A stretch of DNA of 64,000 bases from a virus: IMG/VR virus record IMGVR_UViG_3300018055_000001, positions 64,001-128,000 of that record. One strand, 5' to 3'. The position numbers and the translations under genes are program-made. The notes beneath the pieces were generated by a model. That model saw only the letters and a list, made by a program, of their open reading frames with translations. It was not told the DNA's origin and did not search any database. Shown piece after piece: positions 1 to 64,000 of the stretch (positions are counted from its first letter, which is position 1; each line of letters begins with the position of its first letter).

Positions 1-120
1 GATGGGTACATGCCAGAGGCGTATGTGATTGTAAGTCACCACTGGGTCAACACGGTGGGGCAAACCATTCAGGGCTTCAACCTGAATGAGCTACGAAGCG
101 CACTGGCGCTTGTGATGTAG
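1..120 (+). CDS. C-terminal end of a truncated tail-region protein
   Basis: An open frame runs from the first base of the window to a TAG at 118-120 and encodes 39 residues ending in NELRSALALVM. The start lies outside the window. The fragment is too short to assign to a family. It sits 23 bases upstream of the tail-fibre gene on the same strand, so a tail or baseplate role is an inference from position only. Confidence 0.55.
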   Translation, partial: DGYMPEAYVIVSHHWVNTVGQTIQGFNLNELRSALALVM

Positions 121-143
121 GCAGGAAGCGAAGGCGTACTCAG

Positions 144-3100
144 ATGGATCATGGGCACATTACTAAAGCAATCGGGATTCATACCATTCTTGCGTTTGAG
201 TACGCCGACGCCACCGAGCGGGAGGCTGATGGGCCATTTGCCGCTGACGAGAAAGGAAAGGCGGCACTTCAATTTGATGACGGCTCTTTTTGGCTTTTGA
301 CTGACATTTCCGGCGGCCCAAGTGCTTGGGCAGTTCTACTGACAGGTGGAGCACCGCTTGGTGGAGATCTCAACGGTACACTCCCTAATCCCCGTGTGAT
401 GGGAGTAGGAGGAAGTCAACTAGTTTCTGATGGATCTGGCTGGGCAGATGTTACTAAAGCGCCCGATCATCGAATGCGTCCCGGTAGGGCTTTGACCATA
501 GCTGCATCCTTTGGGTCTGAATTTGCTTACGATATTGATGACACCTACTCAGTAGTGGTTGGGGTTTCAGGAATTTTCTTGGTGAATATCCTCACTGGTG
601 TTGTGGAGACAATTCCAGTGCCTGGCTACGGAGTGATTCTGAATCCTACGCAGTATCAGATTATGGGCGTCGTTTATGACGGTCAACAAGACGTATGGTT
701 TTTGGGGAACAATTTCGTCGACAACGTGTTCATGCTTTGGAAATTTGCGCTAAGCACTTTCTACCTTGTGACGGGTTACCAGTTTGGTCCAGACCTTTCC
801 GATGGTTCAGTGGTGCAGGCTGCAGTCTCAGTGGCCTACGCAGACGGCTACCTTTTTGTGTCATTTCTTGATTCGACAAGTGGTAATTATAGGATTGCTC
901 AGCTAGCAGCAGGGTCTTCCTCATTCCTACGGTGCATCGACTATCCTGATCCCGCCGTTTCACTATTTGGAGCCAACATCATTGGTGGGTGGGCTAGTTG
1001 TTCCACTTCAACGCAGATGGGGAATGGCTGGGAAAATTACGTTTGGTACAGCGCTGTTGTGTCCCCCGATGGGATGGCGGCGGTTAGACTGAACCCCTCT
1101 ACTACGGTGCACCGAGTCAATGATGTCGACAATGTATTTTCAGTAGGTAGTACAGCAACGGACCAAAGCAGCATGGAAGCAATGCTGAGCAATTTGTTGT
1201 CCTACTACAACACCCATCTCGAGTACGTGAATCCGGCACCTTCCCCATATAATTGGCCAATTCACACGTACCCAGATACGTACAACCACACGTACTCGTC
1301 GCCACCCGTCGATCCTCCTGGAGGGCCATATACCAACTCGATGGCGGTCGCCAATTCTTCAAAGCAGGCACTGATCAACCATCTTTTGAATCGGGGGTCT
1401 CATTTCTATCGAGACGTTGGCGTTTGGTTGAATTTGTCGATCATTCCGGACTTGACGGATGACACTGACTTGGTGGCGCTTTTTCTCATGACCAACGCCT
1501 TGCATGAGGCGCACAACGCGCACATGTCGCAGTCCAGTCAGATTACGCACAATATTTCTCGACATCGAGATTTTGCGTCCACTTACCCCCGGCCGTTCTA
1601 CTCAGCGGGAAATTACCAGGATGGGGATTGCATCGCGGCATTCTCGTTGATGAACGACTTGGCTAACAAGTACATGCAGCATCTGACTAATCCGCATGTG
1701 CACCAGAACGATGATACGATCAACGTGATCACAGCCAGTGGTGCTTACGACCCCAATAATTGGCCTAATGTGGCCACATTCTTGATGGACATGGCGGGCG
1801 CCTTCCAGGCGCATGTTCAGAGTTCTGTGTACCACCCTACTCCTGATAATGATCATAGTTTCATTTTCTACGTGTCCGCTGATGATTGGTTTGGGATTCT
1901 CAAAGCCATCAACCACAACTTGACACAGTTTGACATGCACATCGCGTCAGGCACCTACCATGTGGCACCCGACACTGTGCATGGCATATTTGCAAATTCC
2001 TCAACTATGTCGAATGGGGTCGCGAACCTGGATCAACTGCTTATCAATCTGCAGGCGCATGCGGCTAGTACTGCATACCACTTGGTAGAAGACGTTAGTT
2101 CTTTGCCTACGCGCACAAATGACGTAACACCACATTTCCCATCACTTATGGCTCTCATCAACGATTTTGCCCACCAACTATTGGCCCATGTGCAGGAAGC
2201 TGGAGTCCACGAGCAGAATGATTATTTGACCTTGTATTACCTGACTTCTTGGACAGATCTCACGGATGACACTAACCTGCAGGACATGATTTTGACTGCA
2301 GCTAGTTTCGGGACGAATGGCTATCATGGCGGTACGGGAGGCATTATCTACGATCACTATTACGTTGGTGATCCTTCTTTGTTCGCTGGCACGTACAATG
2401 CGCACATTTCAGCGAACAGCGCGTTTTTGGAGGTTGGGGATGCAATGATACCGTCACTCCCGGCAGCAATAGTAGAGGCTATGGAGCCCATGTACTACCC
2501 AGAGTCCAGCGCGATCTTACTTCTAGGTGGACAAACCTACATGTGGATGCCCTTGCTGTACATTATTGTGAAAGAAGAACTCCCGGGTCCGTATTATCCC
2601 TACAGAGATTTTCCAGCAGGGTACATGTACGACGAGTTGGATTTGGCTTTGTCCGGTAGCGGCTATACTCCGTATGCCCCTCTTTCTGTAAGCTACAACG
2701 GTAATAGTGGTAGGCAGCAGCTGTGGGTCAATACGTCCAACTACAGCGTGAATTCGAACGTAGCCCACTTGATGGAGATAGATTACGACATAAATTGGTA
2801 CACTTTACTGCCAGCGTCCTTTCCGGTGACGTATCCGAGATCCAACTTCAATGTTGGGAGTGTCGCCACTTACCCGCAAGGCTTCGACAGCGCCCCATCT
2901 GTGCTGTTTGGGAATACTAGAACGAGTTGCATGCGCATGTTGGCGGATGATTCGGTGTATCCGCTGAATGGGGACTTCAAAATCATTCCGTTGGGAGGTG
3001 CGCTGGCATTTTCCCCTAAGCCTGATACTTCGTTTGATCCAGAGGACATGCTGTACATCAACAGGCCACCGTTTACTAAGTTGGTCGGTTACCTCTCGAT

Positions 3101-3521
3101 AGGCGCTGTGGCGGTCAATGGTGTCGGTGGTTTCATTCCTGTTCTGCCGTACATTCCTGATCTCCCGTATGGAGCAACAGATCATTCGTTCGGACTAGGT
3201 GGCGTTGTAGCTGGGTACTCTCAACTGGACGATGTCTGGATTATTCGCTTGAGCTTGGAGGCAACGGCCAGTGGAGATCACGTTAGCGCTGCGTTGTACT
3301 ACAAGCGGGATGAGGATTCTTCCTATACTGCGATACCCAATGCCTCAGTGACCAGGGATGTTCCTTCAGGCCTGTTTGGGACTGTGCCGTTGGATATCCA
3401 TATGGTGGTGAAGGGCTTGAGCTCTGCCAGATTGATCATCTTCCCGATGATTGCCGGTGGTTCGCCCCTTTATTCGGATATCGTCATATCCCGCATGTGC
3501 TTCACCGTAGAGAAGGCGTGA
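144..3521 (+). CDS. Tail-fibre-like protein with His-rich repeats
   Basis: This 1125-residue protein is probably a distal tail fibre or tail appendage. Residues 17-65 (AFEYADATEREADG and QFDDGSFWLLTD) match a module common near the start of phage fibre proteins, and LGGDLNGTLPNP at about 72-83 is the GGDL-x-GT-x-PNP element typical of fibres. Residues 340-760 hold degenerate repeats of about 50-70 residues built on LLxxxxxHxxxxxxH and D-x-x-N patterns. The remainder is rich in Tyr, Pro, Gly and Ser, as expected for beta-structured fibre domains. The start at 144 has only a weak ribosome site. The stop overlaps the next small ORF by one base (TGATG). Receptor binding is inferred from the fold class, not seen. 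Confidence 0.7.
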   Translation: MDHGHITKAIGIHTILAFEYADATEREADGPFAADEKGKAALQFDDGSFWLLTDISGGPSAWAVLLTGGAPLGGDLNGTLPNPRVMGVGGSQLVSDGSGWADVTKAPDHRMRPGRALTIAASFGSEFAYDIDDTYSVVVGVSGIFLVNILTGVVETIPVPGYGVILNPTQYQIMGVVYDGQQDVWFLGNNFVDNVFMLWKFALSTFYLVTGYQFGPDLSDGSVVQAAVSVAYADGYLFVSFLDSTSGNYRIAQLAAGSSSFLRCIDYPDPAVSLFGANIIGGWASCSTSTQMGNGWENYVWYSAVVSPDGMAAVRLNPSTTVHRVNDVDNVFSVGSTATDQSSMEAMLSNLLSYYNTHLEYVNPAPSPYNWPIHTYPDTYNHTYSSPPVDPPGGPYTNSMAVANSSKQALINHLLNRGSHFYRDVGVWLNLSIIPDLTDDTDLVALFLMTNALHEAHNAHMSQSSQITHNISRHRDFASTYPRPFYSAGNYQDGDCIAAFSLMNDLANKYMQHLTNPHVHQNDDTINVITASGAYDPNNWPNVATFLMDMAGAFQAHVQSSVYHPTPDNDHSFIFYVSADDWFGILKAINHNLTQFDMHIASGTYHVAPDTVHGIFANSSTMSNGVANLDQLLINLQAHAASTAYHLVEDVSSLPTRTNDVTPHFPSLMALINDFAHQLLAHVQEAGVHEQNDYLTLYYLTSWTDLTDDTNLQDMILTAASFGTNGYHGGTGGIIYDHYYVGDPSLFAGTYNAHISANSAFLEVGDAMIPSLPAAIVEAMEPMYYPESSAILLLGGQTYMWMPLLYIIVKEELPGPYYPYRDFPAGYMYDELDLALSGSGYTPYAPLSVSYNGNSGRQQLWVNTSNYSVNSNVAHLMEIDYDINWYTLLPASFPVTYPRSNFNVGSVATYPQGFDSAPSVLFGNTRTSCMRMLADDSVYPLNGDFKIIPLGGALAFSPKPDTSFDPEDMLYINRPPFTKLVGYLSIGAVAVNGVGGFIPVLPYIPDLPYGATDHSFGLGGVVAGYSQLDDVWIIRLSLEATASGDHVSAALYYKRDEDSSYTAIPNASVTRDVPSGLFGTVPLDIHMVVKGLSSARLIIFPMIAGGSPLYSDIVISRMCFTVEKA
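1166..2410 (+). repeat. Degenerate His-rich coding repeats in the fibre protein
   Basis: This part of the fibre gene encodes several diverged units, each with a leucine-rich helix followed by spaced histidines. Examples are LSNLLSYYNTHLEY, MNDLANKYMQHLTNPHVH, MDMAGAFQAHVQSSVYH, LINLQAHAASTAYH and INDFAHQLLAHVQEAGVH. The units share a protein pattern but have drifted in DNA sequence. Similar repeats occur in other phage fibre proteins. The regularly placed histidines could bind metal, which is inference. Confidence 0.6.
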
Positions 3522-3625
3522 TGGAGGAAGTCGTAGAGGTATGGAATTCTGATACAGGTCCCAGGCTTGTTCCGTTGAGTGAGTTTGGAGGTGGGAATTC
3601 CATCCACGTACGTTTGACTTTTTGA
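3521..3625 (+). CDS. Small ORF, 34 residues, coupled to the fibre gene
   Basis: The ATG overlaps the fibre stop codon (TGATG), which favours translational coupling. The product begins MEEVVEVWNSDTGPRLVPL and ends at a TGA at 3623-3625. No family is recognised. It is too short to judge by composition, so the overlap with the upstream gene is the main support. It could also be a chance ORF in the gap before the gene at 3727. Confidence 0.4.
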   Translation: MEEVVEVWNSDTGPRLVPLSEFGGGNSIHVRLTF

Positions 3626-3690
3626 AGAAATACCCCACGAAAAGCCTTGGGCGAGGGTTATTCGGGAAGCAAGTGTTTAGGCAGTCTTCG

Positions 3691-3699
3691 TGCTACAAT
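3691..3699 (+). promoter_or_regulatory. Possible extended -10 promoter element
   Basis: TGCTACAAT at 3691-3699 matches an extended -10 element (TGn followed by TACAAT) about 28 bases before the ATG at 3727. I see no good -35 box at the usual spacing. The same GCTAY core appears before several other plus-strand gene groups. The call rests on the motif alone. Confidence 0.3.
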
Positions 3700-3726
3700 C
3701 ATGCCCGTGCCTAAGAATGGGTTCAA

Positions 3727-4263
3727 ATGATCGTCATCCAAAAGTACTCCACGGTAGTTGAGGCCAATTTCAAAATACAAGGTGGCCTCATCGGCGGGGT
3801 ACGTACAGAGGCAGGATTTGCAGGTCTTGTAGGGTTGACACTTACTTTTTCCAATCCGAGTGGTGTATGTACTTTTGTACTAGGTGGATCTACCTCGGGA
3901 AGGCTCAGCTTTTTGGAGGTGAAGACTCAAATCGAGTCAACTCCAGGGTTGTCGAATTTAGTGGTGATGTCTGTGAACAATATGTTCGGATTCAAGCATA
4001 GAGTGAGCGGACAGTCTGTGCATCTTGATGCTTTGCTCGAACCAGCTCGGAGCATTCTAGGATTTGTCACTAATCAAGAAATTGTGGGTGTGCCGTTGAA
4101 CGGTCCAACTGGTTTTTTGCCTAGATATATCCATTTTGTATCGGAAACTGGGGCCGTCTATGTATCCACGGAGTTTACCGATGTGGCGCAAGTACAAGCA
4201 CAAGCATTTTCTGGAAGTTATGCAATTTCATTCAGTGGGGAAATCGCCACCGCAAACGGGTAA
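3727..4263 (+). CDS. Accessory virion protein, paralogue of the gene at 63791
   Basis: This 178-residue protein has no recognised family but is clearly related to the truncated gene at the right end of the window. The two share the framework YxTVxEANFKIxGGxIGGV near the N terminus and a later VKxQI segment, with differences spread along the whole overlap. The sequence is rich in beta-branched residues and glycine, with no signal peptide or membrane segment, which suits a tail or decoration component. It lies between the fibre gene and another probable structural gene and is separated from the next by three bases. Confidence 0.6.
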   Translation: MIVIQKYSTVVEANFKIQGGLIGGVRTEAGFAGLVGLTLTFSNPSGVCTFVLGGSTSGRLSFLEVKTQIESTPGLSNLVVMSVNNMFGFKHRVSGQSVHLDALLEPARSILGFVTNQEIVGVPLNGPTGFLPRYIHFVSETGAVYVSTEFTDVAQVQAQAFSGSYAISFSGEIATANG

Positions 4264-4266
4264 AAC

Positions 4267-5211
4267 GTGACGAACAAACTTCTAGCAAATTGGGCTGAGG
4301 CAGACGGTATTCCGCGGTCGATAGCTATGACGGTAGCGAGCTACGCGGAGCTCCTGGCAACCACAACATTTCCTGGCAAGAGTGCGTATGACGTGAATGA
4401 CCTGGAAAAGTTGGTGCTGTTGAGTGACTGTCAGCAAGTGTGGCGTTTGGCAGGATTTTCCCCTGCAGCATGGGATTTGGCTGATGCTGGCCCGCTTGAC
4501 CACATCGTTGATTTTGCAGTGATCGGCGTATTGGCTGGTTTGACTAATCTGCCTTCGTCAACATTCGATGTCGGATCTGGATCGTTAGCTGCTGGGAAGC
4601 GCGTGTTGTCGGCTGTAGCAGGCGGATTACTGGGTATATTTGTACTGGTAGAAAATGCCTCCAACTGGGATTTGACACGCGCGCCAGATTTGGCCGCAGA
4701 TGGACAAGTCGGAGATGCAGAAGTTATTGTTCGGTATAGCGCCTTGGGCACAGCGCTGTACTTGCAGGTTGGTACAACGCTGTCTGGGTTGAGCTACACG
4801 CGTGTCATGGGGTCCTCCCCAATTGCGACCAGTTTGGTTGCTTTTTCCCCTGGTACTCGTAACGTAGTTATTTATATGGTGCCTTCCCCCACAGGGGTTG
4901 GAAGATTTGTACTGACTCGTTGCGTTGTACGATTATCTGTTGCGTTGTCCGGGACCGGCAGCGTTTCTTTTAGTGTAGGCTCCACATCTGGGGGATTGCA
5001 AATCATCAAGGCGACGACAATCACGAGTGCAACAGCGCTCGGGGTAATAGGTGGAGAGGCCACATCTACACTTGGGACAGACATGACGACGCTCAATGCC
5101 TATGAAGCGGTGTACAATTACGGGCAGAGCATCTACGCCAATGTGACCGTAACTGGTACTGTTACCGGCGGTCAAGTAGCTATCTATTTGTACGGTCTAT
5201 TTTTGTCATGA
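4267..5211 (+). CDS. Hypothetical virion protein
   Basis: This 314-residue protein starts with GTG three bases after the previous stop. The first 100 residues look helical (EADGIPRSIAMTVASYAELL, DLEKLVLLSDCQQVWRL). Residues 110-314 are a Ser, Thr, Gly and Val-rich beta region typical of phage surface or fibre-tip proteins. No catalytic motif, signal peptide or membrane helix is seen. Position downstream of the fibre gene suggests a tail-associated role. The stop overlaps the next start by ATGA. Confidence 0.5.
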   Translation: MTNKLLANWAEADGIPRSIAMTVASYAELLATTTFPGKSAYDVNDLEKLVLLSDCQQVWRLAGFSPAAWDLADAGPLDHIVDFAVIGVLAGLTNLPSSTFDVGSGSLAAGKRVLSAVAGGLLGIFVLVENASNWDLTRAPDLAADGQVGDAEVIVRYSALGTALYLQVGTTLSGLSYTRVMGSSPIATSLVAFSPGTRNVVIYMVPSPTGVGRFVLTRCVVRLSVALSGTGSVSFSVGSTSGGLQIIKATTITSATALGVIGGEATSTLGTDMTTLNAYEAVYNYGQSIYANVTVTGTVTGGQVAIYLYGLFLS

Positions 5212-5564
5212 CTAAACTCAAGCTGATAACCTGCATGCTTCTTTTCGCGATTGTCACTTGCGAAAATACAACCAGTGCAGCAGGAACAGGTGGCTCTACT
5301 TCTACTACGGGCGGTGCAATAGGGACAGGCGGCTCAGCAGGAACAGGCGGTGCAGGAACAGGCGGCGCAACAGGTGGTGACTATGCAAGACGAAGGTATG
5401 TAGGAGTCCCCGTTCAAGGAACTAACTATTTGATGATATTTTTTCTGTATGCTTGTGCGGTTGGAGCTTCGGTAGTTTTGGTCCAATGGTGTTTTACCAG
5501 GCGTAATTCTCCCTTTCGTTTACCCGCGGGCGTTGATGCCTCCTCTAAGAAGTGTCGGAGATGA
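5208..5564 (+). CDS. Small membrane protein, candidate unimolecular spanin
   Basis: This 118-residue protein has a lipoprotein-like N terminus (basic MTKLK, hydrophobic stretch, Cys 18 in AIVTC). A Thr/Gly/Ser-rich linker follows at about 24-57, then a transmembrane helix at about 75-97 (YLMIFFLYACAVGASVVLVQW) and a basic C-terminal tail. A lipid anchor at one end and a transmembrane anchor at the other is the design of phage T1-type unimolecular spanins, which fuse inner and outer membranes at lysis. The residue before Cys 18 is Thr rather than the usual Gly, Ala or Ser, which weakens the lipobox. No holin or endolysin is seen beside it. An unrelated membrane protein is the alternative. Confidence 0.45.
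   Translation: MTKLKLITCMLLFAIVTCENTTSAAGTGGSTSTTGGAIGTGGSAGTGGAGTGGATGGDYARRRYVGVPVQGTNYLMIFFLYACAVGASVVLVQWCFTRRNSPFRLPAGVDASSKKCRR
5278..5376 (+). repeat. Short tandem repeats encoding a Thr-Gly-Gly linker
   Basis: The bases encode repeated GTGG, AGTGG and TTGG units built from near-identical 12-15 base copies such as gcaggaacaggcgg. Repeats of this kind can change length by slippage. Similar linkers follow the lipid-anchored cysteine in many secreted proteins of myxobacteria, which is a weak host hint. Confidence 0.6.
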
Positions 5565-5670
5565 GGGGCTAAAGAAAAGGGCCAAGTGTCTCCACCTGAC
5601 CCCTCTCCCCCGCGATTACGAGGGCGCCCCGATCATCGCAGGTTGTGCTCCAGCTAGGACTAGGAGGCAC

Positions 5671-5769
5671 ATGAGGAAATGCTCCGTCTTGGTCAGCATT
5701 GGTCTATGCGTTGTTTTCCATGACGTGCCTGCGCAGCCACAGTCCATGCAATGCCAAATCTGCCCCTGA
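5671..5769 (+). CDS. Small ORF, 32 residues, with signal-like N terminus
   Basis: The ATG follows a strong AGGAGG three bases upstream (aggaggcacatg), a tight spacing. The product starts MRKCSVLVSIGLCVVF, which looks like a short signal or membrane segment, and ends after four cysteines in all. It lies downstream of the spanin candidate in an otherwise gene-poor stretch and overlaps the interrupted ORF at 5751 in another frame. No family is recognised. Confidence 0.3.
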   Translation: MRKCSVLVSIGLCVVFHDVPAQPQSMQCQICP

Positions 5770-6056
5770 CGAAATATCTCCCCTTTGCACGATGCACTCA
5801 TGGTAACCTTTCCGCGTACTTGAGTGCAGTTTTCGCAATGCAGTCACACCAACTGGCATTGGCGAATTCTCTGGCGAAGTAAGTCGAGACTGGGGTCATC
5901 TTGAACCAGTACTCCAAGTTGTACGGCCAGGATCCTGAGTTGATTGTAGGGAAGGCCCAGCATGTAGCCTTCGTCTATTTCAATGGTGTCCTGAACCCTG
6001 GCACGTACGCAATTGGGCCAAGTCTCGACTCTTACGAGTTTCCCTCGTCGGGGTAG
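5751..6056 (+). pseudogene. ORF interrupted by one in-frame TAA
   Basis: One frame runs from an ATG at 5751 through 43 codons, meets TAA at 5880-5882, then stays open for 57 more codons to TAG at 6054-6056. The second half contains HVAFVYFNGVLNPGTYAIGP, which resembles the xVYxNGVLxxPGTxYxI pattern of phage fibre domains, so it looks like real protein. A TTG at 5901 could start a separate 51-residue product. The simplest reading is a decayed or nonsense-interrupted tail gene. TAA is used as a normal stop elsewhere in the window, for example at the end of the RNA polymerase gene. The tail overlaps the convergent gene at 6032 by 25 bases. Confidence 0.35.
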
Positions 6057-6703
6057 TCTTCTTCCGTTGCCGGTGGCTGGTTGGCACCAATGCTGTCCTT
6101 GAGGTTCGGGATTTCACCGAGGGCCATCTCGATGATTTCTTCACGGGACATTTGCCCTGACAGTGTGTGCTCGATTTGCAGGACGGTAAGTGCTGTGTTG
6201 AACCACAATGCCAGATTGATGCCTTCGAGGGCGTCCTGTAGCCCGACTACGGATTGGTTCGTGTCACCGAGCGCGGATTCGATGCCTTCGCAGGTCTTGG
6301 CGATGGTCTGCATCAGTTTTACGGTTCCGGCCGCGCCCGCCGCCGCTGCGGCTGTGGCAGGAGCTCGAGCTGCCGCAGGATCTTCCGCCTGTTGCTGGGT
6401 GACGGCCGGAGCAGTCTCTGTAGTCGCCGGCTTTCTTCCAGTAGCGGGCTTCCCTGTGGACGGGGTACGAGTACCAGCTGCGGCGGGTTTGCCACCTTTT
6501 CCCCCGCTCTTCAGCTTCAGCACGGCTGTCAGCAGGGCCTCCGCCTGCTTCTCATTCGGCAGTTGCATGAAGCTGGCCTTCTCAGCCTCGCTGGTGAACA
6601 TGCCGATTTCCTGCGCAAGTAGACGACCATTGAAGCGTCCAATCTTGAGCATTTCTTCTATCGTTACGGGTGCATTTTCCAAATTCAACTTGACGGCGGT
6701 CAT
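6032..6703 (-). CDS. Hypothetical protein with an Ala/Pro/Thr linker
   Basis: This 223-residue protein is the last gene of the long minus-strand replication operon. It has a helical N-terminal domain (about 1-70), a low-complexity Ala, Pro, Thr and Lys linker (about 70-125) and a helical C-terminal domain containing LMQTIAKTCEGIESALGD and LWFNTALTVLQIEHTL. No enzyme motif is visible. The overlap with the upstream gene (6700) points to coordinated expression. A role in DNA metabolism is inferred from position only. Confidence 0.55.
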   Translation of the reverse strand: MTAVKLNLENAPVTIEEMLKIGRFNGRLLAQEIGMFTSEAEKASFMQLPNEKQAEALLTAVLKLKSGGKGGKPAAAGTRTPSTGKPATGRKPATTETAPAVTQQQAEDPAAARAPATAAAAAGAAGTVKLMQTIAKTCEGIESALGDTNQSVVGLQDALEGINLALWFNTALTVLQIEHTLSGQMSREEIIEMALGEIPNLKDSIGANQPPATEEDYPDEGNS

Positions 6704-7089
6704 TTTGTTACTGGTCTCCTTATCAATCGATACGGTGCGATGAGCTTTTCAGCTTTGTGGTTTTGGACTAGACACGTGATTACTTGCACATCGATGCAAC
6801 CAAAGCACGGTCTGGGATTGGGGTTTACTGGATCTTTCAGCGCTTTGGCTGGGCATGTTATCTGGGTAGCCATCTTCTTCCATTGGTCTAGGAGAAACCC
6901 GATGAAGGCATGTCTCCAGGAGTGGATTGGATGGTCGTGCTCGTCTATCTCCGGTGGTTCTTCTGTGCCCTCTAAGTACGCTATGAGCTTTTCCCTTGGG
7001 GTCGTCGGTAGGATCAGTAGTCCCGCGTTGACGCACATTTGCTGGAGCTCGGTGTAGTTGTACTTAGAGAAGGCTGCGGGTGACAGCAT
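6700..7089 (-). CDS. Hypothetical protein with a SAP-like N terminus
   Basis: This 129-residue protein begins with a helix-turn-helix stretch (YNYTELQQMCVNAGLLILP, then REKLIAYLEG) that resembles a SAP DNA-binding motif. The C-terminal half has a cysteine pair (CFGC), a single Cys (ITC) and a basic end. I chose the ATG at 7089 because the longer frame would need a TTG one codon earlier. It overlaps the resolvase gene by 26 bases and the downstream gene by four. A nucleic-acid-binding role is an inference. Confidence 0.5.
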   Translation of the reverse strand: MLSPAAFSKYNYTELQQMCVNAGLLILPTTPREKLIAYLEGTEEPPEIDEHDHPIHSWRHAFIGFLLDQWKKMATQITCPAKALKDPVNPNPRPCFGCIDVQVITCLVQNHKAEKLIAPYRLIRRPVTK

Positions 7090-7540
7090 CAAATGGGCAG
7101 CCTTCCTCGTCTAGGTTCCAGACCCAGACGTCTGTGACGGCCGTGTCGCTAACGCGCTTCTGGCAGGTTGATATCAAGTAGGAGGAGTCATCGACTGCGC
7201 TTGCCTCGGCTATGACGTCCTCGAGAACCTTCATACGGTTGGTGACGTCGGCCTTCTTATACCGAGCCTTGGCTGTCTTTGGCCATCCTTTGTTCTCAAG
7301 ATTCTGCACCCCGAAGAGTGCAAACATGACGTATGTACCGTTCGGTTTGAACCAGCGCATTTGCTGCTGGCAGTGCCTCACCAAGTGTGCGATTGCCTCC
7401 TCCTTGAATTTTCTTCCCTCAGCAGTCAGAACCGGCACGGCAACCTTTTTCATGCCGATGTTCTTGATGACGGGCTTGTAGAGCTCGTTCACCGACGGAG
7501 GCAGCCAGGGCAATCGGAAGTGTATCAAGAATCTCTCCAA
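7064..7540 (-). CDS. rusA: RusA-like Holliday junction resolvase
   Basis: This 158-residue protein matches the RusA endodeoxyribonuclease family in length and layout. It has PPSVNELY at 14-21, the core KKADVTNRMKVLEDVI at 95-110 and VDDSS at 116-120. RusA enzymes cut four-way junctions as dimers using three aspartates. Here the first (D98) and last (D117 or D118) are present, but the position of the middle one appears to be Thr 100. The start is a TTG with no clear ribosome site, 16 bases inside the 3' end of the upstream homing endonuclease gene. It probably processes recombination or packaging intermediates. Confidence 0.75.
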   Translation of the reverse strand: MERFLIHFRLPWLPPSVNELYKPVIKNIGMKKVAVPVLTAEGRKFKEEAIAHLVRHCQQQMRWFKPNGTYVMFALFGVQNLENKGWPKTAKARYKKADVTNRMKVLEDVIAEASAVDDSSYLISTCQKRVSDTAVTDVWVWNLDEEGCPFDAVTRSLL

Positions 7541-8013
7541 TGTTGTCCATTCACTATGTGGGATATTTGGGATTGATCCACTTTGAATTGACTGGCTAGT
7601 TGAACTTGTGTCACCTTTTTGGTGGCATATCTGGCTCTTATTTTCAGCACAACGGCTTTAGTTAGCTTAGCGCTACTATTCAACTCCCCTGAATGATCTC
7701 CAGTATGTGCCCGACCTTTTGCGATTTTGTCACGCATGTTGTCCAGGTGGGTGCCCTCGAAGATATGGCTGGGGTTACAGCACGCCCTTACGTCGCATTT
7801 ATGCAGTCCATGTGGGATCGGCCAACGCCCATGTTTTAGGAAGAATGCTACCCGGTGCGCGTGCTGATATTTGCCCTCCATCTTGAAGTGCCCATAGCCA
7901 CCGGCTGTAGTGTGCGCTTTCCATAGCCAGCAGCGGGTTTTCAAAACTGGATGGATTGGGCCCAGCTTGTTGACCTTTGACCAGAATCTGTCCTGCAGGG
8001 ATAGATGAATCAT
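7525..8013 (-). CDS. HNH homing endonuclease (RFWSKVN family copy 1)
   Basis: This 162-residue protein belongs to a family with five copies in this window, all starting near RFWSKVNKxGP and CWLW. The HNH core is HRVAFFLKHGRWPIPHGLHK, then CDVRACCNPSHIFEGTHLDN, holding the zinc-binding and catalytic histidines and the final asparagines. Residues 120-160 form a helix-turn-helix (QVQLASQFKVDQSQISHI) that should give DNA specificity. It sits inside an operon between a coiled-coil protein and the resolvase, overlapping both by a few bases. It is a mobile nuclease gene, not part of the replication machinery. Confidence 0.85.
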   Translation of the reverse strand: MIHLSLQDRFWSKVNKLGPIHPVLKTRCWLWKAHTTAGGYGHFKMEGKYQHAHRVAFFLKHGRWPIPHGLHKCDVRACCNPSHIFEGTHLDNMRDKIAKGRAHTGDHSGELNSSAKLTKAVVLKIRARYATKKVTQVQLASQFKVDQSQISHIVNGQHWRDS

Positions 8014-8654
8014 TGCGATGGCCTAGAGGGGGTACGCATGCCATAGGGCAGGCCACGCCCTTGTACTCCCCCTCCTCGATTGCTGCCATCAAAATTCTGA
8101 CGGCGGATTTCAACCTGACGGGATAGCAGTTGTATTTGCCGATACAACCCTTCCGTCTTGGCGCTCAGGCGTTTCACTATTTCGGTGGTTCTGAGCTTCC
8201 GCTGCTTGAGCTCGATGAAGCGGGGATTGGTCTGGATCTTGTCTTCCATCTCGGGGGCAGAGGGGGCTTTGTCTTCTCCACCCCTGGTCTTGCGGGTGCT
8301 GTTCTTTCGAAGGGATTCCCGGATGTTGGACGAGATGTCATTCATCTCATAGTCATGTTCGAGCAGTTTGGACTCGTGGCGGGCTAGCACCTCTGTCAAG
8401 TAGGTGTACCAGGCCATGAACTCTGAGTACCTGGTGGTGTACGCAGAACTGTCAGGATTGGTCAGATCGTCAGAGGACAGTGTTGGGCATGCGAAGTTTG
8501 GCTCTACCGGTGGAGTGATGCCTAGCTCGTTTTCCAAGTATTCCGACACTTCCTGCGAGTATTCCCATCGCCTGTGGATGTTTTCTTCATCTCGGGCACC
8601 TACGCTATCCATTCCAGGAGGGACGTAGAGACCACCGTGCGCGGTTTCATTCAT
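8010..8654 (-). CDS. Coiled-coil hypothetical protein
   Basis: This 214-residue protein lies between the Cas4-like nuclease and a homing endonuclease, overlapping both by four bases. Residues 75-115 and 145-190 are charged helices with heptad-like leucines (FIELKQRKLRTTEIVKRL, TEGLYRQIQLLSRQVEIRR), so it probably dimerises. The C terminus is Gly, Arg and Pro-rich and basic, which would suit nucleic-acid binding. No family is recognised. A recombination accessory role is inferred from the neighbouring nuclease genes. Confidence 0.5.
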   Translation of the reverse strand: MNETAHGGLYVPPGMDSVGARDEENIHRRWEYSQEVSEYLENELGITPPVEPNFACPTLSSDDLTNPDSSAYTTRYSEFMAWYTYLTEVLARHESKLLEHDYEMNDISSNIRESLRKNSTRKTRGGEDKAPSAPEMEDKIQTNPRFIELKQRKLRTTEIVKRLSAKTEGLYRQIQLLSRQVEIRRQNFDGSNRGGGVQGRGLPYGMRTPSRPSQ

Positions 8655-9568
8655 TGAGGGCTCCTTGGTACTCGCATGCCTACCCCGTTACCCACTCGGC
8701 TTTGGCGCCTTCGCATGACTTCCCGTTCTGTCTTTGCGGCGTCTCGTCTAGTCTTTCTGTTCAAGTACTCGGGCTTGCACTTCCATGCGTACCCGCAGAA
8801 TTCGCAGACGATTCCCTCGTGTTTGGGTGGTTGCTCGTTGATTGTGGCCAGGTGGATGACCTCTCGGGTTTCCCCCTCGATAACGTTCCAGAGGTCATGG
8901 CCAAACGTGAACAGGTAAGGGGGTTTGCTAGGGGAGATGTTGGAGTTGCTCTTGTTGATGTACTGGGTCCAGAGCAGTGGAACGTCCAGGCATTTCATGT
9001 ACACGCAGGTCTGCCGCTTGTGCGACGTCTCTGGACCGGTGCGCTTCTCGAACTGTTTGGCGGAGTCGCTCTTGATCTCGAGCCCAACTCGTAGGACTGC
9101 TTCCCCCCAGGGCTTGTCCCTGAATTCTATGACTCCATCGCAACTTGAGTGGATGTCGTACTCGGCTGCGATGGCTTGGAGAGACGGATCAATTCGCACC
9201 TCCTTGGAGAATGCCATGAGCCCGCCGCTCTTCTCGCAGATGCGGCGCCAATCCTCTTGGATCATGGCATGGAACATGTGGCCTGCGCGGAAGCGCTTCT
9301 TCCAGGAGGCATCGCTTTGTTTGTCTTCTCGCTGCACACCCTTGAGTGAGTACCACACCGGAAGACGACATTCTCCGGATAGTTCGGAGGCATGGATCCC
9401 ACGTGATCTAGCTTTTGACCCGTGCCAGCCAGCGATGAAGGCCACATCCTCGTCGTCGTTCTTGATGAACTCCTCATAGATAGCGCCTAAGTCGCCAGCC
9501 CACATCATGTAGTTTGCTATCATTTCAGTGGGCTGGGTGTAGAGTTCCGCAACGCTGACTAGTCCCAT
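8651..9568 (-). CDS. Cas4/RecB-like PD-(D/E)XK exonuclease with Fe-S cysteines
   Basis: This 305-residue nuclease carries the RecB-family motifs: GHMFHAM (96-102), D144 in SSCDGVIEF, the E164-x-K166 pair in GLEIKSDS, and Q186 in KRQTCVYMK. Four cysteines, C67 and C255, C258 and C264, are spaced as in Cas4 and AddB, where they hold a 4Fe-4S cluster. I chose the ATG at 9568 because it follows GTAGGAG with good spacing. The longer frame runs into the upstream gene. It is the only Cas4-like gene here and there is no CRISPR array, so end resection during phage recombination is the likely job. Confidence 0.75.
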   Translation of the reverse strand: MGLVSVAELYTQPTEMIANYMMWAGDLGAIYEEFIKNDDEDVAFIAGWHGSKARSRGIHASELSGECRLPVWYSLKGVQREDKQSDASWKKRFRAGHMFHAMIQEDWRRICEKSGGLMAFSKEVRIDPSLQAIAAEYDIHSSCDGVIEFRDKPWGEAVLRVGLEIKSDSAKQFEKRTGPETSHKRQTCVYMKCLDVPLLWTQYINKSNSNISPSKPPYLFTFGHDLWNVIEGETREVIHLATINEQPPKHEGIVCEFCGYAWKCKPEYLNRKTRRDAAKTEREVMRRRQSRVGNGVGMRVPRSPQ

Positions 9569-9576
9569 TGTTACTC

Positions 9577-9912
9577 CTACTTGTTTTGCTTGAGCCAGGC
9601 TTCGTAGGGAATGCAAACCCAACGTTCCTCAGTGCGCCCGGTGGGTGCTACAAAGGAAACGTCGAGCATGGGGATCTCATTGAAGTCGCATTCCCCCCGG
9701 ATTTTGTCGAGGATGGCTCGTGTGATGGAGAATGAGCGAGCGCGGGTGAACTTGCACTCTGCTCTGAACCTCCCAAAGACCTTGGTGACGTCGCTCTTGG
9801 CCCACGGAAGGCAGCCTGACCCACGCTGGGTACTACCTCCCGTGTCTTCAGCTAGCTCTCTTTCTTGTCTCTGGGAACGTCTGCGAGTTGCTTTGGCTGA
9901 TAGCTGTCGCAT
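9577..9912 (-). CDS. Small PD-(D/E)XK protein, Holliday-resolvase-like
   Basis: This 111-residue protein has the order GSG (31-33), D41 in AKSDVTKVF, and E52-x-K54 in FRAECKFTRARSFSI. That matches the compact nuclease core of archaeal Hjc-type resolvases (G-S, D, ExK, then a Ser-containing strand). The N terminus is strongly basic. It sits between the RecA-like gene and the Cas4-like gene, so a role in cutting recombination intermediates fits. The family match is by motif spacing only. A non-catalytic DNA-binding relative is possible. Confidence 0.55.
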   Translation of the reverse strand: MRQLSAKATRRRSQRQERELAEDTGGSTQRGSGCLPWAKSDVTKVFGRFRAECKFTRARSFSITRAILDKIRGECDFNEIPMLDVSFVAPTGRTEERWVCIPYEAWLKQNK

Positions 9913-11259
9913 TTATCGATAGATCCCGGATACTCCTGCAGCGGCCAAGATGGCTGAGCGTAGTTGCCATTCGCTTTCGGGCTCTTCCTGCATGGCTTGG
10001 ATGAATTGGTCAGGACCGGCGATGCGGCACAGGTATTGGTCGGGTTCTCCGTTGTTCATGAATGTGAGCAAGCCATCGGTCTCCACGATGACCCCGTAAC
10101 GGAAGCCAGACACAATGATGGTCCGTAGGGTGTCGAAGCAGCGTGGATCGTAGTAGTACGCGGTAGAGCCTTTGACCCCGTCGTGTGCCCCGTCCTTTCC
10201 CTTGCTGACGTCCCAGTTGATGTCTTTGCCCACTACCTGCTGGTTGCTCTTGGGTCCTTCGTAGCGCTTTCCACCGCTGTAGACTTTCAGGTGGATGGAG
10301 CGCCAGTGCTTGAGTGCCCACGAGCTGGCATCGTCGGACCAGTCCTTGGCGTATTTAGCCATGGGGCCAGGTAGTTCAGCTTTCTTGCGATTGCTTCGTA
10401 CCTGTGTGGTCATCATGAGCGTGGTGTAGTGGTTGGGATCTCGCTTGATTGGCCCGTAGTGCTGGAAGAATCTAGTAATGCAGTTGGCCCTGAGAGCTTG
10501 TTGTGCGTGGTCATCAAGTGAATCCAACGCTAGCTCGGCGCGCGGAGATAGGCCCTCGTACGAGTCAATCCCGACTATCCCGTAGGTATGTGTGCCCAGG
10601 AGCTCCTCCACTACATCAAGGATGTCCTCCATGGTGGCCGCTTCAACAATGGTATTCGTGCCAATACTGTGGCGTAGTTCTACGATTTCATCCTTGGTGA
10701 GCAGGGGTACCCCCCTGGCAGATCTCTCTTGCTGTTGGGCCTTGATGTAGTCCATGGGTACAGGGACTATCCATCCGCAGCGGCGTGCCTGCAGGTAATC
10801 GATGTTGCCCTCTGAGTTGGCCAGGGCGATGTAAGAGTCGTCGCCATACAGCTTTTGGTGCATTGCGAAGTAGTAGTAAAGAAGCGTGGATTTGCCAGAG
10901 TTGTCTGGCCCTCCAATGGTGACGAAGGATTGAGCTGGCATGCCTCCGCCTGTGTCGATGTCGAGCTGCATGATCCCGCTAGGGCGACGCAAGTAGGAGT
11001 TTGAGCTTGCCTCATCGGCGGGGACTACAACGTTGCCTTTGTGCTTCTCGTTGATTTTCCCCATCGTAGCTTTGAGCTTTGCGGCTCGTTGCGCTGGGGT
11101 GACCGTCGGGATCCCTAGCAGGCGACCACGTGTGGCTACTACAGGTCGCCTGCCCTCGTCACTCACTATGCGCGTAGGGGCAGCCTGTGTAGTGCTTGGC
11201 TGCCGGTGCGTTGGAGCTTTCTTCTTTTGAACTTTCTTGCCGACCTTCTTGGTTGCCAT
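9913..11259 (-). CDS. RecA/UvsX-like recombinase
   Basis: This 448-residue ATPase has a basic, disordered N-terminal 80 residues followed by a RecA core. Numbered from the longer frame, Walker A is GGPDNSGKST at about 117-126, Walker B ends at D233 in YGIVGIDSYEG, and an L2-like strand (TTLMMTTQVRS) follows. It should form filaments on single-stranded DNA and drive strand exchange during recombination-dependent replication. The ATG at 11259 was chosen over a TTG one codon upstream. Two nuclease genes follow directly downstream. A RadA or KaiC-type ATPase is the main alternative, but the context favours UvsX. Confidence 0.8.
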   Translation of the reverse strand: MATKKVGKKVQKKKAPTHRQPSTTQAAPTRIVSDEGRRPVVATRGRLLGIPTVTPAQRAAKLKATMGKINEKHKGNVVVPADEASSNSYLRRPSGIMQLDIDTGGGMPAQSFVTIGGPDNSGKSTLLYYYFAMHQKLYGDDSYIALANSEGNIDYLQARRCGWIVPVPMDYIKAQQQERSARGVPLLTKDEIVELRHSIGTNTIVEAATMEDILDVVEELLGTHTYGIVGIDSYEGLSPRAELALDSLDDHAQQALRANCITRFFQHYGPIKRDPNHYTTLMMTTQVRSNRKKAELPGPMAKYAKDWSDDASSWALKHWRSIHLKVYSGGKRYEGPKSNQQVVGKDINWDVSKGKDGAHDGVKGSTAYYYDPRCFDTLRTIIVSGFRYGVIVETDGLLTFMNNGEPDQYLCRIAGPDQFIQAMQEEPESEWQLRSAILAAAGVSGIYR

Positions 11260-11315
11260 CAATCTCGTTTCTTTCTATTTGCCCATAGCACGCATTTGGT
11301 GATAAAGGCAAATGT

Positions 11316-11843
11316 ATGACGTGTTCCGTAGCAGGTTGTTTCTCCCCCTCCTACTGTAAGGGGTTATGCCAAAGGCACTACACCTTAGCCTGGAGAAAGA
11401 GGCAAGGTGGGAAGTACGAGAAAAAGCACCGTGCTTACATGAAGAAATACATTAGGGAAAAGCGTAAATCTATGACGGAGGAGGAGAGGAGTGCGGCAGC
11501 CTCTGCCCACGCCAAGTACCAACGTGGTTGGAGGGCCAGGCATGCTGTCAGACTTAGAGTATCTGAAAGTTATGGCCAAAGGTATCTTCGCAGATATGGG
11601 CTCCTCAAGGAAGATTTTGAACTCTTGTTGAAGTTACAGAAAGGGGTGTGTGCGATTTGCAAAAAATCACCTCGTGCGAACAAGAGGTTGGCTGTCGACC
11701 ACGATCATAAAACTGGCGCGGTGCGAGGTCTTCTCTGTGATAAGTGCAATCATGCACTAGGGGAGTTGGATGACAGCCCCTCTCTTTTTAGATCAGCGCT
11801 CCGATATCTGTCCGTTCCTTCCAGCAGATTCAAAGGGGCTTGA
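11316..11843 (+). CDS. Endonuclease VII-type homing endonuclease, copy 1
   Basis: This 175-residue protein lies on the plus strand inside the minus-strand block, which marks it as an insertion. The C-terminal half has the endonuclease VII signature: CAICKKSPRANKRLAVDHDH, then GAVRGLLCDKCNHALGELDD, with four zinc cysteines and the catalytic DHDH/H-N residues. The N terminus has a short Cys/His element (CSVAGCFSPSYCKGLCQRHY) shared with the second copy at 25342. The middle is basic. Its last 51 bases overlap the antisense zinc-ribbon gene. Phage proteins of this type are usually free-standing homing nucleases rather than true resolvases. Confidence 0.85.
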   Translation: MTCSVAGCFSPSYCKGLCQRHYTLAWRKRQGGKYEKKHRAYMKKYIREKRKSMTEEERSAAASAHAKYQRGWRARHAVRLRVSESYGQRYLRRYGLLKEDFELLLKLQKGVCAICKKSPRANKRLAVDHDHKTGAVRGLLCDKCNHALGELDDSPSLFRSALRYLSVPSSRFKGA

Positions 11844-11972
11844 CCCATGGGTTGGACAGAAAAGTAGGTTGCCATGCCGTTCGCACTTGGCACCACACTC
11901 TGGGCAGCCTTCTGCAGCTGCCTTTTCCATTACGCTCTGATCAACTGATTCATCAACGGCGTACTTTTCCAT
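11793..11972 (-). CDS. Small zinc-ribbon protein, 59 residues
   Basis: This short gene encodes a 59-residue protein. It starts MEKYAVDESVDQS and carries a zinc ribbon, CPECGAKCERHGNLLFCPTH, followed by a GSSPFES element. The ATG at 11972 has a good ribosome site (ACAGGAGAAGTCACATG). It overlaps the 3' end of the HU-like gene by 20 bases on the same strand and the 3' end of the endonuclease VII-type gene by 51 bases antisense. Small ribbons of this layout are common in phage replication operons, with unknown function. Confidence 0.7.
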   Translation of the reverse strand: MEKYAVDESVDQSVMEKAAAEGCPECGAKCERHGNLLFCPTHGSSPFESAGRNGQISER

Positions 11973-12273
11973 GTGACTTCTCCTGTCGGGTTTTGATTGC
12001 TCGAGTGAGCGTGACCGACTTGCTGAAGTGTACCCGAAACCGCTGTTGCTGTCTGTCGTCGTTGTTATTCCCGCCCCCGAACCTCTTATGCGGGGGAGGG
12101 GCGCCTCCCTGCTTGGCTAGCTTGAACTTGCCAAAGCCGCGTAGTTTCACCTCGTGGCCTTTGGCTATATCGTCGGCCACGATCCCCAGGAAGAGACCAG
12201 TGATTCGAGCTACTTCCTGGATCTCCATGTCCATTTCAAAGGCCACCCTGCGGTCTAGTTCGAACTTGTTCAT
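11953..12273 (-). CDS. HU/IHF-like DNA-bending protein
   Basis: This 106-residue protein has the HU fold pattern: an N-terminal helix pair (MNKFELDRRVAFEMDMEI and VARITGLFLGIVADDIAKG) and then the conserved beta turn VKLRGFGKFKLAK. The DNA-clamping arm region is replaced by a Gly, Asn and Pro-rich stretch (PPPHKRFGGGNNND), and the end is basic. I chose the ATG at 12273 because it overlaps the upstream stop as ATGA and starts at the fold boundary. It probably bends or compacts phage DNA for replication or recombination. Confidence 0.8.
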   Translation of the reverse strand: MNKFELDRRVAFEMDMEIQEVARITGLFLGIVADDIAKGHEVKLRGFGKFKLAKQGGAPPPHKRFGGGNNNDDRQQQRFRVHFSKSVTLTRAIKTRQEKSHGKVRR

Positions 12274-12797
12274 GTAGGATGCTCCACACGATAGTGACAG
12301 CTGGCGCAGAGCCATTGCACGTCTAGCCAATGCCTTTTGTCGTAGCCCTTGTGGTGATGCCCTTGCACCCTGCATTTTCTATTGCACCGTGGGCAGCGTG
12401 TTGGGCGCTTCAGAGTCCCCATTGCCACGGCTATTTTTACGGCTAATCTAGCCTCTTGTTTCTTACGGAATTCCGGATTCTTCCACCCATCGCGCACGTA
12501 CTGGGCCATTCTGGTGTTATGCGCAGCTCGGCCTGCCCCTCGTTTGTAGTTGTAACCTTTTTGGTTAGTGCATAGCCTACAGCGGGATTCTCGCCCAGCG
12601 AAGTCAGTCGCAGGCTTTTTTCTTTTGCAGACAGTACACCTGCGCGCCTCTGGCCGTTCCAACTTCCTTCTGGAACCACAGGCCTTACAGATGGAGCGAA
12701 GCCTGACGGATCCATCAGGCATTCTTCCATTACTCTCAAAAGCGGCAGCTGGCTTCGGATCTCCACATTTGTTACAGGTTCGGCCGTCCACGGCCAT
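12270..12797 (-). CDS. HNH endonuclease with several zinc knuckles
   Basis: This 175-residue protein has three CxxC modules in its N-terminal half (CNKCGDPKPAAAF, CKACGSRR, CTVCKRKKPATDF plus CRLC). Its C-terminal HNH-type site reads CPRCNRKCRVQGHHHKGY and then WLCASCHYRVEH. It separates DNA polymerase from the HU gene, so it looks like an inserted homing gene. The frame is open to a TTG at 12824, but the ATG at 12797 begins just before the first zinc motif. Catalytic activity is inferred from the HHH and SCH residues. Confidence 0.75.
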   Translation of the reverse strand: MAVDGRTCNKCGDPKPAAAFESNGRMPDGSVRLRSICKACGSRRKLERPEARRCTVCKRKKPATDFAGRESRCRLCTNQKGYNYKRGAGRAAHNTRMAQYVRDGWKNPEFRKKQEARLAVKIAVAMGTLKRPTRCPRCNRKCRVQGHHHKGYDKRHWLDVQWLCASCHYRVEHPT

Positions 12798-12827
12798 GTA
12801 TAGCAAATCCTGGGTAATAGGCAAATG

Positions 12828-14882
12828 TCATTTGGCACCACCCCAGCTACTTGCAGAGCCAATGTCGATGGTCAGTGGGACACCGATGTCGCTGGGGAAA
12901 GGATGCTCCATCCACTCCTTGGTGCGTTCTTTCACTACCTCAGTGCACTCCTTTGGGCAGGTTCCAAGGATTTCATCATGTACTTGTAACCGCATCTTGT
13001 AGCCGTACCTCTTCTCAAGCTCTCCATCCTCGTAGATGTTCGTCATGGCCATCTTGCACGCTTCAGCGGCAGTGCCCTGGATGGGTAGGTTCGACGCCTG
13101 ACGTTCTGCGCGGAAGCGCTGGAAGTCACGTCTCGCCCAAATGTCTGGGAGACTACGGCGTCTGCCCATCAATGTGAACGCGTACCCGCAATCACGTACT
13201 TCTTCGATAGCTGAGTCGAAGTAGGCGCGCACTGCGGGGTACGTATTCATGTACCGTTCGATCTTGGCTTCAGCTTCATCCTCCGTGCACCCCATGCGTA
13301 GGGCCATGGCCTTTTTCTTCATGCCGTAGTTGAGGCCGAACCCGATGTTCTTTACGTCGCTGCGTGCGTTGAGGCATTCCCAGATGCGTGCGGTGAGCGC
13401 TGATTCTGGTAGTTTTCCCTTCTTGACTTGCTTGGCGATGGCAGTGGCCTCTACGATTTCCTCGTAGGGGATGCCGTACATGATGCCAGCGTTACCAGTG
13501 TGGATGTCCCAGTTCTTGTGGAAGATCTCCATCATGGCTGGTTCTTGCGCTGCCGCTGCTAGGAGTCTCATCTCCAACTGCGAGTAGTCAGCGACAACCA
13601 CATCTTCGTCTGGTTCACAGATGAAGGCGTTTCGTAGGTGGAACCGGTCCTTTTCGCCAGTGGTGACATTCTGCATGTTTGGGTCACTGGAAGAAAGTCG
13701 GCCGGTGCGGGCCACGTCCTGGTTCAACTTCATGTGGACGTAATCGTTTGGATCTAGTCTACCCGGCATGTCCTCGATGTACGTGCTGTACTGCTTAGAG
13801 ATTGCCCCATGCTCGATCAGGAGTTTCGCTACTTTGCCGAAGTCCTCGTCTGGGTACTCTTCAGACACCCAGGTCAAGTACTTGGCATCGATGGATGGCT
13901 TTTTGGCTCCTGACTTGCCGCCTTTGGTCATCTTGTGTGGTGTCAGTCGGCACTCATCGATGAAGTACTTGGCCAACCCTGGCCCAGCAGTCTTCATGAC
14001 GCGCCCAGTGAGCCTGTTGATTTCGAATCGGAGCTTTTCCATGCTCGTGACGATGGCCGGGGAAATGCCCTCCAGGTAGCTCTTGTCTACTTTGAGGCCG
14101 TTGTGCTCGCATGCCCACAGCACTCTGGTGAAGGGGACCTCTGTTTTGTAGAAGTAATCGTACATCGTGTGGATGTATGGCCATGAGTCCGTGTAGAGGC
14201 TGTGAGTTTTGGCCTCGGCAAGTTCTTTGTCGAGTAGTTGCTTGAGTTTCCAGGTCCCGAAGGCGTCATTGGCGGCGTAGTCCACCAACAGATCGGGGTT
14301 TTCTCGTTCTGCTTTGCGCAGAACGTCAAGGGAGGTGACCTGCTGGAACCTCATGCATCCAGTTTTCTTGCAGTAATTGCCATCAGGGCCGTGTGATGCC
14401 TCTGTGCCCCCGCAGATACAGGTGCGTGAACGTACTTTCCCGAAAGTGTCGGAGAAGTCAGTCCATCTCCATCCCAAATGCACCCTAGCCATGTCCTTCA
14501 GCCCATGTGGCTCTTCCTCGTAGAGTAACGCGTGCATTACAGAGACGTCGACGAGCTTTCCCTTGATGGGAAACCCACCGTTGAACATCATGTGAGCGTC
14601 AAACTTGGCGTTTACGAACACCCAGCTACGTTCGATGTCGTCAAACACCCGTTTGAATGCTGGGAAGGCATCGGCATTGAGGGTGAGCCGGCGATCTCTC
14701 CCATTTTGGCTGGTCCAGCTCAAAGACCAGTAGTACGGCTTGCAGCGGACGATAGAAAGTCCATCGGTCTCAGTATCAATTGCGGTGTACTTTTGGTCAG
14801 CGACTTCCCTGACTATCCCATCCAGCTCTGGGCTTTGTAGATGGTAATACTCTGCGTCTGGGAGTTGAATATTCCATCCCAT
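12828..14882 (-). CDS. polA: Family A DNA polymerase with 3'-5' exonuclease
   Basis: This 684-residue replicative polymerase has proofreading motif Exo I D36-T-E38, Exo II VNAKFDAHMMF, and Exo III DYAANDAFGTW. It also has polymerase motif A with D432 in VVADYSQLEMRLL, motif B in DVKNIGFGLNYGM and motif C H635-D-E. A cysteine-rich insert (CICGG, YCKKTGC) in the exonuclease region could bind zinc, which is unusual. There is no 5'-3' exonuclease domain, as in T7-type polymerases. I chose the ATG at 14882 because it follows GGAGG six bases upstream. The ORF otherwise extends into the HNH gene. It should copy the phage genome with the DnaB and DnaG proteins encoded upstream. Confidence 0.92.
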   Translation of the reverse strand: MGWNIQLPDAEYYHLQSPELDGIVREVADQKYTAIDTETDGLSIVRCKPYYWSLSWTSQNGRDRRLTLNADAFPAFKRVFDDIERSWVFVNAKFDAHMMFNGGFPIKGKLVDVSVMHALLYEEEPHGLKDMARVHLGWRWTDFSDTFGKVRSRTCICGGTEASHGPDGNYCKKTGCMRFQQVTSLDVLRKAERENPDLLVDYAANDAFGTWKLKQLLDKELAEAKTHSLYTDSWPYIHTMYDYFYKTEVPFTRVLWACEHNGLKVDKSYLEGISPAIVTSMEKLRFEINRLTGRVMKTAGPGLAKYFIDECRLTPHKMTKGGKSGAKKPSIDAKYLTWVSEEYPDEDFGKVAKLLIEHGAISKQYSTYIEDMPGRLDPNDYVHMKLNQDVARTGRLSSSDPNMQNVTTGEKDRFHLRNAFICEPDEDVVVADYSQLEMRLLAAAAQEPAMMEIFHKNWDIHTGNAGIMYGIPYEEIVEATAIAKQVKKGKLPESALTARIWECLNARSDVKNIGFGLNYGMKKKAMALRMGCTEDEAEAKIERYMNTYPAVRAYFDSAIEEVRDCGYAFTLMGRRRSLPDIWARRDFQRFRAERQASNLPIQGTAAEACKMAMTNIYEDGELEKRYGYKMRLQVHDEILGTCPKECTEVVKERTKEWMEHPFPSDIGVPLTIDIGSASSWGGAK

Positions 14883-14883
14883 G

Positions 14884-15354
14884 CTAAGCCTCCAGGTGTT
14901 TCCATGTTTTGTGGGTGACCACGCGAGATATTGTAGTGGCGTGCACCCCGAGGATCTTGGCCAACTTACGACAGCTGGCCCCCTTTTTTCTGTAGAGTTT
15001 TCTGATTTTGAGAATCTTGGAGTCATCCAACACATGCAGTCCATGGTTGACTCCTTTTACGCTGACGCCTCGGCCTTTTGAATCTCGATCCTTGTTGTTC
15101 GTCAGTCTATCCCCTTCAAATAGGTGACTTGGGCGTACGCATCGAGTGTTGTCACATTTGTGGAGCGCGCAGGGAATTGGCCATTTCCCGTACTTCAAGA
15201 ACCAAGAGAGGCGGTGTGCCTTGTACAGTTTCTTTGCTATTTTGACTAGGCCGTACCCGGACGTATCTACCGAGGCCGTCCATAGCCAACAGCGAGTCTT
15301 GAGCTTTGGGTGTACAGGTCCGTGCTTGTTGACCTTTGACCAGAATCTGTCCAT
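14884..15354 (-). CDS. HNH homing endonuclease (RFWSKVN family copy 2)
   Basis: This 156-residue nuclease is closest to copy 1: the two genes share about 29 identical bases over their starts (around 7975-8003 and 15325-15353). The HNH core reads HRLSWFLKYGKWPIPCALHK, CDNTRCVRPSHLFEGDRL and TNN. The C-terminal helix-turn-helix contains CRKLAKILGVHATTISRV. Its stop codon lies one base before the DNA polymerase start, and its last codons carry the ribosome site of the polymerase gene. This is a typical homing-gene position next to an essential gene. Confidence 0.85.
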   Translation of the reverse strand: MDRFWSKVNKHGPVHPKLKTRCWLWTASVDTSGYGLVKIAKKLYKAHRLSWFLKYGKWPIPCALHKCDNTRCVRPSHLFEGDRLTNNKDRDSKGRGVSVKGVNHGLHVLDDSKILKIRKLYRKKGASCRKLAKILGVHATTISRVVTHKTWKHLEA

Positions 15355-15362
15355 AGGCGCAA

Positions 15363-15392
15363 AGAAGGCCTCCCCGATGGAAGAGGCCTTCT
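15363..15392 (-). terminator. Stem-loop terminator after the ssDNA-binding protein gene
   Basis: Arms AGAAGGCCTC (15363-15372) and GAGGCCTTCT (15383-15392) form a perfect 10-bp stem with a 10-base loop. On the minus strand the stem is followed by TTTG. It lies between the ssDNA-binding gene and the HNH gene. It could limit transcription into the homing gene or act in both directions. Confidence 0.6.
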
Positions 15393-15407
15393 CCTTTCTT
15401 GTGCTAA

Positions 15408-16664
15408 TTAGCCTGCGTTCTCTTCGTCGTACTCAACGGATCCTTCCTCACCGTCTCCTGCAAGTTCATCCTCCTCGGGTGGCTCCTGCGTTCTGGTTAC
15501 GGGGGTTCTTTGTAGCGGCTCATCTCTGTCGTCCGGGGGTAATCCGAACATCTTCTCCTGTTGGGCCAGCGGCGTGGGGGCGAATATCTTCGCGAGCTCA
15601 AGAGGCTTGCGTAAATCTTCGCCGTATTTTGGATTCAATGCACGTGGGCCGATGGCGCGTAGGATTTGTAGAGTTGTCTGCTTGTTGTTCGCGTCATCAG
15701 AACTTGGAATCTTCTTCACTTCAAGATCGAAGTCGAATAGCGTCGCTGATTCGGGATTCGAGCAGTTGGTGCATTGAATCATGTTGTCCAGGTACCCATT
15801 GTGTTTGCAGTGTGGACATTGAACAGCCTCATCGCGCATCCGTTGGATGTCGTCTTCAGAGAGTGCCGTTTCCTCGAAGATTACAATCGCCTCGCCGCAG
15901 TTTTGGCAGATCAGGGCTAGCTCTTCGATGGTGTTGTTCCCACCACAGCTACGGCAGTGTCGGGCAAGGCTGTCCTCGTACTCCGTCAGTACTCGGAAGT
16001 GCCCGTATGGCATGGACCAGTGCTGTCGATGGCCTTCTTTTCGCTTGAACCCAGCTGCCGCGTATTCGTCATTGCCTCGCACGGCACCCTTTTTCCAGTC
16101 GTAGTAGGGCTCTTTGGTACTTGGATTGACTTTGACTTTACCGCCTTCCTTGTCCGTTTGAGGGACTTGGTAGAAAGGGGCTTCCACAATCACCGTGAAC
16201 ACCCATTTGTCACCACGGCTCATGGCCTTGGGCTTGGATGCAGGTTTACCTCCAACGCTATTGCGTGTTCTCTCACGCCACTCCCACCAGAACCAATCAG
16301 CTGCTATGCAAGGTTGCCCTTTGCCCTTGAACTCCCCAAGAGGGCCTTCAGAACCAATACACCCAACTTTCTTTCCACCATGGAAGTAGTTGATGTACCG
16401 GAAGAACGGGAACGTAGCCGTGATGGGTTGGTTGTTTTCGTCGTAGGCGAAGTCCTTGTTGTCGTAGTCAATCACAGGGGCTTCGTACTCACCGGGCACT
16501 AGACGGATGATGTCTGCTGGTCCGGTCTGGGGTGGCTCATAGCGATTGACGAAGTAAGGGGCGCTTCTTCCCCCGCCAGACTTCGGTGCGCGCCTGGAGC
16601 CGAGCTTCATCTTTTGCCGAAGGTTCATGCCTTGTAGGTTTGAATTGTTTTTGCCAAATGCCAT
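15408..16664 (-). CDS. Probable ssDNA-binding protein with two zinc ribbons
   Basis: This 418-residue protein resembles phage gp32-type single-strand binding proteins in design. It has a basic N terminus (RQKMKLGSRRAPKSGGG), a long core rich in Trp, Tyr and Phe, and a strongly acidic C-terminal tail (EEDELAGDGEEGSVEYDEE), which in that family recruits replication partners. Two four-cysteine ribbons are visible: C237, C240, C253, C256 and C283, C286, C298, C301. T4 gp32 has only one zinc site. It sits beside primase, helicase and polymerase. The family assignment is inferred from architecture and context, since no diagnostic motif is long enough to be certain. Confidence 0.65.
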   Translation of the reverse strand: MAFGKNNSNLQGMNLRQKMKLGSRRAPKSGGGRSAPYFVNRYEPPQTGPADIIRLVPGEYEAPVIDYDNKDFAYDENNQPITATFPFFRYINYFHGGKKVGCIGSEGPLGEFKGKGQPCIAADWFWWEWRERTRNSVGGKPASKPKAMSRGDKWVFTVIVEAPFYQVPQTDKEGGKVKVNPSTKEPYYDWKKGAVRGNDEYAAAGFKRKEGHRQHWSMPYGHFRVLTEYEDSLARHCRSCGGNNTIEELALICQNCGEAIVIFEETALSEDDIQRMRDEAVQCPHCKHNGYLDNMIQCTNCSNPESATLFDFDLEVKKIPSSDDANNKQTTLQILRAIGPRALNPKYGEDLRKPLELAKIFAPTPLAQQEKMFGLPPDDRDEPLQRTPVTRTQEPPEEDELAGDGEEGSVEYDEENAG

Positions 16665-16710
16665 TTCTTGTATTCACTTTCTATTGCCACTCAGGGCATT
16701 GTTGATGTCA

Positions 16711-17685
16711 CTATGTGACGAGGATTTCGTTGTAGCTGACTGCCGCTTCAACTAACCCAGGAAGTTCCACTAAGGGTACGTCGGTGGGCTGGTTGTAGTT
16801 ATACTCCACGATCTTGACGTGAGGCGAGTACTTTGACAGGTCGTGGCTGATCTTTACGTACCCGTCGATCCCTGCATCGTCATTATCTAGCATGAGGATG
16901 TAGACCCCCTCCATCTTCTCCAAGATCCATTGCTGCTCCCAGCTCATGGATTTAGTCATCAGGGCCACTACATTAGGGATTCCAGCTTGGGTGAGCCACA
17001 TGCATGCCTTGAACCCCTCGACGATTACAATCCTGGGTAGCTCGCTATGGAATACGGACGGAAGTACCCGGTGGGCATTCCAGAGAAGGCAGTTCTTGTC
17101 CGTCTCATAGGTGGGTAGTTCCCACTTTTTGTATTCTTCCTTGTAGACCTTGTACCTGATTGCCTCCGTCTTCTGCACGGCTCTTCCGCTGATTCCCACC
17201 AGGTGGCCCTCGAGGTCTCTAAGGGGGAAAGTGATCCTGTTGTGCTCGCGGTCGACGCCCACTTCGAAACTCTGCAAGGTCCCTCTGGTAAATCCCTCAG
17301 CTAAAAGAGATCGCGGGCACCGGTGGAAGATGCCCAGGAGCTCCTCTGGTACTCTTCTGTTGGAATCCATGACCACACCGGGCCTGGACGGATCTGGAGG
17401 AGGTGGAGCATTTTCCTTCAGTTCATCCAGAGTTTTTCCGTAGTGAAACTTGATTTCATCACGGGACATCCCCAGCTTGGAGAGAAAGCTTCTGAAGTTG
17501 CCTTTTTCACCACATGCGTAACAGAGCCAGAGCCCGGTGTGGATATCGATTGCGAAGGATGGGTGGGAATCGTCGTGAAACGGGCAGACTGCTACTAGGT
17601 TGTCGGGTCCTGCGTGGCGTACCTTGCTTAGATGCGCGTAGACTGTCTGCTTCACATGGGCAGTGGACGATGTGTCATTGCTCAT
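16711..17685 (-). CDS. dnaG: DnaG-type primase
   Basis: This 324-residue primase has a CHC2-like zinc finger (C34 and H37 in CPFHDDSHPSF, C55 and C58 in CYACGEKGN). The TOPRIM core follows, with the conserved Glu in IVIVEGFKACMWL and the DxD-type acidic site in LDNDDAG. There is no C-terminal helicase-interaction domain of the full bacterial length, so the protein is compact. The start overlaps the end of the DnaB gene by ATGA, which fits a primase-helicase pair that makes RNA primers at the phage fork. Confidence 0.88.
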   Translation of the reverse strand: MSNDTSSTAHVKQTVYAHLSKVRHAGPDNLVAVCPFHDDSHPSFAIDIHTGLWLCYACGEKGNFRSFLSKLGMSRDEIKFHYGKTLDELKENAPPPPDPSRPGVVMDSNRRVPEELLGIFHRCPRSLLAEGFTRGTLQSFEVGVDREHNRITFPLRDLEGHLVGISGRAVQKTEAIRYKVYKEEYKKWELPTYETDKNCLLWNAHRVLPSVFHSELPRIVIVEGFKACMWLTQAGIPNVVALMTKSMSWEQQWILEKMEGVYILMLDNDDAGIDGYVKISHDLSKYSPHVKIVEYNYNQPTDVPLVELPGLVEAAVSYNEILVT

Positions 17686-19115
17686 CGGATTTGCCCCTTC
17701 GTGGTTATGCTCCTGGCATAGTTGAGGTCTTCACCCTTCTTGGCCATTTTGGTCAGGTCTTTCTTGTTGGGGCCTTTTCCTGGAGGAGCCTGCCCGCTGG
17801 CTTTTTCATCTTGTCGGTCGTCGCGCTGTTTGGCGTTGTTGATTTCCTTGGAGCTCAAGTTGCGAATGTAGCCGAAGTTCGTGGCTGGAACCCCATAGAT
17901 TTGGCACCCAGAGAAGTGAAATTCTCTGGCGCCGCCTACCACCATGGTGATCTTGGGATTGGGGTCGTCTGAATCCTCCTTTGGGTCTTCGTTGATGACT
18001 CGAATTGCGGCCGTGACATCTTGAGCAATTGCGTCCGAGTATGCTATTTCATCCAGGTTGGCCCCTTTGTGAGCCGCAGCAGAACGTGTTGCCTGCATGG
18101 TGGCTACAAGTGGAACCCCAGTTTCGAGAACCATTTGGCGGGCGGCACGTGAAATGTTTTGTACTCGGAAGTTGTCCTTCTGACCTTTGCCTCCACGGTT
18201 GTCGCTCATGAGGTACAGCCCGTCTATGAAAACTACATCAGGCTGATACCGTTTTACTTTCGACGTAAGCCACTCGATGGTGTCTCCGTTGTCAGTGTCT
18301 TTGCCGTCCAAGCACACCATATCCTTGGCATAGCGGCGTACATCTCGAGCTAAGTCCAGAAGTTGAGCTAAGCGTGCACGTTCTTCATCTGTCAGCCTAC
18401 CCATGCGGAACTCTTGGTAGGGTAAACGTTGTAGACAGGCACCGACTCGTTTGAAGATGTTGTCGGCCGTCATTTCCTTTGTGTAGATCAAGGGGACTTT
18501 CCCTTGGTTGAACACGTTGGCTATGAACTCCGCCAGCACCCAAGACTTCTTGCTCTTAGGCCTGCCGTAGAAAACGATGTAATCGTCTTTGTCTACGCCG
18601 CCTGATGCGTCGTTGAATGGATCCCATGGCCAACGGCATACGGATAGATTGACCCCGGATTTCCGCAGATCATGATCATCTACGGCTCGTCCCAATGCGT
18701 CAGCGAAGCTGACATCGTCTTTAGCCCCGTAACCTACGGACAGAACTTTGTGCTGAAGTAGTTGCGTGCAGGATGCCGCAGTCTTGATCGGGTCATCCTC
18801 AGTATCCACCAGTGCCCTGGCTATGGAGGCATTGCTCATCAGATGGCGTTGCCTACGTACTTTCATGCAGTACAGCTCTAGTGGGGTGCCTTCGTCATTG
18901 CAGAATACGAATGACGGAAATTCCTGTTTGACTGCGAACTCTCCTAAGTTCCCACCGCCGTTTCTCCTGTCACGGTGTACAGCCAGCATTCTGTTGAAGA
19001 TCGCAATGCCCTCGTTCGATCTGAAGTCGTCTGCGTTTATGCCCCATTCCAGCGCTTTCTCGAATTCTTTCTTCCGGACGATGTGGCTCAGCAGCGCATG
19101 CTCCATGTTTGACAA
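17682..19115 (-). CDS. dnaB: DnaB-like replicative helicase
   Basis: This 477-residue protein has a DnaB N-terminal helical domain (about 1-120) and a RecA-fold ATPase domain. The P-loop is GRPKSKKSW at 184-192. The usual second glycine is a lysine, but the key K190-S191 pair is kept. Walker B is PDVVFIDG with D298, followed by LVATMQ. The TTG start at 19115 follows GGAGA by eight bases. An ATG at 19106 is the alternative. It is the first gene after a sigma70-type promoter at 19150-19178 and overlaps primase downstream. It should unwind the fork as a ring. Confidence 0.85.
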   Translation of the reverse strand: MSNMEHALLSHIVRKKEFEKALEWGINADDFRSNEGIAIFNRMLAVHRDRRNGGGNLGEFAVKQEFPSFVFCNDEGTPLELYCMKVRRQRHLMSNASIARALVDTEDDPIKTAASCTQLLQHKVLSVGYGAKDDVSFADALGRAVDDHDLRKSGVNLSVCRWPWDPFNDASGGVDKDDYIVFYGRPKSKKSWVLAEFIANVFNQGKVPLIYTKEMTADNIFKRVGACLQRLPYQEFRMGRLTDEERARLAQLLDLARDVRRYAKDMVCLDGKDTDNGDTIEWLTSKVKRYQPDVVFIDGLYLMSDNRGGKGQKDNFRVQNISRAARQMVLETGVPLVATMQATRSAAAHKGANLDEIAYSDAIAQDVTAAIRVINEDPKEDSDDPNPKITMVVGGAREFHFSGCQIYGVPATNFGYIRNLSSKEINNAKQRDDRQDEKASGQAPPGKGPNKKDLTKMAKKGEDLNYARSITTKGQIR

Positions 19116-19149
19116 TCAGATGGTCTCCGCTGGTGAAAGGGGGGGAGTG

Positions 19150-19178
19150 ATACTGCGATTTGGATAAATGCGTGTCAA
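19150..19178 (-). promoter_or_regulatory. Sigma70-type promoter for the dnaB operon
   Basis: On the minus strand TTGACA (19178-19173) is followed after 17 bases by CAGTAT (19155-19150), about 35 bases upstream of the dnaB TTG start. The -35 is a perfect consensus and the spacing is ideal. It would be read by the host polymerase and would drive dnaB, dnaG and genes downstream as early genes. Confidence 0.65.
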
Positions 19179-19189
19179 CCAAATCGCAG
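19153..19189. promoter_or_regulatory. 11-bp dyad overlapping the dnaB promoter
   Basis: CTGCGATTTGG (19153-19163) and its exact reverse complement CCAAATCGCAG (19179-19189) flank the promoter spacer and the -35 box. One arm covers half of the -10. The placement is that of a repressor operator. It could also form an RNA hairpin ending upstream transcription, but no U-run follows. Confidence 0.5.
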
Positions 19190-19242
19190 CGAACCACTAC
19201 ATGTTGTGCATACTGTCACGTATGGCACCAAGCTCTGGCGTG

Positions 19243-19581
19243 TCAGATAGAGGTAGCCTCACCGGTCGGAGAAGCATGCTCTCCAATGCCGGTAGGAGGC
19301 CTATTTGCAAGTGACTCGGTCTGCCCGCGTGCCGGAGTTGCCGTGTCCTGTATGAACACGATACCCGCCACATCTTGCTCCATACTCTCCCTGAGCATTG
19401 TCAGTAGATCCAGCGTTGATTTGGACCATCTGGACACTGTGGTTTCTCCGTACGTGTTGCCATTGGCCAAGTTCACAAAGGCTGCATGTGCAATGAGCCT
19501 CACGTCAGTCGTGCTGAAGTCGATTGCTTCTATTTGGAGAACAGCCACTCCATCGAAATCCGGAACACCTCGTACAGGCAT
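19243..19581 (-). CDS. Hypothetical protein in the replication operon
   Basis: This 112-residue protein has an alpha-beta pattern (GVAVLQIEAIDFS, VRLIAHAAFVNLAN) and a Pro/Gly/Thr-rich tail. The ATG at 19581 was chosen because it follows GGAGG six bases upstream and starts three bases after the previous stop. No motif is recognised. It is the last gene of the upstream minus-strand operon, just before the dnaB promoter. Confidence 0.55.
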   Translation of the reverse strand: MPVRGVPDFDGVAVLQIEAIDFSTTDVRLIAHAAFVNLANGNTYGETTVSRWSKSTLDLLTMLRESMEQDVAGIVFIQDTATPARGQTESLANRPPTGIGEHASPTGEATSI

Positions 19582-19583
19582 GA

Positions 19584-19874
19584 CTAGCCTCCTTTGTTGA
19601 ATTCTGCCCAACTGTCTCGAAGAAGCTCTAACGCTTTGCTGAACGCGAGCTCCCCAGCCTTGTTGATGGTTGGCTCGTTCTGATCGCAGGCTAGGCTCAC
19701 AGTAACGGATACCTTCATGGCCCCGAAGTCCAAGCCTTCGGAGAGTCCAATGGCTACCTTCGCAGGGCTTGTATTAGTCTTGGAGACCAGCTTTTTGTAC
19801 TGGTCTCCGACAATTTGCCCCGTATCAGCAGCCCTTCCGGAGGCCCCTTCCCTCACTCGGGTGTAGTTGTTCAT
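19584..19874 (-). CDS. Hypothetical protein, 96 residues
   Basis: The product has a polar N terminus, a central beta segment (FGAMKVSVTVSLACDQNEP) and a C-terminal helix (AFSKALELLRDSWAEF). The start overlaps the upstream stop as ATGA. Small proteins of this build are often found in phage replication operons. No function can be assigned. Confidence 0.55.
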   Translation of the reverse strand: MNNYTRVREGASGRAADTGQIVGDQYKKLVSKTNTSPAKVAIGLSEGLDFGAMKVSVTVSLACDQNEPTINKAGELAFSKALELLRDSWAEFNKGG

Positions 19875-20353
19875 GCGATGGTGATCGGATCTGGGCTGTG
19901 ATAGCTACGACTGATGGTCCTGAAGTGTTCTACGCACTCCTTGGGGATTTTCCCAGAGGCGATGGCCGCCTCAACGATGTTGGGGTCGACCTTGAGCTGT
20001 TGCACTTTGGCCTTTGTTCCGCCGCTTTGCATAAACAGCTCTTCTCCAAGTTCCTCGTACATCTTGGTGGCGTCGTACTTTACGCTCACTGAGAAGTTTT
20101 CGAATGGACCGCAGGTTACACCTCTGGACCTAACGACATTGACAGCTTCTTCTAGTGCTGTGTTGTATTGGTCCACCAAGTCTGTGAGCTTCAGGAATAC
20201 TTCAGGATGATCCGCCTTCAGGGCGTCTATTTCCTGTTTCAGGTCGACCACCTTTTGTACTTCAGGGATTTCTGTCACCGGTAGCCGTGGCCCCTTGGTG
20301 GCCCCTGCCGCTGCAGCCGCTGGTGTAACTGGTGTTCTTTTCTTGCTAGCCAC
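19871..20353 (-). CDS. Hypothetical protein, 160 residues, GTG start
   Basis: The GTG at 20353 follows GGAGG by seven bases, and a longer ATG frame would overlap the upstream gene by 62 bases. The N terminus is basic and Ala/Pro-rich (KKRTPVTPAAAAAGATKG). A helical region (VDLKQEIDALKADHPEVFL) follows, then a beta segment (FENFSVSVKYDATKM). It ends with a four-base overlap to the next gene. No family is recognised. Position next to the UDG-like gene suggests nucleic-acid metabolism, which is inference. Confidence 0.55.
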   Translation of the reverse strand: MASKKRTPVTPAAAAAGATKGPRLPVTEIPEVQKVVDLKQEIDALKADHPEVFLKLTDLVDQYNTALEEAVNVVRSRGVTCGPFENFSVSVKYDATKMYEELGEELFMQSGGTKAKVQQLKVDPNIVEAAIASGKIPKECVEHFRTISRSYHSPDPITIA

Positions 20354-21251
20354 TTTCGTCCTCCAATTCCATTTCATCGAGGATGTCCGTAGGTACGTCC
20401 TCTTCATAGGCCTCGGGCGTCAGGCCCTCAGTTTCTTCGTAATAGCGGTCGTAGATGACCTTCGCGAGAAACACGTCGCTGGTGAACTCTTGGAAGATGT
20501 TCCCCTCGGTAACGTCGTGTCGTTTGTCATAGACGGTGGTGATGTCGTAGGTGGGGATCATCAAGTACCGAACTTGGTTTTGTTCGGTAGGGGCGACAGT
20601 GACCCCTTTGACTGTATGCACCCATTCCTTTTTCTTGTTGGTGAGCACCGCACGGTAGCCAGCCCCGGGGACGTCAATTTCCATGGGGGTGCCGCGTAGC
20701 TTCTTGATGTTCACGCTGCATCCAGCCAGGAATGAAGCAGCCGGCTGCCCCATGGCTACAATGACGATGGGATCGATGCTGTAGATTTCCTGGTACAGCC
20801 TTGGAGAGCATTTCTCCAGCTGGTCCACCGTCGGTGGTTGGTCCTGAAAGATGATGCCACCAGGCCTACCGTTTCGGCCTGCATACATTCTCGGATGCCC
20901 CTCATTGTCCAATACAGGGGAACAAGATCTACATGCGGTCAGGTTAGTGACGTAGTAGGTCTTGACCCTGTAATGACTCAAGCATTTGCGAAATAGGCGG
21001 CCACTGTGGTCGTCGATGTACGGGCGACCGTGCCTTTCGTCGATGTTGGAGGGACTTCGCCCTACGAACAAAATCCCTCTTGCCTTGCCTTCTCCAAATA
21101 CAACATCGCCCGCGTTGGCTTGCCGTTGCTTTCCGAGGCCGCATTTCGAGCAGTTCGACCACTCCCGCTCCATGTCATGTAGTGGCAAGCTGAAATCTGG
21201 TCTGACTACGACCTTGGGCTTTTCCTCAGAATGGACTACGTCCTCTCCCAC
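20346..21251 (-). CDS. Uracil-DNA-glycosylase-superfamily protein
   Basis: This 301-residue protein matches the family 4 or 5 UDG layout. The N-terminal pair C34 and C37 lies in WSNCSKCGLGK. The active-site strand ILFVGRSPSNIDERHGRPY (about 60-78) corresponds to the GEAPG and GRPF motifs. VTNLTACRS with C107, then C147 in EKCSPRLYQ, complete four cysteines for a possible 4Fe-4S cluster. In typical enzymes the first motif is GEAPG, here GRSPS, so the usual Glu is missing and activity is uncertain. The GTG start follows AGGAGG. In phages such proteins may remove uracil or act with the polymerase. Confidence 0.65.
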   Translation of the reverse strand: MGEDVVHSEEKPKVVVRPDFSLPLHDMEREWSNCSKCGLGKQRQANAGDVVFGEGKARGILFVGRSPSNIDERHGRPYIDDHSGRLFRKCLSHYRVKTYYVTNLTACRSCSPVLDNEGHPRMYAGRNGRPGGIIFQDQPPTVDQLEKCSPRLYQEIYSIDPIVIVAMGQPAASFLAGCSVNIKKLRGTPMEIDVPGAGYRAVLTNKKKEWVHTVKGVTVAPTEQNQVRYLMIPTYDITTVYDKRHDVTEGNIFQEFTSDVFLAKVIYDRYYEETEGLTPEAYEEDVPTDILDEMELEDESG

Positions 21252-21723
21252 TGGATCCTCCTAGGTGGCTTAGAGCGCTGGCAGGCGCCGTTACGATGCC
21301 TGATCTCTTCGCTGATCTGGCAGTCGCCGCTTGCTCTGCAGCTAGCTGAGCATTCTTGATGAACTCCTTATACTGGTCGAAGTCTCCACCTTGCTTGTTG
21401 AGGTCATCCAGGTAGTACAGGCTCGCCCCGGTGAGAGAGAACTGCGCTGGGCAGTTGTACATGGTCGAATCAAGTCTGGTGGAGTAGTGGATTTTACCTA
21501 CTGCCACTCCCTTGGGAGTTTGGTTCATCTGAATTGGGCATCCGAATTCGTAGGCTTCCAGGCACTTGATGACCCCTCCACGCTCGTGAGCAGCATCAAT
21601 TTCCTCCCGATCCCCGAGTGCTAACGCGATGTACTTGCCGATACCGCAGGTGAACGCAACCCAGCAGGTTTTCCTGCCCTCGGGTTCCATTTGCTCGTTG
21701 TCTGTTGACTCATTTGACTCCAT
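21226..21723 (-). CDS. Hypothetical protein after the helicase gene
   Basis: This 165-residue protein begins inside the 3' end of the helicase gene in another frame, with a good ribosome site (AAGGAGCTACGTCATG). It contains a strand-rich middle (CWVAFTCGIGKYIALALGD, VAVGKIHYSTRLDSTMY) and a Ser/Gly-rich end. The overlap with the helicase is about 100 bases. No family is recognised. Confidence 0.5.
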   Translation of the reverse strand: MESNESTDNEQMEPEGRKTCWVAFTCGIGKYIALALGDREEIDAAHERGGVIKCLEAYEFGCPIQMNQTPKGVAVGKIHYSTRLDSTMYNCPAQFSLTGASLYYLDDLNKQGGDFDQYKEFIKNAQLAAEQAATARSAKRSGIVTAPASALSHLGGSSGRGRSPF

Positions 21724-24272
21724 GACGTAGCTCCTTGTCTTCTCAATGTGGCGGGATGACCTATCAGGGTGTACCTGAATGGACCCCCTTCTTCGACCGG
21801 CCAATCCCGTAGGTGTCTTCGTAATTTCCGGCATTGCCCGATGAGTGGGGAAATGTCGTCCTCGAGGAATACTAGCTCTGAGTTGATCTTGTCCCGCGGA
21901 CGCCCCATGATCTGCTGCAGAGTGTTCCGGTCTGACATGGGCTCACTCACCACAATGGCAGAGAGTTTCTTGTCGTCCAACCCTTCCTTCCCGTACTTCA
22001 TGATGGCAAAGACAACCTGTCGTTCTCTCAGCATCTTGAACCTATCCTCTGGCTTTACAGCTTCTGTGAACAGTCCAGAGGTGCTAGGGGCGGCCAGCAG
22101 TGCACGAATGAACTGACGTTGCCTTTGGCGGTACAACTTCTCAGTTTTCTTCCACACTTCGAACTGACGAAGCAACAGCGAGTAGTTTTTCAGTCTTTCA
22201 TCGAACGCTGCACGCTTGGAGGCTGGCAAATTCTGCCTACTCAGATTGCGACGAATTTCGGCAATAGTCCCTTCGAGTCGTGTGGCCGCGGATGGTTTCA
22301 ACTCCACAGGGTTTACTGTTTCCCCAACATCGGTTGCTGTAGGGTACGGTATCTCAGAGTAGAGCAGTGCGTTGGGGTCTTGCGTGGTCCATAGCGTCAT
22401 GAGGTTGATGACTTCGTCCACCGAATACGACAGAACCAGAACTTTGTGCTTCATGGAAACTAGCCGTTGCACTTCGGGAAGTACAATGTTGACCATGCGG
22501 TCTCGGTTGCCTCCGAAGTGGCTGGCGATTTTGCCCAAATGGATTTCGCTGTTCTTGTCGCAGACGTCTTTCCTCACTACCTCGTCCTCGAGGTCTAGTT
22601 TGTACCCAGTCCATTTGAACGTAATGCTGGGCGGGCAGTTCTGGATGACATCTTTGAATATGATGTCACCCACGTGGTGCTGGCAAATGACGTGTGAGCC
22701 GTCCAGGCGTTCTGGTGTGGCAGTCAACGCCAAACGATAACCGTAAAAAAGAGGCGCGGACTTGGAGAACGTGGGTGCATTCACGTGGTGGCCTTCGTCC
22801 CAGATGACGAGTCCGAAGCGTCTTCGGATGTGCTCCGGCATTGTGTCGGCCCACCGTGCCAGGGTTTGGTAGGTGGCCATTACGATGTCTTTCTTCCAGT
22901 CCTTTATCTGGCCTTGTACCAGCCCGACCCCGCCGGGTACAACCAGATGCTTGGCAATCTCGTCCTGCCACTGGCGTAGCAGGTGCGTATTGTCTACGGC
23001 GATGATTGTAGGTACCTTCAATATGGAGGCTAAGTGAAGAGCCACCACCGTCTTGCCCTTGCCACAATTGTGCACCACTACTCCGTTGGCTACGAAGTTT
23101 CTGTGCGGGTCGGCGCAGACTAGGTCGTACACGTCCTCTACGCCGTAGTCAGCGATGGATATTAGTTTTACTACGGTTGGGATACCATGCCCAAATGCCT
23201 TAGATCCAGGTCGATGCTTAGCCAGGTGCTCTTCCACCAGCAGTATTTCTAGGTTATCTGGGGAGTTATTCCTGTAGTTTTCGTCTTTGTGGTGAACGTG
23301 GTACTTAGCAGGATCGATGAAGACCAATTCTTTGATGTCGCCCATGCGACATCGAGAACGGTATTGAGCTAGCGAAAGATGGTTGAGCGTGGCCTCGGCG
23401 ACTGCTCTATGCTCTTCCAGTACATATACCTGCTTTTTTCCTCGTTGCGGTCCGTTCTTGTTGCCATTCTTATGCGCAAATGGGTGGCATGCATACCAGT
23501 TGAGCCTTTTGTACACAGGTTTTTTCTGGTGAACGCTTGTCGGCCTTTTGGTAGTACCGCTGTCTACGACCACTAAGTGACCGGGGGAGAGACCATCCTT
23601 TATGGAAAGAAATCCTTGTGTGGTTAGTACCTCGTGGTCTCGCGTAATGCGTAGCTCTTTCCCGTCTGCCAGTTTGATGCGATAAGTTTTTCTCTGTCCT
23701 TTGTAGACGATGTTCCTTAGCGGCTGCAGGCCAATTCTGTCACCTTGGTGTGCCCTTACATAGGTGGGTATTCCGATGTCCCAGCTATATCGGTCGTGAC
23801 GACTATGAGCACGACTGAATGCCTCCTTTATGCTCATTCTGAACCCCTTACCGGCCCTATTCAGATTGAGCACGGTGTCACCGGATACGCAGGCCAATTG
23901 AAGCGTCCCCCCCATGGAGTTCAGGAGTGCTTCAATGGCCTTTGCCTGCAGATTGCTGCCCGTCTGTTGAAGAAGTCCCCCGGGGCCAGGCTTCATATCG
24001 AGGCAGATGTTGCTGCGGATGTCTGCCTTTGGGAAATAGTCCGGTCGGCAGTCGATGCACTGAAAGTTCAAGTCTTCTGGCTTCCAGAATGCGCGGGGAA
24101 CAATCAGGTGGTGCTCAGCTTCCCCCCAAAGTTGAAGCACCCTGATCATGCTGCGTTCCGGAAGCTCAAACTCGAGCGCGTGCTTCACTCCATCCACATT
24201 GATTTGGCTCTTGGGTATCCAAAGCATGTTTGAGATATAACCAAGATTGGGGTCAAGTTTTATTAGTTTCAT
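21621..24272 (-). CDS. SF2 DNA helicase interrupted by an intein
   Basis: The 883-residue precursor splices to about 608 residues. Helicase motif I is reconstituted across the intein as LA plus CGKGKTVVAL. Motif II is LVIWDEGHH, motif III LALTATPERLDG and motif VI QQIMGRPRD. This is the UvsW/RadD/T5 D10 type of superfamily 2 helicase, which remodels branched DNA and supports recombination-dependent replication. Without splicing the P-loop is split and ATPase activity would be lost. The C-terminal 60 residues overlap the next gene. The start follows AAGGGTG and overlaps the upstream homing gene by four bases. Confidence 0.85.
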   Translation of the reverse strand: MKLIKLDPNLGYISNMLWIPKSQINVDGVKHALEFELPERSMIRVLQLWGEAEHHLIVPRAFWKPEDLNFQCIDCRPDYFPKADIRSNICLDMKPGPGGLLQQTGSNLQAKAIEALLNSMGGTLQLACVSGDTVLNLNRAGKGFRMSIKEAFSRAHSRHDRYSWDIGIPTYVRAHQGDRIGLQPLRNIVYKGQRKTYRIKLADGKELRITRDHEVLTTQGFLSIKDGLSPGHLVVVDSGTTKRPTSVHQKKPVYKRLNWYACHPFAHKNGNKNGPQRGKKQVYVLEEHRAVAEATLNHLSLAQYRSRCRMGDIKELVFIDPAKYHVHHKDENYRNNSPDNLEILLVEEHLAKHRPGSKAFGHGIPTVVKLISIADYGVEDVYDLVCADPHRNFVANGVVVHNCGKGKTVVALHLASILKVPTIIAVDNTHLLRQWQDEIAKHLVVPGGVGLVQGQIKDWKKDIVMATYQTLARWADTMPEHIRRRFGLVIWDEGHHVNAPTFSKSAPLFYGYRLALTATPERLDGSHVICQHHVGDIIFKDVIQNCPPSITFKWTGYKLDLEDEVVRKDVCDKNSEIHLGKIASHFGGNRDRMVNIVLPEVQRLVSMKHKVLVLSYSVDEVINLMTLWTTQDPNALLYSEIPYPTATDVGETVNPVELKPSAATRLEGTIAEIRRNLSRQNLPASKRAAFDERLKNYSLLLRQFEVWKKTEKLYRQRQRQFIRALLAAPSTSGLFTEAVKPEDRFKMLRERQVVFAIMKYGKEGLDDKKLSAIVVSEPMSDRNTLQQIMGRPRDKINSELVFLEDDISPLIGQCRKLRRHLRDWPVEEGGPFRYTLIGHPATLRRQGATSWSQMSQQTTSKWNPRAGKPAGLRSPAVSASTSR
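23067..23891 (-). mobile_element. Intein with HNH homing endonuclease in the helicase P-loop
   Basis: Residues 128-402 of the precursor form a 275-residue intein. It begins with Cys (CVSGDTVL, block A), has block B with ITRDHEVLT, and ends with VYDLVCADPHRNFVANG and VVVHN, followed by Cys 403 as the first C-extein residue. These are the nucleophiles and the His-Asn pair of a class 1 intein. Between the splicing blocks lies an HNH nuclease core (YHVHHKDENYRNNSPDNLEI) rather than the more common LAGLIDADG domain. The insertion point is the conserved P-loop. Confidence 0.9.
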
Positions 24273-24700
24273 TTTGACACCCTTCTGTTTGCGGATTGCT
24301 CTCTACGGGTAGCCCATCGGCAATTTTTCTTGTTGTAGTTACCGTCGTTATCTTTGCGGTCCAATGTCAGGTCTGATTCAGGCTTCTTACCCATGTCTTC
24401 GAAGAAATTCTCGAATTTCATCCAACGTTTGCAGACTTTGATGCCACGCCCACCGTAGTCCTTATACTGTTTGGCGTTCGGGTTTAGACAGCGTTGTTTC
24501 ATCGCATACCAGCAGCAATATTCGACCGTGCGCTTCTTACCACTGGACTGTCCGTGTGTTTTGTTGGCAGCAATCACCTTCAGTATGCGAAGGCAGTCGC
24601 AGAGGCACAGCCACCGTGTTCCATGGCTTGTGCGATTTGCGACGCTTAGCACGCGAAGCTTGCCGAACCGTCTGCCCTTCAAGTTTTTACGAAGCTTCAT
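24269..24700 (-). CDS. HNH-type homing endonuclease
   Basis: This 143-residue protein belongs to a phage homing family recognisable by RFGKLRVLSVA near the start, WYAMKQRCLNPN and YKDYGGRGIKVCKRW in the middle, and LTLDRKDNDGNYNKKNCRWA near the end, the last being the nuclease core. It has a basic C terminus (SANRRVSK). It differs from the RFWSKVN family. It lies directly upstream of the intein-bearing helicase with a four-base overlap, so the helicase region carries two independent homing elements. Confidence 0.8.
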   Translation of the reverse strand: MKLRKNLKGRRFGKLRVLSVANRTSHGTRWLCLCDCLRILKVIAANKTHGQSSGKKRTVEYCCWYAMKQRCLNPNAKQYKDYGGRGIKVCKRWMKFENFFEDMGKKPESDLTLDRKDNDGNYNKKNCRWATRREQSANRRVSK

Positions 24701-24708
24701 TCGAATCC

Positions 24709-25239
24709 TTATCCCCCGTTCGGCTTGTTACCTCCATTGCCGAACACCTCGACATCGAAGAAATGGGCGATGGTGTGCCCCAGGGATTTCCCAATTGATC
24801 TTGCTGATTCGATGAGCAGCCTCTTCCCCATACTCTGGCCGGGCACCGCTGGCTGACGTACTGTCAAATACTGCGGCATGTAGTGATTGATGGGCATCAT
24901 CTGTTGTGCCCCGTGCTGCCATTGCTGTGGCGCGGCCGGGTGCTGGTACTGCTGTGGTGGGCTCCATGGAGGTCGAACTGCCGGGTTTGTTGGAGTGAAC
25001 GAAGACACCGGTCTTGTCAAGTTCGATACTGGGACATGCACTGTATTGCCTGCATTTCTGTAGGCTTGCATGTGGGCCGCGCAAGATGACGTGAAATTAC
25101 AACGTTCTCGCACCCGGCTGCCATTTTCTTCGTTTAGATACGCTGGATCGTGCCCTCCTATGCATTCTGGCGCGCTGCTGCTGTACAATTTACCGAAGCA
25201 GTTCGGCTTTTCTTCTGTGTCGTAGGTTGTTTTCAGCAT
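24709..25239 (-). CDS. Hypothetical protein with Pro/Gln-rich middle
   Basis: This 176-residue protein is the first gene of the minus-strand replication block. The N-terminal 60 residues contain four cysteines (NCFG, PECIGG, RCNFTSSC) that could bind metal. Residues 75-130 are low-complexity Pro, Gln, His and Met. The end is a helical segment (LLIESARSIGKSLGHTIAHFF). The ATG follows AAGGAG with four bases of spacing. No family is recognised. Confidence 0.55.
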   Translation of the reverse strand: MLKTTYDTEEKPNCFGKLYSSSAPECIGGHDPAYLNEENGSRVRERCNFTSSCAAHMQAYRNAGNTVHVPVSNLTRPVSSFTPTNPAVRPPWSPPQQYQHPAAPQQWQHGAQQMMPINHYMPQYLTVRQPAVPGQSMGKRLLIESARSIGKSLGHTIAHFFDVEVFGNGGNKPNGG

Positions 25240-25341
25240 GATTCTCCTTAGCGCTGGCGACTTGTCCTTTGCTCTAGTTCTCTTTTACCACATACTACCG
25301 CTGGTTTGCACGTAGGCTGCCTGCGTGGTAAGAGAAATTTC

Positions 25342-25932
25342 ATGGGCGATGTCAGCTATCAGCGCAACAAGGGAAAGAAATGCGCAACTCGCGGATGTAC
25401 GGCGGGTGCTTATACGAAGGGTCTGTGCAAGTGCCACTGGCAAGCCCAATACATGCCCGCGTACAGGTTGGCCACCAAGGATCGGGAGCGTGCGCGTAGA
25501 AGGGACAACAAGGATAGGTACACGAGATCCCCAAAGGCCGTGGCCGCACGACTATCCTACATGAAGACTTATGCAAAAACTCCAGTTTACAAGAAAGCGC
25601 AAGCTGCGTATCGGGCAAGAAACAGAGAGAAGATTCTCAAGCAGCGTAGAGGCAGCAACTACAAGTCCAAGTACGGGATTACTGTGGAAGATTACGAGCG
25701 TATGCTGAGGAGTCAACGAGGACGTTGCAAGATTTGTCGACGTAAGGCGTCGGAGTTCAAACGCAGGTTACATGTAGATCATTGCCATATAACCGGGAAA
25801 GTTCGTGGCTTACTCTGCGCTGGGTGCAACCTCGCGGTCGGGCACCTAGAAAAAGACCCGGTAAGGGCAGCGGCCATCTTGGCATACTTGGCGGATCACA
25901 CGTCTGATATTCCCCTAAATCACGGGGGCTAG
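25342..25932 (+). CDS. Endonuclease VII-type homing endonuclease, copy 2
   Basis: This 196-residue protein is a paralogue of the gene at 11316. The nuclease core reads GRCKICRRKASEFKRRLHVD, HCHITGKVRGLLCAGCNLAV with the zinc cysteines, DHCH and the Asn. The N-terminal Cys/His element (CATRGCTAGAYTKGLCKCHW) is shared with copy 1. The middle is strongly basic. It sits at the switch point between the minus-strand replication block and a plus-strand virion block. The ATG at 25342 was chosen over an upstream TTG. Confidence 0.8.
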   Translation: MGDVSYQRNKGKKCATRGCTAGAYTKGLCKCHWQAQYMPAYRLATKDRERARRRDNKDRYTRSPKAVAARLSYMKTYAKTPVYKKAQAAYRARNREKILKQRRGSNYKSKYGITVEDYERMLRSQRGRCKICRRKASEFKRRLHVDHCHITGKVRGLLCAGCNLAVGHLEKDPVRAAAILAYLADHTSDIPLNHGG

Positions 25933-25982
25933 TATCCTTGCAGGTGGTATAACCTCCTAATTGTGCTACTGGAGAAGCATCG

Positions 25983-27434
25983 ATGCAAACCACCGGCCTC
26001 GTTTTGGATCTGTACGACAACCCTCGTGACCTCACGAGCATTTTCCCTTCCATGGATGTAGTTCCTGAGTCGGTGAAGACGGCGCAGGTTCTGACATCGG
26101 ACATGCGGGATGCATTGCCGGATGATGTATTCGCCTTGGTGCTGATGACCGGGGAGGATCGCCTACGAAAGTACGCGTGTGTTGACGCGGGAAACACTGA
26201 GTTGAGCGTCGCTTACTTCTTCAAGCATGGGCACAAGCTCCCACCAGTTGCGCAAAGGATTGCCGCTGAGAACTTGAAAATTGCCTGCGCTTGGTATGAC
26301 ATCGAGATTCCCGAAGCTTTAGAGAAAGTGGCACTGGGGGTGAATACCGTGCTGACGGCATTGACCGCTCCATCGCAGATCAAAGGGGCGGCGGGCGCGG
26401 TGAGCGGCAATTTGGCGGCTAACCACATGGCTGGTGGTCAAGTTCTTACCCCACACAATCAACGGGCACTCGGAGGTATGTTGAAGGGGGCTGATGCCAG
26501 CGGGACGAGCCTTATGCCATCGCAATCCCCGGGGGATTTGTCGACCATGGGTACTCGAGGTAAGCCCGGTACCAGCAACACCAGTGTTATGAAGTCGGCT
26601 ACTGTGGGTCATCTCGTGGATGGGCATAGGGGTGATGTACCTCCCGAGCTTGAGACCACCCGTGGTGCCTCGGGCGAGCAGTACGAGAAGGCCCCGCAGG
26701 CCCCTCTGGCTGCACTTCGACCTCACGTTGGAGTGCTAAATAAGGAGCCGCCTAAGCTTCTGAAGGAAAAAGCCGCATCCCGCTACGCTGTTGGAAATGT
26801 CTTTCCATTGGACAACTACGACCAGGTGAAGACTGCCTCGTCCTACTTCGATACCAATTTGAACTCGATGGATCCATCGATGCGACGAGAGTTTGCTGTC
26901 AATCTGGTTCCTCGTGCTGCGGAGTTGGGTATTCCGTTCAGTAAGCTGGCAGCTGCCTATGGGTCAACTACTTTTGCTCCAGAGGAGCATATTCAGATAG
27001 GGTACGACATGAGGCTCCCGCACCTTATGGAGAAGCAAGCGGCAGTCTTGGAGACGTTGTACGAGCACCGTGAGGAGTTGGGCCCTGTGTTGTTCTGCGA
27101 AACTTTGGGAGAGTTCGACAAGCTCGCTGAGATTGATCATCTCTACGACAGGGCCATCCTCGATCCGTTTGCTTCCACCTTTGGCGTGCAGAAGTTGGCA
27201 GCTGAAGAGGGCAAGACTTGGGTCAGTGGCAATGACTACGTCACCAGCCGTCAAATCGCCAACTACTCGGTCACCGCCGGCATTACATTGGCCGATGATT
27301 ACGGCCCAGATTTCAAGAAAGAATTCATGAAGGACCCGTGGGGCATCTTCATGTCATTGCCACTGGAACAAAAGCGGCGTATGGCTCGAGCTGCTACTGA
27401 CAATAGCGCAACGGGTCTACATGACGTTCAGTGA
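25983..27434 (+). CDS. Probable virion protein with repeated K-x-A motifs
   Basis: This 483-residue protein has a good ribosome site (CTGGAGAAGCATCG before the ATG). It contains several short motifs shared with other head-region proteins: VKTAQ, EKAAS, VKTASS, SKLAAA, EKQAA, DKLAE and QKLAAE. A low-complexity Gly/Thr/Ser region lies at about 150-215. No enzyme motif is seen. It begins a plus-strand operon ending with the portal gene, and its 3' end overlaps the next gene by 14 bases. A structural or internal head role is inferred. Confidence 0.5.
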   Translation: MQTTGLVLDLYDNPRDLTSIFPSMDVVPESVKTAQVLTSDMRDALPDDVFALVLMTGEDRLRKYACVDAGNTELSVAYFFKHGHKLPPVAQRIAAENLKIACAWYDIEIPEALEKVALGVNTVLTALTAPSQIKGAAGAVSGNLAANHMAGGQVLTPHNQRALGGMLKGADASGTSLMPSQSPGDLSTMGTRGKPGTSNTSVMKSATVGHLVDGHRGDVPPELETTRGASGEQYEKAPQAPLAALRPHVGVLNKEPPKLLKEKAASRYAVGNVFPLDNYDQVKTASSYFDTNLNSMDPSMRREFAVNLVPRAAELGIPFSKLAAAYGSTTFAPEEHIQIGYDMRLPHLMEKQAAVLETLYEHREELGPVLFCETLGEFDKLAEIDHLYDRAILDPFASTFGVQKLAAEEGKTWVSGNDYVTSRQIANYSVTAGITLADDYGPDFKKEFMKDPWGIFMSLPLEQKRRMARAATDNSATGLHDVQ

Positions 27435-28221
27435 TGGAATCTACGAACGAGTCCTCTCCAAAGTACGTGACTCCGCTCAGTTAGTTGAAGAGGACCCTAC
27501 TGTCGTGGTTGAGACCACGCAGGGGGATGAGCGCGTCAACCCCACGGCGCCGGCAAAGATAGACCAGCAGAAGGCTAAGACTTCCAGTGTCTCACTGGAC
27601 AATCTGTTTCGCAATTCCGATACCCACCCCCTGACGTTGGACTTGGCGTTACTGGCCAAGTACGGCGCCGAGTGGCTCGGTTGGGAACTCGAGACCTTGC
27701 TGTTGCGCATTCAGCAAGACTTCCATACGCCGACGGTTTCTGAGATCAACACTGAGAAGGTGCAGGCCTGCAAGGCCCTACATTTGGTCGACACGTTCTG
27801 GCTTCAATGGGAGATTTTTCTGCATTGTTGTGCTGCCTTCAATGGATCGTTCGCTGACTTCCATAGCGCGCAGGTTCCCGAAGTCGCTGAGTGCATGGTG
27901 GCCGTGGATATCGCCAATCGCATCCGTGACGACATGCAATGGAGCGGTGAAGTCAAAGGCTATCTGCAGCAGGTCTATCGGTATCGCGGGGAGTTGTTTC
28001 CGATCCCCCCGATGGAGTTCGTGTCAGTGGATACCTCCGAGTTTTCCGTCGATGCCCAGCAGGTTCGGACCAGGTGGCCCATTGTGAAGGCCGCTGGGAA
28101 ACCCCCGCGCGGTGATACTATCGAAGACGAGCAACTTCGTAGAATGTTCGCCTCTCACTTGTATCTAGAGGCCTCTCGGCAAAGACTCGAGTCGCAACTT
28201 CAGGTTCTCCGCCATGCATGA
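27421..28221 (+). CDS. Hypothetical protein upstream of the portal
   Basis: This 266-residue protein is mostly helical, with a Trp-rich centre (EWLGWELETLLLRIQQDF, VDTFWLQWEIFLHCCAAF). No signal peptide or clear membrane helix is present. It overlaps both neighbours by a few bases, so it should be co-translated with them. A chaperone or head-neck role is conceivable from position but cannot be shown. Confidence 0.5.
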   Translation: MTFSDGIYERVLSKVRDSAQLVEEDPTVVVETTQGDERVNPTAPAKIDQQKAKTSSVSLDNLFRNSDTHPLTLDLALLAKYGAEWLGWELETLLLRIQQDFHTPTVSEINTEKVQACKALHLVDTFWLQWEIFLHCCAAFNGSFADFHSAQVPEVAECMVAVDIANRIRDDMQWSGEVKGYLQQVYRYRGELFPIPPMEFVSVDTSEFSVDAQQVRTRWPIVKAAGKPPRGDTIEDEQLRRMFASHLYLEASRQRLESQLQVLRHA

Positions 28222-29263
28222 GATCACACTCACCGAACCAGTGATGCGTGGCTTTGTTGATCAGCTCAGCAAAGAGGCCTTCTCTGGCTCAGCCCTGCAG
28301 GCAGGACTTGGCAGCGGCATGGGTTTGGGGCTTGGCGCCGGGTTGGCGCTTGGTGGTGCACATGGCGCGGTCAAAGGCTATCGAGAAGCTAGAGAACAAG
28401 GGCAAGGCGTGGGGTCATCAGCCTTGCATGCAGTTTCCCGTGGGTTGGGTGGAGCCGCGCGCGGGGCAGCTATTGGTACTTTGGCCGGAGGTGCTGCGGG
28501 GGCGGTAGCTGGCGGACTTCGTCCTCAGATCACGCAGAATGTGACCAAAGGTTTGGCCAGTAAGGACAATGTGGCTGGGTCATTCTCCCGCTTTGGGCAA
28601 CGGCAGGTGCACAGCATCACTGGCTGGACCCCCGGTGGAACGGCGAAGTCCATTGAGAGCATCGGGGCAGGGGCAGCTGGTCCACGCAAGGTGTTGGAGA
28701 ACACCAAAGCGGTGTGGGACCCCAAAGAGCTTGTTCGAGCGCAGTCGACACTGAAGGCCACCGAAAAGGCCCAAGAGATGGGTCTTACCAGTCTGCCAGG
28801 CATCGCTAAATCTATCGGCCGTGAAGGCTTATTGCCCACGGCAAAGGCAGGTTTGCGTGCAGGTTGGGCTGGCTCCAGCCCGCGGATGAAGGCCTTGATG
28901 GTGGGCCTTCCCGCAATGCAGGCAGCGCAAACGTTGCGTGCGCCCGGTGAAGAAGACGGTCGTGGCATGGGTAAAGGTGAACGTATTGGCCGCTTGGCTG
29001 GTGGAACTCTTGGTACCATGGCAGCTCCATTGTCATTGGCGGGGGGCTTGGCGTTGAGCACCGCACTCGAGCACGGAGGAGGTGCACTGGGTAAAGGGGT
29101 AGATCGACTGCGTCGCGGAAAGCAGCCCAAACAGCTCGCACCGTCTCAGGTGCAGAGAGAACCTTCGCGCCCACCCGCGAGTGAGCCTGGGGATACTGGG
29201 CAGGTAGCCACCGAGCGGGTGTTCGGATCAGGCTACAATGGCGGTAGCGGAGGTTTGGAGTAG
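28214..29263 (+). CDS. Glycine-zipper membrane-active virion protein
   Basis: This 349-residue protein has three Gly/Ala-rich hydrophobic stretches at about 30-50 (LGSGMGLGLGAGLALGGAHG), 75-100 (GGAARGAAIGTLAGGAAGAV) and 260-285 (RLAGGTLGTMAAPLSLAGGL). Such GxxxG-dense segments insert into membranes. It lies immediately before the portal gene in the same operon. An internal virion protein that is ejected to form a channel, or a membrane-anchoring assembly factor, would fit. Both are inferences. Its N terminus has one LSKEAFSG motif of the shared type. Confidence 0.5.
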   Translation: MHEITLTEPVMRGFVDQLSKEAFSGSALQAGLGSGMGLGLGAGLALGGAHGAVKGYREAREQGQGVGSSALHAVSRGLGGAARGAAIGTLAGGAAGAVAGGLRPQITQNVTKGLASKDNVAGSFSRFGQRQVHSITGWTPGGTAKSIESIGAGAAGPRKVLENTKAVWDPKELVRAQSTLKATEKAQEMGLTSLPGIAKSIGREGLLPTAKAGLRAGWAGSSPRMKALMVGLPAMQAAQTLRAPGEEDGRGMGKGERIGRLAGGTLGTMAAPLSLAGGLALSTALEHGGGALGKGVDRLRRGKQPKQLAPSQVQREPSRPPASEPGDTGQVATERVFGSGYNGGSGGLE

Positions 29264-29266
29264 CTC

Positions 29267-31345
29267 ATGAGTATTCCCGGCGCGATGAGTATGGGTGGTG
29301 TTGGTGCGGGTGGAGGCATGCGCTTTGCCGCCACACGTGGACGCATCAACAACGGGTTCAACCAGGGTGTCAACTACCCAAGCCCATTCTTCGATATCGC
29401 GCACACGTACCTGCCGGTCACGGTCAAGAACATGTTTCGTTGGTGCAGGTATTACTTTCTCACCAATCCGATCATCAATGCCACTGTGTTCAAACTTTCC
29501 GAATATCCCATTACGGAGATTCTCATCGATCACGAAGATAGCCGTGTTGCCGCGAAGTGGAAAGAGTACTTCGAAGACCATTTGAACTATCGCGCATATC
29601 AGATTGAATGCGGTCTTGACTACCATACGTACGGTAACTGCCTATCGAGTTTGAGCTTCCCGTTCAAGAAGTATTTGACCTGTGAAGGGTGCGGGCATCA
29701 GGCTGAGGCCAAGAGAATTCGCCCCCATTGGGTGTTCACGAACTTCGAGTTCAGGTTGAGTTGTCCCAGGTGCGGCCATCTTGGTACCGCCAAAGCCAAG
29801 GACATCTACTTCAAAAACGAGTCGGGTGTGCGCGTCATGCGTTGGAACCCGGAGGATGTTGAAGTCACCCACTCTGACCTGACTGGTGAATACACGTACT
29901 TCTACAACATTCCACCGACGATCCGAAACGATGTCATTATTGGCAAGAAGGATGCAGTCGAGAAGGTTCCCGAGGTCTTCGTTCAGGCATTGCGCCAGCA
30001 GAAGGGTGTTGTCTTCAACCAAGACATGTTCTTCCATTTGCGGCGGCCGACATTGGCTGACCAGGATCGTGGCTGGGGATTGCCGCTGCTTTTGCCTTGT
30101 TTGAAGGATACGTTTTACCTTCAGATCATGAAGAAGGCGCAGGAGTCCATTCTCCTTGAGCACATTCTTCCGTTGCGTATTCTCTTCCCGCAGGCGGGCT
30201 CTGGGACTTCAGACCCGTACACGACTATCAACCTCGTTGATTGGCGCGACCACGTGGCTACGGAAATTGCCCGGTGGCGCATGGATCCCAATTACATACC
30301 CATTCTCCCGTTGCCGGTAGGCAACCAGACGATTGGTGGTGATGGGCGCGCGCTGTTGATGGTGCAGGAGATGCAGACGTTGAGTGAGCAGCTCATCAAC
30401 GGCATGCAGGTTCCACTCGAATTCATCAAGGGTGGCCTGAGCTATGCGGGCACTAATGTGTCCATGCGCATGCTCGAGAATCAGTTCATCGTGTACCTAT
30501 CCCGGCATGAGCGCATGGCCAACTGGGTGATGCGACAAGTCGCGGATTACATGGATTGGCCTGTAGCGCACATTCGGTTCAAGCCGTTCAAGATGGCTGA
30601 CGACATTCAGCGTAAGGCCTACTTGTTCCAGCTCAACCAGGCGAACAAGGTCAGCGATACTACCCTTCTGGCGGACTCCGATCTCAGTCAGGAGAAAGAA
30701 GATCAAATCATGGAGCGCGAGACGTCCGCGCGCATGGCGGCTACTGAGAAGCAGCAGATGGCAATGGCAGAGCTGCAGGGTAAGCAGCAAGCCATCATGA
30801 TGAAGATGCAGGCCAAAGCGCAGCAAGAGGCGCAACAGGCAATGGTTGCACCAACAGCCCCCGGAGAGCCCGGCGGACCCGAGGCGGGGGCTGCACCTCC
30901 AGGCGGACAGAGCGGGGCACCCATGCCCATGCCCATGCCGATGCAACCAGGTGCTCCGCAAGCTGCAAACGATCCGATGGCAGCGGCACAAAGTCCACTC
31001 AATGCTGGCCAGAACATGGGTATGGCCAATGGCCCAGGTCCTGAAGGCCAGGCGATGCTCGGGGGTTCGAACATCCTCGCCATGGCGCAGACGATTGCCA
31101 TGCAGCTGGCACAGCAGGATCCTGCTAGTCAGATTTTGGCAATCAAGAAGCTTCGGTCTCAGTCACCCGAGCTAGCGGACTTAGTGCTTCAGTACCTGCA
31201 GACGATGCCCGGTGGAGCGGTGCCGCAGGAGCAACAGCAGGGTGGGATGCCTGGCATGGGCGCCAATGGAGCGGCGGCAGTTCAGGTCGATATGCGGCCA
31301 ATGCCTAATAAGCTCCCCCCTCGGCGAGCGGCATCTGCTGTCTAA
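29267..31345 (+). CDS. Portal protein
   Basis: This 692-residue protein should form the dodecameric portal ring at the head vertex. The N-terminal half has portal-like features (YYFLTNPIINATVFKLSEYP, then RWNPEDVEVTHSDLTGEY), and the middle contains NGMQVPLEFIKGGLSYAGTN and the MLENQFIVYLSRHERM helix typical of the stem-wing region. A four-cysteine zinc element (C139, C142, C166, C169) is inserted in the N-terminal domain, which is unusual. The C-terminal 200 residues are Gln, Met, Ala and Pro-rich. The assignment rests on pattern and size. The terminase lies 18 kb away. Confidence 0.7.
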   Translation: MSIPGAMSMGGVGAGGGMRFAATRGRINNGFNQGVNYPSPFFDIAHTYLPVTVKNMFRWCRYYFLTNPIINATVFKLSEYPITEILIDHEDSRVAAKWKEYFEDHLNYRAYQIECGLDYHTYGNCLSSLSFPFKKYLTCEGCGHQAEAKRIRPHWVFTNFEFRLSCPRCGHLGTAKAKDIYFKNESGVRVMRWNPEDVEVTHSDLTGEYTYFYNIPPTIRNDVIIGKKDAVEKVPEVFVQALRQQKGVVFNQDMFFHLRRPTLADQDRGWGLPLLLPCLKDTFYLQIMKKAQESILLEHILPLRILFPQAGSGTSDPYTTINLVDWRDHVATEIARWRMDPNYIPILPLPVGNQTIGGDGRALLMVQEMQTLSEQLINGMQVPLEFIKGGLSYAGTNVSMRMLENQFIVYLSRHERMANWVMRQVADYMDWPVAHIRFKPFKMADDIQRKAYLFQLNQANKVSDTTLLADSDLSQEKEDQIMERETSARMAATEKQQMAMAELQGKQQAIMMKMQAKAQQEAQQAMVAPTAPGEPGGPEAGAAPPGGQSGAPMPMPMPMQPGAPQAANDPMAAAQSPLNAGQNMGMANGPGPEGQAMLGGSNILAMAQTIAMQLAQQDPASQILAIKKLRSQSPELADLVLQYLQTMPGGAVPQEQQQGGMPGMGANGAAAVQVDMRPMPNKLPPRRAASAV

Positions 31346-31360
31346 CGAGGGGCTAAGGAA

Positions 31361-31385
31361 AAGACGTGCTGGATGCGCACGTCTT
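31361..31385. terminator. Stem-loop at the portal operon end
   Basis: AAGACGTGC (31361-31369) and GCACGTCTT (31377-31385) form a perfect 9-bp stem with a 7-base loop, 15 bases after the portal stop. It overlaps the stop codon of the convergent HNH gene. No long T-run follows on either strand, so it may work in both directions with limited strength. Confidence 0.5.
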
Positions 31386-31854
31386 ATAGGTGTTTCCACC
31401 GTTTCCTGTTGACTATGTTTTGGATGAGTTGTTCACTTACTCCATAGAATCTGGAGAGTTGTAGTTGGCTTACATCCCCGGTGCCATATCGATTCCTAAT
31501 TTGAATGACTTCGGCTTCACTCAACTTTGCGCGCCCGTTTCGTGATCCTTTCGCTATGCGGTTTTTTGCGAGCCTGTCTTGCATGTTGTCTTTGTGTGTG
31601 CCTTCGAACAGGTGATCTGGCCTGACGCAGGCGCGTACATCGCAACGATGTAGCGCATTGGGATTTGGCCATTTTCTGTGGGTCAAGTACCAGGAGACTC
31701 TATGTGCTTTTCTGGATTCCTTTCCCATTTGAAATTTTCCGTAGCCATGCTCTTCAGTGTAGGCCGTCCATAGCCAACACCTAGTTTTTAGAGTTGGATG
31801 AATTGGTCCATGCTTGTTGACATGAGACCAGAAACGCTCGGCTATAGTAAGCAT
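31384..31854 (-). CDS. HNH homing endonuclease (RFWSKVN family copy 3)
   Basis: This 156-residue protein has the family start RFWSHVNKHGPIHPTLKTRC, the HNH core HRVSWYLTHRKWPNPNALHR and CDVRACVRPDHLFEGTHKDN, and a C-terminal helix-turn-helix (QLQLSRFYGVSEQLIQNI). It lies at the 3' end of a minus-strand operon, convergent with the portal gene. A long inverted repeat separates it from the gene upstream. Confidence 0.85.
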   Translation of the reverse strand: MLTIAERFWSHVNKHGPIHPTLKTRCWLWTAYTEEHGYGKFQMGKESRKAHRVSWYLTHRKWPNPNALHRCDVRACVRPDHLFEGTHKDNMQDRLAKNRIAKGSRNGRAKLSEAEVIQIRNRYGTGDVSQLQLSRFYGVSEQLIQNIVNRKRWKHL

Positions 31855-31870
31855 TTTGCTCTGGACCGGT

Positions 31871-31907
31871 ATCCCTGGAATTAGCGCTCACAGCTAATTC
31901 CAGGGAT
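31871..31907. terminator. Perfect 15-bp inverted repeat between minus-strand genes
   Basis: ATCCCTGGAATTAGC (31871-31885) and GCTAATTCCAGGGAT (31893-31907) are exact reverse complements around a 7-base loop. It sits between the stop of the membrane protein gene (31917) and the start of the HNH gene (31854). No T-run follows, so it could be a factor-aided terminator, an RNA-stabilising hairpin or a protein-binding site. Confidence 0.5.
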
Positions 31908-31916
31908 GATTGTGGT

Positions 31917-32153
31917 TCACGCGTTCGCCACCTCAGACACTTGGCTGTTTGGCTGCGGCTGCGCTTTGTTTTGCTTTTGTACACTGCGCAGTCCGGTGAT
32001 TCGCCCAGCGACGAATACGGCGGCTGCCGTCACTAAGCCAATGGACGAATACATGATTACTGACCAGGTCTTTGACATGTTCTTCTTGTCGTAGCCGAGA
32101 TTGGCTACTTCTCCTCTACCTCTCTTATCCCTGACTTTTACAGGAATTTTCAC
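31917..32153 (-). CDS. Small single-span membrane protein
   Basis: This 78-residue protein has a basic N terminus, one transmembrane helix at about 31-50 (VIMYSSIGLVTAAAVFVAGR) and a polar Gln/Asn-rich tail. The GTG at 32153 overlaps the upstream stop as GTGA. An internal ATG 25 codons later is an alternative start just before the helix. Its position after the VWA gene may mean that it anchors or works with that protein. Holin-like function is possible but unsupported. Confidence 0.5.
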   Translation of the reverse strand: MKIPVKVRDKRGRGEVANLGYDKKNMSKTWSVIMYSSIGLVTAAAVFVAGRITGLRSVQKQNKAQPQPNSQVSEVANA

Positions 32154-33589
32154 GCGGCTGCGTCATCAGGCACTAAGTCATCGAGTTCGATGATCTCCCC
32201 CCACTCCGCCGGCTTGGCTTTGAAGGGTGTTGGTACGATGCACCAGATGAACTGTATTCCATTAGGACAAGTCTCAGTCGCGACCCCCGCACCATCCGTC
32301 AAGTAGATGACGAGGTGTGGGCGTGGGATGAACCCTGTGTCGACCAAGTTGATGGCTGGTCTGAAGTCCGTGCCGCCACGACCAAGAAATGCAACAGAGC
32401 GAAGTTCATGGGCACTGAGTAGTACTGGCTCCCGTCTGGCATGCGTATCAGCGTCCAGGAACCATGCCTTTTGAATACCAGTTTGGATCATGACGTCGGA
32501 CATAACTCGCAGCGCATCGGAGAGCTGGTTAGTCCCCATGGATGCTGAGCTGTCCACAATGAACATGAGGTTTGGGTCGTAGGCAATCAGCCCAGGCAGA
32601 TTGATGCCTCGCAGGTACGAACGTTTGGAGATCCTGCGCATGCTGTAGTCGAGTCCTCCAGTGCGTATGCGCCCAATGGACAGTCTGGCCATATTGGCCA
32701 ATTTGGTTCTCCACGGCACATCGAAGACGGCATCGCTCATCTCGACCAGTTCTGCCCATGATCCAGGAAGGGTTCCTCGACCTGCCTGGGATTCCATGTG
32801 CTTTTTGATGGCACGCGCTGTTTCACGGGCGATGGTTTTGCAGTCGGCCTCGGAACGACCCTTGTCCTTGTTCTGAGTTTTCTCGAGCTCGTGGCTCAGC
32901 GGATTACCGGCGATGCCTCCGCAACATCCTGAAAGTATCTTTGGTTTGTCCCCCTCTTGTTCAGAGGGGTTCCCTCCCTCGCTAGGTTGCCCTTTGTTGT
33001 CTCCGTCTCCCTTGCCATCACCTTTAGCTGTAGACTTTGTAGTTGCCTTCTTGTGCTCAGACTCGTGCTTTTCCAGCAGCTTGTAGTACTCATCGGCGGA
33101 TAGCCCCTCTGGGAAGCTATACTTCTCTGGCATGAGCGCCCAGTCCGGGAATTTCCACATGAGCTCTGTGGAGATGTTGGATCCTGTGGATGCTCCTTTG
33201 GATGTGACACGCATTTGCTTTTGCTGGTGGCGCATCGAGCCATTGATGAATAGATCTCCGGCTCGGTTGAACCGTTTGGGATCCTCGTAGGCTTGACCTC
33301 GCTTCATGTGTTTCAGCTGCGCGTGCATGCACTCGTGCATGAGCCCAGTGGCCACCACCAGTACGCTGGAGGAGTCTACCCACGCCGGATCGTAGTACAA
33401 AACTAGATGGTCGGTGACACCCATCGGGCCACCAACTATTTCGGTTAGCCCGGATACGGGGGAAGGTACGAGCCCATACAACGTGGAGCTCATGTACGGT
33501 GCGTACTGCTTCACGTATGCACGGGCCAACGTGAGGTTGGACGCCTTTGCTTGGGCCGCCCAACCTCTGCCTGTTGGTGTGAGTGCCAT
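32150..33589 (-). CDS. VWA-domain protein with N-terminal HExxH metallopeptidase-like domain
   Basis: This 479-residue protein has two parts. The N-terminal domain contains H85-E-C-M-H89 in GLMHECMHAQLKH, the zinc site pattern of the DUF2201-type putative metallopeptidase. After a Lys/Gly/Ser-rich linker (about 185-230), a von Willebrand A-like domain carries the MIDAS motif D346-S-S-A-S and later FLGRGGTDF and VIYLTDG. In bacteria this architecture pairs with MoxR-type AAA+ ATPases, as in the operon here, and related CobS/CobT-like pairs occur in large phages. It may act with the ATPase to remodel a protein or metal complex. The substrate is unknown. Confidence 0.75.
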   Translation of the reverse strand: MALTPTGRGWAAQAKASNLTLARAYVKQYAPYMSSTLYGLVPSPVSGLTEIVGGPMGVTDHLVLYYDPAWVDSSSVLVVATGLMHECMHAQLKHMKRGQAYEDPKRFNRAGDLFINGSMRHQQKQMRVTSKGASTGSNISTELMWKFPDWALMPEKYSFPEGLSADEYYKLLEKHESEHKKATTKSTAKGDGKGDGDNKGQPSEGGNPSEQEGDKPKILSGCCGGIAGNPLSHELEKTQNKDKGRSEADCKTIARETARAIKKHMESQAGRGTLPGSWAELVEMSDAVFDVPWRTKLANMARLSIGRIRTGGLDYSMRRISKRSYLRGINLPGLIAYDPNLMFIVDSSASMGTNQLSDALRVMSDVMIQTGIQKAWFLDADTHARREPVLLSAHELRSVAFLGRGGTDFRPAINLVDTGFIPRPHLVIYLTDGAGVATETCPNGIQFIWCIVPTPFKAKPAEWGEIIELDDLVPDDAAA

Positions 33590-33592
33590 GCG

Positions 33593-34861
33593 CTATACCC
33601 TTTCGTCGAGGTACTTGCTCAATCCACTTTGTGACAGTGGGACCAGCACCTTGTTGGCTGCGGTCTTGATCTCTTTCTTACCAGAGTTGTGCCCCAAGCG
33701 TTCTTTGATAAGACCCTCAACAGCTGGGATCGCGATGTCTGAAAGTTCCGCCTCGATGAGTTTGACGATGGCTTCCCAAGCCAATGGGGCCAATTCTTCT
33801 TTCTCTTCCCGGGTTGGACGCTGTCGGACGTAGGCCACTGCCCCTGTGAATGCAGCAAGGATGATGTCCAGCCTGTTGCGATTGAGCTTCCACTTGCCTT
33901 TGAGAACCTCCATGGGTTTGGGAATATCCGCTTCTCGGAAGTAGCGGATGAGTTCTTCTGCAGCCCCCGTGCCCACGCTGGCTTCCACCATCGCGTCTCG
34001 AATAGCATCGCTCTTCTCGATGATGATGGCCGCGGTCCATCCACGGGTTGCGAAGTCCCATGTCCTGTGGGATGGCCAGGCTTTGCCGCTTTGTGGGTCA
34101 GAGATGGGTGGCCTCTTGTGGAGCAACGATGGATTACTCTCAATGAATCCAGCGAACAGGCTTTGGGTTTCAGGATACTTGTTGGGCCACTCTTCGATGA
34201 TGACTTTCTCGATGGCATCGAGAGATCCTTGAAGTTTTGTGGTGGCAGACCCCATAAGCCAGGTGGTCCATTCTCGGGCATCTGGGCCGGGGTCCAGTAC
34301 ATGGATGAAGCGATTTGCCAATGGGGGCGACAGCCTGAAACCACATGCTGCGATCTCCTCTGGATTCATAGCCGCCAGTATTCTGACGCGTGGAGGAATG
34401 TCCACGTCCCCTGTGTGCCGTTCATGGATCAAGCTCATCAAGGCACCTTGTGTGGCCGGCATGGCGCCATTGATTTCGTCAAAGAACAGGATTCCAGCTT
34501 TGGAGCTTTCTTTGACCAACTTTCGGATTTGGGGCAATGGCATGATTTGGTTTGCATCGCCCTTACCATCTGGAATGAGTGCGCTGGCGAAGTCTTCAGG
34601 AGGATGGGGCGCCGCGTAGATGGTGGCCAGTGTCGTTTGAAGTGACTCCGCTACGTTTTTGATTCGAGCAGTTTTAGCGATGCCGGAGTCTCCTTCAATG
34701 AGCAGTGGTAGCCCCCATTTGCAGCCGGATTGGCCAGGATACCCGTCCATAGGGGCAGACACGGACACTTCAATGATTTCGTTGATCTCAGAGCTTCGTA
34801 GAGAAGCCGACGCAGCGACTGCTGAGGCGGAGGTGGCAGGTGTGGTTCTTCTAGTAGCCAT
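33593..34861 (-). CDS. MoxR-family AAA+ ATPase
   Basis: This 422-residue ATPase has Walker A EGDSGIAKTA at 56-65, Walker B ILFFDEIN with D128-E129, and sensor 1 RILAAMNPEE followed by FRLSPPLANRFIHV, the arginine-finger region. These are the MoxR/CobS hallmarks. The C-terminal 200 residues form a helical lid and extension. The VWA partner starts four bases downstream. Proteins of this kind form hexamers that act as chaperones for VWA proteins and metal insertion. In the phage it could assist virion assembly or remodel a host complex, both unproven. Confidence 0.8.
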   Translation of the reverse strand: MATRRTTPATSASAVAASASLRSSEINEIIEVSVSAPMDGYPGQSGCKWGLPLLIEGDSGIAKTARIKNVAESLQTTLATIYAAPHPPEDFASALIPDGKGDANQIMPLPQIRKLVKESSKAGILFFDEINGAMPATQGALMSLIHERHTGDVDIPPRVRILAAMNPEEIAACGFRLSPPLANRFIHVLDPGPDAREWTTWLMGSATTKLQGSLDAIEKVIIEEWPNKYPETQSLFAGFIESNPSLLHKRPPISDPQSGKAWPSHRTWDFATRGWTAAIIIEKSDAIRDAMVEASVGTGAAEELIRYFREADIPKPMEVLKGKWKLNRNRLDIILAAFTGAVAYVRQRPTREEKEELAPLAWEAIVKLIEAELSDIAIPAVEGLIKERLGHNSGKKEIKTAANKVLVPLSQSGLSKYLDERV

Positions 34862-35455
34862 TCAGGTTGTTCTCCAAGTTCTTCCAAACAGGTCGTCGAT
34901 AGTTGGTGCAGTGACTCCGGGTATGGGTTCTACCCCTTCCGGCCACAGAGGGTGATCCCTATTTTCTTCCAAGTGGTACAGGCAACCGATGCAGATGTGC
35001 TTTGGCTCTTCGTTGTCCATGTCCACGAATACTGGGCTGTACTCGTGGTTTGGTGAGCGTTCAGACCAGTGTATTTCCCCGAAGCTCAACACTCCAACGG
35101 TTTCCCCTTGAAGCACGTCACTTTGGCAGATATCGCACAGGATGAAACCTGCCGCGTGTTGCATGGGAGGCACGTCCTCCATTTGATCATTGAGTTCTTC
35201 TTGAGTTTCCTCCCAGCAGTCGAAGCAGAAGAAGGCTGGTTCGTGGACATAGTTGCCTGCTGGGTCGAGTATGTCTACGTGCTGCAGCCTACCTTCCGTG
35301 AAAAAAGCTTGAACTACTCTAAGGAGGAATACCTCCTCGACCATCCTTATCTCGTCCGTGCACTGCACGCAGTAGCAACCGGTCGATTCCTCGAGGATGG
35401 TTTCTTCATCGTCGTCAACTACGTCATCCTCGTAGTCCTCTACAGCCTGCTCCAT
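34862..35455 (-). CDS. Acidic protein with several CxxC pairs
   Basis: This 197-residue protein has an acidic N terminus (EDYEDDVVDDDEET) and four CxxC pairs: CYCVQC, CFDC, CDIC and CIGC, suggesting two zinc-binding sites. The sequence ends 0 bases before the MoxR start. The regular CxxC spacing resembles treble-clef or rubredoxin-type domains, but no exact family is recognised. A DNA or protein adaptor role is possible. Confidence 0.55.
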   Translation of the reverse strand: MEQAVEDYEDDVVDDDEETILEESTGCYCVQCTDEIRMVEEVFLLRVVQAFFTEGRLQHVDILDPAGNYVHEPAFFCFDCWEETQEELNDQMEDVPPMQHAAGFILCDICQSDVLQGETVGVLSFGEIHWSERSPNHEYSPVFVDMDNEEPKHICIGCLYHLEENRDHPLWPEGVEPIPGVTAPTIDDLFGRTWRTT

Positions 35456-36051
35456 AGGTGCATTCGTTCCCTTCCGTTGGTTCTTTCAATGCTGCGCCAA
35501 CGATGTTGTACGGTTTCGAGTCTGGGGTCTGGACCGAAGTTTTCTTCAGGGTTGTAGTCCCACAGAAGGATTAGGGTCTCGATGTAGTCGTTGTACTTCC
35601 CGTCATGAACTCTCCGGTCGATACTCAGCCCATCAGGAAGTTGTACCCCTTCAGGGTATTGTGCCCTTAGTTCGAGCTCTCTTTCATACAGGTCATCAAC
35701 GAGATCTTCGCTATCGACGCACAGGCCACACCACCCTGGAGCCCCAGGCTCCAAGTACTCTCCTTCCATCCACTTGCAATACGTTCCCGGGATTGCTTCC
35801 TCGATGAGGACTTCAAGATCCCTTTGGTTGCAGAAGCTGAAGAATCCTTTCTGATCCATCACTCTGGCTCTGATTCCTCCGAGGGCTCTACCCGATACTG
35901 GCAGGTAGAGCCCTTGTATCGTCCATTCCCTCTCGGGGTAGGCCGGGTCGATGAATGTCGTCCCGACCGCCCCAAGTGGTTCTATCAGAATGTTGGTCCC
36001 TGGTATCGCGGCTAGCTCATCTCTTGAGGCAGAGAATGGGTTTATCAACAT
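35440..36051 (-). CDS. Hypothetical protein upstream of the MoxR module
   Basis: This 203-residue protein is acidic overall, with aromatic segments (RVMDQKGFFSFCNQRDLEVL, GTYCKWMEGEY) and a helical end containing YNDYIETLILLWDYNP. It overlaps the upstream homing gene by seven bases and the downstream gene by 16. No motif is recognised. Confidence 0.5.
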   Translation of the reverse strand: MLINPFSASRDELAAIPGTNILIEPLGAVGTTFIDPAYPEREWTIQGLYLPVSGRALGGIRARVMDQKGFFSFCNQRDLEVLIEEAIPGTYCKWMEGEYLEPGAPGWCGLCVDSEDLVDDLYERELELRAQYPEGVQLPDGLSIDRRVHDGKYNDYIETLILLWDYNPEENFGPDPRLETVQHRWRSIERTNGRERMHLWSRL

Positions 36052-36530
36052 GGCAAGTAGCTCCAGTTCTTCCCGGCTACGATGCGTGATATCGAGCTGG
36101 GATCTATGCCGTACGACCCAGCCAATTGGCTTTGAGTGTATCCGCCGGTTTTGTACTTATGCCTGATGGCTAGCACTTTCCCAATGGTCAATTTCGTGTT
36201 TGGTTTAGACTTGCCTCTAGCGCTTCTGCCCTTGCTAGCCATATCAGCTAGATTATTGGCCTTGGTGCCTTCGAATAGGTGGTCTGGTCGAACGCAGCGT
36301 CGGTAGTCGCATTTATGCAGGGCGCAAGGGTGCGGCCATCTACCGTGCTTCAAGAACCAGGAGAGCCTGTGAGCTGCTAGGATTTTGCCGCGCTTACCTC
36401 CTGCATTCAGTTGCCCATAGCCATCTCTTCGAGTCGAGGCTGTCCACTCCCAACAGCGAGTGGACATCCCCGGCATCAGTGGACCATGCTTATTTACTTT
36501 TGACCAGAATCTAGCCTCCAGGCATGGCAT
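36045..36530 (-). CDS. HNH homing endonuclease (RFWSKVN family copy 4)
   Basis: This 161-residue protein starts MPCLEARFWSKVNKHGP and has the core HRLSWFLKHGRWPHPCALHK, CDYRRCVRPDHLFEGTKAN and a C-terminal helix-turn-helix (QSQLAGSYGIDPSSISRI). Its first codons overlap the end of a 37-residue membrane-protein ORF. It is the third minus-strand gene after the divergent promoter region shared with the RNA polymerase gene. Confidence 0.85.
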   Translation of the reverse strand: MPCLEARFWSKVNKHGPLMPGMSTRCWEWTASTRRDGYGQLNAGGKRGKILAAHRLSWFLKHGRWPHPCALHKCDYRRCVRPDHLFEGTKANNLADMASKGRSARGKSKPNTKLTIGKVLAIRHKYKTGGYTQSQLAGSYGIDPSSISRIVAGKNWSYLPC

Positions 36531-36624
36531 CGAGCTCCTCCATCTCCCTGAAAAAGTCTTGCAGCCTCATTAGGATTCCATTCAACAGCCCGGCGATGAA
36601 CGCCCAGATGACGAGAGCCTTCAT
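36511..36624 (-). CDS. Tiny membrane protein, 37 residues
   Basis: The ORF encodes a hydrophobic N-terminal helix (MKALVIWAFIAGLLNGILM) followed by an acidic amphipathic tail (FFREMEELDAMPGG). It ends inside the start of the HNH gene in another frame. No strong ribosome site is visible. Similar tiny membrane proteins are common in phages. Confidence 0.4.
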   Translation of the reverse strand: MKALVIWAFIAGLLNGILMRLQDFFREMEELDAMPGG

Positions 36625-36631
36625 GTATTTC

Positions 36632-36814
36632 TTATCTCTTTTTGCCTGTTGTAGTTGCGTCTTGGCCAGGGTAGGCTGGCTGGCTTTTGTCCTTACCGCA
36701 GAACAAGCTGGCCACTAGATTTTCGTAGCGCAGGCCTGAGCTTTGGACGGGCTCCGGCTTTTCTTGTGTTTTTTGAGCGCCGTCGTCATTCGACGCTCGG
36801 TTGTGTCTTTCCAT
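36632..36814 (-). CDS. Small hydrophilic protein, 60 residues
   Basis: This is the first gene of the minus-strand block, starting about 85 bases from the divergent RNA polymerase start. The product is polar and Gln/Lys-rich (MERHNRASNDDGAQKTQEK and later SLFCGKDKSQP). It ends seven bases before the 37-residue ORF. No family is recognised. Confidence 0.45.
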   Translation of the reverse strand: MERHNRASNDDGAQKTQEKPEPVQSSGLRYENLVASLFCGKDKSQPAYPGQDATTTGKKR

Positions 36815-36881
36815 CAAAGCTCTTATCTCGGTGTTTCTGCAGTCCTTGCGTATATTCCATGAGCATTCGCCTGGCCTGTGC

Positions 36882-36896
36882 GGCTATACTCTGGAG
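36882..36896 (+). promoter_or_regulatory. Possible -10 box and ribosome site of the RNA polymerase gene
   Basis: TATACT (36885-36890) is followed by TGGAGA and then the ATG at 36901. The GGAG is a usable ribosome site. If TATACT were the -10 box, the transcript would start at about 36897 and lose that site, so the promoter may lie farther upstream. There is no -35 consensus. Confidence 0.3.
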
Positions 36897-36900
36897 ACGC

Positions 36901-39900
36901 ATGTCGTACTTGGACCCTGCCGAAGCTTTTGACCACTATCGAGACCGTTCCCTCGAGGCGATTAGAAAGCAGTTCCCTGTTGATGGCCGCAACCAAGTTC
37001 TGGACTTGGAGCATCTCGAGGTCCAAGACAACTTGGATCCAGATGACATTCGAAGTCAGCACCAAGCCAAGGTGACTGGGCAGACTTGGGGCGTTCCCGT
37101 TGTGGCTCATCTGGTGCTTCGGGACAAGCTCACTGGCAAAGAGGTGCGGGCGAAGACTCGAATAGCCGAGTTACCTAAAGTGACATGTCGGCATAGCCAG
37201 ATTGTATCGGGACAAGAGTATCAGGTAGACAACCAGTGGCAGTTGAAGCCGGGAGCTTACGTTCGACGCAAGCAGACCGGGCAGATCGAAACTCAGTTCC
37301 AATCATCCAAGAAGCCCTCATTCAAAGTTACATTCGACGATGACTCCAAGGAGTTCCGTGTGGAGTTTGGTACGAAGGCGCGTATTCCCCTGTACCCCCT
37401 GCTGGAGACTATGGGGGTGTCCGATACTGATCTGGAAAAGACTTGGGGTAAGGATGTCTTGGCAGCTAACAAAGGGGCACGAAATGTCGCCGGCGCCGTA
37501 GACAGTTTCTACCGAACAACTAAGCGCATGGATCCACCAACGCATGCGGCGGCAGTCGCCCATGTGACCCAGCATTTCAAGGAGTTCGATATGCGCCCGG
37601 ATTCCACGGCCGTGACCCTGGGTAGGCCTGTGGATCATGTGGATAGTGACGTGATGTTGCGAGCCACGAGGAAGATGCTCGATGTTCACGGGGGCGCCCC
37701 GTCTGATGATCGGGACTCTCTTGTATTCAAGGATCTTCGTAGTGTGGGGGATTTTTCCTTTGAGAAGATCAATCAGGAAGGTCCAGCGATTCGTCGCAAG
37801 ATGATGCGTCAAATCAATGACGCCACAAGCCCCAGGGATGTGGTTCGTCTTGAGGCGTTCAACAAACCTATCCGCGAGACGTTTCACAAGAATTCAGCGG
37901 CTCAGGTCGCAAAGCAGGTGAACCCGGTCGAGATGGTGTCAGCTGCGCAGCAGACTACGGTGATGGGGCCGGGCGGTATTCAATCAGAGAACGCAATTCT
38001 CGACGAGGTGAAGTTCGTCAATCCCTCGCACATGTGCTTCTTGGATCCAATCCACACCCCTGAAGGCAGCAAGACCGGTGTGACTTTACGTATGCCGCTC
38101 GGGGTGCGTAAGCACGGCAATGAGCCGCAGGTTCCTTTGTACAGTATGTCGACGGGGCAGATCGAGTATGTTGGCCCTGCCAAGTTTCTGAAGTCTCGCG
38201 TTGTACTTCCCGACCAAGTGGACTGGCATGGTGACCATCCCACACAGAAGGCTTCTACGGTGAAGTGGTCAGCTCCAGGCAATGAGATTGCCGAGGGGCA
38301 TCTGAAGGACGCTGACTACGTAATGCGGCACCCCTCGCAGTTCTTCAACGTCACAAGCAACCTCATACCGTTCGTCAACAACACCTCGGGTGGGCGAGCG
38401 TCCATGGCAACTCGCCACATGGAGCAAGCGATTTCCTTGGAGCACAGGGAAGCTCCATTGGTACAGGTCGGCACTGGTCGTGATTGGGAAGGCGCAAGTA
38501 CTTTTGAGGAAGTTATCGGGACTCAGGCCTCACATAGGGCCCCTGTCGCTGGTGTAGTGAAGAAAGTTGGGAATGATTCAATCGTGGTGACCGGGCATGA
38601 CGGGCACAACCATGAAGTGCAGATTTATCGGAACTACCCTCTGAATGATGCCAAATCTGTCCTCGACTCCACATCGTTGGTGAAAGAAGGGGACCGTGTC
38701 AAGAAGGATCAGGTAATTGCAGATACGAACTTCTCCAGGAAGGGCGTCATAGCGCTTGGAACGAATCTGCGTGTCGGGTACATCCCCTACAAAGGGTACA
38801 ACTTCGAGGATGGAGTTGTAGTCAGTGAGAGCGCAGCCAAGAAGCTGAGCAGTGTGCATTTACACAAGCACAACTTGGCCGTGGATGACGATACGGTGCT
38901 GGCCAAAGGCAGATACCTGACGCAGCACATTGGGATGTACAACAAGGACCAGGTAAGTTCCATCGGGGACGATGGTGTTGTGCGTGTGGGCACCCGCGTG
39001 GTTCCAGGGGATCCCCTAATACTGGCGATGAAGAGAACCAGTACCCAAGATAGAACAGGCTTGTCCGCTATTCGGAAGAGTCTAGGGGATCAATACATTG
39101 ACCAGTCACTAGCCTGGCATGGGGAAGGACCCGGTGAGGTTGTAGGAGCCTTCCGTAGAGGCGGAGAGGTGGTTGTTCACATCAAGGCTATTGAGCCAAT
39201 GCAAGTGGGCGACAAAATCGCCGGGCGCTATGGAAACAAGGGCATCATCACAAAAGTAGTTCCTGACAAAGAAATGCCGCATACGGCAGACGGCAAGCAC
39301 ATTGAAGTAGCCTTGAACCCCTCTGGTGTTCCAGGTCGAATGAACGTCGGACAGGTACTCGAGACAGCCGCCAGCAAGATAGCTAAGAAGACTGGCAAGA
39401 CTTATGTAGTGAATAACTTCAGCGTTCCCAATCAGCTTGCGAAAGTACAACGCGAGCTGAAGGAGCATGGCATCAGTGATACAGAGGATCTATTTGATCC
39501 AGTGAATGGGCAAGACTTGGGACCGGCGCTGGTCGGGTACCAGCACATGATCAAGCTCCATCACCAAGTTGACAAGAAAGTGTCGGTGCGTTCGGGATTG
39601 AATCTTCCTGGGCATGAGGCTGGGAAGTACGACATCAATTTGCAGCCATCTGGGGGCGGGCACGTTGGCGGGCAGTCCATGGACCCATTGGGCCTTTATG
39701 CGATGTTGGCCCACGGCGCCCGCGCGAACATTCGGGAAATGCAGACATGGAAGAGCGAGGGCCCGGACATGTCGTCGAGTCCTCAGAAGCAATGGCAAAG
39801 TCAGCACCATGATGTGTGGGATGCCATTCAGCACGGGGATCCATTGCCGACCCCCAAGCCTACTTTCGCCTTCAAGAAGTTCACAGACATGCTGGTGGGC

Positions 39901-42900
39901 GCTGGTATCAATGTCGAGAAGAAGGGTCATACGTTTGTACTTTCGCCCCTTACCGACGCGCACATCAGGGCTCTAACAGAGAATCGTGTACTCACCAAGC
40001 CTGCTGAGATGCTTTACGCAAAACTCGATCCCAAGACTGGGGAACCCAAGCCCAAGCCCGGTGGGCTGTTTGACGAGAAGCTCACCGGCGGACATGGCGG
40101 CAAGAAGTGGAGTCGTATTGAGCTAGCTGAGCCAGTGCCGAATCCTGTTTTTGAAAGTTCAATCAGAGCTATCACAGGGTTGAGCGCTGACGACTATGCG
40201 GGGCTGGTAGAGGGGCGAAAGGCCATAGATGCTGCAGGTAAGGATGTTCCGTTGGGCAAGGGCCTCACTGGAGGATCTGCTATTTACCATCTGCTATCTG
40301 GGGTGAACGTGGACAACGAGCTGTGTTCAGCAAAGAAGCAGTTGTCGGCTGCCCCGGTCTCGAAGGTCGACGCCCTTTTGAAGAAGGTGAAGAGGCTGCA
40401 GGCTTTGCAGCAGGCGGGGTTGGCTCCGGCCGAGGCCTACGTGTTGCGCAGTATTCCAGTGCTTCCTCCTGCAATGCGCCCTATTCCTGTTCTGCCAGAT
40501 GGTAATTTCAAGGTATCGGATATCAACCAGCTTTACTCTCAGTTCTCCCAGTTGAATACGCAACTCCAGGACCCCACCCTTGTTGGGAACTTGACGGAAG
40601 AGGCCAAGGCACCACTGCGCGCCGGGCTGTACGACGGGGTGAAGGCTTTGATGGGGGTAGGTATCCCGTACGGCGATGCAAAGCATAAGGGGTTACTACA
40701 TCAGATCAAGGGGGCGCAGCCCAAGACCGGCTATTTTCAAAGCACACTTATCAGCCGCAAGCAGGACTTGAGTATGCGGTCCACCATCGTTCCAGAGCCG
40801 TCATTGTCATTGGACGAGGTTGGGCTGCCGGCGGAACATGCCATGAAGTTGTTTGCCCCCTTTGTGGTGGGGCAGTTGAAGAAGTCTGGAGTAGCTGCCA
40901 CCGTGTTAGACGCTCAGCGCCTCGTGGCTAAGAACACGGTGTCTGCCCAACGTGCGCTGAGGACGGTGCTAGAAGAACGGCCTGTGCTGCTGAAGCGCGA
41001 TCCGGCATTGCATAAATACAGCGTGCAGGCGTTCAAGCCCAAGATTGTTGAAGGCAATGCCGTCAAGATCCATCCATTGGTAACTGGTGGATACAACGCA
41101 GATTTCGACGGTGACACCATGAGCGTGTTCGTCCCCATCAGTGATGAGGCTGTCGCCGAGGCTCGCAAGATGTTTCCTTCGAACAACTTGTTCAGCGAGG
41201 CATCAGGTAGGGCGATGTATCAGCCCACCTTGGAGTCTGCACTCGGCTTGTACAAGCTGTCTCGTGTGAATGAGGCGTCGAAAGTGCACGATATGCCCCA
41301 TCCTGCAGACGCCTTGGTGGCAGTGCAGCACGGGAAATTGGACGTGAATGACAAGGTTCGTGTCGGTGGGCAGGTGACAACCCCTGGGAGAATCCTCATG
41401 GCTGCGGCGCTTCCTGAGCCCATGCAAGGGAAACTCTTGTCCGATTTGAGCTTGAGGTTGAATAAGAAGGGGTTGGATAAACTCCTTACGCAAGTCGGCA
41501 AAGAGCACAGCGGGGACTACGGATCTGTTGCTGACAAGTTGAAGGACATTGGGAATGGTGCAGCCAGTGGCGTGGTCACTGTGGAGCACGATGGCTACGT
41601 TGGGTCTGACAGGCTTGATCCGTCAAAGCGTATGTACATCCCAATTGGGGTACATACATTGAGTCTGGCCGATCTCACCCCGGACATTGCCACAAGGGAA
41701 CGTGTTCTTGCACCTGCGCGAAAAGAGGCCGAGGCAGTACGCAACAATCCTCACATGCAGGGCGCCAAGGGTGATCGAGAGCTTGTGCGTATTTGGAGTG
41801 AAGCTTCCAACAAGATGCAGCATGAGCATCTTCTTCGCCACGCCGATAACCCTAGTAATCTGATGACCATGCACCTAGCCGGCGTGAAGCCGGATTGGAA
41901 CCAGTACAAGCAGCTCACGCTAGCTCCGATGCTTGTGAAGGATGCTTCCGGCCGAGTTATTCCTACGCCTATCACCAAGAGTTACGCTGAAGGCTTGGAT
42001 ACTGGGGAGTACTGGACGCAAATGCACGGCGCTAGGCACGGGGCTGTGATGAAGGTGCAAGAGGTGCGAGAGCCCGGTTACTTGTCGAAATTGATGATGG
42101 CGAACACCATGGACATGGTGGTGTCGGGTCCAGATTGTGGGACCACTCGAGGGATTTCTCTGCCCATCACTGACGACGATGTTCACGACCGCTTCTTGCA
42201 AAAGGATTTCAGCTCAAAGGGAATGCAGGTAGCTGCAGGCACCTTGCTGACTCCTGACATTGTGTCAAAGATGCGTGTGGCGGACAAGAGCGCCAAGATT
42301 GAAGTGCGCAGTCCTTTGAAGTGCGAGCATGCGAAGGGTATTTGTCAAAAGTGTATGGGCATCTCTGCCAATGGCCACTTGCACTCCATAGGGGAGAATG
42401 TCGGGGTTGTAGCAGCTCAGTCCTTGGGCGAACGCGCCATGCAGTTGACTCTGCGCGTGTTTCATACTGGAGGTTCCGTCGATACTGGTGGCGGCTCTAA
42501 GATGCTCGGTGGGTTTGACCGTTTCAACCAGCTGATGACGCTTCCGAAGCCCAAGCCAGGGGATCCCACCGTGGCCGCAGTTGCCATGCGGTCAGGGATA
42601 GTGGAGCGTGTCGAGAAAGATTCCACTGGTGTGAATGTTTACGTGGGTGGCCGCAAGCACCACGTGGGTAAAGACGTCGGGGGCATCCCGTTGTGGCGTC
42701 CAGCTGCGGATGAACCTGTGGCAGGTTGGGTTCCTCCCCACATAGGGATGCATGTGGAGAAAGGCCAGCTCCTGAGCGACCCGCGTCGAACTATCGTGAA
42801 CCCGCACGATCTGTACAAAGCCACTGGCAGTATTGAGTCAGTTCAAAACTACATGGCAGATGAGATCCATCGCTTGTATAAGGACGAGGGAATCAAGCGT

Positions 42901-43308
42901 GGGCACATCGAGACGGTCGTGAAGGCGATGAGCAATCTCACGAAGATTCGAGAGCCAGGTGATCACGAAGGAGTTCTGCGTGGGGAGTTTCATCCCACAT
43001 CTGTCATCAGCGCCATCAATAGGGATTTGTCCCGGCAGGGCAAGAGGCCCATAGAGCATGAACCAGTCCTGAAGGGCGTGGAGATGATGCCGTTGTCCCT
43101 GCAGGAGGACTGGATGGCAAAGATGCAGCACGAGAGGCTGACGGACACCGTGCTGGACGCGGCAAATGTCGGAGGGAAATCGAACTTGCATGGGCTGCAT
43201 CCAATTCCCGGAATGGCGTATGGCGCCGAGTTTGGGTTGACTTCTGACCATGCCAAGGGAAGATTATCGTTGTCCCACCTTCATGATGTTCCGAGGCACG
43301 CCTACTAA
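36901..43308 (+). CDS. Single-chain beta-beta' DNA-directed RNA polymerase
   Basis: The 2135-residue chain carries both large subunits of a multisubunit RNA polymerase in the order beta then beta'. Beta features: VMGPGGIQSEN and DPIHTPEGSKTGV (about 355-395), KGYNFEDGVVVSES (631-644), GDKIAGRYGNKG (770-781, with both catalytic-centre lysines). Beta' features: GGLFDEKL at about 1055, MRSTIVPEP, NADFDGD at 1399-1405 with the three Mg-binding aspartates, a bridge-helix-like MKVQEVREPGYLSKLMMAN, a zinc site in CEHAKGICQKC, and a trigger-loop-like AQSLGERAMQLTLRVFHTGG. It is much shorter than a bacterial beta plus beta', having lost N-terminal lobes and the beta' N-terminal zinc domain. No alpha, omega or sigma gene is seen. 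Confidence 0.93.
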   Translation: MSYLDPAEAFDHYRDRSLEAIRKQFPVDGRNQVLDLEHLEVQDNLDPDDIRSQHQAKVTGQTWGVPVVAHLVLRDKLTGKEVRAKTRIAELPKVTCRHSQIVSGQEYQVDNQWQLKPGAYVRRKQTGQIETQFQSSKKPSFKVTFDDDSKEFRVEFGTKARIPLYPLLETMGVSDTDLEKTWGKDVLAANKGARNVAGAVDSFYRTTKRMDPPTHAAAVAHVTQHFKEFDMRPDSTAVTLGRPVDHVDSDVMLRATRKMLDVHGGAPSDDRDSLVFKDLRSVGDFSFEKINQEGPAIRRKMMRQINDATSPRDVVRLEAFNKPIRETFHKNSAAQVAKQVNPVEMVSAAQQTTVMGPGGIQSENAILDEVKFVNPSHMCFLDPIHTPEGSKTGVTLRMPLGVRKHGNEPQVPLYSMSTGQIEYVGPAKFLKSRVVLPDQVDWHGDHPTQKASTVKWSAPGNEIAEGHLKDADYVMRHPSQFFNVTSNLIPFVNNTSGGRASMATRHMEQAISLEHREAPLVQVGTGRDWEGASTFEEVIGTQASHRAPVAGVVKKVGNDSIVVTGHDGHNHEVQIYRNYPLNDAKSVLDSTSLVKEGDRVKKDQVIADTNFSRKGVIALGTNLRVGYIPYKGYNFEDGVVVSESAAKKLSSVHLHKHNLAVDDDTVLAKGRYLTQHIGMYNKDQVSSIGDDGVVRVGTRVVPGDPLILAMKRTSTQDRTGLSAIRKSLGDQYIDQSLAWHGEGPGEVVGAFRRGGEVVVHIKAIEPMQVGDKIAGRYGNKGIITKVVPDKEMPHTADGKHIEVALNPSGVPGRMNVGQVLETAASKIAKKTGKTYVVNNFSVPNQLAKVQRELKEHGISDTEDLFDPVNGQDLGPALVGYQHMIKLHHQVDKKVSVRSGLNLPGHEAGKYDINLQPSGGGHVGGQSMDPLGLYAMLAHGARANIREMQTWKSEGPDMSSSPQKQWQSQHHDVWDAIQHGDPLPTPKPTFAFKKFTDMLVGAGINVEKKGHTFVLSPLTDAHIRALTENRVLTKPAEMLYAKLDPKTGEPKPKPGGLFDEKLTGGHGGKKWSRIELAEPVPNPVFESSIRAITGLSADDYAGLVEGRKAIDAAGKDVPLGKGLTGGSAIYHLLSGVNVDNELCSAKKQLSAAPVSKVDALLKKVKRLQALQQAGLAPAEAYVLRSIPVLPPAMRPIPVLPDGNFKVSDINQLYSQFSQLNTQLQDPTLVGNLTEEAKAPLRAGLYDGVKALMGVGIPYGDAKHKGLLHQIKGAQPKTGYFQSTLISRKQDLSMRSTIVPEPSLSLDEVGLPAEHAMKLFAPFVVGQLKKSGVAATVLDAQRLVAKNTVSAQRALRTVLEERPVLLKRDPALHKYSVQAFKPKIVEGNAVKIHPLVTGGYNADFDGDTMSVFVPISDEAVAEARKMFPSNNLFSEASGRAMYQPTLESALGLYKLSRVNEASKVHDMPHPADALVAVQHGKLDVNDKVRVGGQVTTPGRILMAAALPEPMQGKLLSDLSLRLNKKGLDKLLTQVGKEHSGDYGSVADKLKDIGNGAASGVVTVEHDGYVGSDRLDPSKRMYIPIGVHTLSLADLTPDIATRERVLAPARKEAEAVRNNPHMQGAKGDRELVRIWSEASNKMQHEHLLRHADNPSNLMTMHLAGVKPDWNQYKQLTLAPMLVKDASGRVIPTPITKSYAEGLDTGEYWTQMHGARHGAVMKVQEVREPGYLSKLMMANTMDMVVSGPDCGTTRGISLPITDDDVHDRFLQKDFSSKGMQVAAGTLLTPDIVSKMRVADKSAKIEVRSPLKCEHAKGICQKCMGISANGHLHSIGENVGVVAAQSLGERAMQLTLRVFHTGGSVDTGGGSKMLGGFDRFNQLMTLPKPKPGDPTVAAVAMRSGIVERVEKDSTGVNVYVGGRKHHVGKDVGGIPLWRPAADEPVAGWVPPHIGMHVEKGQLLSDPRRTIVNPHDLYKATGSIESVQNYMADEIHRLYKDEGIKRGHIETVVKAMSNLTKIREPGDHEGVLRGEFHPTSVISAINRDLSRQGKRPIEHEPVLKGVEMMPLSLQEDWMAKMQHERLTDTVLDAANVGGKSNLHGLHPIPGMAYGAEFGLTSDHAKGRLSLSHLHDVPRHAY

Positions 43309-44582
43309 TGCCTAGACAAGGACTCAAAGCGGCGCGCGGCGCGCGGATGCCGAACACAGAGTTTCGGTCATCCATGACCACGCCAGAAGGTCTAGGGAAG
43401 ACCGACATCTTTTTGGGGCGCGTAGTGAATGTCGATCTGGTGAACTACACCGTTGATGTATTTAGCCAGTTCGATCAGATGCGTTGTTTTCAAATAGCGG
43501 TGGGGTCACCTTACTTGCACTCGAATCGTGGAGACGGCTTTAGCGTCATGCCAGAGGTTGGCTCAAAGTGTGCAGTCTGTTGGCCTGGTGATAGTTCACC
43601 ACCCTTTGTGCTGGCTTTTGTGATGCCACACGAGACAATCCCTATGGCTACTAGCCCTGACGCCACTGATGGCACCACGAGTCATGGCAGCGACAACCAG
43701 GCCGCTACTGCAGCGAGTTTTGCTGGGGGTAGGCCTGTGGCGAAGCCTGGTGACATGTTTGTGCGTGGCCGGGATGGGAATTTCATTGTATTGCACCGTG
43801 GCGGAGTTCTTCAGATAGGCAGCAACGAGCTGTCTCAGCGCATCTACGTTCCGCTCAACAACATGGTGATGGATTTCGCTGAGAATTATGCGATGCACAC
43901 CGCTGGTGGATCCATCAAATGGGGCATACATGAGGGCGAGGGCGTAACGAATCTACCCACGGAGTACAGGCAAGCTCTTCGAGTTTATGCGAACGACAAG
44001 TATGCTGATATCCGCATCGCGGCAGGGCGTGTGCATGATCCTGTACCAGAGACGGACCAGGACGGTATCACTGATCAACAGATGGCGTTTGGCAGCGGTA
44101 GCACTGAGCCAATCGTGTACGAGTTGACGTTGGCGCGTGGGGGCTTCAACGGAGAGGATGGATCTCTTCTGCCCAGCACTGGATCCTTAGTGAAGTTGAA
44201 GTTCTCGTTTGATCGAGCGGGTAACGCCTTTCTGAAGTTCAATGGCAATGTCGGAGTGCTGTGCACAAAAAGGCTGAGGCTCAGGGTAAAGCAGGCGATG
44301 GAGATTTTTGCGGATAGCACATTCAACATGAGTGTGAAAAGCGATGCCAAGGTCACTGTGGGGGGTACCTTCGAGATCACTGGTGCCACCGTCAGGTTCA
44401 ATGGCGGCAAGAGCCCCATCGCTACGGTCGGATCGTCGGTGACCAGCACTCTTCCTCCGAATCTGCTCATGGTGAGTCCGAGCCCGCCAGGGTTTGCCCC
44501 CATCAGTAGCATGCCCATGCTGATGACAATCACAGGCTCAATCACTAGCGGTGATCCAACGCTACTTGGTAATGGAGGATAG
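43308..44582 (+). CDS. Baseplate spike protein with OB-fold and beta-helix
   Basis: This 424-residue protein begins with an OB-fold-like domain (about 32-110: GRVVNVDLVNYTVDVFSQF, GDGFSVMPEVGSKCAVCWPG) as in phage gp5/gp45-type spikes. It continues with an extended beta region containing AMEIFADSTFNMSVKSDAKV and TFEITGATVRFNGG, the repeat style of a trimeric spike beta-helix. It should sit at the tip of the tail and puncture the outer membrane. It overlaps the RNA polymerase stop by one base. No lysozyme domain is present. Confidence 0.65.
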   Translation: MPRQGLKAARGARMPNTEFRSSMTTPEGLGKTDIFLGRVVNVDLVNYTVDVFSQFDQMRCFQIAVGSPYLHSNRGDGFSVMPEVGSKCAVCWPGDSSPPFVLAFVMPHETIPMATSPDATDGTTSHGSDNQAATAASFAGGRPVAKPGDMFVRGRDGNFIVLHRGGVLQIGSNELSQRIYVPLNNMVMDFAENYAMHTAGGSIKWGIHEGEGVTNLPTEYRQALRVYANDKYADIRIAAGRVHDPVPETDQDGITDQQMAFGSGSTEPIVYELTLARGGFNGEDGSLLPSTGSLVKLKFSFDRAGNAFLKFNGNVGVLCTKRLRLRVKQAMEIFADSTFNMSVKSDAKVTVGGTFEITGATVRFNGGKSPIATVGSSVTSTLPPNLLMVSPSPPGFAPISSMPMLMTITGSITSGDPTLLGNGG

Positions 44583-44584
44583 CC

Positions 44585-45229
44585 GTGGCCTTGGATGAAT
44601 TAGGCAGCTTCACTCTTGGGGAGGTCAATATTGGATTGCTCGCCGGCATTGGCCTGCTGAACCCATTGCTTTTGCAGATCGATTTGTTCTTGACCGGACA
44701 GTTCGGGCTTGGCCCGTTCATCGCAGACATTCAAGCGCAGCTCACGGCCGCAATCTCAGCCCAATTGCAATTGGCATTCAGTCTGGCTTTGCCCTCACTG
44801 GCAATTCAAGCCACCATTATGGCTCTTGCAAACTTACAGGCATCGTTGGCGCTGGCGCTGGCTTTGGGGATGCCCATGGTGTCACTTCAGATTTCTGCGC
44901 AGATTGCCGCGATGGCAGCATTGGCGGCCACATTGGCGTTGAAGGTTGGGGGGATCACTGCACTTTTGGCCGCGGGCGCTGCGGTGAAGATCCCAGCGGT
45001 ACGCTTTGTCGCCAAAATGACAGCGGCCCTCTCCGCGGGTCCGGTGCACCTGCTCTCCTTTACAGGGGACATGCTAGGTGTTACCGGGGCTGAGGTTGCT
45101 GCCTCTTTTGCCTCGGGCCTCGGCCCAGACGACCCCATTTTCCCTGGTGAGATGGTGAGTGGAGTTATCATCGTGACCAAGGACCCTGCCGTTTTTGCCG
45201 CTTTGGGCGGTATCCTCAAAGTCAGTTAG
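44585..45229 (+). CDS. Very hydrophobic Ala/Leu-rich protein
   Basis: This 214-residue protein starts with GTG two bases after the spike gene. Residues 15-150 are almost entirely Ala, Leu, Ile, Gly and Met (AFSLALPSLAIQATIMALAN, AMAALAATLALKVGGITALL) but contain regularly placed Gln, so they may form a helical bundle rather than true membrane spans. The C-terminal domain is more polar. Proteins like this beside a spike may plug or chaperone the baseplate hub. No family is recognised. Confidence 0.5.
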   Translation: MALDELGSFTLGEVNIGLLAGIGLLNPLLLQIDLFLTGQFGLGPFIADIQAQLTAAISAQLQLAFSLALPSLAIQATIMALANLQASLALALALGMPMVSLQISAQIAAMAALAATLALKVGGITALLAAGAAVKIPAVRFVAKMTAALSAGPVHLLSFTGDMLGVTGAEVAASFASGLGPDDPIFPGEMVSGVIIVTKDPAVFAALGGILKVS

Positions 45230-45239
45230 GAGCTAGCGA

Positions 45240-47408
45240 ATGACCCAGGCACTCTACCTCGTCCCGCAACTTGTGTTTGAAAAGACCGCTGCGGAGACCA
45301 CTCTACCGGAAGACCCCAACCAGTGGCCTGATGCGGTGTTGCAGGAGTTGTATAAGCAGGTTCCCTATCTCGCTGACTTTGACATGCACGTGAATATGGA
45401 GAATGTGGATGGGGAGCGTGGGTACGGTTTGGGTCATGTAGAAGTGACAAACAAGACCGAGGCACCAATGACCTCGCCTCCTGAGCAGCTCAAGGCGGCT
45501 GGCATTCGAACTGCGCGTATTCCAGTCATCATCAAGGACAGCAAGCTTTCTCCGTTCGATGTTGTACTGACCGATGACGCACGCGCACTTCCATTGACTG
45601 AGGGTCGTTTGCGCCAGGCGATGTTCCGTCCTCAGAATTTCGATGTCACCAGCAAGACCCCTGGGGATCAGTCCATGATTGGGCAGTTGTATCCGCCCTA
45701 CCGCCAAAACTATGGGTTCGGTGGTGGTGGTGTGGCGGCTAGTGCCGGTATGGGCGGTAAGACCGCCGCGAAGATTGCCTCCCTCGAGGAGTGGCTGGAA
45801 AGTGAGTGCGAGGCGAAGACAGCTGCAGTGGCAAAGCCGGGCAAGCAACTGCACGGCATGCGCCTTTCTGCTTTGGATTCTGCAGTGGCCAATGCCCCCA
45901 ACAAGACCGCGTCGGTGTTGGAGGCGGTTCTTCCGATGGCCAATGTCACTGACCTGCAAGACTTCAAGCGCAGCTTGTTGGATGACAATGTGAAGTTCGC
46001 GTTTGCGATGAACCCCGCAACATTCGACGCCGTTGATCTTCTAGGTAGAGCGAATCCTTCGACACTGGAGAAGCGTGCGTCAACGATGCTTGACAATATT
46101 CGCCCGACAGTCACACAAGTTATCAAGTTGGCATCGGGGTATGGCGTCAAGACCGCGAGCCATCATGCGTGGGAACCGCGGGGCGAGATCGTAGATCGTG
46201 GTGAGGTTGTTCGAAGGTACGGTCCCAAGGTTGCGCTCGCGGCGGACATGTCTGGGGCGGTGACCATGGCCGATGGTGATGGGGTGTCTGACGCAGGTAT
46301 GGGTGTGGCGCCCGGCACCGGGGCTGGCCCAATCTCGGCCCCTGGCATGTATCAGGTGCAGGCGGTCGACGGGGAGATGTTGACGGGCATGGTGTTGCCG
46401 AACCTGCTCGATACCGATGGAAGCTCTCTGCCCATTGCCCTTTTCACGGACGGTGCGCATGCCGCTGTGCAGTCGGATATCTCTGGAGTGCCAGTGGGAG
46501 AGTTCACTCCTCCTGGAACGGTGCCGGCAGAACAGGCAACGGGGCATGGGGTGTTTTTCTCGGATGCCGGCGGAGTGCCGTGTGCGACGCTTCCCCTCAC
46601 TCTTGGGGCAACCGTTCAGGGGCCAGGGGTGGATGAGCGGCCGAAGTTCCAGGCAGAGACTTTCGATGGTCGCCAGGTCCAAGTCAGCGTGCAGCCGTAC
46701 GTGGCCACGGTGGTCGGTGTCGAAGGAACTATGCTGATTCCCGAGGGGTGGAGCTGGATTCCATTGGACCAAGCGGCCGAGATTTCATTGGCGGAATCAC
46801 CGGTGGATGTCGGCAAGACTGCGTCCATCCAACGGAAGCTGGCATCGGTGGAAGTTCGTGCCGGCGGCACGGATTGCTTCTCTCTTCGAGGGTTACCGGT
46901 TGAGAAGCTAGCCTCTGATGAGCGAGAGTTTTTGAGCCAGGACCGCGCGCTATTTGTTTTGGTGGGCCTGGGGGCCAATCCTGCCTACGCCCAGCAGAAG
47001 CTTGCCGCGGCGTGCGCCGGCTCGAGTCGAGTGGAAACTGTGCGTGTGGGGCACCAGCTGAAGTTGGCGGCTGAGCTGCGCGGGGAGAGCTATCTGGCTG
47101 CCCGAGAGTTTCTCGATGCAACCCCGGTGTTCCGTCATCGCCTCTGGAAGGAGGCTGCTGCCATTACAGATCCGGTGGCTGTCGACACGGTGCTGTCTCT
47201 TGGGTTTATCAATCCGGAGAATCTTGCGACGTACGTCGGGTATCTTCCAACGCTGGATGAGGCTCAGAGACGCCTTTGTGAACTCTTGGTTGGTGCAAGG
47301 TTGGGTTTGCGTGAAGTCCCCGAGGGGTCCATTGAGCGAGCCATTCGCGCGCTCGAGGATGTCATCGAAGGACTGAAGGTAATAGCGTTTCAGGGATCGA
47401 GTGGCTAA
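45240..47408 (+). CDS. Large virion protein rich in K-T/L-A motifs
   Basis: This 722-residue protein has a good ribosome site (TAGGAGCTAGCGA). Its most striking feature is about a dozen copies of a short motif: FEKTAAE, GKTAAKIAS, EAKTAAV, NKTASV, EKRAST, IKLASG, VKTASH, GKTASI, RKLASV, EKLASD, QKLAAA and LKLAAE. Residues 330-500 are a beta-rich domain with Gly/Pro turns. No catalytic motif is seen. The motif matches those of the prohead protease and scaffold-like proteins, so it is probably an internal or processed virion protein. Confidence 0.5.
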   Translation: MTQALYLVPQLVFEKTAAETTLPEDPNQWPDAVLQELYKQVPYLADFDMHVNMENVDGERGYGLGHVEVTNKTEAPMTSPPEQLKAAGIRTARIPVIIKDSKLSPFDVVLTDDARALPLTEGRLRQAMFRPQNFDVTSKTPGDQSMIGQLYPPYRQNYGFGGGGVAASAGMGGKTAAKIASLEEWLESECEAKTAAVAKPGKQLHGMRLSALDSAVANAPNKTASVLEAVLPMANVTDLQDFKRSLLDDNVKFAFAMNPATFDAVDLLGRANPSTLEKRASTMLDNIRPTVTQVIKLASGYGVKTASHHAWEPRGEIVDRGEVVRRYGPKVALAADMSGAVTMADGDGVSDAGMGVAPGTGAGPISAPGMYQVQAVDGEMLTGMVLPNLLDTDGSSLPIALFTDGAHAAVQSDISGVPVGEFTPPGTVPAEQATGHGVFFSDAGGVPCATLPLTLGATVQGPGVDERPKFQAETFDGRQVQVSVQPYVATVVGVEGTMLIPEGWSWIPLDQAAEISLAESPVDVGKTASIQRKLASVEVRAGGTDCFSLRGLPVEKLASDEREFLSQDRALFVLVGLGANPAYAQQKLAAACAGSSRVETVRVGHQLKLAAELRGESYLAAREFLDATPVFRHRLWKEAAAITDPVAVDTVLSLGFINPENLATYVGYLPTLDEAQRRLCELLVGARLGLREVPEGSIERAIRALEDVIEGLKVIAFQGSSG

Positions 47409-47412
47409 AGAA

Positions 47413-47434
47413 AATTGAGCACTGCTGCTCAATT
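47413..47434. terminator. Stem-loop between convergent genes
   Basis: AATTGAGCA (47413-47421) and TGCTCAATT (47426-47434) form a perfect 9-bp stem with a 4-base loop, directly after the stop of the large virion gene and before the convergent gene at 47491. No clear T-run follows on the plus strand. Confidence 0.5.
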
Positions 47435-47490
47435 CCCTCGAGGCGTCAGAGACACTCGACAGTGACTCTTTGCCGCCGTTTCAACATTTC

Positions 47491-47856
47491 TCATTGCTTG
47501 TAGATTCGTCGAATAGCTTGGTCGATGATATGTTCTCTGGATATTACAATCCAAGTCAGGTCTTCTTCGGTAGGATCAGATGTGAAACCCATGGGCGTGT
47601 ATTTGATGTTTTTTGTAGTTGTAAAGGCCATTTCCTGGGATAGTTCCGCCCTGAACACAGATGGTATTGCTTCTGCATCATCGCTAGTGCTCAGTACGAA
47701 TAGGTAAGTCCTGATGCCGTCGATGAATCGTACGCGGATACGTACGACGGATTCTCCTGCAGCTGAGGCTTCTTTGAGTATCCTCACCACATCAATGTCC
47801 TGCGGAATAGCCTTGAAGTTCCAATGTTGTCTGGGAATGACCGTGATTTGGGGCAT
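47491..47856 (-). CDS. Hypothetical protein on the opposite strand
   Basis: This 121-residue protein is a lone minus-strand gene within the plus-strand virion block. It has a compact alpha-beta composition (VVRIRVRFIDGIRTYLFVLS, LTWIVISREHIIDQAIRRIY) and a strong ribosome site (AAGGAGTACTACATG). No family is recognised. The clean start signal and the lack of a plus-strand ORF here support it as real. Confidence 0.6.
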   Translation of the reverse strand: MPQITVIPRQHWNFKAIPQDIDVVRILKEASAAGESVVRIRVRFIDGIRTYLFVLSTSDDAEAIPSVFRAELSQEMAFTTTKNIKYTPMGFTSDPTEEDLTWIVISREHIIDQAIRRIYKQ

Positions 47857-47900
47857 GTAGTACTCCTTCTAGTTGTATTATTCCGGACCACTGCTATCTT

Positions 47901-48929
47901 TTGCAGGTGATCCGACATTCTCCAGCAGAGAACTACTTCAAGTTCTTAGTCATTCACCCCGAGTGTTACGACAACGGGCACATCAAGGATGTGGCCTTCG
48001 ACCTTGGACTTGACTACCTCGGGGATTGGTACATCCAGTGGATACGTGATCGAATGCGTCCACCGTCTCCGTTTTATCCGGAGGATAGTAAGCACAACAA
48101 GTCATTCCAGTACTTACTGAGGGAAAACTTGGTGCAGGCATTTCTTCCGGATGAGCCCATGAAGAAGGCCACCAGGATTTTGAGCAGGCCACGGTGGCGT
48201 GAGTTGGTTGAGACTCTACTTATAGCGCAGGCTCCGTTCGACGCTGTCGTGCATGCACTTCGAGTGCGGCACAGGTTTGTGGCTGACGACGCCACGATTC
48301 GACTTTACAAGTACTTCTACTGGAACATCGATCTTCTCGATAGCACAGACATGCGCGCTCTGTTGGAACTTCGATACACGGGTGGTTTTCATCCAGCAGG
48401 TGAGGACAAGGAAAGATTGGTACAGTTCCCTGCCCTGTCTAAGAACAGGCACAACGATCCTCGAGTCGTGGCGGCCAGGCTCCCAGCGTGCCCCATCTCC
48501 TCGGTGTTGGCGCAACTACATTTGGGGGTGATGCCGAAGGGTGTAAACATGGAGGCTGTGGTGCAAACCACATTGATGACTTCGTCCATCAAGACCCTCG
48601 AGGGTACCGTGATGGGCGGGCAGAACGGGGCACAGATTGCGCAGGGATTCGCCGCCGTGGCGGAGACCATGACCAGGCTGAAGGAATCCGTGGTCAATCC
48701 GGAGACGAATTTGAGGGAAGACTTACGCAGGATCACGGTAGCGACTACAACCGCTGTAGTCCCTACCTTGCGCCAGTTGACCAATGGGAATCATACTGTC
48801 AATGTGCAACCCGATGCCAGACCTGACGAGGATGAACCACCGTTGGACGAAGAAGATGACGTCATAGAAGGTGTCGACCTTGCAGACTTCGAAGGAGTGG
48901 ACCCAGCCGATGCAAACACAAGTGAATAA
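47901..48929 (+). CDS. Hypothetical protein upstream of terminase, possible small subunit
   Basis: This 342-residue protein starts with TTG at 47901. A GTG two codons later is an alternative. The N-terminal 170 residues are helical and contain KDVAFDLGLDYLGDWYIQWI, which could be a DNA-binding helix-turn-helix. The C-terminal 40 residues are very acidic (DEDEPPLDEEDDVIEGVDL). Gene order places it 1.7 kb before the large terminase, where the small terminase subunit often lies. That assignment is inference. Confidence 0.4.
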   Translation: MQVIRHSPAENYFKFLVIHPECYDNGHIKDVAFDLGLDYLGDWYIQWIRDRMRPPSPFYPEDSKHNKSFQYLLRENLVQAFLPDEPMKKATRILSRPRWRELVETLLIAQAPFDAVVHALRVRHRFVADDATIRLYKYFYWNIDLLDSTDMRALLELRYTGGFHPAGEDKERLVQFPALSKNRHNDPRVVAARLPACPISSVLAQLHLGVMPKGVNMEAVVQTTLMTSSIKTLEGTVMGGQNGAQIAQGFAAVAETMTRLKESVVNPETNLREDLRRITVATTTAVVPTLRQLTNGNHTVNVQPDARPDEDEPPLDEEDDVIEGVDLADFEGVDPADANTSE

Positions 48930-49353
48930 AGACACTTTGGCGGAGCTTCCCGGAATGGTGGCAAACGTTCAGGATGCGGTGGTAAAGTTTGCCAAGGTGG
49001 AGGACTACACCACGTTCGTGGCCGAGTACGCGATGGTTGACGGGGACATCATTGTCCATTTCTTCCCGCCTCGAGAACAGTTCGTCAGAGTGGAGGACGG
49101 GTTCAAGCTACTGGATGAGCACATGCTCCGTTGGCAGCGGGCATTCCCTCAAGTGTTGAGCCCAGTGGCGGAGAAGTTCTTTGCTGCCACGCTACCTGTG
49201 ATCATGGCGCAGTACGTGCCCGAGATGACCAGTTGGTACTTCAAGGCTGGCGGGTTTGCGAGGAGGCTTGATCCGGAGGCTTTTGTTCTTCGGTTTTTTT
49301 CGGTTCTTGACCAGGCACTCGACGTAGCCTACGGCCATTCCACTTCTTCTTAG
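48910..49353 (+). CDS. Hypothetical protein, 147 residues
   Basis: The ATG at 48910 overlaps the previous gene by 20 bases. A GTG at 48871 would overlap by 59. The product is helical with aromatic clusters (MTSWYFKAGGFARRL, FVLRFFSVLDQALDVAY). Its last 113 bases overlap the antisense gene at 49241. No family is recognised. Position suggests a packaging or head-neck role. Confidence 0.45.
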   Translation: MQTQVNKDTLAELPGMVANVQDAVVKFAKVEDYTTFVAEYAMVDGDIIVHFFPPREQFVRVEDGFKLLDEHMLRWQRAFPQVLSPVAEKFFAATLPVIMAQYVPEMTSWYFKAGGFARRLDPEAFVLRFFSVLDQALDVAYGHSTSS

Positions 49354-49639
49354 TTTTGGGTGGCGAGTACTCGGCTAGCATTTCGATGTAGCCACGCTTG
49401 TGGACGAGTCCAGTCACTTTCCAGTGGGATTTTCTTGCGTAGCTATGGATGTACTTGGCAGCAATTTTCCAAATAGATGGGTCGATCTTTTGAGCAAGTC
49501 GCAATGTAATCTTGAAACCCATCCCATCCGGGTTTACGGTTGCTTCATCACCCCAATGTCCATCTGCAGCTCTCTTGAGCGACCCCCACATGTTTTGAGT
49601 CAGTACCTGCGGGTTCTTGGTAGGTTCTGGGGGGAACAT
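49241..49639 (-). CDS. Small basic protein antisense to the terminase approach
   Basis: This 132-residue frame fills a gap with no plus-strand gene. It encodes a plausible folded protein (NPDGMGFKITLRLAQKIDPS, WKIAAKYIHSYARKSHWKV) with a long basic, Pro/Glu-rich C terminus. Its ATG lies one base from the terminase ATG on the other strand, and its 3' end overlaps the upstream plus gene by 113 bases. No good ribosome site is seen. It could be a chance ORF, but composition favours a real gene. Confidence 0.45.
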   Translation of the reverse strand: MFPPEPTKNPQVLTQNMWGSLKRAADGHWGDEATVNPDGMGFKITLRLAQKIDPSIWKIAAKYIHSYARKSHWKVTGLVHKRGYIEMLAEYSPPKTKKKWNGRRLRRVPGQEPKKTEEQKPPDQASSQTRQP

Positions 49640-49640
49640 A

Positions 49641-51473
49641 ATGGCCGCTGCTGAGGTTTATCCGGATGATCTTTCGGAGCATCCTGACGATACTGGGGTT
49701 GATGGTACCCCGTTATCTGAGGAGGAGCTACAGAAAATACAATTTGGCGGATACTGGGTACCAGAGGCTGAGAAGTACGAGGACTTTTTCGAGGATGAGT
49801 TTACCCCGAGCAGCGTCATCGAAGCCCCTCCGCAGATTCTTCCATCGAGGTTTACCGAGTACGCATTTCGCATGCCCACTCCTGATGGGTATGAGAATTT
49901 CTCGTTTGAAGGACGCCGGCATCTTCGTCAAATTTACGACACTCCGATCAAGCGTGTTCTGCTCATGTGCGGGCGCCAGGTGGAGAAGTCCACGCTACTC
50001 GGCAATCGATCTCTAAGTTATTGCTGCCTCATTCCGTCCTACAAGGTCTTGTACGTCAGCCCTTCGGCGACTCAGACCAAGACGTTCTCCAATGACCGTA
50101 TCAAGGAGCCTATTGAAACCAGCCCGGTGCTGCGGGCGTTCACGACGCACATGCTCTCGCAGAATATCTTCGAGAAGCAGTTCATCAATCGCTCGAAGAT
50201 TACGCTGCGCAACGCCTTTCTAAATGCTGACCGTGCCCGCGGTGTCCCTGCCCACATGTTGGACATCGACGAGCTGCAGAACATCCTGTCTGACAACATA
50301 CCTGTCATTGAGCAGTGTCTCTCCCATTCACCGGAGGAGATGAAGCGATACGTCTACTCTGGGACGCCGCTCACGCTGGACAATGTCATCGAGGAGTATT
50401 GGTCGAATCGCTCCACGCAGAACCAATGGGTTGTCCCTTGTGAATGTACTGGCGGTGAAGGTGGCCGCTTCTGGAACATTCTTGGGGAGAAGAACATCGG
50501 GCTGAAGCACCTCATCTGTGAGCGTTGCGGTAAGCAGATTCACCCGATGACCCCTGACGCGCAATGGGCCTGCTCTGTCGAGCATGATCCAGTGCACACT
50601 CCATTCGAAGGGTTTCGTATCCCGCAGCTCATGGTTCCATGGCTCGACTGGGATGAGCTCCTTTACAACTTCGAGCATTATGGGCGCAACAAGTTCTACA
50701 ACGAAGTGCTTGGTATCTCGTACGACACCGGGTTACGTCCTCTCACGAGTGCGCAGATTCGAAATTGTTGTAACGAGAACGTCTTCATGGCAGACGCCCA
50801 CAAGTACCAGGCAATGGGCTTTGGGCAGGAAATCTTTGCTGGAATCGACTGGGGCACAGGGGAGCACAGCTATACGGTGCTCAGCCTTGGCACATACATC
50901 GGCAGCAAGTTCAGGATCTTTTACATCCATCGCTTCGTGGGAGAGGACACAGAGCCTGAACGCCAGCTGCAGAAGATCGAGGAGATTTGCCGGGCTTACA
51001 ATGTTCGAATCATCGGGGCCGACTACGGTGGTGGCCACTACCCCAACGACTTCCTTGTGCGTCGTTTCGGCCGCGAGCGCGTCATGCGCTACCAGTACGC
51101 GGCACGCTTGTCCGCCAAGGTCCGCTGGGAGAGCAAGCTCCAGCGCTGGATAGCACACCGCACTGAGGTAATGAGCGCCATCTTCAACTCGATCAAGCGC
51201 GGCACTGTCTTTGAGTTTCCTCGTTGGAAAGAGTTCAAGGCCCCTTATGGCCAAGACATGTTGAACATTTTCAGCGAGTACAACGAGCGTATCCGCATGA
51301 TTCAGTACGGTCACACAGCAGGTAAAACCGACGACGGCTTTCACTCGATCTTGTATTGTTTCTTGGCCTCCATGATTACGAAGCCGCGCCCTGACGTTAT
51401 TGCCCCGAGCAAGGATGCCAACGCTGTGGGGAGTGTTTGGTCGTCGTATTCGGGCACAACCTACCAAGGGTGA
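49641..51473 (+). CDS. terL: Terminase large subunit
   Basis: This 610-residue packaging motor has an N-terminal ATPase with a P-loop in CGRQVEKST (110-118, K116-S117, with Glu where Gly is usual) and Walker B MLDIDELQ (D210-E211). A cysteine element (CECTGG and CERCGK) lies between the domains. The C-terminal RNase H-like nuclease has D403 in GIDWGTG, D461 in GADYGGG and D564-D565 in KTDDGFH. It cuts concatemeric DNA and drives it through the portal. The ATG at 49641 follows a G-rich ribosome site. The frame is open to a TTG at 49617. Confidence 0.9.
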   Translation: MAAAEVYPDDLSEHPDDTGVDGTPLSEEELQKIQFGGYWVPEAEKYEDFFEDEFTPSSVIEAPPQILPSRFTEYAFRMPTPDGYENFSFEGRRHLRQIYDTPIKRVLLMCGRQVEKSTLLGNRSLSYCCLIPSYKVLYVSPSATQTKTFSNDRIKEPIETSPVLRAFTTHMLSQNIFEKQFINRSKITLRNAFLNADRARGVPAHMLDIDELQNILSDNIPVIEQCLSHSPEEMKRYVYSGTPLTLDNVIEEYWSNRSTQNQWVVPCECTGGEGGRFWNILGEKNIGLKHLICERCGKQIHPMTPDAQWACSVEHDPVHTPFEGFRIPQLMVPWLDWDELLYNFEHYGRNKFYNEVLGISYDTGLRPLTSAQIRNCCNENVFMADAHKYQAMGFGQEIFAGIDWGTGEHSYTVLSLGTYIGSKFRIFYIHRFVGEDTEPERQLQKIEEICRAYNVRIIGADYGGGHYPNDFLVRRFGRERVMRYQYAARLSAKVRWESKLQRWIAHRTEVMSAIFNSIKRGTVFEFPRWKEFKAPYGQDMLNIFSEYNERIRMIQYGHTAGKTDDGFHSILYCFLASMITKPRPDVIAPSKDANAVGSVWSSYSGTTYQG

Positions 51474-51497
51474 TGGCATTTAGGGTAACTTTGGTGC

Positions 51498-51525
51498 TTG
51501 ACACCTAGGTAATATGCAGCATACT
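51498..51525 (+). promoter_or_regulatory. Sigma70-type promoter before the HNH gene
   Basis: TTGACA (51498-51503) and CATACT (51520-51525) are separated by 16 bases and lie just upstream of the ATG at 51533. The expected transcript start would be at or within a base or two of that ATG, so the mRNA would be leaderless or nearly so. Confidence 0.6.
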
Positions 51526-51532
51526 CGTCTGT

Positions 51533-52108
51533 ATGCAGGCTTGTGCTATTTGCCAAACGTCATTCAGCCCCACCAGTTCATCAAATGTGTGCTGCTCCAG
51601 GGGATGCTCCAAGGAACTGAACGGGGACTTTGTCAGTAGATTCTGGGCCAGGGTCAATAAAGATGGACCAATAGCCCCTGGCATGAAAACGCCATGCTGG
51701 CTCTGGACGGGTCGACTAGAGAGCAACGGGTATGCGCGGGTAAAGCGGCAGGATTCCAGAAACCAGGTGTCAGTGCATAGGGCAGCCTGGGAAATGAAGC
51801 ATGGTGAGGTGCCCGCTGGGATGTGCGTGCTGCATAGATGTGACGTTCGAAACTGTGTACGTCATCTGTTTTTGGGCACGCAGCGCGACAACATGCTGGA
51901 TATGCTGCGCAAGGGGCGAGCAAATAAGGCGAAGGGAAGTACCCATGGGATGTCCAAACTATCTGAGGAGCAAGTACTGCGTATTTTGAAGCTTCGTGGA
52001 AAGGGTATTTCGATTGCTGACTTGTCCTATGATTTTCGGGTGAGTTATATGCAGATAAAGAGAATTTGTAGCGGCGAGTGTTGGGCACATCTGCAAGTGG
52101 GTAGCTAA
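51533..52108 (+). CDS. HNH homing endonuclease (RFWSKVN family copy 5)
   Basis: This 191-residue protein differs from the other copies by an extra N-terminal zinc knuckle (CAICQTSFSPTSSSNVCCSR). It then has the family start RFWARVNKDGPIAPGMKTPC, the core HRAAWEMKHGEVPAGMCVLH and CDVRNCVRHLFLGTQRDN, and a C-terminal helix-turn-helix. It is the only plus-strand copy and lies downstream of the terminase gene under its own promoter. Confidence 0.85.
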   Translation: MQACAICQTSFSPTSSSNVCCSRGCSKELNGDFVSRFWARVNKDGPIAPGMKTPCWLWTGRLESNGYARVKRQDSRNQVSVHRAAWEMKHGEVPAGMCVLHRCDVRNCVRHLFLGTQRDNMLDMLRKGRANKAKGSTHGMSKLSEEQVLRILKLRGKGISIADLSYDFRVSYMQIKRICSGECWAHLQVGS

Positions 52109-52144
52109 GAAAACAAGGGGCATCCCAAGTTTCTTGTGGTTGCT

Positions 52145-52309
52145 TCAATTACTGTTGCCGCTGGCCTTGGCCATTAGTTGAAGTACGAATTCACCAACAT
52201 ACATTGCTGCTTCGTGTTGGTCGTTCAACACGACTACTCTTTCTTGAAAGCTTGCAACGTCACGTTGTACCGTATTGAGATTTTGTATTGCTTTCTTCAT
52301 TCCATTCAT
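52145..52309 (-). CDS. Small coiled-coil protein, 54 residues
   Basis: This short gene encodes MNGMKKAIQNLNTVQRDVAS followed by FQERVVVLNDQHEAAMYVGE, a helical protein with heptad spacing. The ATG at 52309 follows GGAAGGAG with nine bases of spacing. It lies after the MerR-like regulator gene on the same strand, in a region with no plus-strand gene. Confidence 0.6.
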   Translation of the reverse strand: MNGMKKAIQNLNTVQRDVASFQERVVVLNDQHEAAMYVGEFVLQLMAKASGNSN

Positions 52310-52355
52310 GAGCTTATGCTCCTTCCACCTTTCTTATCCCCGAAAGTCGGAGGTT

Positions 52356-53069
52356 TTAGTCGTTTGGCTCGAGGCTCACCGGGTATAATTGCGCGACCAC
52401 CGCGTTGGTGACTTCATCCTTAGTGAATGTCCTGCAGGCAGCGGTGTACCCACGCTTTCGCAGAACGTAGAAGTAAGCGACGCATCGTAGGTTCTTTCGC
52501 GCAGCATCCATGCAAGAGAACGCAAAGTCTGTATTGGGGTCAGTGGCGTTGACCCGACATAGCATCATCTCGTTTGCCAGCTGGAGGAAGAACTCCCAAG
52601 GGCTGTCGCCTGTGGTGTAGTGCTCGACCAATGCCAGGTAGGCTTCGTCGATTGAGTTCAGAGTGGCGGCCCATTCCATGATGGCGCCGGTCTTCCACGT
52701 GCGGAGATCTTCCCGTAGGGCTGCGCGCGTGCGCGCGTAGAGTGTGAAGATCGACTCTTCATCAGCGCCGGGACCCCTGTCATGGAGACCGAGCAGCTCG
52801 CAGATTTGGGACAGCTTGTCGTGTACAGATCTGGTAGAGGCTTGGGCCTGCATGGCCATGGCGGCGATGGACGGCATGTCGAGTCGACGCATGCGCAGTT
52901 CGACCAGGGCGTAGACCTCATCTTCTCGGAACTTGGCCTCCACCCGGTAGTCCGCCGTCTCGGCTGGGAAAATGAATCCCTTACTCACCATCCTCCAAAG
53001 GGTACGGCGAGAAATGCCCAGTATTACCGCGGCTTCTGAGTGAGTGAGGAGCTTGTCTTGCCTTCCCAT
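52356..53069 (-). CDS. MerR/excisionase-type HTH regulator
   Basis: This 237-residue protein has a winged helix-turn-helix near its start: LTHSEAAVILGISRRTLWRM then VSKGFIFPA, with the typical EAA-LG-S-T-W residues. A helical region and a cysteine-containing C-terminal domain follow. The ATG at 53069 places the HTH at residue 6. A longer frame would overlap the divergent gene. It is transcribed away from the virion gene at 53134, so it may control that promoter or its own. A role as late regulator is inference. Confidence 0.65.
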   Translation of the reverse strand: MGRQDKLLTHSEAAVILGISRRTLWRMVSKGFIFPAETADYRVEAKFREDEVYALVELRMRRLDMPSIAAMAMQAQASTRSVHDKLSQICELLGLHDRGPGADEESIFTLYARTRAALREDLRTWKTGAIMEWAATLNSIDEAYLALVEHYTTGDSPWEFFLQLANEMMLCRVNATDPNTDFAFSCMDAARKNLRCVAYFYVLRKRGYTAACRTFTKDEVTNAVVAQLYPVSLEPND

Positions 53070-53133
53070 GGGCTGAACCAACGTGCTACTTCTATGGAAC
53101 GATGTATTGTTGCTATGGAGAGAGGCCAACGCC

Positions 53134-54408
53134 ATGAATGACGCCCCCTTGCAGACCGTTCTTCAGCAACGTGATGCGCGCCCCGTTTCCGGAGAGCACC
53201 TCGAAGTTCTTGGTAAGAAGGCCGCTCAGGACTGGACACTGGGAAAGTACGCTTCGTTGAATGATGCCGTCGTGAACACCATCCGTGGGGAACAACTTTC
53301 TCCAGAGCAGGTGCGCCGCGTGGTTGAGTTCACCAACAGCGATGCCTACCTGCAAGAATTTCGTAAAGAGTCGAGTGGTCACAAGGTGGTGCATTTTGAT
53401 TGCGGGCCAGCTTCCCCAGCTCAGGTGCTTCAGGACTTGAACGATGGTGGCGGGGGTTCTCTGACAGATCGGGGAACGCTGGACTATTCAATGCCTCCAT
53501 CGATGGCGAAGCGAGCCTCAGTAGAGCGTGGCACAACTTCCATGGAGAAGACAGCGGCTGCTGAGGGTGAACTTCCTGAGTTGCCCAAGACTGCCTCGAG
53601 GTACGAGCAGCATTTGTGGGAAATGCTGGGCGGTGGACGTGAAACCCCCATGGCATTTGCCGAACCTCTGCGTCCTCTCATTGACTTGAGGTACAAACTG
53701 GCTGGCGCGCGCGACACGTTGAGTACTGATCTCGATGGACTCGAGGTGGACTACGCTGACGTGTGCAATCGGCTCTATGGCCAGGTGAAGCAGGCGTCTC
53801 TCGACGGGACCAGCCTAGGCGACATTGTGAACGCTTGGGCAACGGTCACGACTGATCCCGTGTACGTCAAGGTGGCATTCGGCATGCTGACTCCGCGGTT
53901 CCAGCGGGAGCGTCTGTTTGATTCTTTGGATTCCATTGGTGCTTCGCTCGAGAAGCGCGCGGCGCGCGGCGTGGTGAATCCCGAGCATGAGCTGGTGACG
54001 ACTTATGCCGAGTTCGTCGACACTCTCAACAAGTTGGCCTCTCTCAGAGCTGTGCGGGATGAGCTCAACGCCGGTGCTGAGACGACGGAGGCCTTGCTGA
54101 AGCAAGGGGGAGGTGTCCTTGGGGCAGCAAAAAAAGGCCTCTCCATGGCCAGCCGGGGTATTGACGCTGCGGCCAAACCTGTCGCTCACGTACTAGTTGG
54201 CGCCAAGGATGCCAAGAATGTCGCGCCCATGCTGGCGAGGGGTACCAAGGCTGTCGGGCTTATTGGTACGGGGTTAGCGGCGAATGCCGCCCTGCAGAAC
54301 GTGACAGATCGTCCCGCAGTGCAGACCACATTGCAACACGTCAAGTCGGTTGTGCCAGGCACGGCCGAGTATCAAAATCGTCGATACCGTAACATGACAG
54401 GGCAGTGA
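53134..54408 (+). CDS. Probable internal virion protein with K-x-A motifs
   Basis: This 424-residue protein carries AKRASV, EKTAAAEG, PKTASRY, VKQASL, EKRAAR and NKLASL. The C-terminal 100 residues are Ala/Gly-rich (GLIGTGLAANAALQN) and may be membrane-active. The ATG at 53134 was chosen because it follows GAGAGG and lies at a sensible distance from the divergent regulator. It begins the head-assembly operon running to the capsid gene. No enzyme motif is seen. Confidence 0.5.
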   Translation: MNDAPLQTVLQQRDARPVSGEHLEVLGKKAAQDWTLGKYASLNDAVVNTIRGEQLSPEQVRRVVEFTNSDAYLQEFRKESSGHKVVHFDCGPASPAQVLQDLNDGGGGSLTDRGTLDYSMPPSMAKRASVERGTTSMEKTAAAEGELPELPKTASRYEQHLWEMLGGGRETPMAFAEPLRPLIDLRYKLAGARDTLSTDLDGLEVDYADVCNRLYGQVKQASLDGTSLGDIVNAWATVTTDPVYVKVAFGMLTPRFQRERLFDSLDSIGASLEKRAARGVVNPEHELVTTYAEFVDTLNKLASLRAVRDELNAGAETTEALLKQGGGVLGAAKKGLSMASRGIDAAAKPVAHVLVGAKDAKNVAPMLARGTKAVGLIGTGLAANAALQNVTDRPAVQTTLQHVKSVVPGTAEYQNRRYRNMTGQ

Positions 54409-54410
54409 CC

Positions 54411-55004
54411 ATGACGAACCCAGTTGAAGAGTTCCTTCTCACGAAGCAGGCGTTGGGGATCAACTTGGGGGGCGTCAAGTCTGCGTTGACTTCCCCCACG
54501 GCGAAGCGCATTGGCGCTGGTGCACTGGGGGCCGTGGGTGCAGGCATTGGAGCCGCTGGCTTTGCTGGCGCCGTTGGTGCGACGGAGAAGCTGTACTTGG
54601 CTGCCACGAAGGCTCATGACTTCAGGCAGATGATGGCGGCCAACCCTGACCTTCATGGGCATCAGCAGGCAGATCCGGCAGGCTTCAATAGGATGTTTAC
54701 GTCGCTTCGAACCTTTGCCCCCGATTTCACACGCGAGCCGATGGTTGCAGGTGCCTACATGCGTAACGCCATGGAAGCCCCGGAGGATCAACGGGGCATG
54801 CTTGGAGTGCGCGCCATGGGTGAATTGAAGCAGCCTCGGCAGAACGCAGTTCCAGAAGCAGCTATGACTGGTTTTCATAAAGCGTTGGCTACGAAGCAGG
54901 AGGGCAAGAGGCCACTGCTCAGAGGTCAGCGTGAAGAGGTGTATGAGCCCGGAAATGAAGGGTCTGTTAGCCGGGTGAAGTACACTGAAAACCAGTACGA
55001 ATGA
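54411..55004 (+). CDS. Small virion protein with a glycine-zipper segment
   Basis: This 197-residue protein has one Gly/Ala-rich hydrophobic stretch at about 34-58 (RIGAGALGAVGAGIGAAGFA) and a polar remainder with repeated Arg, Gln and Glu. A GTG two codons upstream overlaps the previous stop as GTGA and is an alternative start. The N terminus has LLTKQALG, similar to the shared motif. It overlaps the protease gene by four bases. A membrane-active ejected protein or assembly factor is possible. Confidence 0.5.
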   Translation: MTNPVEEFLLTKQALGINLGGVKSALTSPTAKRIGAGALGAVGAGIGAAGFAGAVGATEKLYLAATKAHDFRQMMAANPDLHGHQQADPAGFNRMFTSLRTFAPDFTREPMVAGAYMRNAMEAPEDQRGMLGVRAMGELKQPRQNAVPEAAMTGFHKALATKQEGKRPLLRGQREEVYEPGNEGSVSRVKYTENQYE

Positions 55005-56767
55005 TCAAGGTCAGCTTATTTCAAGGCAGCGAGGAGTACGGTCCCGCAGCGATTCCATTATTTGGGGCCGCTGACTCGTACTTTGAAAAGACTGCATCCG
55101 CAAACCTGCTGCCCGAGGTTGCTAACTACATAGCGCAGCTTCAACCTCGAAACGACTCGCAGTATGTGCTTGTGAACGCCATGGGCGCAGGCGAGTACTA
55201 CGGATCGAATATCAACGGTGACCGATTCTCGGAGGCGGCGTTGGTGCACAGGCCTTCTAATTGGAGGGGTGTACCGATCATCGACAAAGTTCTTGGGTCC
55301 AAGTGGTCGTACGGATTTCCCACATTCTATCGAGCGCATGTGTTCCCCCATCATAGGAACAAGGATGCGACCAAGGCTTTGGGTCTCGTTGAGCTAGCTG
55401 CCTGGAACAATCACATGAAGCGAGTCGAGCTTGTGACTCGCCTCGACCAGAAGTTGTGTCGTCAGTTCGGCGGGGATGGCATTTGGGACAAGCTCAAGGC
55501 TGGGGATTACCCCGATGTGAGCATGGGCACCAAGGTGCCATTTGATACGTGCTCTATCACGCTGGACCGAGAGTTGTACTTGAAAGCGTGGGGGACTTAC
55601 GACCCCCAGCGGCACAAGAGCCCTGGTGAAGCCATCCTAGAGTTCCACAAAAAGCTCAAGGAACGTAACGGAATTGGCATCTGCGGGCTGAGCATTACGC
55701 GCAACGACTACTCCGGGTACGCGCGCACGATGATGAATCACATCCTCCCAGACGGGCGCAAGGTCTGGGTGGACAACGATTTTCCTTCGTTCTTTGATAT
55801 CAGCTTTGTGTTCATTGGCGCCGACAAGATTGCCAAAGCGATGCTGAAGATTGCCGACAGTGGCCGCGTGTACAGCATTGGTTCCGCTGAGTTGGCAGAG
55901 AAGCTGTCAGAGTACACAGGCATTTGGGTTCCAGGGCAACCACAGGAGAAGGTTGCTGCAGTAGCTACGTTCGACGATTTGCACGCTTGGGTGGAGAAAC
56001 AGTCTAAAGCCAAGGCGGCGATGACCAAGGACGTAGTCCCTAATCAGCTTGCTGGTAAAGCGGTGCCATTGCTAACGGAGCGCGAGCCGGATTTGCCCGA
56101 TGACGTGCAGCGGCTGCTTGGGTCTTCAGGGATTGACCAAGCATTGGCTACGTCGGCCGGATTGGGTATGGTGCTGCGTCCTCGGGAGTTTCAGCGGGTA
56201 ACACTCATCAGTATGGGTGAGGGTAATTTGGCAGATCAGCTGGAGTCCATGGGCCAAGTGTTCCCCAAGACTGATGAAAAGACCGATGTACCGATGGATT
56301 CGAGTTCTTTTAGCCCCGCATTGGCTCAAATTCTGGCCCCCTTGATGGCAGATCGCTCAGCGTTCGGACCCGTCATTGAGCACCGCGTGGTAATAATTGC
56401 TGGTACCCCACCTAGAACTTCAAAGCCAAGTACTTCCCATTCCTCGGAACTACTCCGTAAGATTGGGGCAGCCTACAACGGCTACCGAGAAAACCTCATG
56501 CAGTTTGTACCGAACGCACAAGACTTGATCGAGTCTTCGTTGTCGAGAAACGACAGCGCATTGCGTAAACTCGCCGGTGCTTCTGCTGAACAACTCTTTA
56601 CCCCATTGTCGTTTCAGTACCTGTCAGGTGCCTTCTTGGATGAAGTACCTGTTGGAACTCCAGGGCAAGCGGTGGTAAAGCTATCAAGCTACCAGGCTAC
56701 GGCCGGCGTGCAGAGGGCACTCCCCTTGGTGACCACGCGATTAGGAACAAGACAGCATTCCAATTAG
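55001..56767 (+). CDS. Prohead protease-like protein with long C-terminal extension
   Basis: This 588-residue protein starts with an N-terminal extension containing FEKTAS (28-33). A protease-like domain follows: VNAMGAGEYYGSNINGDRFS, then H113 in FYRAHVFPHHRN and S174 in YPDVSMGTKVPFDTC, the His and Ser expected of the herpesvirus/T4 gp21 type capsid protease fold. The last 300 residues are unassigned and may be removed or serve as scaffold. It precedes scaffold-like and capsid genes, the normal order. The catalytic third residue cannot be fixed by eye. Confidence 0.7.
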   Translation: MIKVSLFQGSEEYGPAAIPLFGAADSYFEKTASANLLPEVANYIAQLQPRNDSQYVLVNAMGAGEYYGSNINGDRFSEAALVHRPSNWRGVPIIDKVLGSKWSYGFPTFYRAHVFPHHRNKDATKALGLVELAAWNNHMKRVELVTRLDQKLCRQFGGDGIWDKLKAGDYPDVSMGTKVPFDTCSITLDRELYLKAWGTYDPQRHKSPGEAILEFHKKLKERNGIGICGLSITRNDYSGYARTMMNHILPDGRKVWVDNDFPSFFDISFVFIGADKIAKAMLKIADSGRVYSIGSAELAEKLSEYTGIWVPGQPQEKVAAVATFDDLHAWVEKQSKAKAAMTKDVVPNQLAGKAVPLLTEREPDLPDDVQRLLGSSGIDQALATSAGLGMVLRPREFQRVTLISMGEGNLADQLESMGQVFPKTDEKTDVPMDSSSFSPALAQILAPLMADRSAFGPVIEHRVVIIAGTPPRTSKPSTSHSSELLRKIGAAYNGYRENLMQFVPNAQDLIESSLSRNDSALRKLAGASAEQLFTPLSFQYLSGAFLDEVPVGTPGQAVVKLSSYQATAGVQRALPLVTTRLGTRQHSN

Positions 56768-56779
56768 GAGTCAACCAAC

Positions 56780-57592
56780 ATGTCGTCAATGAGCTCTCTA
56801 CTCGCAGATGTATTTCAAACCCCTACCGCCGCGGCACATTCTCAAGAAGACCTGATCAAGCAGGCCGACTATGAGTTCTTCGGGGCACTTTGCCGACGCG
56901 AAGGCATTGATGTCGCACATCTCGATGACGCCAAAGTCGAGAATCTCTTCAAGATCGCCATGGAAATCAAGACCGCTGAAGAGGGTAAGGGCGGACACGA
57001 AGCCGGAGAGACCAAGGCTGAGGAGAAGGCCGAGGAAGATCGCAAGAAGAAGGAAGCTGCTGCTCGTGCCGAATATCAGGAGAAGCGCGCCGCTGCTGTC
57101 AAGACTGCTGAAGCTGAAGCGATGGGTCGCATCATGGCCCATTCGTTTGTCGACGAGCTCGGTCTGATCAAGTCCGCCATGGATGACAAGGGTGGATTCC
57201 CGTTCGGCAAGAAAGAGGAGAAGGGCGAAGGCAAGGACGGCAAAGAGGGTAAGGACGGCAAGAAGGAAGAGGCCGGTGAGAAGGAAGCTTCTGTCGCTCG
57301 CGCCAATGCGCTCATTGCTGCTTTCGAGCAGGCAAAGACCGCCAGCGTCCCCGGTTCTACCAGCACCCCGACGTTCGATGAGTTCGCCGCGTGGCAAGCT
57401 ATCGATATGCTGAAGCATGCCGGCGTGGAGGAGAATCTTGCGTATGCGCGCGTCAATGCCGCGTACACATTGGGTCTACCTGAGAGTACGAAGATGGCTT
57501 CTGCTGCAAGCGAAGCCAAGGCCCTCGAATACCGCGCGCTCGAAATCTGTGACGCGGCAGGCTTCCAGGTGGATTGGAGCCAAGTACAATAA
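56780..57592 (+). CDS. Charged scaffold-like protein
   Basis: This 270-residue protein has a Lys/Glu-rich coiled region at about 68-115 (EEKAEEDRKKKEAAARAEYQ) and a Lys/Gly/Glu linker at 140-175 (GEGKDGKEGKDGKKEE). Shared-type motifs flank these: IKQADY, IKTAEE, VKTAEA, EKEASV, AKTASV and TKMASA. This composition and the place between protease and capsid genes are typical of scaffolding proteins cut during head maturation. The ATG follows TAGGAG. Confidence 0.6.
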   Translation: MSSMSSLLADVFQTPTAAAHSQEDLIKQADYEFFGALCRREGIDVAHLDDAKVENLFKIAMEIKTAEEGKGGHEAGETKAEEKAEEDRKKKEAAARAEYQEKRAAAVKTAEAEAMGRIMAHSFVDELGLIKSAMDDKGGFPFGKKEEKGEGKDGKEGKDGKKEEAGEKEASVARANALIAAFEQAKTASVPGSTSTPTFDEFAAWQAIDMLKHAGVEENLAYARVNAAYTLGLPESTKMASAASEAKALEYRALEICDAAGFQVDWSQVQ

Positions 57593-57598
57593 GGATGT

Positions 57599-57616
57599 CG
57601 CTCGCTTTTGCGAGCG
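57599..57616 (+). other. Short stem-loop between scaffold-like genes
   Basis: CGCTCGC (57599-57605) and GCGAGCG (57610-57616) pair around TTTT, eight bases after a stop codon. There is no T-run after it, so it is more likely an mRNA-processing or stabilising hairpin than a full terminator. Confidence 0.45.
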
Positions 57617-57641
57617 TGAGTTGAGACGGAATAGTTGAAAG

Positions 57642-59228
57642 ATGCAAGCATGGGAGCTTTTATCGCAGTTCAGGAAGGTGGCAGATGCCCCTTCCGTGCC
57701 GCTCGCCGATTCAACGGCGGGCGCAGCTGCGACAGCTCCCTTGCCGGAGTTGGCAGTGGGGAACAAGCCGGCGCCAGGACTCACTGGTCCCAAAGGCTTG
57801 GCCCCACGCACCAACTACTCACGCGTCAATTCCGGATCACCACCACCCGCGGATTTGGGTGCCTCCAGTCAAAAGGGGCTGCCAACAGATCCACAAGGAC
57901 TTCTTCCACCTAAGGTAGCTCACTACGAGGTTCCTATGTCTTCGATGACCCCACGTTACACGATCCAAGAGATGATCAAGGCAGCCGCACAGGGTGCTTC
58001 AGATCAAGTTGCAGTTTCTCTTGAGGGTACAAGGCAGCTCGCCAACGCTGGCGAGAAAGTTGCGTCAGCCAGCCCGGCTGCCACAGCTGGCATTGAATCC
58101 ATTCCGACGCTTTACGTCGAGAAACTTGCAGCCGCCGTGACTTACGTCGCGGATAACATGAAGCTTGCAGAAGAGGGCGCCGGTACAGGCCCCAATGCAC
58201 TTCACGTCATGGAAGCCACGTCTTCCAACAATGAAATTGAAGCCGGGCGCGGAGGGACTGCGACTAGCGCGCATGTACCTCCCAAGAATCCTGGCGAACA
58301 CAAGCCGGCTGAAACTCCACACGGTCCTGCCAATGCGCTCGAGGACAATGCCTCGATGATGCACAAGGAGCAGCCCGTGAAGCTCAGCGCCGATCATCTG
58401 GCTGAGCTTCGAAAAGCTGCAGGAGCTGGCTTCAATACCGTCAAGAAAGATTTGGCTGGTATTGGCAAAGCTGTAGTCCATAGCCCAGTGTCACATGCTG
58501 TGACTGGTGTGGCTGGGTTATCTGCCGGTGCCGCTCTTCAGAGGCACAAAGACCGGAAAGAGCAAGAGTCAAAGGAAGCCTCCGTCGCTGAACTGCGAAA
58601 AGCCGCCGCATTCCCCATGGGTGGCGGTGAAAACAAGGACGATCTCGAGCGCGAGCCCAAGGCGGAACAAGCTGCTGAGAAGAAGCTTGAGGGCAAAGAG
58701 GGCAAGGCTGGCGGAGGCGAAGGCAAGAAGGAAGCTTCTGTTGGCGACCCCCGCTTGGTAGACTACTTCCTGTCCATGACGAAGGCCGCGGAAGACGCCA
58801 TCAATCCTGCCAAGATTTCGGCTGGCGCAGCAGTGCCTCCTGAAACCTCCATGGCGGGTGAGTCCGGTGGAGCTCCTGCGGGTGGCATGCCGGAAGGTCC
58901 CCGCGGACTGGTTAGCTCGAACGAGTCGGCCATCAACTACCAGAAGCGTGAGGCGAAAGCGCCGATGAAGGCGCAGCTGGCACGTGTGCTCACTGAGCCT
59001 GCGTTGTCGGCCGCACACGATCACATTCTGGAGCAAGCATTCGACAACACCGGCAAAGCTGGTGTCAAAATCGCCTCCTCAGTTCGCGCCATGGCCGCGC
59101 GAGCTGTCCTCGAGAAGCTGGCCGAAGAAGCCTGCGGCACCGATGGCAAACCTAAAAAGAAGGTAAGTGCTGGCATGGGCACCTTCCAAGCTCCCCAAGT
59201 TGGCGGCGTGGCCAGCTCGGCAATGTAA
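57642..59228 (+). CDS. Second scaffold-like or internal head protein
   Basis: This 528-residue protein is Ala, Gly, Pro and Lys-rich with little predicted globular structure. It has many shared-type motifs: RKVADA, PKVAHY, IKAAAQ, EKVASA, EKLAAA, RKAAGA, KEASVA, RKAAAF, TKAAED, VKIASS and EKLAEE. A Lys/Glu/Gly linker lies at about 335-370. Placed between the first scaffold-like gene and the capsid gene, it may be a scaffold, an inner-core protein or a precursor cut into several pieces. No ribosome site is obvious. Confidence 0.5.
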   Translation: MQAWELLSQFRKVADAPSVPLADSTAGAAATAPLPELAVGNKPAPGLTGPKGLAPRTNYSRVNSGSPPPADLGASSQKGLPTDPQGLLPPKVAHYEVPMSSMTPRYTIQEMIKAAAQGASDQVAVSLEGTRQLANAGEKVASASPAATAGIESIPTLYVEKLAAAVTYVADNMKLAEEGAGTGPNALHVMEATSSNNEIEAGRGGTATSAHVPPKNPGEHKPAETPHGPANALEDNASMMHKEQPVKLSADHLAELRKAAGAGFNTVKKDLAGIGKAVVHSPVSHAVTGVAGLSAGAALQRHKDRKEQESKEASVAELRKAAAFPMGGGENKDDLEREPKAEQAAEKKLEGKEGKAGGGEGKKEASVGDPRLVDYFLSMTKAAEDAINPAKISAGAAVPPETSMAGESGGAPAGGMPEGPRGLVSSNESAINYQKREAKAPMKAQLARVLTEPALSAAHDHILEQAFDNTGKAGVKIASSVRAMAARAVLEKLAEEACGTDGKPKKKVSAGMGTFQAPQVGGVASSAM

Positions 59229-59244
59229 TTGGAGAACAACGAAG

Positions 59245-59598
59245 ATGAACAAGCTAAGTGCAGCAGACCAGCAGGCAGTGCTAGCGGAAGTTCCCGGTAC
59301 ATTGCGCAAGCTCGCCGCTGAACGCGATTTCTACCGAGACGCGTACCTGGCGGGTCAATCCCGACAACGAATTGAGAAGATTGCCTCCACGATGATCGAC
59401 AAAGGGATTCGTGACGGCAATGTTCAAACCGTGGCTGATGAGTTGGAGAAGTCGGCTTCGGCCGGTTCCGTCAACATTGACGCCATAGAACAGGCTGTGG
59501 AGCTCGTAGGGACGGACATGGGAAAGCATGCCGCCGTGTCTGATGAGCTCTTGAGTTCCGCAGGGTCCAGCGACCTCGAGCGGTTTTTGCTTGGCTGA
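59245..59598 (+). CDS. Small helical head-region protein
   Basis: The 117-residue protein starts at 59245 after TTGGAGAAC. It is helical (QQAVLAEVPGTLRKLAAERD) and has NKLSAA, RKLAAE, EKIAST and EKSASA motifs of the shared type. It lies just upstream of the putative decoration and capsid genes. A scaffold fragment or capsid chaperone is possible. Confidence 0.5.
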   Translation: MNKLSAADQQAVLAEVPGTLRKLAAERDFYRDAYLAGQSRQRIEKIASTMIDKGIRDGNVQTVADELEKSASAGSVNIDAIEQAVELVGTDMGKHAAVSDELLSSAGSSDLERFLLG

Positions 59599-59626
59599 CA
59601 GAAGCTGACAGGAGGAAAGTAGTAAA

Positions 59627-60151
59627 ATGTCGACGATTCAGAAGGTCAATTTTGAACCCGTCAGCGACATTCTGCCCATCTGGAGGAAAGACCTCCCGCT
59701 AGCAGACCCGTCGCTGGCTGATCCCACCAACGCTGTTGCCCTAGTGGACGGCGAATGGCTGACGATTGATACGAACTACAAGTGGGTTCGTGCGTCCGCC
59801 GTCGCTACGCCCGGTAACGCTGCCACCATTCGAAGCTTCATCTGCTTCAGTGAACGTGGCCGCTCGGACCGGATGGGCATGGCCGAAAAGAAGACCACGG
59901 CCCTATTCCGTGGTGAGTACGAAGGCGACACCCGCGTGTTCGACGCGTCCGTCACCATCGGAGCTGGCGCCCCCATCACTGTCCCCTTGCAGCCCCTCAA
60001 GGTTGCGACCATCACCGCTGGTGGACGCAACTACACTGGCCTCGTTGGCCACGGTGGTTCAGCAGATCCCTCCCCAGTAGTGGGGTACGTCACTCGGCTT
60101 CCCTCCAGCAATGGTGGTAAGCTCAGATACATCTCGGGATACCGCAGCTAA
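59627..60151 (+). CDS. Probable head decoration or capsid-associated protein
   Basis: This 174-residue protein is beta-rich (WLTIDTNYKWVRASAVATPG, RVFDASVTIGAGAPITVPLQ) with no shared K-x-A motif. Its gene, with AGGAGG upstream, lies 50 bases before the major capsid gene, the classic position for a lambda gpD-type decoration protein. That role is inferred from position and composition only. Confidence 0.5.
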   Translation: MSTIQKVNFEPVSDILPIWRKDLPLADPSLADPTNAVALVDGEWLTIDTNYKWVRASAVATPGNAATIRSFICFSERGRSDRMGMAEKKTTALFRGEYEGDTRVFDASVTIGAGAPITVPLQPLKVATITAGGRNYTGLVGHGGSADPSPVVGYVTRLPSSNGGKLRYISGYRS

Positions 60152-60201
60152 CCGCTGGAACCCCGTAGGCAACAACAAGGGAAATACAAAGGAGATACCC
60201 A

Positions 60202-61320
60202 ATGTCAGTTCCGGCGAGCGTTATGAACGAGCTCTTTGCTTCCAAGCTCAGTACGAGCGAAGGCAAGGAAAAGATCGCCGAGTATGGTGGTTCCTACATT
60301 CGTGACCGCCTCCGTGAGGTGAGCTTTGCCCGCAAAGTCATTCCGCCGGAGCAGGTTACGCGTGCCGACTGCCAGCGCTCGGTAAACCACGACACCCTGG
60401 TCAAGATTGTGGACATCGAGCCGCAGTCTCGCGCCATGTCGATCACGTTCCGAGGGCAACCCCAAGCCCGCTTCATCCGAGGCGACAAGGCCGAAGTTGC
60501 TTTCTACACCATCAGCTCTGAGATGTTCCAGAAGACGGAGCAAGAGCTCTTGGCGTATGAGATGCCCATCACCAAGGTCATCGAAGAGAACAGCGTCAAG
60601 GACATCCAGGAGATTGAGGACCGTGAGTTCACGATCCACATCGAAGCTGCGGTGCAGGCACTGCAAACCGAAGCCAACGGCGGAACGCCCGCGGCTTTGC
60701 ACGTTGGAACCATCGGCGCGACCGTCGAGTTCTCCGTCCGCAAGGGCGAGCTCGCACGCAACGCCTTGGCCAACAGTGCTGAGGTGCTTCCAATCCAACG
60801 CCCCGACCTCGTCAACCTCTTCAAGATGTTGGACGGGAACCGACTGCGGTCCGAGCGCATGCTCATGACCGAGGTCGATTGGGACGACGTCCTCCAATGG
60901 ACGGTGGAAGACGTTGGTGACCGCGTTCAGTCTGAGACTACGGTCGACGGGTACAAGTACAACACTCTGCTGGGTCGTTCGTACATTCGTACCATCAAGA
61001 CCGACATTCTCCGGCCGGGCAACGTCTACATCTTCACCAAGCCTGAGTTCTTCGGGAAGTTCTACGTTCTGAACAACACGAAGTTCTATATCGACAAGAT
61101 CGCGAATACGATCACGTTCCAGGCCTGGGAAGACATTGGCATGTCGGTGGTCAACATTGCTGCAGTCCGAAAGCTCGAGCTGTACGCTGGCGATGCGAAC
61201 CCCACCACGGACGCCGATGGGCTGCTTACCAACTTCATCCCGAAGTCGGAAGACGCACTGGGTGCGGTAAACAACCGCGTGGCCGAGGGATTGAAGTTCC
61301 CGCAAGTCTCCCAGTTCTAG
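60202..61320 (+). CDS. Major capsid protein
   Basis: The 372-residue protein has the size and layout of HK97-fold capsid proteins. It has a helical N terminus (IAEYGGSYIRDRLREVSFAR), an E-loop-like beta segment (RAMSITFRGQPQARFIRGD), a long spine-like helix region and a C-terminal strand set ending YIDKIANTITFQAWEDIGMS and VVNIAAV. The ribosome site is strong (AAGGAGATACCCA). Codons look optimised, as expected for the most abundant protein. It is followed by the best stem-loop terminator in the window. It contains no K-T-A motif, so any processing would differ from its neighbours. Confidence 0.8.
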   Translation: MSVPASVMNELFASKLSTSEGKEKIAEYGGSYIRDRLREVSFARKVIPPEQVTRADCQRSVNHDTLVKIVDIEPQSRAMSITFRGQPQARFIRGDKAEVAFYTISSEMFQKTEQELLAYEMPITKVIEENSVKDIQEIEDREFTIHIEAAVQALQTEANGGTPAALHVGTIGATVEFSVRKGELARNALANSAEVLPIQRPDLVNLFKMLDGNRLRSERMLMTEVDWDDVLQWTVEDVGDRVQSETTVDGYKYNTLLGRSYIRTIKTDILRPGNVYIFTKPEFFGKFYVLNNTKFYIDKIANTITFQAWEDIGMSVVNIAAVRKLELYAGDANPTTDADGLLTNFIPKSEDALGAVNNRVAEGLKFPQVSQF

Positions 61321-61346
61321 TCTGCAATAGCTGCGCAGACACGCGG

Positions 61347-61378
61347 AAGGGCGTCGGTGCCGTGGGCCCGGCGCCCTT
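61347..61378 (+). terminator. Terminator after the major capsid gene
   Basis: AAGGGCGTCGG (61347-61357) pairs with CCGGCGCCCTT (61368-61378), an 11-bp GC-rich stem with one G-T pair, followed by TCTT. It lies 27 bases after the capsid stop. It would end or attenuate capsid transcription. Confidence 0.75.
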
Positions 61379-61420
61379 TCTTAGTTCTGGGAAAGTTGTA
61401 TGCTCAGCGTGGAGGTACAG

Positions 61421-62338
61421 ATGGAAGATCGAAGAGAGCCGCCTCGAGAAGCCAACGGCTTGTTGAAGCGTCCGTGCATCGAGGAGTTCGTGGCTGCCGG
61501 CTACAAGGCGGAGAACTACGACGCTTACTTCGATGCTGAGGAATGGGGCCCTGGTTGGAGTAATCCCAGGTGGACGAAGGAGGGCACCAAGTACGACGAA
61601 GAGATCGACGACGTGGCGCGGAAACTAGAGCTGCCCGACATTTTCATGGTGCACAGTCAGGTACGCAAAGTCTCCACGCGCACCGTGCGTACGCGGCAAC
61701 CTACCCGGCATAAGTTCAAGCAATACCTCTTGGGTGACCCACACAAGCGTCTGACACGTCGCCGTCCGGTGGCTATTACTGCACGCGACCTCCTGCGTAA
61801 CCTCGACACGTTCATTCAGGATGAGTCGATAGGGAAGCTCTCTGTGCATACCCGCGATGGACGTCGCTTGGATTTGAACCAGTTGAAGGTCGGCATGCCC
61901 CTTCTTTCCAATGCGCCCCCAGTCCCTGCTCTTTACAACCGTCGGTTGGACTCGCTCCAACACGACAAGCCTGCAGGCATTCCATTGCCTGTTTACGTCG
62001 ATGGAACTTTCCCCGGCGATCCGGCGGCGCAGCGCGCTCTCGACCGAATGACGACAGAGAAGCAGGCTGAAGCGATACGGCAGGGCGCTACTGAAGAGCC
62101 CGTGATCACTGAGGAAACAACTGAGAATGCCCCTGAAATCGAGGCCTCGATTTCGGAGGTGGAATCCGTTGAGACTTCACCGGAGACCACTGAGGTTTCG
62201 GGAAATGAGGAAGGTCAAGACGATCCAGTCGACGTTCTGCCACCTCCATCAGATCCGGAGCCTATCCCTCCCTCAATCGCGGTCGATCCTGCTGCAGGAA
62301 GAGTCGCACCACAGCAGGGTAAGAGACGGAGGCGTTGA
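61421..62338 (+). CDS. Hypothetical head-neck region protein
   Basis: This 305-residue protein uses the ATG at 61421, which follows GGAGG by five bases. The first 200 residues contain basic segments (RTVRTRQPTRHKFKQYLLGD, KRLTRRRPVAITARDLLRN). The last 100 are acidic and Pro/Thr-rich (VITEETTENAPEIEASISEV) with a basic tip (GKRRRR). It follows the capsid gene and overlaps the next by one base. No family is recognised. Confidence 0.5.
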   Translation: MEDRREPPREANGLLKRPCIEEFVAAGYKAENYDAYFDAEEWGPGWSNPRWTKEGTKYDEEIDDVARKLELPDIFMVHSQVRKVSTRTVRTRQPTRHKFKQYLLGDPHKRLTRRRPVAITARDLLRNLDTFIQDESIGKLSVHTRDGRRLDLNQLKVGMPLLSNAPPVPALYNRRLDSLQHDKPAGIPLPVYVDGTFPGDPAAQRALDRMTTEKQAEAIRQGATEEPVITEETTENAPEIEASISEVESVETSPETTEVSGNEEGQDDPVDVLPPPSDPEPIPPSIAVDPAAGRVAPQQGKRRRR

Positions 62339-62715
62339 TGCGCGTCTACAACCTCACTGATGTACCTACACCCACGCTGGAGCGACACGGTCTGGTCAAT
62401 CAGAGCATCGTGGCGCATCGGCGTGTAGTGGCTCCTGGCGAGTACGTTGAAGTTGAGACCAGCGAATCCATGAAAGTTCGCTTGTCCCATCTGCTTACGG
62501 TGGGGGCAGTCTCGATAGACCAGCTCCCTCCCGCCTATTTGAGAGCCAGGCAGTTGGCAGTTCCCTCGACTGGCCATCTCGGCGTTATCCCTGTTCGACA
62601 CTTGGACATGCAGGAAACACCAGTGCTCGGTGTGTCCAAGGTTCCTCCCCCGCCCCCGGTTACTACCACCGCACCGACTGTGGTTTTGAGGAGTAAGAAA
62701 AAAGGCCGGTCATGA
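62338..62715 (+). CDS. Hypothetical protein, 125 residues, possible neck component
   Basis: The ATG overlaps the previous stop (TGATG) and the stop overlaps the next start by four bases. The product has a beta-rich core (APGEYVEVETSESMKVRLSH) and a Pro/Thr-rich basic tail. Small beta proteins after the capsid gene are often head-tail connectors, but no match can be shown. Confidence 0.5.
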   Translation: MRVYNLTDVPTPTLERHGLVNQSIVAHRRVVAPGEYVEVETSESMKVRLSHLLTVGAVSIDQLPPAYLRARQLAVPSTGHLGVIPVRHLDMQETPVLGVSKVPPPPPVTTTAPTVVLRSKKKGRS

Positions 62716-63230
62716 CCGATGTAAACCGCGACACATTGCAGGGCTTGCCCGGAGTCACTCCGATGTTCCGGGCATTCGTGCAGGCTGTGCGGTTGTACAC
62801 GCGGGATTTTCCTGAGTTGAACAGGTTGCTCTCTGGTGAAGAGTCCACGGATAGGCAAATCGCTTGGTCGGTGTTGGACGCGATGTCGGACTTCAACGGA
62901 ACTCCGCACTTCACCACGTTGTCCTTAGAAGACTTGCTTGGGCGCAACCAGCAGTTTTTGATTCTTCGGATGACGGTTATCTCGCTCATTGAGCAGGTAG
63001 GCCTGCTTCAGACCAGGAACCACATCAACTACTCAACCGGTGGCATCAACGTTGGCATCAACGATAAGACTCCGCTCTTGATGAACTGGCTTCAGTACTT
63101 CAGGGCGTTCACAGACCAGCGCAAGCAGCAAGTGAAGGTTGCGCTCAACATCGAAGGCATTTTAGGTCCCACGAACTCCGGGGTTTTCAGTGAATATTGG
63201 GCAATAAATAGTACTTACGCCGCCTTCTAA
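62712..63230 (+). CDS. Hypothetical protein, 172 residues, possible head-tail connector
   Basis: The product is helical in its first half (VTPMFRAFVQAVRLYTRDFP, WSVLDAMSDFN) and ends in a Tyr/Asn/Gly-rich segment (NYSTGGINVGINDKTPLLMN). It is linked to the gene before it by a four-base overlap. Location after the capsid gene suggests a connector or neck protein, without direct evidence. Confidence 0.5.
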   Translation: MTDVNRDTLQGLPGVTPMFRAFVQAVRLYTRDFPELNRLLSGEESTDRQIAWSVLDAMSDFNGTPHFTTLSLEDLLGRNQQFLILRMTVISLIEQVGLLQTRNHINYSTGGINVGINDKTPLLMNWLQYFRAFTDQRKQQVKVALNIEGILGPTNSGVFSEYWAINSTYAAF

Positions 63231-63237
63231 TAAGCAT

Positions 63238-63262
63238 ATTGGGCATGCTACATATGCCCAAT
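63238..63262. promoter_or_regulatory. 9-bp inverted repeat covering the HNH start codon
   Basis: ATTGGGCAT (63238-63246) and ATGCCCAAT (63254-63262) pair around GCTACAT, eight bases after the previous stop. The right arm runs into the ATG of the homing gene at 63261. It could end transcription of the virion operon or hide the homing gene start. Confidence 0.5.
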
Positions 63263-63794
63263 GTCAGGGCGTAAACCAGGCAGTAAGAACAAGCACAAAA
63301 AGATTTCAATCACAATGATGCCAGAACTCATAGATAGATACGGAAAAGGAGCTAGCACCGAGGAGTTGGGCGTCTGTGTCGGTGCGAGCGCTGGTACTGT
63401 GGCGACTTATTTGAAGCGAGCAGGAGTTGAGCTGCGCACCCCTGGCTTTCGTAAAGGCACAGACCATCATGCCTGGGCAGGTGGTCGTCATCAGGGGGAT
63501 GACGGATACGTCCGTGTTTGGTTATCCGCGGGTGACCCATTTGTGGCCATGGCGCAACGGCATGGAGAGTGCGCTGGTGGTTATGTGCTTGAGCAACGTC
63601 TCGTGATGGCTCGCAAGCTTGGGCGTTTACTGCTTGATAGTGAGACGGTGCATCATAAGGATCTGGACCACGGCAACAATGACCCTAGCAATCTTCAACT
63701 GAGACAGGGCAAGCACGGAAATGGGGGAGCTTTTCGTTGTTGCGACTGCGGTTCCCACAACGTAATTGCTGAAGAACTGGAAGAACCATCATGA
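63261..63794 (+). CDS. HNH homing endonuclease with helix-turn-helix
   Basis: This 177-residue protein begins with GRKPGSKNKHKK and a helix-turn-helix (STEELGVCVGASAGTVATYL). The nuclease core follows: YVLEQRLVMARKLGRLLLDS, then TVHHKDLDHGNNDPSNLQL, which is the HNH_3-type site. It ends with a zinc pair (CCDCGS). It differs from the RFWSKVN family. It is inserted between the connector-like gene and a tail-type gene, and its stop overlaps that gene by ATGA. Confidence 0.85.
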   Translation: MSGRKPGSKNKHKKISITMMPELIDRYGKGASTEELGVCVGASAGTVATYLKRAGVELRTPGFRKGTDHHAWAGGRHQGDDGYVRVWLSAGDPFVAMAQRHGECAGGYVLEQRLVMARKLGRLLLDSETVHHKDLDHGNNDPSNLQLRQGKHGNGGAFRCCDCGSHNVIAEELEEPS

Positions 63795-64000
63795 TTCAAA
63801 TCAACAAGTACGCCACGGTCACCGAAGCCAACTTCAAGATCCGTGGTGGCATCATTGGAGGGGTTCCGACGAATCAACCATTTGAGAACTTGGTTGGCCT
63901 CGTTCTTACGCTCTCTTCCCCATCAGGGAGTTGTACTTTCACGCAGCCTTCTGGCACTGGCTACTTACAGCTGCGCTTTGCAGATGTGAAGTCCCAGATT
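63791..64000 (+). CDS. N-terminal part of a paralogue of the protein at 3727
   Basis: The gene is cut by the window end after 70 codons. It begins MIQINKYATVTEANFKIRGG and aligns with the 178-residue protein at 3727 along its whole visible length, sharing TVxEANFKIxGG and VKxQI. It starts by ATGA overlap with the homing gene. It is probably a tail or surface protein, and the duplication suggests two related components. Confidence 0.65.
   Translation, partial: MIQINKYATVTEANFKIRGGIIGGVPTNQPFENLVGLVLTLSSPSGSCTFTQPSGTGYLQLRFADVKSQI

Follow-up and report, generated by a model that had tools for sequence, protein, structure and literature searches.

A single-chain beta-beta' RNA polymerase encoded among the virion genes of a large phage family

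Natural rpoB-rpoC fusions, which run from beta to beta' in one chain, occur in Helicobacter/Wolinella and in Wolbachia; these are cellular enzymes that use the host alpha, omega and sigma. In phages of the phiKZ type, relatives of beta and beta' are split into at least five or four polypeptides, one form of the enzyme being packaged and injected for early genes (PMC7598289), and the phiKZ-type enzymes have no sigma homologue (PMC13282480). The virion polymerases of crAss-like phages and P23-45 keep both barrels in one chain, are carried in the particle and serve early transcription, that of P23-45 being fused to the tail tape measure (PMC10770324); the crAss proteins are highly diverged and give no match to cellular RpoB/RpoC profiles (PMC7481178). 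The name mReC, for multi-subunit RNAP-encoding Caudovirales, was given to tailed phages from IMG/VR that encode a cell-like beta and beta' (Weinheimer & Aylward 2020, PMC7481178), so a phage-encoded cell-like polymerase was already on record. The text of that paper mentions fusion for crAssphage only and reports neither a one-chain form nor a sigma; the mReC markers are capsid PF07068 and terminase PF03237, with 8 mReC capsid proteins reported (PMC7481178). The named relatives of the phage studied here are Salmonella phage Arash (Yousefi et al. 2023, PMC10585845) and Vibrio phages D69, D148 and D181. The phage has the portal, capsid protein, terminase, polymerase with fused beta-beta'N and virion-type sigma (gp10) in common with this lineage. 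It differs from these relatives in that their beta-beta'N is fused in one gene whereas their beta'C is encoded separately, and the Arash polymerase is only about 31% identical to the chain described below. The beta-beta'N of D181 is the exception to the single gene, as a homing-endonuclease gene interrupts it.

We analyzed a window of 64,000 nucleotides, which is a portion of a 186,879-bp virus record (G000; coordinates with this prefix refer to the whole record). The polymerase and its parts lie as follows.

36901..43308, + strand: single-chain beta-beta' RNA polymerase, 2135 aa (P0001), from the open frame, Pfam Rpb2/Rpb1 domains and single-chain relatives
36901..39915, + strand: beta part, residues 1-1005, as aligned with RpoB/RpoC of E. 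coli and other bacteria
39916..43305, + strand: beta' part, residues 1006-2135, by alignment
39208..39243, + strand: GDKIAGRYGNKG, residues 770-781, the counterpart of E. coli GDKMAGRHGNKG in the alignment, with both active-site lysines of the beta double-psi barrel
41095..41115, + strand: NADFDGD, residues 1399-1405, with the metal-binding aspartates of the beta' double-psi barrel, by alignment

The frame is free of stops from 36655 up to 43308. The ATG at 36901, from which 2135 residues are read, is preceded by a GGAG ribosome site and agrees with the protein starts of relatives (MSYLDP/MAYLDP). Pfam domains follow one another along P0001 in the order beta then beta': Rpb2_3 (335-396) and Rpb2_6 (551-898, 4.7e-57), then Rpb1_1 (1149-1224, below its cut-off), Rpb1_2 (1287-1424, 6.8e-31) and Rpb1_5 (1698-1876, 2.1e-21). 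In the alignment, the C-terminal end of beta (GINVE) joins the N-terminal region of beta' without a linker at residue ~1006, a boundary that is accurate to a few residues, and the beta' start LSPLTDAHI... corresponds to E. coli LASPDMIRS.... The N-terminal zinc ribbon of beta' is missing in P0001 and in all other phage sequences aligned; P0001 keeps the cysteines of the second zinc site (CEHAKGICQKC) and the trigger-loop motif (LTLRVFHTGG). An AF2 model of residues 480-1600, which spans both barrels and the junction (pLDDT 85.6, pTM 0.76), matched bacterial beta chains at E about 1e-36 and beta' chains at about 1e-34 in a Foldseek search against the PDB, each over about 600 aligned columns. 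Domains, alignment, AF2 and Foldseek all place both double-psi barrels in P0001, with the beta lysines and the beta' NADFDGD. The original prediction of an intact frame with the two motifs at these residues is borne out, and domain search and structure prediction, which it had proposed as checks, came out in its favor. Together, alignment and model show what is predicted to be a DNA-dependent RNA polymerase with all catalytic motifs and with beta and beta' in one polypeptide. As had been proposed, this single chain is unlike the phiKZ-type split, and its cell-like fusion sets it apart from the crAss-like enzymes. The positions aligned with the E. coli rifampicin contacts H526, R529 and S531 read A, Q and T, and because of these residues P0001 is predicted to be insensitive to rifampicin.

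The fusion holds, and the gene turns out to belong to a large family, with at least 195 related stretches in IMG/VR, of which 79 loci were retained. Most loci spanning the whole gene are single-chain. Since dozens of independently assembled contigs share the same open chain, neither chance nor a sequencing artefact such as a hidden frameshift or stop accounts for it, and we are close to certain that P0001 is a real, conserved one-chain RNA polymerase. A megablast of the polymerase region against phages gave no match. Two candidate relatives were set aside: the Spirochaetota contig L106, selected by score, has ordinary separate rpoB and rpoC, and "Acinetobacter phage MD-2021a" (H7) is actually a bacterial rpoBC operon.

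The fusion in Helicobacter and its relatives has the same order, and an ordinary recent capture of host rpoBC, for example of that fused type, or a decaying copy of one, could in principle give such a gene. We consider this highly improbable: P0001 is only about 27-29% identical to bacterial polymerases, frames and catalytic residues are intact in tens of contigs, and the sampled bacteria, Patescibacteria included, cluster apart from the phage chains in a FastTree phylogeny of 49 sequences (sampled without archaea, Helicobacter or the published mReC sequences). As in mReC, the beta and beta' of this phage are cell-like, branch apart from the sampled bacteria in this tree and have virion genes nearby. 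However, the terminase of this phage and of 20/20 related records is PF05876 in place of the mReC PF03237, and its capsid protein has no Pfam match where mReC has PF07068. A search for PF07068 found it in 0/20 records, and the control of that search likewise found nothing. Because the capsid and terminase families differ, we leave this phage outside mReC, although the 97 mReC contigs may overlap this family.

Homology searches confirm that the polymerase gene sits among virion genes, between those for the portal and a spike-like protein and with the terminase and capsid genes downstream.

29267..31345, + strand: portal protein gene, preceding the polymerase gene, homologous to the Arash gp204 portal (1e-86) and to D69 141221-143002 (2e-95)
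43308..44582, + strand: membrane-piercing tail-spike-like gene, whose low-confidence AF2 model matches the R2 pyocin spike and VgrG-type proteins
49617..51473, + strand: large terminase, GpA ATPase type (phrog_675 5.7e-57, PF05876)
60202..61320, + strand: major capsid protein (phrog_2522 1.8e-13; homologue of Arash gp226, 1e-34)

Portal homologues were found as 66 locus ORFs and spike-like homologues as 68 ORFs adjoining the polymerase. The spike-like gene, modeled at low confidence (pLDDT 71), shares a single base with the polymerase stop. The minus strand carries replication genes. The late-type operon position of the polymerase suits packaging and also simple late expression.

The window was described as holding no visible alpha, omega or sigma gene. 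That description stands for the window and fails for sigma in the record as a whole, where two sigma-family genes lie beyond the window.

G000:177055-177825: putative sigma, orthologue of Arash gp10, 256 aa, with a sigma region 3 match (1.3e-11)
G000:15706-16899: second sigma, with sigma regions 2, 3 and 4 all above cut-off

In the smaller protein, the region 3 match is accompanied by a weak region 4 match (0.026), and region 2 is seen only weakly, in Arash gp10. The gp10 family is present in 19/20 related records, the missing one being a 150-kb fragment. A search of 18 records for alpha (PF01193) gave no match. The T7-like polymerase family PF00940 gave no match; its control likewise gave none, so little is proven by this search.

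A promoter-like motif, GGNATAAG, is common to the lineage and lies nearly always on the strand opposite to the polymerase and virion genes. Three sites in the window are given here.

32121..32131, - strand: promoter-like motif GGGATAAGAGA, by motif search
52330..52340, - strand: promoter-like motif GGGATAAGAAA, followed after about 30 nt by a 54-aa ORF on the minus strand that has a ribosome site
36820..36829, - strand: variant GAGATAAGAG, a weaker match that lies in the gap before the polymerase and points away from it, where relatives have GGNATAAG

A k-mer scan of upstream regions from G000 alone gave nothing above shuffles, and the motif surfaced only once true intergenic regions were used and relatives were added. 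In Arash, GGTATAAG occurs 31 times, where about 5 occurrences are expected and 20 simulations reached 8 at most; 30 of the 31 are on the minus strand, and a start codon that has a ribosome site usually follows 30-60 nt later. There are 10 occurrences of GGGATAAGA in this genome, all minus, and 19 of GTTATAAG in D69, 18 of them minus. Across 20 records, GGKATAAGWRA has 64 matches versus 7 for a reversed control; 57/64 are opposite to the polymerase strand and 7/64 on the same strand, with uneven counts and no exact match in 5/20 records. Within 300 nt upstream of the polymerase, GGNATAAG is found on the opposite strand in 28/65 distinct regions and on the same strand in 0, while an equal stretch inside the polymerase gene, taken as control for the 65 regions, holds one. 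Given this strand bias (57:7 and 28:0), the motif marks the non-structural strand. A TATACT upstream of the polymerase was considered as a late promoter and rejected as too weak, being confined to the nearest relatives.

We infer that GGNATAAG sites are where RNA synthesis starts and that P0001 carries it out with the gp10-type sigma. Because the motif looks like a -10 element, a host polymerase with phage or host sigma could read it; its Arash form, TGGTATAAG, is similar to an extended -10 element. Together with the alpha that was not found in 18 records, this leaves some room for a hybrid arrangement, in which the chain depends on a sigma or alpha from the host, or host polymerase is redirected to GGNATAAG by the phage sigma and the phage polymerase is otherwise employed. 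We think such an arrangement rather unlikely, because the last base at GG-TATAA intergenic sites of Arash is mostly G and not T (18 G, 2 T), the motif is common to phages of Salmonella, Vibrio and environmental hosts, and a sigma-like gene is found with the polymerase in 19/20 records.

Particle proteomics of Arash bears on where the polymerase acts. By LC-MS, gp206 (beta-beta'N) gave the most spectra of any Arash particle protein (3516, from 128 peptides), exceeding the capsid protein, and beta'C gp216 and sigma gp10 gave 1210 and 467 (PMC10585845). A rough, uncalibrated division by length yields 2.3, 2.0 and 2.0 spectra per residue for gp206, gp216 and gp10, which is compatible with similar amounts of the three. 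In the published annotation gp206 is called "beta" and gp216 "beta'" (PMC10585845); in our alignment gp206 also bears the beta' catalytic barrel. These particle data come from a relative with about 31% polymerase identity and a separate beta'C.

As the Arash authors point out, a polymerase this abundant might be purified along with the particles, and replication enzymes are among the 116 proteins on their virion list (PMC10585845). If the particle signal were such a carry-over, the enzyme could be a non-virion late RNA polymerase for structural genes, as its place within the virion-gene block and the existence of a second sigma would allow. We regard this as unlikely, though the least unlikely of the alternatives, since gp206 gave more spectra than the capsid protein, beta'C and sigma gave about as many per residue as gp206, the lineage motif points away from the structural strand, and production from a late operon also fits a packaged enzyme. 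The original prediction left packaging with injection and late transcription side by side; packaging is favored over a late role because Arash orthologues are found in virions and the motif avoids the virion-gene strand.

We therefore consider it probable that the one-chain RNA polymerase P0001 is packaged in the virion and carries out early transcription together with a phage sigma. The relative's virion proteome and the conserved gene linkage suggest that P0001 is probably packaged together with the small sigma, and that both would enter the cell with the DNA. Transcription would then begin at GGNATAAG-type promoters before early, non-structural genes opposite the virion-gene strand, and the fusion would make alpha and omega unnecessary for joining beta with beta'. 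More speculatively, the second sigma or host polymerase may handle other gene classes. The resulting transcription would be largely host-independent, in line with the earlier suggestion.

The one-chain form, the pairing with a virion sigma and the promoter class appear to be undescribed; among open-license PMC papers we found none on a one-chain form in this lineage. Our confidence is evenly divided on the broader proposal that a widespread lineage of deep-branching origin injects a two-protein holoenzyme, one-chain polymerase plus small sigma, which uses its own GGNATAAG promoters and no alpha, omega or host subunit. If true, one cell-grade chain and one sigma would be the simplest system for studying full-size transcription of the multisubunit type, and may explain immediate cell takeover by a large group of uncultured phages. 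The one-chain form also bears on how beta and beta' once joined or split. Arash, as a cultured relative, allows direct tests of virion content, rifampicin response and the promoter motif.

In about a dozen relatives the chain is interrupted in frame, at no more than five positions that lie close to conserved motifs (residues ~390, ~774-784, ~808, ~1405 and ~1855). LAGLIDADG or homing-endonuclease signatures are present in 10/10 inserts tested and a weak intein-splicing match in two; judged by these signatures, the inserts look like inteins. Such interruptions, and the separate beta'C of Arash and D69, raise the question of whether the chain is cut into beta and beta' after synthesis, or spliced, and so is not one chain in the particle. 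We find this quite unlikely for P0001, which has no intein and whose junction carries neither insertion nor linker; the beta-beta' join is retained even where beta'C has been split off.

Polymerase genes in 14 of the related loci (L040, L048, L051, L058-L060, L062, L070-L073, L078, L079, L081) carry in-frame, intein-like insertions, which occupy five sites, each adjoining conserved motifs. In Vibrio phage D181 (L004), the beta part is split at approximately residue 495 by a homing-endonuclease gene.

L004 4513-5411: homing-endonuclease gene within the beta part of the polymerase

Terminase frames span ∼940-1055 aa in seven related records (G002, G008, G010, G011, G012, G015, and G017) and ∼610-640 aa in the other members, and portal ORFs reach 3.3-5.9 kb in some loci, including L058, L071, and L078. 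Taken together, these frame lengths suggest that inteins are present in the terminase and portal genes of these relatives as well. Within the window, an intein lies in a helicase gene, which also gives an HNH endonuclease match.

Window 21621-24272, minus strand: SF2 helicase gene with an intein inside (PF14890 match, 3.3e-10)

A DNA helicase gene directly follows that for beta'C in Salmonella phage Arash, and its product accounted for 1148 spectra from virions (PMC10585845); in the window, by contrast, no equivalent was found immediately 3' of the polymerase.

L003 26103-27521: Arash gp217, DNA helicase gene

Outside the window, the record encodes a second sigma factor, which has an additional helix-turn-helix at its N terminus. 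Comparison of this protein with several relatives gave no close match.

G000:C1:15706-16899: second sigma factor

Among phage-collection records, the RNA polymerase match in CAKLQH020000005.1, which was checked, resembles bacterial chromosomal rpoB-rpoC, as do those in AFYI01000006.1 and AGRM01000005.1, judged by annotation only.
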